Source: an uncultured Actinomycetes bacterium (GTDB lineage Bacteria; Actinomycetota; Acidimicrobiia; Acidimicrobiales; RAAP-2). From it: DNA of 39,346 nt. A program made the position numbers and the translations under genes. Under the pieces are notes generated by a model that saw only the letters and a program-made list of their open reading frames with translations, had not been told where the DNA came from and did no database searches. Shown in pieces: positions 1 to 39,346 of this stretch. The DNA lies in assembly GCA_903847955.1 (NCBI GenBank), contig CAINFA010000016.1, forward strand, positions 1 through 39,346, written 5' to 3'. The number at the start of each line of letters is the position of its first letter. The first letter of the stretch is position 1.

Positions 1-98
1 ACCAGGTGCAGGTCGATGTAGAGCAGGTCAGGCTCACCCGGGGCGCGGTGGACGAGGTGCTGCTCCCACACCTTCTCGGCCATGGTCTTCGGGCTCAT
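1..98 (-). CDS. leuC: 3-isopropylmalate dehydratase large subunit, N-terminal fragment
   Basis: Too short for the ORF track. The reverse strand from an ATG at 98 reads [15 protein letters not shown] and then LLYIDLHLV, the characteristic N-terminus of LeuC, the Fe-S aconitase-family subunit that isomerises 2- to 3-isopropylmalate in leucine synthesis. The same enzyme can act on citramalate in the pyruvate route to isoleucine. The ATG overlaps the greA stop (ATGA), so the two genes are probably cotranscribed and translationally coupled. Only about 32 residues are visible; the rest lies left of the window. leuD would be expected further left but cannot be seen. Confidence 0.88.
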
Positions 99-577
99 GT
101 CCGCACCGCCACGATCTGGACCTTCAAGGTGCCACCTGGCGCCTCGTAGCCGACGGTGTCGCCGCTGCGGTGGCCAGCCAGCGCCGCACCGAGGGGTGCG
201 GAGGGTGAGACCACCGAGATGTCGCCGGGACGCTCCTCAATGGAGCCGAAGAAGAAGTCTTGGGTGTCGTCCTCGTCGTCGCCCTCGTAGCGAATGGTCA
301 CGATGGTGCCTTCCTTGACGGTGCCATCGTGGTCCTCGTCGGCATCGACGATGACGGCGTGCTTGAGCATGGCCTGCAGCTGGCGAACGCGGGCTTCCAT
401 CTTGCCTTGGGCGTCCTTGGCGGCGTGGTAGTCGCCGTTTTCCTTGAGATCGCCAAGCGCCCGAGCTGCCTCGATGGCGTTGGCGATGTCGATGCGACCC
501 TTGGTGGTGAGCTCCACGAGCTCGGCCACGAGCCGGTCGTGGGTGGCTTGGGTCAACTTCTGGGGTTCGGCGTCCAC
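95..577 (-). CDS. greA: Transcription elongation factor GreA
   Basis: 160 residues, the usual GreA length. GreA rescues backtracked RNA polymerase by stimulating transcript cleavage through the secondary channel. The N-terminal coiled coil carries [15 protein letters not shown], the family's tip motif, with the two acidic residues (D and E of DLxEN) kept. The C-terminal FKBP-like domain ends in [17 protein letters not shown] choose the GTG at 577 over the track's ATG at 685 because AGGAG lies 5 nt upstream, the homologous region begins there, and the extra 36 residues resemble no GreA. It overlaps leuC by ATGA. That neighbour is unusual for greA and suggests its expression is tied to leucine synthesis. 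Confidence 0.93.
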
Positions 578-605
578 GGGCACTCCTGATCCGAGGTGGT
601 CCACA

Positions 606-611
606 AATCTA
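606..611 (-). promoter_or_regulatory. Candidate -10 box of greA-leuC
   Basis: The reverse strand reads TAGATT, 28 nt before the greA GTG, fitting the actinobacterial TANNNT -10. The implied short 5' UTR includes the AGGAG ribosome-binding site. No good -35 box is visible. Confidence 0.4.
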
Positions 612-678
612 CCGTGGAGGACCCTCGTGCTCCGTCGTGTACTTGACCATGCCAGCGGCGGCTTGGGAGAGTGGAACA

Positions 679-717
679 ATGACATCGAGCCAAGCCGCGG
701 TAGGTCGACGTCGCTAG
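679..717 (+). CDS. Possible 12-codon leader ORF upstream of leuB
   Basis: ATG ... TAG encodes MTSSQAAVGRRR and has a GGGAGA ribosome-binding site 8 nt upstream. It lies in the leuB leader, before a strong stem-loop at 745-764, an arrangement like that of an attenuator. It has no leucine, isoleucine or valine run (one valine only), so classic branched-chain attenuation is not supported. It may be chance. Too short for the ORF track. Confidence 0.25.
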   Translation: MTSSQAAVGRRR

Positions 718-744
718 GAGCCAGGATTTCCCTGCGCGCCTACC

Positions 745-764
745 AGCCGCCCCTCGGGGCGGCT
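745..764 (+). terminator. Stem-loop in leuB leader
   Basis: AGCCGCCC-CTCG-GGGCGGCT is a perfect 8-bp GC-rich hairpin with a 4-nt loop, 46 nt before the leuB start. No T-tract follows directly (TCTCGCATTCTG). It could be an attenuator or terminator in the leuB leader, or an mRNA-stabilising structure. Confidence 0.4.
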
Positions 765-810
765 CTCGCATTCTGGGACCTGCTCCTTGGTTCCCACAGA
801 TCGGAGCACA

Positions 811-1845
811 GTGACAGCAGCAGTGCACAAGGTGGCCGTCATCGGCGGTGATGGGATCGGTCCTGAGGTGACCGCCGAGGCCCTGCGGGTGGTGCGCGCC
901 GCAGGCGTGGCACTCGACACCACCGAGTTCGACCTCGGTGCGGCTCGCTACCTGCACGATGGCGAGGTGCTCTCCGAGGACACCTTGGCCGAGCTTCGAG
1001 GCTTCGACGCCATCTTGCTCGGCGCCATTGGGCCAGCGCTCGGCGACACGAGGATCCCAGGAGGCACCTTGGAGCGGGGTCTCTTGCTCCGCCTCCGGTT
1101 CGCACTCGACCTCTACATCAACCTCCGCCCCTTCACCGGTGCGCCTGGATCCATCGCCCAAGGTGCGGACTTCGTGGTGATTCGTGAGAACACCGAGGGC
1201 ACCTACGCCGGTGAGGGTGGGTTCCTCCGCAAGGGCACCCCTCACGAGGTGGCCACCCAAGGTTCGGTGAACACCCGCTTTGGGGTCGAGCGCTGCGTCC
1301 GGTTCGCCTTCGAGCTGGCGAGCCGCCGGCCCGCCAAGCACCTCACCCTCGTGCACAAGACCAACGTCTTGACCTTCTCTGGTGACCTCTGGCAGCGGAC
1401 CGTCGATGCGGTTCGAGCCGAGTTCCCAGAGGTGGAGGTGGACTACAACCACGTCGACGCAGCCTGCATCTACCTCGTCGAGCGGCCCAGCCGCTACGAC
1501 GTCATCGTCACCGACAACCTCTTCGGTGACATCCTCACCGACCTGGCCGGCGCAGTCTCGGGTGGCATCGGCTACGCCGCGTCAGCCAACTTGAACCCCT
1601 CGAAGACGGGACCGAGCCTGTTCGAGCCCGTGCACGGTGCGGCCCACGACATCGCTGGCCAAGCCATCGCCAACCCCTTGGCTGCCATCTCCTCGGCCGC
1701 ACTCATGGTCGAGGACCTCGGGCTCTCAGACGCCGCCGCACGGATCTCCGCTGCGGTCACCGTAGAGATCGCCTCCACCCAACCCAATCAAGCTCGCCGG
1801 TCGACCGCTGCGGTCGCCGACGCCGTCATTGAAAGGCTCCGCTGA
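811..1845 (+). CDS. leuB: 3-isopropylmalate dehydrogenase
   Basis: 344 residues. An NAD-dependent beta-decarboxylating dehydrogenase converting 3-isopropylmalate to 2-oxoisocaproate in leucine synthesis. Seen in order: N-terminal [31 protein letters not shown] (catalytic Lys region), [20 protein letters not shown] (metal-binding Asp residues) and [19 protein letters not shown] (NAD-binding segment). The order and wording match actinobacterial LeuB. The track starts at a TTG at 787; the GTG at 811 has GGAG 4 nt upstream and gives the usual N-terminus. A GTG at 823 is also possible. It shares one base with ilvE (TGATG). Next to cimA, it probably also acts on the methylmalate intermediate of the citramalate route. 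Confidence 0.93.
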
Positions 1846-2771
1846 TGCCGCTGACCCCCACCACTGCGATCTGGATGGATGGCGAGTTCGTCGCCTGGGA
1901 TGACGCCAAGGTGCACGTGCTCAGCCACACCATGCACTACGGCTCAGGTGCCTTCGAGGGCATCAGGGCGTACAAGACCTCTCGAGGTCCTGCCATCTTC
2001 CGTCTCGAGGAGCACATCGTTCGCCTCTTCAACTCGGCGAAGATCTTCATGATCGACATCCCCTTCACGGTCGAGGAGCTGATGGAGGCCACGAGCGAGA
2101 CGGTGCGCCGGAACGACATGGCTGAGGGGTGCTACATCCGTCCCCTCGTCTACCTCGGGTACGGCGAGATGGGGCTGAACCCATTGCCCTGCCCGGTCAA
2201 CGTGGCCATTGCGGTCTGGCCCTGGGGTGCGTACTTGGGCGAGGACGGCCTCAACCACGGCATCAACCTCAAGATCTCCTCATGGGTGCGCCACAACCCG
2301 AACTCCATGCCCACTGCTGCCAAGGGGGTGGGGATGTACGTCAACTCCTCGCTGGCCAAGATCGAAGCCATCAAGGCCGGCTACGACGAGGCAGTGCTGT
2401 TGGCGGAGGACGGCCAAGTCTCAGAGTGCACCGGTGAGAACCTCTTCGTGGTGCGCAATGGCGTGATCTACACCCCTGACAGCTCAGGCGCCGGCGCGCT
2501 GGAGGGCATCACCCAAGACACGGTGACCACCATCGCCCACGACCTCGGCTACGAGGTCCGTGAGACCACCTTGGTGCGCACCGACCTCTACACCGCAGAT
2601 GAGGCCTTCCTGACCGGGACGGCGGCGGAGGTGGTGCCGGTGCGCAGCGTCGACGACCGGATCGTCGGCACGGGCACCCCAGGTCCCCTCACCTCGGCCA
2701 TCCAGCAGCACTACTTCGCCGCGGTCCGAGGCGAGCTCCCCCAGTATGAGCACTGGCTCACCGTTGTCTGA
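1845..2771 (+). CDS. ilvE: Branched-chain amino acid aminotransferase
   Basis: 308 residues, a fold-type IV PLP aminotransferase that reversibly transfers amino groups between glutamate and the 2-oxo acids of leucine, isoleucine and valine. [14 protein letters not shown] lies near residue 30, the PLP lysine is in [10 protein letters not shown] (Lys160), and the cofactor-binding region [11 protein letters not shown] and [10 protein letters not shown] follow; all are typical of IlvE, as is the length. The ATG overlaps the leuB TGA by one base, so translation is coupled. The 3' end overlaps cimA by 26 nt. It can carry out the last step of both leucine synthesis and citramalate-derived isoleucine synthesis. 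Confidence 0.94.
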
Positions 2772-4425
2772 GGTGGGTCCGGGAGGCTGGCACCGCCACG
2801 GAGGCCACGTCCATCGTCACGACAGCCACGGGTTTGAGCTCCCGCTCTTGCCGACAGCAGTCGACATCTTCGACACCACCTTGCGCGATGGCTCCCAGCA
2901 GGAGGGCATCTCGCTCTCGGTGGAGGACAAGGTCAAGGTGGCCGAGCAACTCGACCACTTAGGCATCACCTACATCGAGGGCGGCTGGCCCGGGGCCAAC
3001 CCCAAGGACTCCGAGTTCTTCGCCCGCGCCCACCGAGAGCTGCGGCTGTCGACCTCCACCTTGGTGGCCTTCGGCTCCACCCGGCGAGCTGGGATCACGG
3101 CCGAGGCAGACGAGGGCCTGCGGACCTTGGTCGAGGCCAACACTCCTGTGGTCTGCATCGTCGCCAAGGCGTGGGACCGCCACGTCGACGAAGCGCTGCG
3201 AACCTCCCACGACGAGGCCATCAGGATGGTGGCGGACTCGGTCGCCTTCTTGCGAGCCAACGACAAGCGGGTGTTCCTCGACGCCGAGCACTTCTTCGAT
3301 GGGGACCGCCACAACTCGAGCTTCGCCCGGGCCGTGCTGCGGGCGGCCGAAGAGGCCGGTGCTGAAGCGCTCGTGCTGTGCGACACCAACGGTGGCACCC
3401 TGCCGGACCAGCTGGCAGCGGTGGTGGCTGACGTGGTGGCGAGCACCTCCATTGGGATCGGCATCCACTGCCACAACGACGCCGGGGTAGCGGTGGCGAA
3501 CTCCTTGGCGGCCGTGGGGGCTGGCGCCACCCAAGTCCAAGGCTGCGTGAACGGCTACGGCGAGCGAGCGGGGAACACCGACCTGTCTGCCGCTATCGCC
3601 AACCTCTCGCTCAAGCTCAACATCACCACGGTGCCCGCCGAGCGGCTCGAGCGCCTGACCTCGGTGAGCCACCACATCGCCGAGCTGGTCAACCTGCCAC
3701 CCAATCCTCAGCAGCCCTACGTCGGGGCATCGGTCTTCGCCCACAAAGGCGGGCTCCACGCCTCGGCGGTGGCCCGACGCCGCGACCTCTACGAGCACAT
3801 CTCCCCCTCGCTGGTGGGCAACGCCATGCGAGTGGTGGTCTCTGAGATGGCGGGTCGCTCGACGCTGCAGATCAAGGCCGAGGAGCTGGGGCTCGAGCTC
3901 GACCCCTCCATCGTGGGGGGCATCTTGGAGGACCTCAAGCAGCTGGAGTACGAGGGCTACCACTTCGAGGTGGCCGATGGCTCCCTCGAGCTCTTGCTCC
4001 GGCGTGCGACGGGGTGGACGCCGACGTTCTTCGAGGTGGAGTCCTTCCGGGTCATCACTGACCACCACGAGCAGCTGCGAGGCGGCGACCTCTCCACCGA
4101 GGCCACGGTCAAGGTGCTCATCGCCGGTGAGCGCAAGGTCTCCACGGCCGAAGGCAATGGCCCGGTCAACGCACTCGACTCGGCCTTGCGAGGCGCGATC
4201 GCCGACGTCTACCCCGCCCTCCACCAGGTGAAGCTCCAGGACTACCGGGTGCGCGTGCTCGATGCGGGCAAGGGCACCGAAGCGGTCACCCGAGTGCTCA
4301 TCGACTCGGCGAACCCTGCTCGCACCTGGACCACCATTGGGGTCTCGGAGAACATCATCGAGGCCTCCTGGCAGGCCTTGTACGACTCGATCATCTACGC
4401 ACTGGTGCACGCCGAGGACCGCTGA
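2746..4425 (+). CDS. cimA: (R)-citramalate synthase
   Basis: 559 residues. Condenses acetyl-CoA with pyruvate to citramalate, the first step of the threonine-independent isoleucine route. The catalytic HMGL/TIM-barrel domain has DTTLRDGSQQEGIS (residues 43-56), YIEGGWPGANPKDSEFF (diagnostic of CimA rather than LeuA), LCDTNGGTLP, GIHCHNDAGVAVANS (metal-binding His) and GYGERAGNTDL. The C-terminal LeuA-type dimer domain (about 430-559) is present, so allosteric control, probably by isoleucine, is expected. The start overlaps ilvE by 26 nt. A GTG at 2773 is an alternative. Either start leaves a His-rich extension (HRHGGHVHRHDSH) before the catalytic domain, which the family usually lacks. Confidence 0.92.
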   Translation: MSTGSPLSEVGPGGWHRHGGHVHRHDSHGFELPLLPTAVDIFDTTLRDGSQQEGISLSVEDKVKVAEQLDHLGITYIEGGWPGANPKDSEFFARAHRELRLSTSTLVAFGSTRRAGITAEADEGLRTLVEANTPVVCIVAKAWDRHVDEALRTSHDEAIRMVADSVAFLRANDKRVFLDAEHFFDGDRHNSSFARAVLRAAEEAGAEALVLCDTNGGTLPDQLAAVVADVVASTSIGIGIHCHNDAGVAVANSLAAVGAGATQVQGCVNGYGERAGNTDLSAAIANLSLKLNITTVPAERLERLTSVSHHIAELVNLPPNPQQPYVGASVFAHKGGLHASAVARRRDLYEHISPSLVGNAMRVVVSEMAGRSTLQIKAEELGLELDPSIVGGILEDLKQLEYEGYHFEVADGSLELLLRRATGWTPTFFEVESFRVITDHHEQLRGGDLSTEATVKVLIAGERKVSTAEGNGPVNALDSALRGAIADVYPALHQVKLQDYRVRVLDAGKGTEAVTRVLIDSANPARTWTTIGVSENIIEASWQALYDSIIYALVHAEDR

Positions 4426-4455
4426 GGTTCCTCGGGGGCAGTGGTGCCCGGTTGC

Positions 4456-4461
4456 TAGGGT
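4456..4461 (+). promoter_or_regulatory. -10 box of a likely leaderless gene
   Basis: TAGGGT lies 7 nt before the ATG at 4469, with no usable ribosome-binding site between them, which fits a leaderless transcript. No -35 box is evident. Confidence 0.45.
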
Positions 4462-4468
4462 GAAGAAA

Positions 4469-4975
4469 ATGACCCAGCCCACCTTCGTCCCGCACCAGCC
4501 GACCACCACCGGTACCGCCGCCTACCGTCTGGCAGTGCCTGAGGCATGGTCGGCCGACCGCCCGGCCGAGTTGGTCCCGGCCGCCAAGATCGACGTCGCC
4601 TCGAACGGCAAGCCCGGTCCCAACCAAGGCTACGCCCTGACCTTGGCCCACCGGCTGCACGATCGTCTGGTGCTGACGAGCGGTGAGCACGGCCACGACG
4701 TCGAGGTGGGAGCAGCACTCATCGCCTGTCGCCGGGCCTCGATGTTCGGACGAGCCCCCTCGATCTACGACGTCACCATGGCCCTCGAGCTCTTCGGCTT
4801 CTTGGACGAGGCTCCCGCAGAGCTGGTCGCCCACCGCAAGCCCTTGTTCAGCTCGCTTGGGCACAGCTACGTGGCCCAGCGGCAGTTGGTGGACTCCATC
4901 CCTGAGGCGACGCTGCGTGGCACCCCTGCAGCAGCTCGTGACCTCGATTGGCGCGAGGCGCTCGGGATCAGCTGA
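4469..4975 (+). CDS. Hypothetical protein, 168 aa
   Basis: I do not recognise this protein. It looks genuinely coding: it has balanced composition, sits in a gap between real genes, and has a promoter-like TAGGGT directly before the start. The track's longer start at 4262 lies inside cimA and is rejected. Visible traits are a soluble, mixed alpha/beta composition, no signal peptide, no membrane segment, and His-containing stretches (LAHRLHDR, SGEHGHDVEVG, SSLGHSYVAQ). It follows the cimA stop by 43 nt on the same strand, so it may be partly read from the leuB operon as well as from its own promoter. It is convergent with the next gene (9 nt between stops). No function is assigned. Confidence 0.7.
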   Translation: MTQPTFVPHQPTTTGTAAYRLAVPEAWSADRPAELVPAAKIDVASNGKPGPNQGYALTLAHRLHDRLVLTSGEHGHDVEVGAALIACRRASMFGRAPSIYDVTMALELFGFLDEAPAELVAHRKPLFSSLGHSYVAQRQLVDSIPEATLRGTPAAARDLDWREALGIS

Positions 4976-4984
4976 TCGCTGCGC

Positions 4985-5836
4985 TCACTGCAGTGCGCCG
5001 ACCAAGGCATCGGCCACGATGACCTTGGCGAAGGGTCGGGCAAGTTCCCGCAGCTCCTCGCACCCCTGTGCGCCAATGGCCTCGTAGGGGCGCGAGGCCA
5101 AGACGTCGGTGAGGTCCTCGATCTGCTGGCGGAGGGCAAGGCCGGTCTCGGTGAGCCGGAGGGGCTCGAGGTCAACGAGGCCATCGGCGGCCAATCGTTC
5201 GGCTGTTGCCTCCCACTCCTCCTGTGACCAGCCCCTCGTGGCCTTGAGCGCCCCGGCGCTCACCTCGCCGCTGGCGGCATGGAGCACGAGCGCCTCAACG
5301 CCACTGCGCTGGTGGGTGACGAGAGCGGCGATGTGGCCGTCTCCCCGGTACTCACGCAGCAAGGTCTGGGCCCAGAACAGCCGCAGGTGCGGCGCCTCGG
5401 GCCACGACAAGGTGCAGTGCGCAGCGAACAGGGGTCGGCCATCGAGGTCCTCGGCAGCAGCCATGGCGGCCGCCTCGGCCAGCGCAGCGCAGCGGGCAAG
5501 GGCGGGGTCATCGACGCCATCGCCGAGCATTCGACGCAGGGCGGCGTCAGCCACCTCGAGCCGAGCTGCTTGGATCTGCGATGGGCTGGCGTGCTGCCAC
5601 GCCTGGGGGATGCACTGACGGACCAAGGTGGGGGAGAAGTTGTAGAAGGTGGCGATGACCACCTCTGCGGACGCGGCCCCAAAGCCAGCGGCCCGAGGGG
5701 CGAAGTAGCCGGCTTGGCCTTCGAGACCGAGGGTGCCGTAGGTGGCAGGTCCCTCGGGAACGAAGTAGATCATGGCGTGGAACGGCTCGACCGTCCGCCA
5801 CGTCTTGCGGGCGAGGGAGGGGGTGATGGTGGTCAT
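4985..5836 (-). CDS. SCO6745/SalK-family protein with winged-helix-like region
   Basis: 283 residues. Resembles the actinobacterial SCO6745 family (related to SalK): an N-terminal part with ARKTWRTVEPFHAMIYFVPE, a middle section with FYNFSP and AAHCTLSWPEAPHLRLFWAQTLLREYRGDGH, and a C-terminal MarR-like winged helix with GWSQEEWEATAERLAADGLV and LRLTETGLALR. The biochemical role of the family is not settled, and regulatory or ligand-binding roles are both possible. The start is preceded by TAGGTT and 6 nt, so it is probably leaderless. It is divergent from the acyl-CoA dehydrogenase gene across 67 nt and might influence it, which is inference from position only. Confidence 0.75.
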   Translation of the reverse strand: MTTITPSLARKTWRTVEPFHAMIYFVPEGPATYGTLGLEGQAGYFAPRAAGFGAASAEVVIATFYNFSPTLVRQCIPQAWQHASPSQIQAARLEVADAALRRMLGDGVDDPALARCAALAEAAAMAAAEDLDGRPLFAAHCTLSWPEAPHLRLFWAQTLLREYRGDGHIAALVTHQRSGVEALVLHAASGEVSAGALKATRGWSQEEWEATAERLAADGLVDLEPLRLTETGLALRQQIEDLTDVLASRPYEAIGAQGCEELRELARPFAKVIVADALVGALQ

Positions 5837-5842
5837 GGGCGA

Positions 5843-5848
5843 AACCTA
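5843..5848 (-). promoter_or_regulatory. -10 box of SCO6745-family gene
   Basis: The reverse strand reads TAGGTT-TCGCCC-ATG: a TANNNT box exactly 6 nt before the start codon and no Shine-Dalgarno sequence, the pattern of a leaderless mRNA. Confidence 0.55.
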
Positions 5849-5891
5849 CCAATCGCCCACCCTGGGCGCTTCGACTCCGGGCTCGAGCGGC

Positions 5892-5897
5892 AAGAAT
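5892..5897 (+). promoter_or_regulatory. -10-like box of acyl-CoA dehydrogenase gene
   Basis: AAGAAT-GGAGTT-ATG keeps the 6-nt spacing of the other leaderless starts. GGAG is only 2 nt from the ATG, too close to serve as a normal ribosome-binding site. Confidence 0.4.
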
Positions 5898-5903
5898 GGA
5901 GTT

Positions 5904-7052
5904 ATGACCGACGCCGGATTCAACCTGAACGAGACCCAGCGGCAGTTCCGCGACATGATGCGGACCTTCGCTGACGAACGGATTGCTCCCAACGCCGAGC
6001 GCTACGACCGAGAGGCCAGCTACCCCTGGGACTCCTTCAACGCCTGCAAGGAGGCCGAGCTGTGTGGGCTCGGGATCCCCGAGGCCTACGGCGGCCAAGG
6101 CGCGGACATGGTGATTCAGGCCATCGCCACCGAGGAGATCTCCCGGCACTGCGCGTCCACCGCGGTGACCATGCTGATCTCCAAGCTCGGCATGCTGCCG
6201 GTGATGAACTTTGCCTCCGAAGAGCTCAAGGCCCACTACCTCCCCAAGATTGCCTCGGGTGAGTACCAGGGGAGCTACTGCCTCTCCGAGGCCGACGCGG
6301 GTTCCGACGTGGCGTCGATGCGCTGTCGGGCCGAGCGCGACGGGGACGACTACATCCTCACCGGCTCGAAGTACTGGATCACCAATGCGGGGATCTCCGA
6401 CACCTACACCGTCTTCGCCAAGACCGACCCCAACGGCGGCAGCCGGGGCATCAGCTGCTTCTTGGTCGAGAAGGACTGGGGCGTGCAGGTGCCCAAGTTG
6501 GAGGACAAGCTCGGCCTGCGAGCCAGCCCAACCGGCGAGGTGGTCTTCGACCACGTCCGTGTACCCAAGAGCCACCTGATTGGTGAAGAGGGGCAGGGCT
6601 TCACCATCGCCATGCACACCTTGGACCGCTCCCGCCCGACCATTGGGGCCCAGGCGGTGGGCATCGCCCAAGGTGCCATCGAGTACGCCGCGCAGTACAT
6701 GAAGGGCCGACATGCCTTCGGGGCGCCCATCGCTGAGCTCCAAGGACTGCGGTTCATGCTGGCGGACATGGCGATCCGGACCGAGGCCGCCAGGGCGCTC
6801 GTCTACCGGGCCTGTGCGATGGTCGACCACGACCCTGACGGCGAGCTCACCATGTTCGGCGCCATGGCGAAGTCCTTCGCCTCGGACACGGCGATGCAGG
6901 TGGCGATCGACGCCGTGCAGCTGCTCGGTGGCTACGGCTACACCAAGGACTTCCCCGTCGAGCGGTACCTCCGTGATGCCAAGATCACCCAGATCTACGA
7001 AGGCACGAACCAGGTGCAGCGCGTCGTGATCTCCAAGCGCTTACTCGGCTGA
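5904..7052 (+). CDS. Acyl-CoA dehydrogenase
   Basis: 382 residues, a flavoenzyme that introduces a trans-2 double bond into acyl-CoA. Seen: GLGIPEAYGGQGAD in the N-terminal helical domain, CLSEADAGSD and YWITNAG in the middle beta-domain (FAD and substrate contacts), and FGAPIAELQGLRFMLADMA, QLLGGYGYTKDFPVERYLRD and IYEGTNQVQR in the C-terminal domain. The Glu of YEGTNQ (about 366) is at the catalytic-base position of short- and branched-chain members. Substrate cannot be fixed from sequence. The ATG at 5904 is chosen because it matches the family N-terminus (FNLNETQRQFRDMMRTFADE). It precedes the PLP lyase and malyl-CoA genes, so acyl-CoA assimilation is a reasonable context. Confidence 0.93.
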   Translation: MTDAGFNLNETQRQFRDMMRTFADERIAPNAERYDREASYPWDSFNACKEAELCGLGIPEAYGGQGADMVIQAIATEEISRHCASTAVTMLISKLGMLPVMNFASEELKAHYLPKIASGEYQGSYCLSEADAGSDVASMRCRAERDGDDYILTGSKYWITNAGISDTYTVFAKTDPNGGSRGISCFLVEKDWGVQVPKLEDKLGLRASPTGEVVFDHVRVPKSHLIGEEGQGFTIAMHTLDRSRPTIGAQAVGIAQGAIEYAAQYMKGRHAFGAPIAELQGLRFMLADMAIRTEAARALVYRACAMVDHDPDGELTMFGAMAKSFASDTAMQVAIDAVQLLGGYGYTKDFPVERYLRDAKITQIYEGTNQVQRVVISKRLLG

Positions 7053-7085
7053 GCATCACCCAACCCACGCCGAGATCACGTCGAG

Positions 7086-7102
7086 GCTGGAACGGCTCCA
7101 GC
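7086..7102 (+). terminator. Weak inverted repeat after acyl-CoA dehydrogenase gene
   Basis: GCTGGA-ACGGC-TCCAGC, 6-bp stem, in the 73-nt gap before the PLP lyase gene. No T-run follows, so termination is uncertain. Confidence 0.2.
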
Positions 7103-7125
7103 ACCACTGCCGAGGAGGTCCACCC

Positions 7126-8382
7126 ATGCCACAGGCCCCAGGAAGTCGTCGATCCTCACTGCCCGAGCAGGGTCGGCGCTCTGTAGACGTGCTCGCCGAG
7201 CTCTACCGATCGAAGGCCGCGGATGCGGACTGGTCTCGAGGGAAGACCTTCTCGTTGGTGTACCCCACGGGTCGGGCGGACATCGATGCGCTGCTGACCG
7301 AGACCAACTTGGCCTACCTCTTCGAGAACGCGCTCAACCCCCTGCGGTTCCCCTCGTTGGCACAAATGGAGCGCGAGGTCACCGACATGGTGGCCTCGAT
7401 GCTCCATGCCCCAGAGGGTGCAGGTGCCGGTTTCTCCTCGGGGGGAACCGAGTCCATCTTGCTGTCGGTGCTCGTCGCCAGAGAGCGTGGGCGTGAGCGG
7501 GGCATCACCTCGGGCAACATCGTGTTCCCCTCCTCTGCTCATCCGGCCTTCGCCAAGGCCGCGTTCGTGACAGGCCTTGAGGCCCGGCCGACCGCGCTGA
7601 CAGAGGACTTCACCGCCGACGTGTCGTCCTTCGCTGCCAAGATCGATGCCAACACTGTGCTGGCGGTGGGCTCCGCCTACGGCAACCCCCATGGGGTCAT
7701 GGACCCCATCGAGGCGATGGCAGAGGTGGCGCACCGCCACGAGGTGCCGTTCCACACCGATGCCTGCATTGGTGGCTTCGTCCTTCCCTTCCTCGAGGAC
7801 CTGGGTGTCGAAGTGCCCCCCTTCGACTTCCGCCTGGAGGGGGTGACGCAGATCTCCGCCGACGTCCATAAGTACGGCTACTCGACCAAGGGCGCTTCGG
7901 TCATCACCTACCGCTCGAAGGAGTGGCTGCGGCTCCAGACCTTCCGCTACGACCTGTGGCCCTCGGGCGGCTACCGCACCCCGTCAATGGCCGGTGCTCG
8001 TGCGGCGAGCCCGGTGGCGGCAGCGTGGGCGATCATGCACTACCTCGGGCGGGCGGGGTACACCGAGATCATGGCCGATCTGGTGTCCACCACCCGTCGG
8101 TTCACCGAGGGCATCGAGGCCCTCCCCGGACTGAGGATCCTGGGACGCCCCATTGGACCGCTGCTGAGCTTCACCTCGGACCGCCATGACATCTTCGCCA
8201 TTGGCGACCGGCTCGATGATCGCGGCTGGTGCTGCAATCGGGTGAAGGAACCCTCTGGACTCCACATGATGCTCTCGCCCCTCCATGGCCGCTTCGTCGA
8301 GGCGTTCTTGGAGGACCTCGCCTGGGCGGTCGACCACGCCGGCACTTCGAGAGGCATCGGCGCTCGCTACAACGAGGAGTAG
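7126..8382 (+). CDS. Sphingosine-1-phosphate-lyase-like PLP enzyme
   Basis: 418 residues, a fold-type I PLP enzyme of the group II decarboxylase / sphingosine-1-phosphate lyase branch. Seen: NPLRFPSLAQMEREVTDMV near the N-terminus, SSGGTESILLSVL (PLP phosphate binding), HTDACIGGFVLPF (Asp contacting the PLP ring nitrogen) and ISADVHKYGYSTKGAS with the PLP lysine at 249. This wording is typical of the S1P lyase subgroup rather than glutamate or aromatic decarboxylases. Bacterial members cleave phosphorylated sphingoid-type bases or have unknown substrates; the real substrate here is unknown. The start has a strong GAGGAGG site 7 nt upstream. No transmembrane segment is visible, unlike eukaryotic S1P lyase. 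Confidence 0.85.
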   Translation: MPQAPGSRRSSLPEQGRRSVDVLAELYRSKAADADWSRGKTFSLVYPTGRADIDALLTETNLAYLFENALNPLRFPSLAQMEREVTDMVASMLHAPEGAGAGFSSGGTESILLSVLVARERGRERGITSGNIVFPSSAHPAFAKAAFVTGLEARPTALTEDFTADVSSFAAKIDANTVLAVGSAYGNPHGVMDPIEAMAEVAHRHEVPFHTDACIGGFVLPFLEDLGVEVPPFDFRLEGVTQISADVHKYGYSTKGASVITYRSKEWLRLQTFRYDLWPSGGYRTPSMAGARAASPVAAAWAIMHYLGRAGYTEIMADLVSTTRRFTEGIEALPGLRILGRPIGPLLSFTSDRHDIFAIGDRLDDRGWCCNRVKEPSGLHMMLSPLHGRFVEAFLEDLAWAVDHAGTSRGIGARYNEE

Positions 8383-8397
8383 ACCTCTGCTCCTCGC

Positions 8398-8415
8398 CCG
8401 CCGAGTGGTCGGCGG
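8398..8415 (+). terminator. Stem-loop after PLP lyase gene
   Basis: CCGCCGA-GTGG-TCGGCGG, a perfect 7-bp stem with a 4-nt loop, 15 nt after the stop codon. It lacks a T-tract, but it stands just before the separate promoter of the malyl-CoA lyase gene and probably helps isolate the two units. Confidence 0.45.
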
Positions 8416-8440
8416 AGTGGGCTCTGGCTTCTGGGCGACG

Positions 8441-8446
8441 TAGCCT
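8441..8446 (+). promoter_or_regulatory. -10 box of malyl-CoA lyase gene
   Basis: TAGCCT-TGGGCC-ATG: a TANNNT box 6 nt before the start and no Shine-Dalgarno sequence, so probably a leaderless transcript covering both CitE-family genes. Confidence 0.5.
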
Positions 8447-8452
8447 TGGGCC

Positions 8453-9502
8453 ATGCGCAACCCCAAGGACTTCTTCCGGCCGCTCGCCCTCGGCGCCCCG
8501 GCCCCCCTGCACGAGCAGCCGGTTCGCCCTTCGAGGGTGATCCACTTCCTGCCTGGTTCCAACCCCAAGATGGTGGGCAAGATCCCCGAGATTGCCCCCA
8601 CGGTCGACATCTTGCTGGTGAACCTTGAAGACGGTGTTCCCGCGGCCGACAAAGAGGCGGCCCGTGCTGGGCTGGTCGAAGCAGGACGGGCCTGGAGCAC
8701 CCATGGCACCCAGTTCTGGACGCGCATCAACTCGCTCGACTCACCGTGGGCCTTGGACGACCTCATGGCGTCGGTGCTCGAGATTGGCGAGGCCCTCGAC
8801 GTCATCATGATCCCCAAGGTCGAGGGGGCCGAGGACATCTACTACGCCGACCGCCTCATCGCCCAGCTTGAGGCTCGGGCCGGGCTGACCAAGCCCATCG
8901 CCCTCCACGCCATCTTGGAGACCGCTCGAGGCGTGGCAAACGTCGAGGAGATCTGTGGCGCTTCGCCTCGGATGCAGGGCCTGTCGCTCGGCCCCGCCGA
9001 CCTGGCGGCCAACCGTCGCATGAAGACGACCCGAGTCGGTGGCGGCCACCCGGGCTACCTCGTGCGCACCGACCCGATTGGCGAGGACCTCGAGGTCGGC
9101 CGGGTCACCGCGCAACAAGACCTGTGGCACTACACCATCGCCCGCATGGTCGACGCGTGCGTGGCCAATGGGATCCTGCCCTTCTACGGCCCCTTCGGCG
9201 ACATCAAGGACACCGTGGCCTGCGAAGACCAGTTCCGCAACGCCTACCTCTTGGGATGCGTTGGAGCTTGGAGCCTGCACCCGGTGCAGATCGACATCGC
9301 CAAGCGCGTCTTCAGTCCCGACCCCGCCGACGTTGCCCACGCCCAAGAGGTGCTCGAGGCCATGGGTGACGGCACTGGCGCGGTGATGCTCAATGGCAAG
9401 ATGGAAGACGATGCCTCGGTGAAGCAGTGCCGGGTCATCTTGGACTTGGCTCGTGAGCTCGCCGAGCGTGACCCCTCGCTGGCAGCGCTCTACCAGCTCT
9501 GA
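8453..9502 (+). CDS. mcl1: Malyl-CoA/methylmalyl-CoA/citramalyl-CoA lyase
   Basis: 349 residues, matching the length and, as recalled, much of the sequence of the Chloroflexus Mcl of the 3-hydroxypropionate bicycle: FFRPLALGAPAPLHEQPVRPSRVIHF near the start, NLEDGVPAADKEAAR, RINSLDSPWALDDL, DVIMIPKVEG, LHAILETARGVANVEEI (metal-binding Glu), GLSLGPADLAANR (metal-binding Asp), KTTRVGGGHPGY, QQDLWHYTIARMVD and FYGPFGDIKD. The family is Mg-dependent and reversibly cleaves malyl-CoA to acetyl-CoA and glyoxylate, methylmalyl-CoA to propionyl-CoA and glyoxylate, or citramalyl-CoA to acetyl-CoA and pyruvate. Direction here is unknown. It is followed 11 nt later by a second CitE-family enzyme, so they form an operon. 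Confidence 0.9.
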   Translation: MRNPKDFFRPLALGAPAPLHEQPVRPSRVIHFLPGSNPKMVGKIPEIAPTVDILLVNLEDGVPAADKEAARAGLVEAGRAWSTHGTQFWTRINSLDSPWALDDLMASVLEIGEALDVIMIPKVEGAEDIYYADRLIAQLEARAGLTKPIALHAILETARGVANVEEICGASPRMQGLSLGPADLAANRRMKTTRVGGGHPGYLVRTDPIGEDLEVGRVTAQQDLWHYTIARMVDACVANGILPFYGPFGDIKDTVACEDQFRNAYLLGCVGAWSLHPVQIDIAKRVFSPDPADVAHAQEVLEAMGDGTGAVMLNGKMEDDASVKQCRVILDLARELAERDPSLAALYQL

Positions 9503-9513
9503 AAGGAACCTCG

Positions 9514-10392
9514 ATGACCGACCTCCTGCGTCCCCGCCGATCCGTGCTGTACATGCCTGGTGCCAACGAACGAGCGCTGGAGAAGGCGAAGACCATCCCC
9601 GCCGACGCGCTGATCTTGGACCTAGAAGACGCGGTGGCCCCCGACGCCAAGGTTGAAGCCCGAGCGCGGGTCTGCGCAGCGGCGGCCTCCAAGGGCTACG
9701 GTCGCCGTGAGGTGGTCCTGCGGATCAATGGGCTCGATACCCCCTGGGGCAACGACGACTTGGCAGCTGCTTCGGCGGCGGGGCCAGACGCCATCTTGGT
9801 GCCCAAGATCAACCGTCCCGAGGACATCGCCGAGGTCGAGGCCACCATGGTGGCTGCTGGCGCACCAGCGTCGACGGCCATCTGGGCCATGCTCGAGACC
9901 CCTGCCGGGATCTTCGACGCACGGGCCATCGCTCGCTCGAGCACCCGGCTGACCGTCTTCGTGATGGGCACCAACGACATCGCCAAGGAGCTCCACGCTG
10001 AGCACGTTGCCAGCCGGGCACCGTTGCAGTTCGCGCTGGCGAGCTGCCTGCTGGCGGTGCGCGAGGCCGGCAAGGTGATCCTCGATGGGGTCTTCAACGA
10101 CATCACCGACGCCGAGGGCTTCCTAGCCGAAGCCGTCCAGGGTCGTCAGTTCGGGTTCGACGGCAAGACGCTGATTCACCCGAGCCAGGTGGAGCCCTGC
10201 AACGACGTGTTCGCTCCCTCCGAGGATGAGTTGGCGCACGCCCGCAAGGTCATCGCTGCCTTCGACGAGGCTGAGGCCGAGGGTCGGGGTGTGGTGACCG
10301 TTGACGGTCGCATGGTCGAGAACCTCCACGTCGACAACGCTCGCCGCGCCCTGGCGCTGGCGGCGGCCATTGAGGCGCTCGCCGCTCCCTGA
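9514..10392 (+). CDS. mcl2: CitE-family enzyme, likely malyl-CoA thioesterase (Mcl2-like)
   Basis: 292 residues, clearly smaller than Mcl1. Seen: RRSVLYMPGANERALEKAK, LILDLEDAVAPDAK, RINGLDTPWG, IWAMLETPAGIFDA, VFVMGTNDIAKEL, FGFDGKTLIHPSQVEPCNDVF and GRMVENLHVDNAR. The Mg-binding Glu (LETP) and Asp (GTND) are kept. The pattern is closest to the Rhodobacter (3S)-malyl-CoA thioesterase, which hydrolyses malyl-CoA to malate and CoA and with Mcl1 replaces malate synthase. Assignment as thioesterase rather than lyase (citryl-, citramalyl- or malyl-CoA) rests on this resemblance and on the tandem arrangement; it needs an assay. AAAGGA precedes the ATG. It ends 4 nt before the convergent cysteine dioxygenase gene. 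Confidence 0.82.
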   Translation: MTDLLRPRRSVLYMPGANERALEKAKTIPADALILDLEDAVAPDAKVEARARVCAAAASKGYGRREVVLRINGLDTPWGNDDLAAASAAGPDAILVPKINRPEDIAEVEATMVAAGAPASTAIWAMLETPAGIFDARAIARSSTRLTVFVMGTNDIAKELHAEHVASRAPLQFALASCLLAVREAGKVILDGVFNDITDAEGFLAEAVQGRQFGFDGKTLIHPSQVEPCNDVFAPSEDELAHARKVIAAFDEAEAEGRGVVTVDGRMVENLHVDNARRALALAAAIEALAAP

Positions 10393-10401
10393 GTGCTCAG
10401 G
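10388..10401. terminator. Palindrome spanning two convergent stop codons
   Basis: CCTGAG-TG-CTCAGG contains the TGA of the mcl2-like gene and the stop of the convergent cysteine dioxygenase gene. It could fold in transcripts from either side and serve as a small bidirectional terminator, but the loop is short and no T-tract is present. Confidence 0.3.
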
Positions 10402-10972
10402 TCCCTGCCGGCACGGTGAGGGCGACGACGCGATGGGGCACGCCTCGAACCTCTTCTGGGCGCACCTCGGTCGCCAGAAAGCCGAGCGGGGTCCGCTCGT
10501 AGTAGGTGAGGTTGCTCAAGGCGGGGGAGTAGGCGTGGATGGACACCGCCGGAGTGCCGAGGTCGTAGGTCACGTCGTGGACGTGGTCAGGACCAAAGCT
10601 TGCTAGCGCTCCAGCTGCGAACCGGCGGGTCGTGGTGGTGACGCCATCTGCGCCTCGAGCTGTCTCAGCCACCGCACCACTCGTGACGCAGAAGGCGCCC
10701 GAGGAGCCGCCATGGTCGTGGTAGTCCGAGGACTGCTCGCGCTCCCAGGACAAGATCCGAAGGTCGAGCCTTGCTGTGCGCAGCAGCTGCATCCACCAGC
10801 GATGCTCGGTGTCATCGACGATGAGGTCCTCGAAGAGTGCTGGACGAGCGGCAACGGCCGCCACGACTCGCTCGAGGTCGACCCGAGTGAGTCGGCCGCT
10901 CGGCAAGGCCAAGCTGGCCACGACCTCGGCGACGGTCCTCGTGCGCTCGGCGCCGGCCTCACCGAGCGCCAT
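10397..10972 (-). CDS. Cysteine dioxygenase type I family protein
   Basis: 191 residues from the ATG at 10972. A cupin thiol dioxygenase using non-haem Fe(II) to oxidise cysteine to cysteine sulfinate. Seen: RWWMQLLRTARLDLRILSW, DYHDHGGSSGAF with the two iron-ligand His residues (85 and 87), FGPDHVHDV with the third His, and AVSIHAYSPALSNLTYYE, a wording typical of actinobacterial CDO proteins. Related 3-mercaptopropionate dioxygenases cannot be excluded. The track's ATG at 11002 adds ten AT-rich codons including TTA and CTA; I prefer 10972, which has GAGAAT 6 nt upstream, but 11002 also has a TAACAA box 6 nt upstream. Confidence 0.88.
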   Translation of the reverse strand: MALGEAGAERTRTVAEVVASLALPSGRLTRVDLERVVAAVAARPALFEDLIVDDTEHRWWMQLLRTARLDLRILSWEREQSSDYHDHGGSSGAFCVTSGAVAETARGADGVTTTTRRFAAGALASFGPDHVHDVTYDLGTPAVSIHAYSPALSNLTYYERTPLGFLATEVRPEEVRGVPHRVVALTVPAGT

Positions 10973-10978
10973 CTCCGT

Positions 10979-10984
10979 ATTCTC
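10979..10984 (-). promoter_or_regulatory. Candidate -10 box of cysteine dioxygenase gene
   Basis: The reverse strand reads GAGAAT-ACGGAG-ATG within an unusually AT-rich stretch (10979-11014) that also has two CTAG words 5 nt apart. A second box, TAACAA at 11009-11014, lies 6 nt before the alternative ATG. Confidence 0.35.
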
Positions 10985-11201
10985 TAGTAAATCTAGTGAC
11001 ATAGTGCATTGTTAGCACACCGACCGATCTCCGCCACCGCGGCATGGGGCTGGTGGGTACGACGCTTCGTGACCGCTCAGGGGGTAAGCGAGATGGACGC
11101 ACCGCTCGACGCGGCGGCGGTCGCCCGATCGAGGTGCGGCCCGATCGCTCTCTCCGACCGCCGTTGGCCACGAGGTCCGGGATCGAAGGTTGCTCAGGTC
11201 C

Positions 11202-11230
11202 TAGGATTCCTCCTTGAGGCGCGGCGCCTC
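11202..11230 (+). promoter_or_regulatory. Putative promoter and 5' stem-loop of giant surface-protein gene
   Basis: The 282 nt between the chosen dioxygenase and surface-protein starts hold this candidate signal plus the divergent dioxygenase promoter. TAGGAT (11202-11207) fits a -10 box. Transcription from about 11213 would place the hairpin GAGGCG-CGG-CGCCTC (11216-11230) at the mRNA 5' end, where it could protect a very long transcript. GCCCGATCG occurs twice further upstream (around 11123 and 11138). All of this is inference from pattern. Confidence 0.3.
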
Positions 11231-11254
11231 GCGGACGAACCTGTCGGAGGCGGC

Positions 11255-14200
11255 GTGCAGCTTGGCAGTTGGACCTCGAGGGTGGCGGGCGCCCTGTCAG
11301 CCCTGCTCCTGGCGCTGTCGTTCCCGCTCATCTCGACCGCAGGATCCGCAGCTGCCGCGTCCGGTGTCACCTTGGCCGCATCAGCCAGCCCCACGGTGTT
11401 GTTCGGTACGCCCAGCTCAATCACCCTCACCGCCACCAATGGTGGTGCCACGCCGGTCTACAACCTCTCGCTCCGAGATGTCCTACCCGTCGGGGTGAGC
11501 TACGTGAGTGGGTCGAGTGCACCGGCGATCTTGGGCGAGCCCACGGTCATCGCCAACCAGCCAACGTTGGGTGCGACCACCTTGGTGTGGCCCAACATCT
11601 CCGACATCGAGCCGGGTTCAACCACCGCGCTCACCTTCTCGGTTCAGGCCGAATCGGGCACCAACGCCGCTGCGGACAACCTGCTGCCGGGCAACACCTA
11701 CGCCGACGATCCCTCGGCCTACGTCTCCACCGATCCCCGCTACGCCCCCGCCTTCGGCAACGACGGCTCCCCAATGACCGGGGCGTCCATTGAGGCCATC
11801 CACCCACCTGCACCGGGTGCAACCTTGATCACGCCGCTCGAGATCTCCAAGGCAGAGCCGAGTCCGGAGTCCAAGCTCCTCCGGGGGGTGCACCAGCACC
11901 CGACGGTCTACGCCCTCACGGTCACCAACTCCCCGGTGGCGGCCACCGATGCGGTGACCGTGGAGGATTGGTTGCCGGCTGGCCTCGAGTTCCTCGGCTG
12001 CGGCGGGGTGGACAACACCACGAATGCCGTTGGCACGAACGCAGGATCCGCCCTCGAGTATCCCGGCGCGACCCACCTCGGGGTTGGCCTGACCGCACCA
12101 CAAGGCTGCAGTGCGCCAACCACGGTCGAGACCCTCGAGACCACGCCCCCGGGGCGGCCGGCCGGGGTCTACACCCACGTGGTCTGGAACCTGGCTGACC
12201 TCGCTCCTGGCGCCACCACCACGCTCCGCTACTACGCCGGCATTCCGTTGCGGGCCAACGCGGCGAGTTGGGCTGGTGGAACCCCGGCCACCACTGGTGC
12301 CCAGGCGGCCAACTTGGACAACAACACCGGTCCGTACACCTTCGATGGCGAGAGCCTGACCAACCTCGCCCGAGTCAGCGGTGACTTCCAAGGTGGACTC
12401 GCCCCTGGAACGGTGAACCCGGTGCACGCCGATGGCACCGACACCGTCGTGGCCAAGGACCTCTCGGTCACCAAGTCGGTCTCCACCTCGAGCTTCGTTG
12501 GTGGGCAGCACTTCACCTACGCCCTACTCATCAGGACCGGTGAGTACCGCTACATCAGCTCCCCGCACCTCACCGATGACCTCCCCCGGGGGATTTGCCC
12601 CATCGACTCGGCCACCAACTACACCTCCACCGACGCTGACTGCGCGCCAGTGGCTGGCTCGGACCCGACCCTGGTCGAGAACGACACCGGCGCATCTGAG
12701 GTGCTCGGGCCGACGAGCGCGAGCTACTGGACCGTGGCCGCCGATGGCCAAGGTGGCTTCCACCTCTCGTGGCCCCTCCCTGAGTTGCCACTCGGCGCAA
12801 CGGCTTCGCCGGGCGACCTCGCCCCCAACGTCAACGCCACCTTGACCTTCACCGCGGCCGACCGACTGAGCTACGACGACGGCAAGGGCAACACCACCCC
12901 GGTGGTGGGTGGCGACACGGTGACCAACACCTCGAGCATCGGTGGTACCTCTACTGATACCTGCTTCTCGGGCACCGCCGAGGACCCAGTCGCCGACCCC
13001 ACCTGCACCGGCTCGTCCACCCCCATCACGGTGAACGATCCTGATCGGGATCCGTCGCCATCGGCAGTGACGGATTCGTCGTCGGCTTCGCAGTCCGCAG
13101 CGCTACCAACCATGATCAAGCGGATTGCCGATCCCTCAAGCGTGGGTTCGCCGGCCAACTGCGCCACCGCCCACTACATCACCACGCCGATCGAGCCGTA
13201 CCCGGTGTACCAAACCGGCGACCGCATCTGCTTCCAGCTCGAGGTGGACTTTCCCCTAGGAGTGGACTCCCGCAACGCCACGATCACGGACCTGCTGCCT
13301 CCCAACACCACCTACGAGGTTGGCTCGGCCACTCCCGTCGCTGGTCCGAGTGGCAACACGGTGACCGAGGCCTTCAACGACAGTCAGTCTGCGAGCGGGC
13401 TGTTGAGCTGGAAGCTCGGCGATCCAGCCCCGAGCGGGAACGCCTACGCCGGTGCCGGGCAGCGTTTCTTGGTGGACCTGTCGGTGGTTGCGACCGCCGA
13501 TCCCAGTTCGGGCAACACCTTCGATCTCACCGGGAACTTGATGAAGGGCACGGTCTCGAACACGGCCGGGAAGACCTACTCGCTGCGCTCCCAAGTCAAC
13601 TACACCCTCTCGAGGCCGGTCCTGCACCTCGCCAAGGGCATCGTCTCGGTGGCACGAGGAGGGTCGACGGTGCTCGGGCCCTTCGTGCCCCCCGCTGCCA
13701 CCGCCACGGTCGAGGCCGGCGACTTCGTCACCTACGCCGTTGACCTCACCAACACCGGCTTCGCTCCGGCCTTCGACGCTCAGGTGCTCGACGTCCTCCC
13801 GCCCCAAGTGGCCAGCTGCGCCGCGGTCAGTGCCATCTCGAACTCCGGCAGCTGCTCGGTGACCGGTACCGGTACGGTCGAGCTCCGCTGGCCGTCGTCT
13901 GCGGGTATCTCGGTCCCCGCTGCGACGAGCGGCAGCCCGTCGGTGCCCGGGAGCACCCAGCTCACCTACCAGATGGTGGTCCCCGCTGGGATTGGCGCTG
14001 GGGAAGCCCTCACCAACCACGCCGGCGTGGTGACCTACGGCACCGCCGACAACACCGGGAGCTCGAGGACCGAGGTCCCGAAGAACAACATCGATTCCAC
14101 CAACTACCCCTCGAGCACCTGGAACTCGCCCGCCGCCGACGACACGGCCACGGTGACCACCCCGGCGGCCACCTTGGCCAAGTCGGCCCAACCTAAGGTG

Positions 14201-17200
14201 AACGGTCCCTCGAGTGCCACCATCGGCGAGCCCATCGTCTACACCCTGACCGCCACCGTGCCGGCGGGTACCACCTTGTACGGCGGCACCTTGACCGATG
14301 CCTTGGGCACGGTGAACCCACAGCTGCGCTACGACGGAGGGGCGGTGAAGGTCACCGCCAACGGCGTGTCGAACCCTGCTGGGTACACCGTCGACGCCTC
14401 GACGACGACGAACTCGGTGGTGGTGCACCTCCCCGCCACCGTGCAAGCCCCGACCTCTGGGGCGATCGTGGTCACGGTGAGCTTCACGGCCACGGTGACC
14501 AACAGCTCCACCAATGCCCAAGGCGCCACCGCCACCAACACCGCCACGCTCGGGTTCTCGAACTCCCAGGGAACCGCTTCGACCCTGTCGGCGTCTGCCG
14601 CAACCACCATCGTCGAGCCCAACCTGACCTTGACCAAGACCGATTCGCCGGGTGGCCCCTACCAAGCCGGCCAGCAGGTCACCTACACCGTCACTGCCTC
14701 GAACCCTTCGGGGCAGGCCGCGTCCACGGCCTACAACCTGGTCATCACCGACCCGGTCCCGGCGGGACTGACCGTCGTTGCAGGCTCGATCTCGGCTCCT
14801 GGGGTGCTCTCCACCAATTCGACCACCGGCCAGCAGACCATCACCTGGGACTTCGGCCACGCGTCGAGCATCGCGGTGGGGGGTTCCACTTCGGTCAGCT
14901 TCGCTGCCACCATTCCGAACCCCGTCGTTGCAGGCACGTCCTACAAGAACACCGCCTCGGGGACCATCTCGAGCTTGGATCCAACCCTGTACCCAGGCGC
15001 TCGGACGCTCGGCGACCGCTACCAAGCCGCGGCCCAGAACGTGGTGGCAGTGGTCAGCCCAACGGTGGCCAAGTCGGCCAACCCGACGACGACCACCATC
15101 GGCGTGTCGACCACCTACACCGCCACGGTGACCTTGCCGGCCAACCTGTCGTTCCCGGACCTCACTGCCTTCGACGCCCTGCCGAACGGGATGACCTTCG
15201 ACCGGGGCGTCACCCCGACGCTGCAACCGAGCGGCTTCACCGCAGGAGCGTGCGCCAGTGGCTACGTCGGTTCTGTGCTCGCTCCTCCCGTTGCCATCAC
15301 CGGTGGAGGGACGCGGCTTGGCTTCTTCCTCGGGAGCCTCTCGAGCTGCCCGTCGGTTCGAACGGTGACCATCACCTACGCCGCGTACCCATCGAAGACC
15401 TATGCCTCGGGCGGAGCGGTCACGGCACCGGCCAACCTGCCCAACGCCTTCTCGGTGGCGTGGAATGCCACAGACACCACCGGTGGCACGCCACCCACGA
15501 CCGTGCCCGACCCTGCGAGCTACCAGTACCAGGTCGCCCCGGTGGTCGCTCCGATCACCGTGATTGAGCCGAAGCTCGTCCTCGTCAAGACCGTCACCAC
15601 CTCGACGCCCACACCCGGGGTGCCGTTCAGCTTCACGGTGACGGTGACCAACAGCGGCACCTCCCCGGCCTACGACGCCACCCTCACCGACCCACTACCC
15701 CAAGGCATCGTGGATCCGCTCAGCGGTCCCACGACGAGCGGCACGAACGCAGGAACCGCGACCTACACCAGCGCCACACGTTCGATCAGGTGGCAGGTTC
15801 CCGGCCCCATCGCCCCCGGGGCGAGCGTCCAGCTGACCTTCTCCACCGAGCTCGTCGCATCGGCACAGCTCGCCACCAACCAAGCCATCACCAACACAGC
15901 GACCGTCTCGAGCTACTACGGCGTGCCGGCGACGATTGCCCAGGCCACGCCGAGCCGCTACGTCACCTACGGCCCGGTCACGGGCCAGGTCACCGTCACC
16001 GCCACCTTCCCGGGTCTCGTGCTGCAGAAGACCACGCCGAGCGGACCCGCGGCAACGGTGAACCAGCCCTTCCCGTGGAAGCTCGTGCTCACCAACTCCA
16101 CGGTCGCCCCAGCGGCGACCACCGCCATCGTCGACACCTTGCCGCCGGGGTGGACCTACGCCGCGGGCACAGCCATCGTCACCTCGGCAGCGGGGGGCTC
16201 GAGCCCGGTCGAGCCCCAGCTGAGCACGAGCGGTGGCAACCAGGTCCTCACCTGGCCGACCACCGGGCCGCTCAGCAAGGGTCAGCAGATCTCCGTCAGC
16301 TTCAGTGCGGTGCCCTCGACCTCTGCCCCGTTCGCCTCGACTAACACCGCTCGAGCGTCGGGCACCGATGGCACAGGTGCGAGCGGGAACCTCTCTGGTC
16401 CCTACCAATCCAACGTGGCCTCTGCCACCGCCACCGTGGTGATGGCCGACCTTCAGATCGTCAAGAAGGCGGTCTCGAACCCGTTCATTGCCGGTGGCTC
16501 GACCAACGCCTACACCTTGGTGGTCACCAACAACGGCCCGAGCGCAGCACAGGGTCCCATCACCGTGGTCGACGATGCTCCCGCTGGGATGTCGTTCACC
16601 TCGGCCACCGGGTCTGGATGGACGTGCTTGCTCGGCCAAGCCGGAGCCTCGGTCACCTGCACGACCCCCGGGCCCCTCACCAATGGGCAGGTGGCACCAA
16701 CGATCACCGTGCAGGCCGCGGTCCCGGCCTCGGCGCTCGGGAGCTTCACCAACACCGCGACGGTCTCATCGCCCACCTACGACCCGAACCTGGCCAACAA
16801 CACCTCCTCGGTCCAGGTGGACGTCGTCGCCCGGGCCGACCTCGCCATCACCAAGTCCCACCAAGGCCCTGTGGTGGCGGGTCAGCCCGTGCTCTACACC
16901 CTCACCGTCTCCAACCTCGGCCCGTCGGACTCACCCGCGCCAGGGACCCCGGTGACCGTGACCGACACCTTGCCGGCGGGAGAGCACTTCCTCAGCGCCA
17001 AGGGTGCGGGCTGGAGTTGCCCTTCGAGCGCCGCAGCCCAGCAGTTCACCTGCAGTGCCACCACCGGCTTCACGGTGGGCTCGACCTCGCAGATCTTGGT
17101 GGAAGCCTCCGTCGATTCGTCCGTGGCGAGCGGAACCACCTTGACCAACGTCGCCGCCATCTCCCAGACAGCGATCACCGATCCCAACCTGGCGAACAAC

Positions 17201-20068
17201 ACCGCTTCGGACCCCGCCCAGGTGGCCACGTCGGCGGATCTCTCCATCGACAAGACCCACGACCCTGCGTCCCAGTTCCGTCCCGGGGTCTCGGGGGACG
17301 GAACCTACCGGTTCGCGGTCTCCAACGCCGGACCATCCAATGCCTCGAACCCGACCGTCGTCGACACCTTGCCCCCGCAGCTGACCTTCCTCGCCTTCTC
17401 TCCGGGGAACGACCCGTCGTGGTCCTGCGCACAGGTGACGGGGACCCAGGAGCTCTCCTGCACCCTGAACCACCCACTCGCCGCCGGCCAACAGGCTCCC
17501 TCCATCGGGGTAGAGGTCTCGGTGAACTCCAACGTGACGAGCTCGGCCAGCATTGACAACACGGCGACGGTGACCTCGCCGACCCCCGATCCTGACGAGT
17601 CCAACAACACCTCCACTGACCTCGTCTCCTCGGGCACGAGCGAGGCGGACCTCCTGATCACCAAGACCCACGCCGGAGCCTTCACGGCTGGGACGACCGG
17701 CACCTACCACCTCACCGTGGAGAACCTCGGTCCAGCTGATGTGCCTGCGTCGAGTCCGATCACCGCCACCGATGAGCTTCCTCCGGGCCTGCACTACGTG
17801 TCGGGTGGCTCCTCGCCATGGGCCTGTAGCGCCAATGGCTCTCAGGTGACCTGCGTTGACCTCGCCGGGCTCGCTGCTGGGTCCACGGCACCACCGATTG
17901 TGCTGACCGTCGCGGTCGACCCAGCGCTGACCCCCCAGATCGTCCTCAACCAAGCGACGGTCTCAAGTCCGGTACCCGATCCCAACCCGACGAACAACGA
18001 AGCCAGCGATCCCACCGAGATCGTGGCCTCGGCAGACCTCTCGGTGGTCAAGACGCCAGTTGGTGCCTTCACCCCGGGTACCAATGGCACCTACACCTTG
18101 GTGGTCTCGAACGCAGGGCCTTCTGATGCGGCAGAGCCGGTCACCGTCACCGACCCGCTGCCCGATGGGCAGAGCTTCGTCAGCGGCACTGGCACGGGTT
18201 GGACCTGCAGCGCCCGAGGGCAGTTCGTGACCTGCACCTTGGCGGGTGCCCTCGTGCCGGGAGCCACCGCGCCGACCCTGACCCTGACGGTCTTGGTCGA
18301 CCCAGGCTTCGTTGGCACCTCGATGACCAACGTGGCCCGGGTCGACAGCCCGACCCCCGACGACAACCCGCCGAACGACACCTCGATGGTGACCGTCCCG
18401 GGGATGAGCCCCCAAGCCGATCTGTCCATCGTCAAGTCGCACACCGGAACCTTCGTCGCTGGCGAGGAGGCCAGCTTCTCCCTCGTCGTGACCAACAACG
18501 GCCCATCGCACAACGCAGGAGGCATCGTGGTCACCGACCCGCTGCCAAGCTCGCTGCAGTACCTCTCGGCGACGGGCACTGACTGGCAGTGCAGCGAGGA
18601 TCCCAGTACCTCGACCGTGACCTGCACCTACGCCGCAGCCTTGCCGGCAACGGGCGCCAACGTCGCGCCGCCCATCACCATCACGGTGTTGGTGGACGCC
18701 TCGACGACCCTCACCAGCGACGTGAACGTTGCCTCTGTGGCCTCGACGACGACGGTCGATCCCAACCCATCGAACGACACCTCCACGGACCCCTTCGCGG
18801 TCGGCCACGAGGCGGACCTGTCGGTCACCAAGGTGCACACCGGAACGCTGCTCGTCGGCCAACGGTCGACCTACACCCTCGTGGCATCCAATGCCGGACC
18901 CTCTGATGCCGCCGCACCTGTCCGTGTCACCGACGACCTTCCACTCGGCCTCACCTACGAGAGCGCTACGGGGTCGGGGTGGAGCTGCGATGCCACCGGC
19001 CAGAGCGTCACCTGCTCGCTGGCGGGTTCGTTGCCCGCTGGGGCCACGGCGGCGCCCATCGCGCTCACCGTCACCGTGGAGGCCTCGGCGTATCCCACGG
19101 TGACCAACGTCGCCACCGTCTCGAGCCCAACGCCAGACCCAGATCCATCGAACAACACGGCACGAGACCCCGGTGTGGTGGAGCCATCGGTCGACTTGGC
19201 CATCACCAAGACCCACCAAGGCGATCCCTTGGTGTCGGTCCCCTTCGACTACACCATCGACGTGGTGAACCATGGCCCGACGCCAGACCCCGGACCGGTG
19301 CAGGTGGTCGATCCACTGCCCGACCCCCTCCGGGCGCGCAAGATCGTCGTGGTGCAAGGTCATGGTTGGACCTGTCAGCTCCTCCACAACGGTGCTGAAG
19401 TTCGGTGCACGGGTGCACTGGGCCTTGGGGTTGGTGAGGGTGCGAGCTTCCGGCTCACTGCAGTCGCCTCGACGACCGGCACGGTGACCAACGTCGCCAC
19501 CGTCTCGTCGAGTGCGACCGACGTCGACCCATCGAACAACACCGCTCCTGACCCGACCACCATTCGGCCAGCTGCCAACCTGACGGTGACCAAGACCTTG
19601 CTCACCCCGACCCCTCTTCGGACCGGAGGTCCAGCCGACTACCAAGTGGTGGTCCACAACCTCGGCCCCTCTCCCGCCACCGGGGTGACGGCCACCGATC
19701 AGGTCCCGGCGGGGCTCTCGGCGACTGGCGCCTCGGGTGCGGGGTGGAGCTGCCAGGTCAGCTCATCACTGGTGTCCTGCTCCTACGGACCCGCCTTGGG
19801 GGTGGGGGCCGATGCCACCTTGGTGATCACCACCACGGTGACCGCCACGAGTGGGACGGTCCTCAACTCGGTGGTGGTGGGCTCAGGGCTTCCTCCAACG
19901 ACGGGGTCGGGGCGCCCAAGCGCCAAGACGCCACCAGCACCAATCTCCAACGGTGGCCTCCCCTTCACCGGGCTCAACCCGTGGCCGACGCTGCTGCTCG
20001 CCGGTGGGTTGCTGTCGCTCGGCACCTTGAGCCTCGCGCTCGACAAGCGTCGTCGGCACGCACGCTGA
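11255..20068 (+). CDS. Giant LPFTG-anchored DUF11-repeat surface protein
   Basis: About 2,937 residues from the GTG at 11255, which has GGAGG 4 nt upstream and begins directly at a signal peptide (RVAGALSALLLALSFPL, then an Ala-rich cleavage region). The track's start at 11009 adds 82 residues with no export signal. The mature protein is about 19 tandem DUF11/B_ant_repeat Ig-like domains, each opening with a phrase like ADLSITKTH and containing YTLVVTNNGPS, VTDPLP and NVATVSSPTPDPNPSNNT. The first ten are heterogeneous; the last nine (from residue 1731) are regular. The C-terminus has LPFTG (2902-2906), a hydrophobic segment and KRRRHAR, a sortase sorting signal. Probably a cell-wall adhesin or stalk; ligand unknown. 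No sortase gene is in the window. Confidence 0.93.
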   Translation: MQLGSWTSRVAGALSALLLALSFPLISTAGSAAAASGVTLAASASPTVLFGTPSSITLTATNGGATPVYNLSLRDVLPVGVSYVSGSSAPAILGEPTVIANQPTLGATTLVWPNISDIEPGSTTALTFSVQAESGTNAAADNLLPGNTYADDPSAYVSTDPRYAPAFGNDGSPMTGASIEAIHPPAPGATLITPLEISKAEPSPESKLLRGVHQHPTVYALTVTNSPVAATDAVTVEDWLPAGLEFLGCGGVDNTTNAVGTNAGSALEYPGATHLGVGLTAPQGCSAPTTVETLETTPPGRPAGVYTHVVWNLADLAPGATTTLRYYAGIPLRANAASWAGGTPATTGAQAANLDNNTGPYTFDGESLTNLARVSGDFQGGLAPGTVNPVHADGTDTVVAKDLSVTKSVSTSSFVGGQHFTYALLIRTGEYRYISSPHLTDDLPRGICPIDSATNYTSTDADCAPVAGSDPTLVENDTGASEVLGPTSASYWTVAADGQGGFHLSWPLPELPLGATASPGDLAPNVNATLTFTAADRLSYDDGKGNTTPVVGGDTVTNTSSIGGTSTDTCFSGTAEDPVADPTCTGSSTPITVNDPDRDPSPSAVTDSSSASQSAALPTMIKRIADPSSVGSPANCATAHYITTPIEPYPVYQTGDRICFQLEVDFPLGVDSRNATITDLLPPNTTYEVGSATPVAGPSGNTVTEAFNDSQSASGLLSWKLGDPAPSGNAYAGAGQRFLVDLSVVATADPSSGNTFDLTGNLMKGTVSNTAGKTYSLRSQVNYTLSRPVLHLAKGIVSVARGGSTVLGPFVPPAATATVEAGDFVTYAVDLTNTGFAPAFDAQVLDVLPPQVASCAAVSAISNSGSCSVTGTGTVELRWPSSAGISVPAATSGSPSVPGSTQLTYQMVVPAGIGAGEALTNHAGVVTYGTADNTGSSRTEVPKNNIDSTNYPSSTWNSPAADDTATVTTPAATLAKSAQPKVNGPSSATIGEPIVYTLTATVPAGTTLYGGTLTDALGTVNPQLRYDGGAVKVTANGVSNPAGYTVDASTTTNSVVVHLPATVQAPTSGAIVVTVSFTATVTNSSTNAQGATATNTATLGFSNSQGTASTLSASAATTIVEPNLTLTKTDSPGGPYQAGQQVTYTVTASNPSGQAASTAYNLVITDPVPAGLTVVAGSISAPGVLSTNSTTGQQTITWDFGHASSIAVGGSTSVSFAATIPNPVVAGTSYKNTASGTISSLDPTLYPGARTLGDRYQAAAQNVVAVVSPTVAKSANPTTTTIGVSTTYTATVTLPANLSFPDLTAFDALPNGMTFDRGVTPTLQPSGFTAGACASGYVGSVLAPPVAITGGGTRLGFFLGSLSSCPSVRTVTITYAAYPSKTYASGGAVTAPANLPNAFSVAWNATDTTGGTPPTTVPDPASYQYQVAPVVAPITVIEPKLVLVKTVTTSTPTPGVPFSFTVTVTNSGTSPAYDATLTDPLPQGIVDPLSGPTTSGTNAGTATYTSATRSIRWQVPGPIAPGASVQLTFSTELVASAQLATNQAITNTATVSSYYGVPATIAQATPSRYVTYGPVTGQVTVTATFPGLVLQKTTPSGPAATVNQPFPWKLVLTNSTVAPAATTAIVDTLPPGWTYAAGTAIVTSAAGGSSPVEPQLSTSGGNQVLTWPTTGPLSKGQQISVSFSAVPSTSAPFASTNTARASGTDGTGASGNLSGPYQSNVASATATVVMADLQIVKKAVSNPFIAGGSTNAYTLVVTNNGPSAAQGPITVVDDAPAGMSFTSATGSGWTCLLGQAGASVTCTTPGPLTNGQVAPTITVQAAVPASALGSFTNTATVSSPTYDPNLANNTSSVQVDVVARADLAITKSHQGPVVAGQPVLYTLTVSNLGPSDSPAPGTPVTVTDTLPAGEHFLSAKGAGWSCPSSAAAQQFTCSATTGFTVGSTSQILVEASVDSSVASGTTLTNVAAISQTAITDPNLANNTASDPAQVATSADLSIDKTHDPASQFRPGVSGDGTYRFAVSNAGPSNASNPTVVDTLPPQLTFLAFSPGNDPSWSCAQVTGTQELSCTLNHPLAAGQQAPSIGVEVSVNSNVTSSASIDNTATVTSPTPDPDESNNTSTDLVSSGTSEADLLITKTHAGAFTAGTTGTYHLTVENLGPADVPASSPITATDELPPGLHYVSGGSSPWACSANGSQVTCVDLAGLAAGSTAPPIVLTVAVDPALTPQIVLNQATVSSPVPDPNPTNNEASDPTEIVASADLSVVKTPVGAFTPGTNGTYTLVVSNAGPSDAAEPVTVTDPLPDGQSFVSGTGTGWTCSARGQFVTCTLAGALVPGATAPTLTLTVLVDPGFVGTSMTNVARVDSPTPDDNPPNDTSMVTVPGMSPQADLSIVKSHTGTFVAGEEASFSLVVTNNGPSHNAGGIVVTDPLPSSLQYLSATGTDWQCSEDPSTSTVTCTYAAALPATGANVAPPITITVLVDASTTLTSDVNVASVASTTTVDPNPSNDTSTDPFAVGHEADLSVTKVHTGTLLVGQRSTYTLVASNAGPSDAAAPVRVTDDLPLGLTYESATGSGWSCDATGQSVTCSLAGSLPAGATAAPIALTVTVEASAYPTVTNVATVSSPTPDPDPSNNTARDPGVVEPSVDLAITKTHQGDPLVSVPFDYTIDVVNHGPTPDPGPVQVVDPLPDPLRARKIVVVQGHGWTCQLLHNGAEVRCTGALGLGVGEGASFRLTAVASTTGTVTNVATVSSSATDVDPSNNTAPDPTTIRPAANLTVTKTLLTPTPLRTGGPADYQVVVHNLGPSPATGVTATDQVPAGLSATGASGAGWSCQVSSSLVSCSYGPALGVGADATLVITTTVTATSGTVLNSVVVGSGLPPTTGSGRPSAKTPPAPISNGGLPFTGLNPWPTLLLAGGLLSLGTLSLALDKRRRHAR
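16445..19957 (+). repeat. Nine tandem DUF11 domains with paired cysteines
   Basis: In-gene repeat units start at 16445, 16835, 17234, 17645, 18032, 18416, 18812, 19190 and 19574, spaced 126-137 codons. Each holds a first Cys after Trp (GWTC, GWSC, SWSC, PWAC, DWQC) and a second about 8-14 residues later (VTC, FTC, LSC, VRC, VSC), suggesting one disulfide per domain. Units end in Asp/Asn-rich linkers such as DPNPSNDTS. Similarity is at the protein level; the DNA has diverged, so recent duplication is not indicated. Confidence 0.88.
19958..20065 (+). other. Sortase cell-wall sorting signal
   Basis: Encodes LPFTG, a hydrophobic run (WPTLLLAGGLLSLGTLSLAL) and the basic tail DKRRRHAR. Sortases cut such motifs between Thr and Gly and join the protein to the wall. 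LPFTG is a known variant of LPXTG. Confidence 0.88.
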
Positions 20069-20087
20069 TCAACGAAGGTCCGATCGC

Positions 20088-20093
20088 TACCCT
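20088..20093 (+). promoter_or_regulatory. Candidate -10 box of amidohydrolase-CobW operon
   Basis: TACCCT lies 43 nt before the ATG, giving a short 5' UTR that contains the GAGGAG ribosome-binding site (20126-20131, 5 nt spacing). No -35 box is evident. Confidence 0.3.
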
Positions 20094-20136
20094 TGGCCAA
20101 CGAGCTAGTGGGTCCGGCTCAGACCGAGGAGTTGCG

Positions 20137-21789
20137 ATGACCACGACGATCTACCCCGCACGGCGCATCGTGACCATGGCACGGGCTACGCCCGACGCCA
20201 CAGCGGTCGCGGTCCGCGATGGTCGCATCTTGGCCGTGGGGTCGCTCGAGGAGTGCCAATCCTGGGGTGCGGCGGTGGTCGATGATCGGTACGCAGACTC
20301 GGTGCTGATCCCCGGCTTCGTTGAAGCCCATGGGCATACCTTCGATGCGGTGGTCGCGACCTTGCCCTACATCGGGTACTACGACTGGCCCTTGGATGAC
20401 GGCACCATCGCCCGCGGCTGCACGAGCTACGCCGCCGTACTCGATCGACTCCGCACGGCCGACCGTGAACTCGAACCGGGGCAACTCCTCGTCGCGGTCG
20501 GCTTCGACCCCATCTTCTTCCCCAACGAGCCTCGGCTGAGTCGACACCTGTTGGACCAGGTCTCCTCCAGCCGGCCCATCTTCATCGCACACGCCTCAGG
20601 GCACCTCGCCACGGTCAACACGGCGCTGCTCGATGCCGAGGGCATCACCGAGACCACGCCCACGCCCGGGATTCACCTCGGTCCAGATGGCACGCCGTCG
20701 GGTGAGCTCCAAGAGGCGCCGGCGATGAGCCTCGCTCGTGAGGCCTTTGGGATGCGGATGAAGATGGCGACAGACATCGGTGCACTGCGGACCCACGCGG
20801 GAATGGCGCGCAACGCCGGGGTGACCACGGCGACCGAGCTGGCAGGACTCGCGCTGCTCGTGCCGTCGTTGGCTGAGCGCTGGCGCGAGGTCGTCGAGGA
20901 GGATGCCTTCCCCCTACGGATGGTGCTCTACAACTTGGCCGCCATGCCCGGTTCGTCGGCAGACTACGAGGCGGTCGCCGCCAATGTCGAAGCGCTGCGA
21001 GCTGCCAACACGGCGAAGTTCCGCTGCAATGGGGTCAAGATCATCGGGGACGGCTCGATCCAGGGTTGGACTGCCATGGTGCCGTGGCCTGGGTACTTCA
21101 CCGGTACCGACCACGGCTCGCTGCAGACCTCTCCTGAGGAGATGGTGCAGATGCTGGCCGCCTTCCATCGTCGCCAGATTCAGGTCCACTGCCACTGCAA
21201 TGGAGCCGAGACGGTGGAGGCGTTCGTTGATGCGGTCGAAGCCGCCCTGGTTGACTACGCATGGCTCGACCACCGCCACGTGGTCCAGCACGCCCAGACG
21301 GTGTCTGGTGCCCAGCTCCGCCGGATGGGTCGACTTGGGGTTGGCGCCAACTTCTTCATCAACCACATCTGGTACTGGGGTGACCAGCACGTCGAGCTGA
21401 CGATGGGCCCCGAGCGAGCTCGTGCGATGTGGCCATGTCGGAGCGCGTGTGAGGCAGGTGTTGCCATCTCGTTCCACACTGACTCGGGCGTGACGCCCAT
21501 CGGACACCTCCACACCATGTGGTGCGCGGTGAACCGGTTGACCCCGAGCGGGCGGGTGCTCGGGCCGGCCGAGGCGCTCACCCCCGCTGAAGCCCTGCAC
21601 GCGGCCACCCTCGGCGCCGCGTACCAGTTGCGGATGGACCATGAGATCGGCTCCATCGAGGCGGGGAAGTTGGCGGACTTCGCTGTCTTGGATCGCTCAC
21701 CCCTCGAGGTCGCGCCCATGGAGCTGCGGGAGCTTGAGGTTCGAGGCACCATGGTGGGAGGCATCGCACACGACGCGGTGCGGCCGTGA
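20137..21789 (+). CDS. Amidohydrolase, YtcJ-like (amidohydrolase 3 family)
   Basis: 550 residues. A metal-dependent hydrolase of the amidohydrolase superfamily: N-terminal beta-sandwich (YPARRIVTM ... AVAVRDGRILAVG), then the metal-binding HxH in PGFVEAHGHTFD (His65/67), IQVHCHCNGAET and HRHVVQHAQTV (further metal His), FHTDSGVTP (catalytic Asp region) and the closing GSIEAGKLADFAVLDRSPLEV. Substrate is unknown; family members act on amides, carbamates or cyclic compounds. The start at 20137 is set by GAGGAG; the track's upstream start lies inside the surface-protein gene. The stop overlaps the CobW-type gene (GTGA), so the two are made together. Confidence 0.87.
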   Translation: MTTTIYPARRIVTMARATPDATAVAVRDGRILAVGSLEECQSWGAAVVDDRYADSVLIPGFVEAHGHTFDAVVATLPYIGYYDWPLDDGTIARGCTSYAAVLDRLRTADRELEPGQLLVAVGFDPIFFPNEPRLSRHLLDQVSSSRPIFIAHASGHLATVNTALLDAEGITETTPTPGIHLGPDGTPSGELQEAPAMSLAREAFGMRMKMATDIGALRTHAGMARNAGVTTATELAGLALLVPSLAERWREVVEEDAFPLRMVLYNLAAMPGSSADYEAVAANVEALRAANTAKFRCNGVKIIGDGSIQGWTAMVPWPGYFTGTDHGSLQTSPEEMVQMLAAFHRRQIQVHCHCNGAETVEAFVDAVEAALVDYAWLDHRHVVQHAQTVSGAQLRRMGRLGVGANFFINHIWYWGDQHVELTMGPERARAMWPCRSACEAGVAISFHTDSGVTPIGHLHTMWCAVNRLTPSGRVLGPAEALTPAEALHAATLGAAYQLRMDHEIGSIEAGKLADFAVLDRSPLEVAPMELRELEVRGTMVGGIAHDAVRP

Positions 21790-22688
21790 CCGCTCGTCGT
21801 GCGCCAACCTCGGTGCTCGTGATCGGGGGCTACCTCGGGGCGGGGAAGACCACCGTGCTGAACGGCGTGCTAGCAGCAGGAACCCGCCAGTCAACCTTGG
21901 TGGTGGTCAACGACTTTGGTGCGGTCTCGGTGGACGCGGCACTGCTCGAGGCCACCGACGGTTCCACCATCACCTTGACCAATGGCTGTGCGTGCTGTCA
22001 GGCCGCGTCGAGCATCGTGGAGACCTTCGCAGGCATCGCCGAGCGACGACCACCACCGTCGCTGGTGCTGCTCGAGGCGAGTGGGGTTGCCGATCCACGG
22101 GAGCTGGCACGTCATGCAATGACCCCCGGGTTCTGCTCGGTCGGCGTGGTTACCGTCGTCGATGGGACCACCGTGGGTGCTCGGGTCACCGACCCACGGG
22201 TGGGGCGATTGGTTCGCCGTCAGCTCGAGGTCGCGGACCTAGCCCTCGTGACCAAGCTCGATCTCGTGGATGGAGCGACGGCAGCGAGGGCGCTCGAGGA
22301 GGTCAACCAGCTCGTCAGCGCCGGTACCGAGGTGAAGGCGCTGCAGGGCGCGGTTGGACTCGAGGAGCTGGTTCCACGGTCGCCACGACCCCAGTTGCTC
22401 GACGTCCCCTCCAGATTGGCCGCTGCTGAGGTGACCTTCGACCGGTACCTGCTCAGCGCCAATGGTCCAGTCTCGCCGGGCGTGCTCGAGACGTGGGTGG
22501 CGTCGCTCGGCCCCGAGGTGGTGCGGGCGAAGGGGGTCGTGGAGGGGCCGGCGTCTGAGGTCCTCGTGGTGCAGTGGGCGCCTCCGCACCTCGAGATCTC
22601 GAGCAGTTCGTCCAAGGACGTGACGGGCATCGTGGTCATCACGACCCACGGCAGCCCTGCGCCGCCACCGCTGCCGGTTCTGCGCTGA
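21786..22688 (+). CDS. COG0523/CobW-family GTPase (putative metallochaperone)
   Basis: 300 residues. Seen: Walker A GYLGAGKTT (14-22), VVNDFGAVSVD, the family's metal-binding CxCC in NGCACCQ, LLEASGVADP (Walker B/G3 region) and TKLD as G4. The C-terminal CobW_C domain is weakly conserved. COG0523 proteins couple GTP hydrolysis to inserting Zn, Co, Fe or other metals into client enzymes. The GTG overlaps the amidohydrolase TGA, which suggests, but does not show, that the amidohydrolase is its client. No Zur-type site is evident before the operon. It ends 9 nt from the convergent MFS gene. Confidence 0.87.
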   Translation: MTARRAPTSVLVIGGYLGAGKTTVLNGVLAAGTRQSTLVVVNDFGAVSVDAALLEATDGSTITLTNGCACCQAASSIVETFAGIAERRPPPSLVLLEASGVADPRELARHAMTPGFCSVGVVTVVDGTTVGARVTDPRVGRLVRRQLEVADLALVTKLDLVDGATAARALEEVNQLVSAGTEVKALQGAVGLEELVPRSPRPQLLDVPSRLAAAEVTFDRYLLSANGPVSPGVLETWVASLGPEVVRAKGVVEGPASEVLVVQWAPPHLEISSSSSKDVTGIVVITTHGSPAPPPLPVLR

Positions 22689-22701
22689 GCCCTCAGCTCA
22701 G
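22685..22701. terminator. Bidirectional stem-loop between convergent genes
   Basis: CTGAGC-CCTCA-GCTCAG, 6-bp stem, contains the CobW-type TGA and the stop of the MFS gene. It may terminate both transcripts; there is no T-tract. Confidence 0.35.
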
Positions 22702-23963
22702 GGCGCGGCAGTCTCTGCGGCCGGATCGCCGAGCGATTCGAACCACGCTGATCGCCGCAGCATCAGCGCGGCAGCGAGGGCAACGAAGATGAGGCCACTG
22801 CCGATGGTCACCACGCGCACGCCGGCGTGCCCGAGTCGTCGAGCGAGTGCCCCTTGGCCGACGAGGCCGAGGGTGTAGCTCGTGGCGAGGGAGAAGGTGA
22901 ACAGCGACAGCACCCGTGCTCTCGCCACCCCGGGGACCCGAAGCTGCACCACCGCGTTGAGCCCGGTGAGCACCGAGAGGTAGCAACCGCCGAGCAGTAC
23001 GAGCGAGAGCGATGCGCTCCAGAGGTTGGGCATGAGCCCGTAGAGGACGAGGAGAGGACCGAGCGCCAGCATTGCACCTCGCAGCACCCTGACTCGCCCA
23101 ACTCGTGCGGCCAGCGACGGCACGATCATGAGCCCGAGCACGGCCCCGATGCCTTGGGCGACGACCAAGGTGGAGGTTCCCGCTGCTTGGCGAGGGCGGC
23201 CCACGAGGCCGAGGCTGTCGATGGCGACTGCGGGAATGAGGCCGATGAACGGTGCGGCGATGAGCGCCGTGAGTCCAATCAAGGTGATCGCTGCCCGACA
23301 GCCTGGCTCGGCCCACGCCACCCCGACGCCTCTCCGGATCTCTGCCAGGAGTTGGTTCGTCACCTCCTTGGATGGGCGCCGAGGGAGGCGGACAGCCATC
23401 AAGGCGCCCACCACCGCCAAGAACGAGACCGCGTTGACCACGAAGGCGGTGCCGTAGGAGCCCAGGGTGAGTGCCACTGCCGTGGCGACGGGGCCCAAGA
23501 TGCGACCCATGTTGTACTGCGCCGAGCTGAGGGTGACCGCAGCGAACAGCCCCTCACCGTCGACGAGGTCTGGCAGCAAGGCTTGGTAGGCAGGGAAGCC
23601 GACCGCGGAGATGCAGCCCCCACCGAACGCCAAGAGCACGGCGAGGGCTGGATGCAGGTGCCCAGTGAGGGCGCAGATCGCGAGCACGGCGGCGAAGAAC
23701 GTCTCTCCGACGGTGGTCCACAAGAGCCACCGACGGCGGTCGAAGCGGTCGGCCAGAGCACCCCCTACCGGAGCGAGCAGTCCTCCGGGCAAGAAGGTGG
23801 CCGCACCGATCAGTCCGGTCCACAGCGGGTTGTGGGTGGCGGCGGTGACGTAGACGCCGAGGGCCACCGACTGCATCCAGGTGCCGACGTTCGAGATGAG
23901 CGCGGCGGACCAGACGAGGGCGAAGTTGCGGTGCCGCAGGGGCTCGAAGACGGCGAGGCGCAT
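22698..23963 (-). CDS. MFS exporter (EntS-like, MFS_3)
   Basis: 421 residues with about 12 hydrophobic segments. The start RLAVFEPLRHRNFALVWSAALISNVGTWMQ and the loop GALADRFDRRRWLL are typical of the MFS_3 group, which includes the enterobactin exporter EntS and many poorly defined drug or metabolite exporters. SNVGTWMQSVALGVYV marks the first helices. Substrate is not predictable. The ATG follows the putA stop by 12 nt, so it is the last gene of the leftward putA operon. A link to proline metabolism is possible but untested. No strong ribosome-binding site is visible. Confidence 0.88.
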   Translation of the reverse strand: MRLAVFEPLRHRNFALVWSAALISNVGTWMQSVALGVYVTAATHNPLWTGLIGAATFLPGGLLAPVGGALADRFDRRRWLLWTTVGETFFAAVLAICALTGHLHPALAVLLAFGGGCISAVGFPAYQALLPDLVDGEGLFAAVTLSSAQYNMGRILGPVATAVALTLGSYGTAFVVNAVSFLAVVGALMAVRLPRRPSKEVTNQLLAEIRRGVGVAWAEPGCRAAITLIGLTALIAAPFIGLIPAVAIDSLGLVGRPRQAAGTSTLVVAQGIGAVLGLMIVPSLAARVGRVRVLRGAMLALGPLLVLYGLMPNLWSASLSLVLLGGCYLSVLTGLNAVVQLRVPGVARARVLSLFTFSLATSYTLGLVGQGALARRLGHAGVRVVTIGSGLIFVALAAALMLRRSAWFESLGDPAAETAAP

Positions 23964-23975
23964 GGACGAGTGCGC

Positions 23976-26900
23976 TCAGCGAGGGTTGCCGTAGCGGTGG
24001 GCGGTGATGGAGATCGACTGCTCGAGCAGGTAGTGGGGGAGCTCCACCATGGGGTGTGGCACCGGTGGGGTGGGGTCAATGGTGCAACCAGCGTCGAGGA
24101 GTTGGGTCCTGCAGGCGTCATCGATGCGGCCGAGCACCCGCACCCGCTGCACGCCTGGGTTCATCGGATCGGTGACCTCGACCACCGAAACGCCACAGGT
24201 CGCTGCGGCCGCCTCGACGATCTGGCGCTCGTAGGGCGTGGAGGCTTCGCCGACGAGGACGCCGAGCGGCCGAGTGAGCGGTCGGTAGCGGTACCTGTTG
24301 TGCTCGATGGTGAGCTTCGCGTGGTCGTGGACCTGGGCGAAGTGGTCGTCGTAGGCCTGGCGAAACCGAGTGGTGAGCTCGTCGATTGGTGGCTCGTGCT
24401 GGCTCGACCAGGCGACGAGCGAGGTGACGTAGTGGGGACCGCCAGCCTTGGCTGTGGGTCCCACGCTCGACCGCTTCCACCCTCCGAAGGGCTGGCGGGC
24501 GACGATGGCGCCGGTGGTGGTCCGGTTGACGTAGAGGTTCCCCGCCTCGACCTCGTCGCACCATCGGGCAATCTCTGCGGGGTCGAGCGACTGCAGCCCT
24601 GCGGTGAGGCCGAAGTCGGTCCCGTTCTGCAGTTCGATGGCGTGGCCGAGGTCGCGGGCCCGGAGCACGCCGAGCACCGGACCGAACCACTCGTCGCGGT
24701 GGCTCCTCGAGCCTGCTTCGACGCCGACCTTGATCCCCGGAGTCCAGGTGTGGCCGCCATCGAGGCAGCGGGGTTCGAGCAGCCACCGCTCGCCGTCCTC
24801 GAGCTGGGTGAGCGCTCGTTGCAGGGGTGCCTCAGGTGGGGGCAGCACGGGCGGCACCGTCGTGGTGAGGTCGGTCGCTGGACCCACGGTGAGGCTGGCT
24901 GCGGCGTCGGCCAGCCGTTCGAGGAACGTCGGGTCGTCGTAGACCGAGGCCTCGACGATGGCCAGGCTCGCCGCAGAGCACTTCTGCCCAGCGTGGCCGA
25001 ACGCAGAGCGCACGAGGTCTCGAATGGCCACGTCGAGGTCGGCGGCTGCGGTGATGACCATGGCGTTCTTCCCACTCGTCTCGGCGCGCAGGTCGATCGA
25101 GGGCCGCCATGAGGAGAAGAGCTGCGCCGTGCCATGGGACCCCGTCAAGATGACGCAACCAGTTGATGGATGGCAGATCAGGTGCTGGCCAGCGTCGTCA
25201 TCGTCACAGGCCAGGACCTGCACCAGCCCTTCGGGCGCGCCGGCCTGCTCGAGGGCATCGAGGAGCATGAAGCTCAGCGCCCGAGCGGCAGGTGCGGGCT
25301 TGAGGACCACGGCACTGCCTGCCGCTAGCCCGGCGAAGACCCCGCCCGCAGCAATGGCGAGGGGGAAGTTCCACGGAGCGGCCACGACGATGGGTCCGAG
25401 GGGGCGATCTTCGAGAACCTGGGCGCGCAAGGTGGCAATGGCGTCAACGGAGGAGGCGTAGTAGCGAGCGAAGTCCACTGCCTCGGAGACCTCCACGTCA
25501 GCCTCGCTGACGACCTTGGAGGTGGTGCGAACCATGGCTGCAATCAGCGCTCCGCGCTGCACCTCGAGGGCTTCGGCGGTGGCCGCCAAGAGGACCTTGC
25601 GGGCCGAGAGCGGCTGCTCCCACCATCGTTGCTGGGCCTTCGAGGCGTGGTCCAGCGCGAGGTTGACGTCGTCGACGGTGACCGTGCGAGCCGGGAAGGG
25701 TGGCAGTGGTGCATCGAGTGCCGCCGTAATCCATCGCCGGTTGGCCTCGAGGGCGAAGTCGCTGTCAGCGGCATTGCTGAACGCACCCGAGGGAGCTGCC
25801 AGGGGGGGCATCGTCCGATCCTGGGTTCTCCGGCGTTGTGGTGGGGGGTCACGGCGGGCGAGTACCGCAGCCCTGAAGCGCTGTTCCTCCTCGTCGAGTC
25901 GAGCGGGGTTGGCGTCGAGCATGGAGCGGAGGAAGTTCTGAGCGGCAGCGTTCTCATCGAGTCTGCGAACGAGGTAGGCCACCGCTGAGGTGGCGTCGTC
26001 CCGGGCGGTGATGGGGGTGTAGAGCAGCAGCGACCCGGCCCGGCGGGCGGTGGCAGCAGCGAGGGAGGGCGCCATACCGTGCAGCATCTCCACCTCGAGC
26101 TGCTCGGGGGCGTCGAGGTGGTGTCGTAGGGTCAGCGCCCAGGCGACGTCGAAGACGTTGTGGCTGGCAGCGCCCACGACGATCGCTCCGTGTGCGGCCG
26201 GGTCGAGGAGCACGTCGAGGAGTCGCTTGTAGTTGGCATCCACCTCCGCCTTGGTGGTGAACGGTGCCTGCTCCCAACCTCGAAGGGTGGCCTCCACCTG
26301 CTCCATGGCCAAGTTGGCGCCCTTGACGACACGAACGCGCACCGGTGCGCCGCCAATGGCCACGCGTGCCATGGCGAACGCCTTGAGCTCCTCAGCCACC
26401 GACCAGCTGTCAGGTAGGTAGGCCTGGAGAGCAATGCCAGCGGTGAGGCGGTGGTACCGCTCCTCACCGAGCACCTTGGTGAAGCTGGCGACGGTCAAGG
26501 CCAGGTCGCGGTACTCCTCCATGTCGAGGTAGATCAGCGCGTTGGGCTGGCGAGCCATGGCGGCGTCGAAGAGCACGCGCAGCCTCGTGGCCAAGGCCTC
26601 CACCGATGCGTCGAAGGCCAAGGGCGAGATCTGGCTGTAGATCGAGGAGATCTTGACCGACACGCACCTCGTGTCGGGCACGGCGAGCAGGTCGAGGACC
26701 GCATTGAGCCGTGCCGCGGCTTCTCGCTCACCGATGATGGCCTCACCCAAGAGGTTGAGGTTGCACGTCACACCGCCCACTTGGGTGCGGGCCAAGTGCC
26801 GCTGAAGCCAGTCATGGTCGTACCAGCCCACCACGGCGGACATCTCATGGCGGAGGCGGGCACGCACGAGCGCCATCACCGGCCCAGGGAGCCACCGTGC

Positions 26901-27188
26901 CGCCCTCGCTCCGGTACCTAAGAGGGCTCGGTCAATGGCTCCAAGGCCCTCTGCCTGACGAGCCACCTCGGTCAAGCGGCGAGCCGCCCGCACGGGATCG
27001 GTGATGCGACCGACCTCGTCGCTCAAGACCTCGACGGTGGTGATGCCACCTTCGGCTTCGATGAGCCGTCGGAGCCTCCTCTGTCGTCGTCGCTCCTGCG
27101 CCCCTTGGGTGCGCTGGGCCTCGGCGAGCAGTGCCTTGGCGAGCGTGATCGATTCCGCAACCAGGTCGAGATCAGAGGGAGGGGCCAC
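23976..27188 (-). CDS. putA: Bifunctional proline dehydrogenase / P5C dehydrogenase
   Basis: 1,070 residues, oxidising proline to glutamate in two steps. The FAD-binding proline dehydrogenase barrel spans about 100-430 (CVSVKISSIYSQ, YLDMEEYRDLALT, RVRVVKGANLAMEQ, YTPITARDDA). The aldehyde dehydrogenase domain spans about 480-950, with APWNFPLAI (604-612), ILTGSHGTAQ, ETSGKNAMV (general-base Glu703) and FGHAGQKCSAAS (nucleophile Cys737). About 110 C-terminal residues follow. There is no DNA-binding ribbon-helix-helix at the N-terminus, so it is not an autoregulator like E. coli PutA. The GTG start lies 14 nt after a small membrane-protein gene. In many actinobacteria the two activities are separate proteins. 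Confidence 0.93.
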   Translation of the reverse strand: MAPPSDLDLVAESITLAKALLAEAQRTQGAQERRRQRRLRRLIEAEGGITTVEVLSDEVGRITDPVRAARRLTEVARQAEGLGAIDRALLGTGARAARWLPGPVMALVRARLRHEMSAVVGWYDHDWLQRHLARTQVGGVTCNLNLLGEAIIGEREAAARLNAVLDLLAVPDTRCVSVKISSIYSQISPLAFDASVEALATRLRVLFDAAMARQPNALIYLDMEEYRDLALTVASFTKVLGEERYHRLTAGIALQAYLPDSWSVAEELKAFAMARVAIGGAPVRVRVVKGANLAMEQVEATLRGWEQAPFTTKAEVDANYKRLLDVLLDPAAHGAIVVGAASHNVFDVAWALTLRHHLDAPEQLEVEMLHGMAPSLAAATARRAGSLLLYTPITARDDATSAVAYLVRRLDENAAAQNFLRSMLDANPARLDEEEQRFRAAVLARRDPPPQRRRTQDRTMPPLAAPSGAFSNAADSDFALEANRRWITAALDAPLPPFPARTVTVDDVNLALDHASKAQQRWWEQPLSARKVLLAATAEALEVQRGALIAAMVRTTSKVVSEADVEVSEAVDFARYYASSVDAIATLRAQVLEDRPLGPIVVAAPWNFPLAIAAGGVFAGLAAGSAVVLKPAPAARALSFMLLDALEQAGAPEGLVQVLACDDDDAGQHLICHPSTGCVILTGSHGTAQLFSSWRPSIDLRAETSGKNAMVITAAADLDVAIRDLVRSAFGHAGQKCSAASLAIVEASVYDDPTFLERLADAAASLTVGPATDLTTTVPPVLPPPEAPLQRALTQLEDGERWLLEPRCLDGGHTWTPGIKVGVEAGSRSHRDEWFGPVLGVLRARDLGHAIELQNGTDFGLTAGLQSLDPAEIARWCDEVEAGNLYVNRTTTGAIVARQPFGGWKRSSVGPTAKAGGPHYVTSLVAWSSQHEPPIDELTTRFRQAYDDHFAQVHDHAKLTIEHNRYRYRPLTRPLGVLVGEASTPYERQIVEAAAATCGVSVVEVTDPMNPGVQRVRVLGRIDDACRTQLLDAGCTIDPTPPVPHPMVELPHYLLEQSISITAHRYGNPR

Positions 27189-27202
27189 GGCGGAGCGCCG
27201 AC

Positions 27203-27373
27203 CTAGGAGCGCTTGGGCAGCAGTGCTCCAATGAACCAGAACAGCGGGAAGACGAGGCCGACGAGGAACATCACCCAGTGGCCCTTGCGCAGTGACATGA
27301 TCCCGAGGCTGACTAGCAAGATCAGGTAGAGCAGGCCCAAGAGCCCTCCCGTGAGGAGGATGCTGGCCGTCAT
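27203..27373 (-). CDS. Small membrane protein, 56 aa
   Basis: The track shows this within a longer ORF (to 27553), but the true start is probably the ATG at 27373, which overlaps the preceding small gene by ATGA. It encodes two hydrophobic segments (ILLTGGLLGLLYLILLVSLGI and MFLVGLVFPLFWFIGALL) joined by a basic loop (SLRKGH) and ends in PKRS. The layout recalls short phospholipase-D-nuclease-N-like or superinfection-type membrane proteins, but I do not assign a family. It sits 14 nt before putA in the same operon. Confidence 0.75.
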   Translation of the reverse strand: MTASILLTGGLLGLLYLILLVSLGIMSLRKGHWVMFLVGLVFPLFWFIGALLPKRS

Positions 27374-27531
27374 CGGAAAGCCCCCGCGATCACCACTGCA
27401 GCGCTCAGTGCCCGTCCGGCATCGCCGGCCAATTGGATGGTGCTGCGGCGGCCGTCGTGCCCCATGATCGACAGCACGATGCCGATGGCGGTCGCCAGCG
27501 CGGCCAACTTCCTGATGGTCCCCTTGGACAT
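27370..27531 (-). CDS. Small hydrophobic protein, 53 aa
   Basis: Starts at the ATG at 27531, with GGAGGAGG 2-5 nt upstream, and encodes SKGTIRKLAALATAIGIVLSIMG, a basic N-terminus followed by a hydrophobic segment, then a second weakly hydrophobic stretch (ALSAAVVIAGAF). It overlaps the next small gene by ATGA. Probably the first gene of the leftward operon with putA and the MFS exporter. Function unknown. The strong ribosome-binding site and coupled overlap argue that it is real. Confidence 0.6.
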   Translation of the reverse strand: MSKGTIRKLAALATAIGIVLSIMGHDGRRSTIQLAGDAGRALSAAVVIAGAFR

Positions 27532-27597
27532 GGTCCTCCTCCAGACGCTCCATCTTGGCACCCCCGTCTACAGGTTGCCTCCCTCAGAGGTGGCCCC

Positions 27598-27603
27598 TAG
27601 GGT
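27598..27603 (+). promoter_or_regulatory. Candidate -10 box of sulfatase-like gene
   Basis: TAGGGT in the 115-nt divergent gap between the leftward putA operon and the sulfatase-like gene, 43 nt before the GTG start. GAGGAG (27629-27634) lies 12 nt before the GTG, a rather long spacing. Confidence 0.3.
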
Positions 27604-27646
27604 CAGCGGTGCCGTCCCGAGGTCGCCTGAGGAGCCGTGGTTTGCC

Positions 27647-29107
27647 GTGAATGTCCTGTTCGTCACCCTGGATCAATTCCGAGCCGACTCCTACGGTGCC
27701 GCCGGGCATCCCGTGGTTGCGACGCCGACCCTCGACCGCTTGGCTGCCGAGGGCGTTCGACTCACCAAGCACTTCTCCCAAGCGGCACCTTGCTCGCCGG
27801 GTCGCGCCGCGCTCTACACCGGGATGTACCAAATGAACAACCGGGTAGTGGCCAATGGCTCGCCCCTCGACGCCAGCTTCGACAACGTGGCCAAAATGGT
27901 TCGCCGGGCGGGGTTCACCCCGACGCTCTTCGGCTACACCGACCAGGGTCAGGATCCCCGCACCGCAACGGGTCCTGACGACCCGCGCCTCGACAACTAC
28001 GACGGCATCCTGCCCGGCTTCGAGGTGGGGTGCTACCTGCCCGAGAACCAGGCACCTTGGCGTACGTGGCTCGAGTCGCTCGGCTACGAGGTGCCTCCCG
28101 GTGGCTGGCACCAGATGCTGGTCGACGAGCCCAGCCGACCAGCGGAGCACTCGTTGTCGGCATTCTTGACCAACGAGTTCTGTCGTTGGCTCGATGCGCA
28201 GCCCTCAGGGTGGTTCGCGCACCTCAGCTACCTCCGACCGCACCCGCCCTACAGCGCCGCCGGGCACTTCTCTGAGCGCTACGACCCCGCCGAAGTCGAG
28301 CTCCCGATCGCACCGGTGGATGCCGCGCACCGTGAGCCCAACCACTCCGCGTGGCTGTCGATTCCTGCCGCCGCAGCCCCCACCGACGAGGAGGGCCAAC
28401 GGCAGATGCGGGCGCAGTACTACGGCATGATCGCCGAGATTGACAGCCGCCTGGGACAAGTCGTGGCTGCTATCGAGGCCCGTGGGGAGTGGGACGAGAC
28501 GGTGGTCCTCATCACCGCTGACCACGGTGAGCAGCTCGGCGACCACGGGCTGAAGGAGAAGTTGGGCTACTTCCCGCAGAGCTACCACATCATCGGCATT
28601 TGGCGTGACCCCTTCGTCGAGGCGAGCGGGATCACCGTGGAGGCCTTCACCGAGAATGTGGACCTCTTCCCCACGCTGTGCGAGCGGCTGGGGCAGCCCA
28701 TTCCACGACAGGTGGATGGTCGGTCGTTGCTGGCGCTCTTCGACGGCACCGCCAAGGACTGGAGAACCGCCGCGCACTACGAGTGGGACTGGCGGTACGT
28801 CTTCATCGGCGCCGATGCACCTGGTTGGCCTGAGCACCGGTTCTTGGAACGGCAGAACCTGGCGGCCGTCGTCAACGACGAGTTGGCCTACGTCCAGTTC
28901 GGTGACGGGAGCTCGCTGTGCTTCGACCTCGTCGCCGATCCGACGTGGCGGACGCCACAAGCCGACCCTGCCAAGGTGCTCGAGGGGGCCAAGGCCCTGC
29001 TGCAGTGGCGCCAAGAGCACCTCGGTCGCCAGATGACCGACCTGCTGCTGACCGCCGAGCGGCCGGGGGTCTGGCCCGAGGTCGCCAGCGGCCTTCCAAC
29101 CGCCTGA
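27647..29107 (+). CDS. Sulfatase-superfamily hydrolase, phosphonate-monoesterase-like
   Basis: 486 residues from the GTG at 27647. An alkaline-phosphatase-fold hydrolase. NVLFVTLDQFRADSYG holds the first metal-binding Asp, and APCSPGRAALYTGMY carries CxPxR with Cys49, which must be converted to formylglycine for activity. PTLFGYTDQGQDPRT, LSYLRPHPPY, ITADHGEQLGDHG (metal-binding Asp-His) and HYEWDWR follow. This order resembles the Rhizobium/Burkholderia phosphonate monoester hydrolases more than classic arylsulfatases, so phosphonate or phosphate diesters as well as sulfate esters are candidates. No signal peptide, so probably cytoplasmic. A formylglycine-generating enzyme is not in the window. 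Confidence 0.88.
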   Translation: MNVLFVTLDQFRADSYGAAGHPVVATPTLDRLAAEGVRLTKHFSQAAPCSPGRAALYTGMYQMNNRVVANGSPLDASFDNVAKMVRRAGFTPTLFGYTDQGQDPRTATGPDDPRLDNYDGILPGFEVGCYLPENQAPWRTWLESLGYEVPPGGWHQMLVDEPSRPAEHSLSAFLTNEFCRWLDAQPSGWFAHLSYLRPHPPYSAAGHFSERYDPAEVELPIAPVDAAHREPNHSAWLSIPAAAAPTDEEGQRQMRAQYYGMIAEIDSRLGQVVAAIEARGEWDETVVLITADHGEQLGDHGLKEKLGYFPQSYHIIGIWRDPFVEASGITVEAFTENVDLFPTLCERLGQPIPRQVDGRSLLALFDGTAKDWRTAAHYEWDWRYVFIGADAPGWPEHRFLERQNLAAVVNDELAYVQFGDGSSLCFDLVADPTWRTPQADPAKVLEGAKALLQWRQEHLGRQMTDLLLTAERPGVWPEVASGLPTA

Positions 29108-29111
29108 GGGT

Positions 29112-29372
29112 TCAGCTGGCCTCGGTGACGTCCTCGGGCGTGGAGGCGGGGGAGTCGCGGCGCACGACGGTAACCACCACCGCTACCAGGCCGGCGACGA
29201 GGCTGGCCAGGAGCAGCACCTTCAGGATCGACGTGGCGCGCCGTCGGGTGGTGCTCAGCGTGTCGCCGAGGTGCTCGACGTGGGCCAAGGTGCCATCGAG
29301 TGCCTCGAGGACGCCGATGGCTTGTCCGAGCCGAGCTCGGAGGTGACGGGGTGCGACGAGAGTGCTGACCAT
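29112..29372 (-). CDS. Small single-pass membrane protein, 86 aa
   Basis: Convergent with the sulfatase-like gene (4 nt between stops). GAGGAG lies 6 nt before the ATG. The first half is an amphipathic helical region (LGQAIGVLEALDGTLAHVEHLGDTL), followed by TTRRR and one membrane segment (ILKVLLLASLVAGLVAVVVTVV), then an acidic tail. No family is recognised. Composition and ribosome-binding site support it as real; the + strand ORFs over it are shadows. Confidence 0.65.
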   Translation of the reverse strand: MVSTLVAPRHLRARLGQAIGVLEALDGTLAHVEHLGDTLSTTRRRATSILKVLLLASLVAGLVAVVVTVVRRDSPASTPEDVTEAS

Positions 29373-29429
29373 GGCTGGCTCCTCGATGACGGGTTGCTCG
29401 GCAACCGAGCGCGAGAGCTCGGCGCTGCC

Positions 29430-29809
29430 GTGCGCTCACCCTACGCTGCGGGGAGGGCGAAGGTACTCGGCATCGGTGGGGTGTTCCTCCGCGCTCAGGA
29501 CCCAGAGGCGCTCCGGCGCTTCTACCAAGCAGCCCTTGGGGTTGTGGTCGAACCTTGGGGCGCGGTGCTCGAGCCCGACCACGCCGAACATGCGAGCGTC
29601 TTCAGCATCTCCAGCCTTGACGACGAGCACCTCGGTGACCCACGGCAGCAGGCCTGGTCAACGTCGGGGTTGAGGGCCTCGAGGAGATCTGCCAGCGACT
29701 CGTCCGCCTCGGTGCTCCTGTGGAACCGATCGTCGATGACGAGCATGGTCGGTTCAGTTGGGCAAGGGATCCTGAGGGCAACACGTTCGAGCTCTGGGAG
29801 CCGTGCTGA
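29430..29809 (+). pseudogene. VOC (glyoxalase-fold) protein gene with a frameshift
   Basis: Two reading frames together make one VOC-family protein. The first reads KVLGIGGVFLRAQDPEALRRFY and on to LDDEHLGDPRQQA; at 29654 the homology moves by one base to LVNVGVEGLEEICQRLV, HGRFSWARDPEGNTFELW and EPC-stop. Similar intact proteins continue QQAMVNV, so one base seems lost in GCC(A)TGGTC. The start is unclear (GTG at 29430 is the upstream limit). The family includes glyoxalase I, dioxygenases and resistance proteins; function is unknown. Either a recently broken gene or a sequencing error. Its end precedes the ndh start by 53 nt. Confidence 0.8.
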
Positions 29810-29850
29810 CCATGGCCGAGGCAGCGCACCGAGGCGGTGCGCTGATCGGT

Positions 29851-29856
29851 AAGACT
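29851..29856 (+). promoter_or_regulatory. -10-like box of NADH dehydrogenase gene
   Basis: AAGACT-GTTGCC-ATG has the same 6-nt spacing as the other leaderless starts, and there is no Shine-Dalgarno sequence. Confidence 0.4.
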
Positions 29857-29862
29857 GTTGCC

Positions 29863-31188
29863 ATGGGAGCCGCCGCATCGTCGACGCCTCGAGTGCTCAT
29901 CATCGGTGGTGGCTTCGGCGGCGTCTTCGCTGCCCGCAGGTTGGCCAAGGCGCCAGTGCAGGTGACGATCCTCGACCGGAACACCTCAAACCTGTTCCAG
30001 CCCTTGCTCTACCAGTGCGCGACCGGCATCTTGTCCGAGGGGCAGATCACCCTTCCGCTCCGAAGCCTCGTCCGTCGGTACCGCAACTGCACGGTGCTCC
30101 AAGGTGAGGCGGTGGCGCTGAACGCTGAGACCAAGGTCGTCTCGGCCCGCCGTCCTGACGGGTCCACCTACGAACTGGCCTACGACTACCTCATCGTCGC
30201 CGCAGGGATGCGGCAGAGCTACTTCGGCAACGATCGCTTCGCCGAGTTCGCACCGGGTATGAAGACGCTCGACGATGCGCTCGAGATTCGACGCCGGATC
30301 TACGGCGCCTTCGAGATGGCCGAGAGCCTCCCCACCCCCGCTGAGCGGAAGGATTGGCTGACCTTCGCGGTGGTCGGCGCTGGGCCAACCGGGGTCGAGC
30401 TGGCCGGACAGATCCGAGAGCTCGCGCTCAAGACGATCGCCAAGGAGTTCACCCACATCGACCCCACCGAAGCGAGGGTGCTGCTCTTCGATGGTGTCGA
30501 CGCGCCGCTCCAGGTGTTCGGCGAGGCGCTCTCTGCGCGTGCGGTACGAGACCTCGAGGGCCTCGGCGTCGAGCTGCACATGGGGGTCTTGGTGGTCGAC
30601 GTCGATGCACGCGGGCTGACCGCCAAGTCCCGCAGCGACGGCCGACACGAGCGGTTCGCGGCCCGAACCGTGCTGTGGACGGCAGGGGTCGAAGCTGTTC
30701 CCTTCGTCAAGGTCGTGGCCGAGGCACTGGGGGTCAGCCAAGATCGAGCTGGGAGGATTGCCGTCGAGGAGGACCTGACCGTACCTGGGCACCCCGACGT
30801 CTGGGTCCTGGGCGACATCATGGCCCTGAACGGGCTGCCGGGCGTTGCCGAGGTTGCCCTCCAAGGTGGCCTGCACGCTGGAGGGCAGATTCGCCGACTG
30901 GTCGAAGGTCGTGCCAAGCCCGAGGAGCGCTTCAGGTACCGAGACCTCGGGAGTGCGGCCTACATCTCGCGCTTCAAGGCCGTCGTGCACGTCGGGCGGT
31001 TCAAGCTCTCTGGGTTCCTCGCCTGGTTGATCTGGGGGTTCGTCCACCTCGCGTTCTTGGCGAGCCATCGGCACCGTGCCAGCACCGTCACGAGCTGGAT
31101 GTTCAACCTGGCTCGAGGTCACCGGACCGAGCGGGCCTACCCTGAGGCGCTCGAAGGTCGTCGGTCGTCGGTGCCGGAGTCCCCGTGA
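29863..31188 (+). CDS. ndh: Type II NADH dehydrogenase (NDH-2)
   Basis: 441 residues, a single-subunit flavoprotein that passes electrons from NADH to quinone without pumping protons. Seen: the FAD-binding RVLIIGGGFGGVFAARRL at the N-terminus, LYQCATGILSEGQITLPLR, YDYLIVAAGMRQSYFG, the NADH-binding VVGAGPTGVELAGQI, VWVLGDIMAL (FAD contact), and a C-terminal membrane-binding region with LSGFLAWLIWGFVHLAFL. The wording fits membrane-bound NDH-2 rather than other disulfide-oxidoreductase-fold enzymes. The ATG at 29863 is chosen over the track's 29803 because it starts just before the FAD motif and carries the leaderless -10 pattern. The stop overlaps the next gene (GTGA). Confidence 0.9.
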   Translation: MGAAASSTPRVLIIGGGFGGVFAARRLAKAPVQVTILDRNTSNLFQPLLYQCATGILSEGQITLPLRSLVRRYRNCTVLQGEAVALNAETKVVSARRPDGSTYELAYDYLIVAAGMRQSYFGNDRFAEFAPGMKTLDDALEIRRRIYGAFEMAESLPTPAERKDWLTFAVVGAGPTGVELAGQIRELALKTIAKEFTHIDPTEARVLLFDGVDAPLQVFGEALSARAVRDLEGLGVELHMGVLVVDVDARGLTAKSRSDGRHERFAARTVLWTAGVEAVPFVKVVAEALGVSQDRAGRIAVEEDLTVPGHPDVWVLGDIMALNGLPGVAEVALQGGLHAGGQIRRLVEGRAKPEERFRYRDLGSAAYISRFKAVVHVGRFKLSGFLAWLIWGFVHLAFLASHRHRASTVTSWMFNLARGHRTERAYPEALEGRRSSVPESP

Positions 31189-32420
31189 GGTCGAGCAGCC
31201 GTCGACTGCCGGTCGGCGTCTTGTGCATGGTGGCGGCCTTGGTCACCCTCGGAGGTGCAGCGGTTCGCTCGGGCGCCTCCACGCCGAGCCTGCCGAACTT
31301 GGCGGTGACCACCTTGGGGCCACTCGAGACCTCGAGTGAGCATGCCGGGAACTACTGGATCGACCGCGATGAGGGCATCAGCGCAGCACTCGGCGGCTCG
31401 AGGTCACTGTGGATCTTCGGTGACACGACGGTCGTCCGCAAGGTGGCCGGCACCGTGACCCGCCTGTCGTTCATCACCGGTTCCACTGCCGCCGAGGGTC
31501 GCACCCCCGTCCTCAAAGCACCAACTGCCTTAGATGAGGTGCAGGTGGGGAGCACGGCGGCGAACCCCACGACCTACCCGAGTCACTTCATGGCGAACCC
31601 AACCGCACTGTTCGAGCCGGGGCGTGCCACACCGTGTCTGAACTCCTCAGCGGGGTTTCCCGCACGATGGGTGACGGGTGCGGCGCTCATACCGTCGACC
31701 ACGACGGTGCTCATCACCTTCTACGACGTGTGCCTCGAGTCGAACACCTCCTATCCGGTCGAGGCCTGGGGCTTCACCGAGTTCAACACGTCCACCAACG
31801 CCTTCGTGGTGCCACCAACTGAGGTGTTCGGCCCGGCGCCACTCGGCGCAACCTTGCCACTGGCCGACCGCTTCGAGGCTCCGGTGTTCACCGCCGGCGG
31901 CAAGCTGGTCCTGTTCTCGAGTCAGTGCACGAACCAGGTGGGAACGACGTGTATCGCCGGATCGGTCAATGCGGTCTCCATGGTCCCCACCTTGGCCAAC
32001 CTCGAGAACCCGGCGAGCTACGTGCCGATGGCGCTCCACGTCGATGCCACCTCCAAGCCCTGGGCGCCGCTCAAAACGGTGTCGGTCAACCTCTACCCCG
32101 GCTCGGGGGGCTCGATCCCGAGCTTCGTGCTCGTTGAGCAGACCGATGACAGCGGGGACCTCGCGATCTACCGTGGCTCCACAGCCACTGGGCCGTTCCA
32201 CGAGGTCGGGACTGCCCGCCTTCCAGGTTGCGACGGGCCTCCGCCGATTGACGCCAACGGGGTCGAGTCGATCTCGCACTTCTGCTACGCCTACGTCGGC
32301 CACCCGGAGATGTCCCAGGGGTCAACGTTGGTGTTGACCTACTTCCGACCGGGCTACCTGACCCCCGGTGGTCACCTCATGGTCGTCTCGGTGCGGCTCC
32401 CGGTGAGCGCGGGGATGTGA
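31185..32420 (+). CDS. Secreted DUF4185-like beta-propeller protein
   Basis: 411 residues. The N-terminal RSSSRRLPVGVLCMVAALVTLGGAA is a signal peptide with a basic start. The mature region begins GNYWIDRDEGISAALGGSRSLWIFGDTTV, the kind of WxxDxG...LWxFGDT signature seen in DUF4185/DUF5005 proteins with a five-bladed propeller fold related to glycosidases. Later blades include HFMANPTALF, DRFEAPVFTAGGKLVLFSSQC and DLAIYRGSTATGPF. Substrate is unknown; sugar-polymer binding or hydrolysis is a family-level guess. Several Cys (four or more) could form disulfides outside the cell. GTGA overlap with ndh means coupling, although a functional link is not obvious. Confidence 0.8.
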   Translation: MRSSSRRLPVGVLCMVAALVTLGGAAVRSGASTPSLPNLAVTTLGPLETSSEHAGNYWIDRDEGISAALGGSRSLWIFGDTTVVRKVAGTVTRLSFITGSTAAEGRTPVLKAPTALDEVQVGSTAANPTTYPSHFMANPTALFEPGRATPCLNSSAGFPARWVTGAALIPSTTTVLITFYDVCLESNTSYPVEAWGFTEFNTSTNAFVVPPTEVFGPAPLGATLPLADRFEAPVFTAGGKLVLFSSQCTNQVGTTCIAGSVNAVSMVPTLANLENPASYVPMALHVDATSKPWAPLKTVSVNLYPGSGGSIPSFVLVEQTDDSGDLAIYRGSTATGPFHEVGTARLPGCDGPPPIDANGVESISHFCYAYVGHPEMSQGSTLVLTYFRPGYLTPGGHLMVVSVRLPVSAGM

Positions 32421-32520
32421 CGTCCAGATCACCGGCTGCGTTCGCCCAAGACGGCGCGTTCCGCCTACCGCCGGCCGTGGATGGCCTCGTTGACGCCTCC
32501 ACCGTCACCCTCGGGCGCTC

Positions 32521-32537
32521 GGCCCCAGTTGGGGGCC
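32521..32537. terminator. Inverted repeat between convergent genes
   Basis: GGCCCC-AGTTG-GGGGCC in the 130-nt gap between the secreted DUF4185-like gene and the convergent metallophosphoesterase gene. 6-bp stem, no T-tract. Nothing else is recognised in this gap. Confidence 0.3.
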
Positions 32538-32550
32538 AACCGGCAGTGGT

Positions 32551-33585
32551 CTAGCCCCGACGACTGGTCGTCGAGGCCGTTGGCCCTCCGAGGAGGAAGC
32601 TACGGTCCGAGAGCTCGCCGAGGGCATAGGCCCCGTAGTAGCCGTCGAACAGGTGGCGCGTCTGCTCAGCCCAGGCCACGGCGTCGGGCCGCCGAGCCCG
32701 GTGCAGGACCTGGGTGATGCCCTTCGTGCCGATCAGGTACTGCGCCCAGGCGCCGGGGAAGTCCTTGACGCAGGCAACCTCAATGAGGTCGGTTCCCCGG
32801 TGCACCTGACGACGACAACGGTGGGTGTGGCCAGCGAGGTAGGCGATGAGGTTGTCGTGACGGCCCAAGCACTCGAGCAACAAGGCGCCAGCGTGCTCAT
32901 CGATGCTGTTCGCAGGGGTCAGCGGGTGCTCAGGAGTTGACAATGGATGGTGCCCGAAGAGGAGCACCGGCAGAGTGGTGCTCTGCGCCAAGGCATCGAC
33001 GGCGTCGATCTGCGCAGCGTCGAGGGTGCCACCAACGGTGAACCGTCGTGCGGTGTCGAGCACCACCACCCGTGCGCCATCGAGGTCGGAAACCTGGACC
33101 GGCCAGTCGGCGTACTGGCTGCCTTCGTAGCAGTCATGGTTGCCCCGCACGTAGAGGAGCCGGGTGCCGAAGGTGCCTCGGTACAGCTGGCGGAAGGCCG
33201 CGATCTCCGATGGGCGCCCTTCGTCGGTGAGGTCCCCCTTGACCACCACGAGGCTTGGCGTGGTCATCGCAGCCTCAGCCACCACCGCCTCGTTCATCAC
33301 CACCGGGTAGGGAGGTTGACCCGCAGGGAGCGAGATGCCTGATCCCTCGACGCCCGCCACCCGGCCGCAGACCTCCTCACCGAAGTGGACGTCGTTCATG
33401 GTGGCGATGGTCGACCGCACCTCGCCGATGTCCTCGAGGGTGCTGAAGGCGATGCCCTCGACGAGGTGCTCGCTGGAGGGCTCGAGTCCCTCGAGGACCA
33501 CGACCTCTCCGTCGATGAACAGCTCGGCGGTGGTGGGGCCAACGCTGAACAGCTCAGCGGGACGCGGTGGTGCGGTTGGGGTCAT
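32551..33585 (-). CDS. Metallophosphoesterase (calcineurin-like)
   Basis: 344 residues. A di-metal phosphoesterase with its motifs in order: NDVHFG (DxH), VVVKGDLTDEG (GD), VRGNHDCYEG (GNHD), LLFGHHPL (GHH) and LAGHTHRCRR (GHTH). The sequence before NDVHFG (about 85 residues) is an extra N-terminal beta-rich region (ELFIDGEVVVLEGLEPSSEH) seen in some fused members. Substrate is unknown; phosphodiesters or nucleotides are typical. The start at 33585 makes an ATGA overlap with the acetyltransferase gene upstream; the track's 33612 would lengthen the overlap. No signal peptide, so cytoplasmic. Confidence 0.86.
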   Translation of the reverse strand: MTPTAPPRPAELFSVGPTTAELFIDGEVVVLEGLEPSSEHLVEGIAFSTLEDIGEVRSTIATMNDVHFGEEVCGRVAGVEGSGISLPAGQPPYPVVMNEAVVAEAAMTTPSLVVVKGDLTDEGRPSEIAAFRQLYRGTFGTRLLYVRGNHDCYEGSQYADWPVQVSDLDGARVVVLDTARRFTVGGTLDAAQIDAVDALAQSTTLPVLLFGHHPLSTPEHPLTPANSIDEHAGALLLECLGRHDNLIAYLAGHTHRCRRQVHRGTDLIEVACVKDFPGAWAQYLIGTKGITQVLHRARRPDAVAWAEQTRHLFDGYYGAYALGELSDRSFLLGGPTASTTSRRG

Positions 33586-34214
33586 CGTCGGGCTGGTCGT
33601 TGCATGGCCCACAGCTGTGGGCCACCGGCAACGGGTCGCAGGTCGTTGACGACCTCGAACCCAAAGCGGCGGTAGTAGGGGAGGTTGTCCTCCTTCTGGG
33701 TCTCGAGGTACGCCGGGACGGCCTCGAGGTCAGCGCGCTCGAGGCCTTCGGTCAGCAAGAGTGAACCCACCCCTTGACGTTGCACTTCGGGGTCGGCGAC
33801 GAGCAGGAAGAGGTAGCTATGGGGGTCCTTCGGGTGTGCCTTGGCCATGGCGTTGAGGAAGGCGGTGCCGTCCTTGAGCGCCCGTGGGCGGCGGTAGAGC
33901 GCTCGGAGGGTGCCGGGCACCTGGGCGAACTGGGTCCCGATGGACTGGGGGTACGCCCCTGGAGGCAGCCACGCGGCCACGCCCATGATCTTGTCCTTGG
34001 CATCTCGGGCGGTGGTGATCCTGCTGTTGTCGCCGAGGTGCTTGAGCATGGTGTGGAAGAACGTCACGAGGCCCTGGTTGCGCAGCACCGGGTCGGGGGA
34101 GAGGAAGACGAAGAACGGATCGGTGAAGAACGCCCGACAGGCGACCACCGCGGCATCGGCCAGCTCGCGCTTGGAGAGGTCACGGTCGTCGAAGGAAATC
34201 TCGCTTGGAGCCAT
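33582..34214 (-). CDS. GNAT-family N-acetyltransferase
   Basis: 210 residues. The GNAT core is visible: PHSYLFLLVADPEVQRQGVGSLLL is motif A with the acetyl-CoA-binding Q/RxxGxG/A loop, and PAYLETQKEDNLPYYRRFGFEVV is motif B. The middle (WLPPGAYPQS) and the start (ELADAAVVACRAFFTDPFF) match a common group of actinobacterial GNAT proteins of unknown substrate. The ATG at 34214 rather than the track's 34352 is supported by TACGCT-GCACAG-ATG, a leaderless start. It overlaps the metallophosphoesterase gene (ATGA) as a two-gene operon, divergent from the threonine-aldolase-like gene. Confidence 0.86.
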   Translation of the reverse strand: MAPSEISFDDRDLSKRELADAAVVACRAFFTDPFFVFLSPDPVLRNQGLVTFFHTMLKHLGDNSRITTARDAKDKIMGVAAWLPPGAYPQSIGTQFAQVPGTLRALYRRPRALKDGTAFLNAMAKAHPKDPHSYLFLLVADPEVQRQGVGSLLLTEGLERADLEAVPAYLETQKEDNLPYYRRFGFEVVNDLRPVAGGPQLWAMQRPARR

Positions 34215-34220
34215 CTGTGC

Positions 34221-34226
34221 AGCGTA
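34221..34226 (-). promoter_or_regulatory. -10 box of GNAT-metallophosphoesterase operon
   Basis: The reverse strand reads TACGCT-GCACAG-ATG, a TANNNT box 6 nt before the start codon without a ribosome-binding site. Confidence 0.5.
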
Positions 34227-34259
34227 CCGATTCGTGCCTTTCAGGGTCGGGTGGTTCAC

Positions 34260-34265
34260 TAGGTT
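34260..34265 (+). promoter_or_regulatory. -10 box of threonine-aldolase-like gene
   Basis: TAGGTT-GGTCCC-ATG, the same hexamer and spacing as the leaderless start of the SCO6745-family gene. The divergent intergenic region is only 57 nt. Confidence 0.55.
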
Positions 34266-34271
34266 GGTCCC

Positions 34272-35378
34272 ATGGCCGCTCGCCCCGTCGTGCCCACCGC
34301 TGCACAACTGCGCGCCGCCGAGGCTGGATGTGACCGCTTCATCGCAGGCCATGGACGGCGGACCGCCGAGCGCTTCTTGGCCACCATTCCGGTCGACGCT
34401 GAGCTCGACGTCTACGGAGACGGTGGTGTGGTTGCGGCACTTGAGGCTGACGTCGCCACGCTGCTGGAGAAGCCTGCTGCGCTATTCCTGCCGAGCGGCA
34501 CCATGGCCCAGCAGGCCACGCTTCGAATCCACGCCGACGCCCGAGGTCGTCGTTCAGTGGTCTTCCACCCCACGTGCCACCTCGACACCTCTGAGGAGCG
34601 GGCCTACGAGCGGCTCCACGGCCTCGTGGGGATCCCGGTCGGCCCCGCAACCGAGCCGTTGACCATCGAGCGCCTCAAGGCGGTGCGCGAGCCATTCGGG
34701 TCCCTCGTGCTCGAGTTGCCCCAGCGCGCCCTCGGTGGCACCCTGCCGAGTTTCGCCGAGCTTGACGCCATGTGCCAGTGGGCTCGGCGTCGAGGCGCGG
34801 CGGTGCACCTCGATGGGGCGCGGCTCTTCGAGGCTGCGCCGTACTACCAGGCGACCGCCAAGGCATCCATCGCCAAGGTTGCCGCCCTCTTCGACACGGT
34901 CTACGTGTCGTTCTACAAGGGACTCGGCGGCATTGCCGGCAGCTGCGTGGCTGGTTCGAAGGAGGTGATCGGTGAGCTCAGCGCTTGGAGGACTCGGCAC
35001 GGTGGGCGGCTGTTCGGCCTGTGGCCCTACGCCGCATCAGCGAGGACGGTGCTGGCTGAGCGCCAGCCGAAGATGGGGGCCTACTACCGGCGGGCCAAGG
35101 CCATCGGGGCGGCACTTGGAGCACTCGAGGGGGTCGAGGTGCTGCCCACGCCGGTGCAGAGCCCGTTGCTCCACATCCGGATTGCTGGCGAGCGGGCGGT
35201 CATCGCTCGGCGGATGTACGACCTGGCGACCGAGCGAGGGATCTGGAGCTTCGCTCGGCCGTTCATGACCGAGGGGCCGGCGCTGCAGCGCTTCGAGATG
35301 ACCGTCGGCGATGCCACCATGGCGCTCAGCGTCGACGAGGTCGTCGACGCCTTCACCTGGATTGCCCATGGCCACTGA
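34272..35378 (+). CDS. Threonine-aldolase-like beta-eliminating lyase
   Basis: 368 residues, a fold-type I PLP enzyme. Seen: VYGDGGVVAALEADVATLLEK, LFLPSGTMAQQATLRIHA, LVLELPQRALGGTLPSFAEL, AVHLDGARLFEAAPYY (Asp contacting PLP) and YVSFYKGLGGIAGSCVAG with the PLP lysine. This is the pattern of low-specificity L-threonine aldolases, which cleave threonine to glycine and acetaldehyde, but LELPQRALGG replaces the usual LENTH segment, so substrate may differ. Leaderless start. The 3' end overlaps the FkbM methyltransferase gene by 11 nt. Confidence 0.85.
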   Translation: MAARPVVPTAAQLRAAEAGCDRFIAGHGRRTAERFLATIPVDAELDVYGDGGVVAALEADVATLLEKPAALFLPSGTMAQQATLRIHADARGRRSVVFHPTCHLDTSEERAYERLHGLVGIPVGPATEPLTIERLKAVREPFGSLVLELPQRALGGTLPSFAELDAMCQWARRRGAAVHLDGARLFEAAPYYQATAKASIAKVAALFDTVYVSFYKGLGGIAGSCVAGSKEVIGELSAWRTRHGGRLFGLWPYAASARTVLAERQPKMGAYYRRAKAIGAALGALEGVEVLPTPVQSPLLHIRIAGERAVIARRMYDLATERGIWSFARPFMTEGPALQRFEMTVGDATMALSVDEVVDAFTWIAHGH

Positions 35379-36252
35379 TCCACTCGTGGTGACCGAGGGT
35401 CCAGGGACCATCCCGCGTCCGGCCGCGACGTTCCGCGGGCGGCCCATCTCCTTCGCCCAGAACGGTGAGGACGTCATCTTGGCTCGGGCACTTCGGCCTG
35501 AGGCTCGGCTCGGGACGTGGATCGACGTGGGTGCGCACGATCCCTTGGTCGACTCCGTGACGGCCTACTTCAGCGCTCGTGGCTGGTCGGGGATCAACAT
35601 CGAGCCACTCCCGACGCTCTTCGGTCGCCTCGTGGCTCAACGGCCAGCAGACACGAACCTGCAGCTGGCAGTTGGGGCTGCGCCCGGGACACTCCAGATG
35701 TTGGTGGGTCCCCCCGAGCGGACCGGTTGGTCGACCCTCGACCTCTCTCGTCGAGATGAGCTCGTCGCCGAAGGGTTCACCGAGCACAGCGTCGAAGTAC
35801 GGACGCTGGCGTCGGTACTTTCCGAACTCCAGCTCGCACCCATCGTGGACTTCATGAAGGTCGACGTCGAAGGCCTCGAGGCTGAGGTGCTGGCCGGCAT
35901 GGACTTCTCGGCGGTGCGACCTCGGGTCGTGGTGGTCGAGGCCACCAAACCCGGCTCACCTGAGCCAGCCCATGAGCGGTTCGAGCCCATCGTGGTCGCA
36001 GCCGGGTATCGATGCGTCTTGTTCGAAGGGCTCAATCGCTACTACGTGGACACCACAGACCCCGAGGTTCGGGCGCTCGAGGTTGACCTCGGCCGTCCCG
36101 CAGGCGTCTTCGACGACTACATCACCTTGCGGCAGGTCAATGAACTGGCAGCGCTCGAAGCCGAGGTTGCCCGCCTGACGGCCGAGCTTGAAGAGCGGAC
36201 TCGCGCTCGGCCGTCGCCAAGGGCTCGCTCTGAGGCGCCGCCTTCGTGGTGA
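35368..36252 (+). CDS. FkbM-family SAM-dependent methyltransferase
   Basis: 294 residues. The Rossmann-type methyltransferase core shows SFAQNGEDVILARALRP, TWIDVGAHDPLVDSVTAYFSARGWSGINIEP (SAM motif I), TLASVLSEL and DFMKVDVEGLEAEVLAGMDF, the FkbM hallmark. FkbM proteins O-methylate sugars, lipids or secondary metabolites, and the acceptor cannot be predicted. Members like this often sit in glycan gene clusters, but no glycosyltransferase is nearby. The C-terminus has a short coiled coil (ALEAEVARLTAELEERT). The ATG at 35368 overlaps the upstream gene by 11 nt; the track's earlier start is inside that gene. Confidence 0.85.
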   Translation: MATDPLVVTEGPGTIPRPAATFRGRPISFAQNGEDVILARALRPEARLGTWIDVGAHDPLVDSVTAYFSARGWSGINIEPLPTLFGRLVAQRPADTNLQLAVGAAPGTLQMLVGPPERTGWSTLDLSRRDELVAEGFTEHSVEVRTLASVLSELQLAPIVDFMKVDVEGLEAEVLAGMDFSAVRPRVVVVEATKPGSPEPAHERFEPIVVAAGYRCVLFEGLNRYYVDTTDPEVRALEVDLGRPAGVFDDYITLRQVNELAALEAEVARLTAELEERTRARPSPRARSEAPPSW

Positions 36253-36345
36253 GCGACGCCTGAGCGTGCGAGAAGGCATGCTTGGCCCTGTCACGTGGGA
36301 GCTCGTGGGTTTCCGTCGCGTAACACTTCTGTGACATTGGTCCTG

Positions 36346-36351
36346 TATGTT
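36346..36351 (+). promoter_or_regulatory. Candidate -10 box of ABC transporter operon
   Basis: TATGTT in the 127-nt gap before the binding-protein gene, 28 nt before the ATG. GTAACACTTCTGTGACA just upstream looks like an imperfect operator-like repeat. AAGGAGG (36368-36374) is a strong ribosome-binding site. Confidence 0.4.
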
Positions 36352-36379
36352 GCTCCTGTTCGACTCAAGGAGGTGCCTC

Positions 36380-37297
36380 ATGGCCCTGAAACTCGCTTCC
36401 ATCCTCACCGGCGCTGCGTTGGCTGCGCTTCCCATCACCGTGGCTGCGGGTGTGGCCCCGTCTGCCGGCGCCTCGGGCGACGGTGCGAGCTGGCCGACGA
36501 TCACCAAGCAGGCCTCGATCGCCAGCCTCGTGCCGAGTTCTATCGCCAAGAGCGGGGTGCTCACGGTGGCATCGGACTCGACCTACGCCCCCATGGAGTA
36601 CCTCGCCAGTGACAACACCACGGTAGTCGGCGTCGATGCCGACCTGATGAAGGCCGTGGGCCAGGTGCTCGGGCTCAAGACCCAGATCACGAGCGTGACC
36701 TTCGACGACATCATCCCCAAGCTCCAAACCAACTCCTTCGACGTTGGTGCGTCGTCGTTCACCGACACCAAGGCCCGCGAGAAGGTCGTCAACTTCGTCG
36801 ACTACTTCAACGCTGGTGAGGGGTTCTACGAGCTGGCCTCGGCGAAGGCCTTGTCAGGATCGGGCCTGCTGCAGCTCTGCGGGCAGACGGTGTCAGTGGA
36901 GATCGGCACCACCGAGCAGGATGACGCCGCTACCGCCAACACTGCCTGCCACAAGGCGCACAAGTCTGGCGTGTCGGTCCTCGCCTTCTCGACCCAGACG
37001 CTCGCCAACTTGGCCGTCTCCGACGGGCACGCCACCGTCGGCTTCGCCGACTCTGAGGTCTCGGCGTACATCGTGTCAACCTCTGGTGGCACCTTCAAGA
37101 ACACCGGCTCGGTCTACGCCTCTGCCCCCTACGGCCTGGCCGTGGTCAAGACCGGCGCCAACGCCAAGCTCGATGTGGCCATCGAGGGTGCGGTGAACTA
37201 CCTCGTCAAGAGCGGGCAGTACGGCACCATCTTGAAGTACTGGGGCCAGACCAAGGGTGGGGTCAAGACCGCCACGCTGAACAAGGCGCTGTTCTAG
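36380..37297 (+). CDS. Amino acid ABC transporter substrate-binding protein
   Basis: 305 residues. Family 3 (polar amino acid type) solute-binding protein: KSGVLTVASDSTYAPMEY, VGVDADLMKAVGQVLGL, FDDIIPKLQTNSFDVGASSFTDTKAREKVVNFVDYF (typical substrate-binding and hinge segments), SVEIGTTEQDDA and YGLAVVKTG. The N-terminus is a signal peptide (LASILTGAALAALPITVAAGVA) with Ala-rich cleavage sites and no lipobox cysteine, so it is not an ordinary lipoprotein. Two later cysteines (LLQLCGQ and NTACHK) might pair. AAGGAGG precedes the ATG at 36380. First gene of the transporter operon. The ligand is not predictable. Confidence 0.88.
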   Translation: MALKLASILTGAALAALPITVAAGVAPSAGASGDGASWPTITKQASIASLVPSSIAKSGVLTVASDSTYAPMEYLASDNTTVVGVDADLMKAVGQVLGLKTQITSVTFDDIIPKLQTNSFDVGASSFTDTKAREKVVNFVDYFNAGEGFYELASAKALSGSGLLQLCGQTVSVEIGTTEQDDAATANTACHKAHKSGVSVLAFSTQTLANLAVSDGHATVGFADSEVSAYIVSTSGGTFKNTGSVYASAPYGLAVVKTGANAKLDVAIEGAVNYLVKSGQYGTILKYWGQTKGGVKTATLNKALF

Positions 37298-37301
37298 TCC
37301 C

Positions 37302-38336
37302 TTGACCGACCTACCGACGGAGGGCTCGACGGGAGCAGCGTTCCCGTCGACTCCCTCCGTTGACGCGTCGGGCCTCGAGGAGGCGCCGCCTGCGGGCCAT
37401 GGCATGACGACCGTGCCGCTGCGGCGCTATGGGCGATGGGCGGCAACCCTGCTGCTCGTGGTGCTTGGCGCCATGGGGATCCACACCTTGCTCTCCAAGG
37501 TGGCTCCCGTCGACAACCCCAATGCCTCAAGGTGGCGCTTCGACTGGCCCACCGTCTTCCACTACCTGTTCACCAAGACCATCCTGCTGGGGGTGGTGGT
37601 CACCATGTCGATCACCATCATCGTGATGGTGATCGCTTTCGTGTTGGCCATCGTCCTGGCTTCGATGCGCCTCTCGGGAGCGATCCAGCTTCGAGGCGTG
37701 TCGTGGCTCTTCATCTGGTTCTTCCGCGGGACACCCATCTGGGTGCAACTGATCTTTTGGTACAACGTCTCGTGGCTGTACCCGAGCGTGTCGTTCGGGG
37801 TGCCCTTCTGGCACAGCTACGCCACGGTGTCGACCAACACCGCACTGAGCAACCTGCTCGTCGTGGCGGTGTTGGCGCTATCGCTGAACGAGGCGGCCTA
37901 CCTCGCTGAAATCGTGCGCGGCGGCATCATCGTGGTCGACCGAGGTCAGACCGAGGCGGCCCAGGCGCTCGGGATGTCCAAGCCCTCAACCTTCCGTCGC
38001 ATCGTGCTGCCCCAGGCCATGCGAGCCATCATCCCTGCCACGGGCAACGAGACGATCTCCATGCTCAAGACGACGTCGCTGCTGGCGACAGCACTAGGTG
38101 GCATCGCCATCTTCGGGATCCACAGTGGGGACCTGTTCTACGCCGCCAACCAGATCGCGATTGGGAACTACGAAATCATCCCCCTCCTCATCGTGGCGTC
38201 GATTTGGTACCTGGTGCTGACCTCGGTGATGACCATCGGTCAGCACTTCATTGAGGCCCACTACGGCAAGGGCATCGCCACCGAGCCAACGGCTTCTCGC
38301 TGGAGGGGTTCGCTCTTTGGGGGAGGACGCCAGTGA
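37302..38336 (+). CDS. Amino acid ABC transporter permease
   Basis: 344 residues from the TTG at 37302, or 310 from the ATG at 37404. Several membrane helices and the ATPase-contact EAA loop ([14 protein letters not shown], then [30 protein letters not shown]) are typical of HisM/GlnP-type permeases, as is [16 protein letters not shown]. The first 34 codons from TTG overlap a strong stem-loop (37317-37360) and neither start has a clear ribosome-binding site, so the start is uncertain. Actinobacterial relatives often have a Pro-rich N-terminal tail like this one, and the TTG is only 4 nt after the binding-protein stop, so coupling is plausible. The stop overlaps the ATPase gene (GTGA). Confidence 0.87.
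37317..37360 (+). promoter_or_regulatory. Strong stem-loop after the binding-protein gene
   Basis: ACGGAGGG and TCGACGGGA pair with TCCCGTCGA and CCCTCCGT: 17 base pairs interrupted by a small bulge (C opposite CT) around a 7-nt loop. It starts 19 nt after the binding-protein stop and has no T-tract. Such structures between binding-protein and permease genes commonly stabilise the upstream mRNA or partly terminate, giving more binding protein than permease. Confidence 0.6.
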
Positions 38337-39094
38337 GCGCCATGGTCGAAGCCATCAGCGTCACGAAGAGCTTCGGGCGCCATGAGGTGCTCAAGGGCAT
38401 CGATCTGGTCGTGGCCCCAGGCGAGGTGACGTGCTTGCTCGGGCCCTCAGGTTCGGGCAAGTCCACCTTCTTGCGCTGCATCAACCACCTCGAGAAGATC
38501 TCCGGAGGCCAACTCCTCGTCGATGGTGACCACGTCGGCTACGAAGAACGGCGCGGCAAGCTCTACGAACTCTCCGACCGCAAGGTCTGCGCCCGCCGGG
38601 CCGAGATCGGCATGGTCTTCCAGCGGTTCAACCTCTTCCCACACCTCACCGCCTTGGAGAACATCACCCTGGCGCCAACGATCGTTCGCCGTCACCGAGG
38701 TGCTGCGCTCGAGGAGCGGGCGCACGCGCTGCTCGAGCGGGTCGGGCTGGCAGACAAGGCGAATGCGTACCCTGCGCAGCTCTCGGGCGGACAGCAGCAG
38801 CGCATCGCCATCGCTCGGGCACTGTGCATGGAGCCCAAGCTCATGCTCTTCGACGAGCCGACCTCCGCGCTCGATCCCGAGCTGGTGGGCGACGTGCTTG
38901 AGGTGATGCGGTCCTTGGCAAACGACGGGATGACCATGGTGGTCGTTACCCATGAGATCGGCTTCGCTCGTGAGGTCGCCGACACCGCGTACTTCATGGA
39001 CCAAGGGGTCATCATCGAGCACGGCGACCCCAAGACCATCTTCGACCACCCCACGAGTGAGCGCTTCGCCGAGTTCTTAGGTCAAGTCCTCTAG
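38333..39094 (+). CDS. Amino acid ABC transporter ATP-binding protein
   Basis: 253 residues of the GlnQ/HisP type. All ABC motifs are visible: Walker [11 protein letters not shown]-loop [12 protein letters not shown], signature [15 protein letters not shown], Walker [15 protein letters not shown], and the H-loop in VVVTHEIGF. An insert between Walker A and the Q-loop ([20 protein letters not shown]) is a feature of some actinobacterial polar amino acid ATPases. The GTG overlaps the permease TGA; an ATG at 38342 is an alternative. It completes a three-gene importer. Its 3' end overlaps a convergent membrane-protein gene by 18 nt. Confidence 0.93.
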
Positions 39095-39346
39095 GGCTCG
39101 GCCCCCAGGCTGGACAGGCACCGGCGCTCGTGCCGCCAAGGCTTGGGCCTGGAGCCAGGTCCGCCAGCGGAGCACCGTCACGACCATGAGCGCCGCACCG
39201 CCGCTGATGAGCAGGATGCCGGCCACTTGGACGAGCACCGAGCCGAGCGACGCGCCGTCACCGAGCAGGAAGTGCTCATCCAGACTGCGCTCGATGCCCC
39301 AGAGGATCATGGTGGTAGCGGTCACGATGCCCGGTGGAAACCCGAC
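39077..39346 (-). CDS. Membrane protein, C-terminal fragment
   Basis: The reading frame stays open to the right edge ([13 protein letters not shown]...), so the track's GTG at 39325 is probably internal and the gene continues outside. About 89 codons are visible. A hydrophobic helix ([25 protein letters not shown]) is followed by RWRTWLQAQ and a short tail. A second, weaker hydrophobic stretch lies at the visible N-terminal side. No family recognised. It ends inside the ATPase gene on the opposite strand (18-nt convergent overlap). Confidence 0.6.

Follow-up and report, generated by a model that had tools for sequence, protein, structure and literature searches.

A predicted sortase-anchored fiber of nineteen Ig-like DUF11/CLIPPER-type domains in an uncultivated actinomycetotal genome

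Gene and domain layout

The window, meaning the whole 39,346-nt stretch of DNA analyzed here, contains an open frame on the plus strand that runs from a GTG at 11255 to a stop codon at 20066–20068 (whole gene 11255..20068) and encodes a surface protein of 2,937 aa, matching the single gene of ~2,940 aa described in an earlier note made from the sequence alone. Another in-frame start, a TTG, lies upstream at 11009, but the GTG is favored because it opens a signal-peptide-like stretch and has GGAGG just 5′ of it. This N-terminus (VQLGSWTSRVAGALSALLLALSFPLISTAGSAAAA; 11255..11359, +), recognized by reading the sequence alone, agrees with the signal peptide noted earlier. GC content by codon position (0.58/0.60/0.84) is typical of a coding gene here, lysines are scarce (37 in 2,937 aa), and a promoter scan 5′ of the gene returned no match.

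Since the protein is repetitive and the genome is a draft (2.28 Mb in 245 contigs, 89.6% complete), the long frame could in principle be an artefact of assembly or gene calling; the earlier note had named an assembly artefact as grounds for refutation. Repeats within the gene's DNA are short (40–65 nt) and at most 80% alike, and a search of the gene for tandem arrays found none, so that misassembly is unlikely: the repeats are too divergent to be confused in assembly. Collinear homologs of like size also occur in independent assemblies, one of 2,921 aa in a one-contig genome (L009) and one of 3,088 aa in a record titled chromosome (L050; NZ_CP078077.1). We therefore rejected the artefact explanation, to which we give almost no credence.

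Segmentation divides the protein into exactly ten irregular domains, D1–D10 (145–218 aa; residues 36–1729), and nine regular ones, D11–D19 (107–137 aa; residues 1730–2879), as the two-part build proposed in the earlier note would have it. Over its whole length the protein matches Pfam DUF11 (PF01345; E=3.8e-193, 630 bits against a cut-off of 24.6), and NCBIfam reports DUF11-type repeats together with TIGR04226, an isopeptide-forming fimbrial domain. The earlier description of the ten N-terminal domains as DUF11-like holds singly for D1, D2, D5, D7 and D9, which, with D11–D19, pass the single-domain DUF11 cut-off, but not for D3, D4, D6, D8 and D10, which miss it. Pfam gave no confident match for D4 alone, and D6 is nearest to GramPos_pilinBB, a pilin backbone domain, and to TIGR04226. 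No adhesive-domain family scored above cut-off in Pfam and NCBIfam scans of the protein.

Isopeptide triads, cysteine pairs and predicted structure

The DUF11 domain, lately renamed CLIPPER, forms a Lys–Asn isopeptide bond with the assistance of an Asp; in the 9IFR crystal structure the bond joins Lys715 to Asn806 with Asp748 as the catalytic residue, and this bond raises thermal and protease resistance (PMC12617251). The regular domains match 9IFR by sequence (2.6e-9 with a profile). Alignment to 9IFR places the Asp in 19/19 domains, the strand-A Lys in 18/19 (D2–D19) and the full Lys-Asp-Asn triad in the same 18, the Asn of D4 and D8 being alignment-dependent.

All domains lie on the plus strand. 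In the Ig-like D1 (11360..11824), modeled with pLDDT mostly >90, the position of the isopeptide Lys is taken by A42. The alignments assign triads to the enlarged Ig-like D2 (11825..12448; K199-D238-N370), the Ig-like D3 (12449..13102; K407-D441-N558), D5 (DUF11; 13613..14161; K794-D846-N921), the GramPos_pilinBB/TIGR04226-like D6 (14162..14614; K976-D1015-N1095), D7 (DUF11/TIGR04226; 14615..15052; K1128-D1166-N1232), D9 (DUF11; 15566..16006; K1445-D1479-N1547) and the DUF11-like D10 (16007..16441; K1592-D1627-N1697). In these seven domains and in D11–D19 (16442..19891), where each DUF11/CLIPPER domain combines a triad with a Cys pair, the Asn is unambiguous. Homolog and domain-only alignments differ over the Asn of the two remaining Ig-like domains: D4 (13103..13612) reads K622-D679-N761, with Asn 754 in the domain-only alignment, and D8 (15053..15565) reads K1273-D1307-N1397 in the homolog alignment, where the domain-only alignment gives A1391.

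Several patterns argue that these residues are placed and retained as triads. The diagnostic Lys position takes 18 of the protein's 37 lysines; even if a window as wide as 7 residues is allowed, the binomial chance of this is ~1e-18. When 28 homologs are aligned with the query, the triads of D3–D10 rank with the most strongly conserved positions, and in the regular arrays of the family K, D, N and both Cys are at least 90% conserved. Across homologs, the Lys and Asn of D1 are present or absent together (12/1/1/32; Fisher 4e-9), as are those of D2 (35/1/1/9; Fisher 9e-8), both values ignoring kinship. Parsimony on the tree leaves only four cases per domain (D1, D2) in which Lys and Asn change in like direction on a shared branch; pairs on well-supported branches agree with this and are too few for significance. 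Eighteen domains (D2–D19) thus carry the residues for an internal Lys–Asn bond, and by analogy with 9IFR each of them may well close one.

Cysteines are unevenly spread over D1–D10 (12 in all) and number exactly two in each of D11–D19, confirming that the N-terminal domains have fewer Cys apiece. The regular pairs follow a WxC...C pattern, and each of these nine membrane-proximal domains probably closes a disulfide. Disulfides accompany ~30% of CLIPPER isopeptide domains (PMC12617251), so the double cross-link predicted here is known in kind.

AlphaFold models D1–D3 as three beta-sandwich domains (39 family rows; pLDDT 88) and D15–D16 with a pLDDT of 97. Foldseek matches to D1–D3 include integrin alpha leg domains, 3LSO, SdrG, SdrD and SpaD; their TM-scores are low (~0.2, reflecting the multi-domain arrangement), so that they indicate Ig-like sandwiches and not function. 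Matches to D15–D16 are integrins, the isopeptide-containing C-terminal domains of AgI/II (e.g., 2WZA) and PrgB.

Among the nearest described counterparts are CLIPPER stalk proteins such as Acinetobacter silvestris B9T28_05395, the protein of 9IFR, which likewise has tandem CnaA-like Ig domains with Lys-Asp-Asn triads (PMC12617251). That protein is Gram-negative and 2,129 aa long, and it has adhesive domains of the CshA type and an anchor resembling OmpA, whereas the one described here has a sortase-type tail and no known adhesive domain. The Cys pairs also differ, being CTTC in 9IFR and WxC...C, in a different place, here.

Sorting signal, sortase and the pilin alternative

The C-terminal section (19892..20068, +) comprises a linker, the motif GGLPFTG, a hydrophobic run and the basic tail DKRRRHAR. 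The earlier note had seen a full sortase signal: the LPFTG-hydrophobic-RRR layout stands, but a generic LPXTG HMM gives the tail 13.7 bits, below its cut-off of 15.9, and the signal is therefore recognized by layout and not by HMM. Most complete homologs share the layout, their C-termini consisting of a motif similar to L[P/A]x[T/S]G, a hydrophobic run and a basic tail; a few homologs assigned to Dormiibacterota have VPDxG instead. Five proteins of a freshwater type (L021, L030, L032, L039 and L053; 1,790–1,993 aa) keep the core and end in YVVVPF or similar, without a sorting signal, which suggests either another mode of attachment or release.

A search of the genome found one sortase, on a contig (C221) other than that of the giant gene. 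Its best NCBIfam class is E (NF033747), at 145.4 bits against a cut-off of 160. The catalytic His, Cys and Arg are present (AGHRTTW, TLTTCNP, TRLVV), as is the beta3/beta4-loop Tyr after GH (GHYP). Class E sortases classically prefer LAXTG. SrtE1, which has H228-Y229 at the corresponding GH-Tyr position, is reported to be able to recognize Ala or Pro at P3 (PMC5148588). This class-E-like enzyme is the candidate for anchoring the giant protein, and further sortases may be missing through genome incompleteness. Although the sortase that the earlier note had asked for was found, 59/61 relatives have one, against only 5/61 that have the N-terminal part of this gene, which makes its co-occurrence with the giant gene permissive rather than diagnostic and the test a weak one. 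A literature search for DUF11 in combination with class E sortase returned nothing.

The sortase gene (L001:118-1125, minus strand), the only one detected, adjoins the gene of an uncharacterized 335-aa protein. Other sorting-signal proteins of the genome were sought by profile; one protein (L069) has a tail of the form VPAAGN-hydrophobic-RRRRSAA, a possible second sorting-type tail.

Isopeptide domains and an LPXTG anchor are also features of the pilins SpaA/SpaD and RrgB, and the giant protein could accordingly be a polymerizing pilin, many copies of which a sortase would join into a pilus. D6–D7 match TIGR04226 (an RrgB D2-type isopeptide domain) and GramPos_pilinBB, and SpaD is among the structure matches. 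Unlike those pilins, however, the protein is one very long chain, ~2,940 aa that would reach outward without polymerization, and it has neither a pilin motif nor a pilin–sortase cluster: the sole candidate for a pilin-motif Lys, VPKN (K943), is not conserved, the strict motif searched for occurs in no homolog, no sortase or recurring partner gene was found in homolog flanks, and the genome has its one class-E-like sortase and no class C. We consider the pilin reading highly improbable and rejected it for want of a conserved pilin Lys and a pilus cluster.

The conserved N-terminal core and its possible role

The homolog search proposed in the earlier note, with the N-terminal 648 aa as query, found relatives of the protein at 46 loci in the genome collection and in 4/60 relatives. 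The 46 loci belong to Acidimicrobiia, Thermoleophilia and Actinomycetes and to MAGs titled Candidatus Dormiibacterota. Overall there are ~49 distinct loci (one record is shared with the relatives' set), of which ~42 are long enough for domain-by-domain comparison. A D1–D3 profile detects the family in 12/397 sampled Actinomycetota species; its distribution in the phylum is widespread but patchy.

D1–D10 are collinear, one-to-one orthologous and similarly spaced in most of the ~42 homologs (the domains fit less well in a few, including those of Microbacterium and Leucobacter), whereas the number of regular-type C-terminal domains varies from 0 to 12. By sequence, D1–D10 form a fixed core conserved across the phylum, and the C-terminal array is the variable part. 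The N-terminal domains do differ from one another, as the earlier note had observed, but each is conserved in its place across distant bacteria; the accompanying proposal that variable N-terminal domains may confer binding specificity is not upheld, since they are a fixed core and not a hypervariable binding region. The conserved portion of the protein is its N-terminal ten-domain core rather than the regular array.

Five close homologs (L012–L016) belong to MAGs from peat whose titles name Candidatus Dormiibacterota or Changshengia; they are ~40–42% identical to the query and group with it in the tree; some have VPDxG-like tails. Transfer or mislabeling of the MAGs could account for them. The flanks of the homologs share no conserved neighbor gene: the few open frames in common are general genes, synteny among close relatives or pieces of the giant protein, and a conserved gene neighborhood was rejected. 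Carriage on plasmids was also rejected, D2 having no match in plasmid records.

Conservation within the core is by far the highest in D2. This domain has 36 columns that are at least 90% conserved, against 5–16 in the other core domains, and most invariant residues of a 39-row alignment fall within it, including the loop residues R-G, E245, E268, N335 and N353-LDNN-357. Its match to DUF11 is partial only. Because of this conservation and the invariant polar loops, we single out D2 as the foremost candidate for binding or for a metal site, and as the domain likeliest to make contact with a partner or bind metal.

All 19 domains could instead be stalk, with no head, in a passive coat or spacer that serves shielding, an S-layer-like function or cell–cell spacing. 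The lack of a non-Ig head domain and the modeling of D1–D3 as three beta-sandwiches fit such a coat, and among fibrillar-adhesin-like proteins clusters with stalk-only N-termini are known, one of them DUF11 (PMC9210967). However, the conservation of D2, with its invariant polar loop residues, is far above what a stalk needs, and a presence as patchy as 12/397 species would be easier to explain for an accessory function than for a structural coat. We regard a passive coat as unlikely, though a more serious contender than a pilin.

The reading that we prefer, with a probability of roughly 0.7, is that the protein is a secreted, sortase-anchored, single-chain fiber of 19 CnaA/CLIPPER-type Ig-like domains, similar to fibrillar adhesins. 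After export the domains would fold, D2–D19 would each close an internal Lys–Asn isopeptide bond with a buried Asp as catalyst, and the nine membrane-proximal domains would add their disulfides. The product would be a rod tough both mechanically and to proteolysis, ~80–90 nm long at 4–5 nm per domain, with the fixed ten-domain section, including D2, outermost at the tip and the C-terminal array as a replaceable spacer. The "giant DUF11 protein" thereby becomes a concrete hypothesis of a covalently stapled fiber in uncultivated Actinomycetota.

Great length, a repetitive stalk and a surface anchor, all characteristic of fibrillar adhesins, are present, and an adhesive role is suggested by analogy with that protein class; as no known adhesive domain scores above cut-off, we use only the label "fibrillar-adhesin-like". 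Proteins so named by Monzon et al. (2022; PMC9210967) are likewise long and anchored, with stalk domains at the N-terminus, and their DUF11 has a structure resembling integrin alpha-X (4NEN), a PDB match also obtained here. That study described them from clustered N-terminal regions, whereas the present protein has a core of ten domains whose collinear order is conserved in distant Actinomycetota. DUF11 stalks in such proteins are already recognized (PMC12617251, PMC9210967), and the protein joins a known kind. For the conserved ten-domain core and its D2 we found no description in the literature. It is possible, and we put it forward tentatively, that D1–D10 constitute an undescribed phylum-wide family in which D2 is a new binding or Ca-binding Ig domain carried on an interchangeable, doubly cross-linked stalk. 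Should the protein prove ordinary, the result is a well-supported annotation for a quarter of the window. Culturable relatives with core homologs (Microbacterium, Arthrobacter, Cryobacterium and Labedella) make the role of D2, and of stalks combining isopeptide and disulfide bonds, directly testable.

Elsewhere in the window, a 411-aa open frame without a Pfam match (31185-32420, +) lies beside an NDH-2-like oxidoreductase. Genes of isopropylmalate dehydrogenase type, class IV aminotransferase and LeuA type stand in a row at 787-4425 (+) and make up a branched-chain amino-acid cluster.
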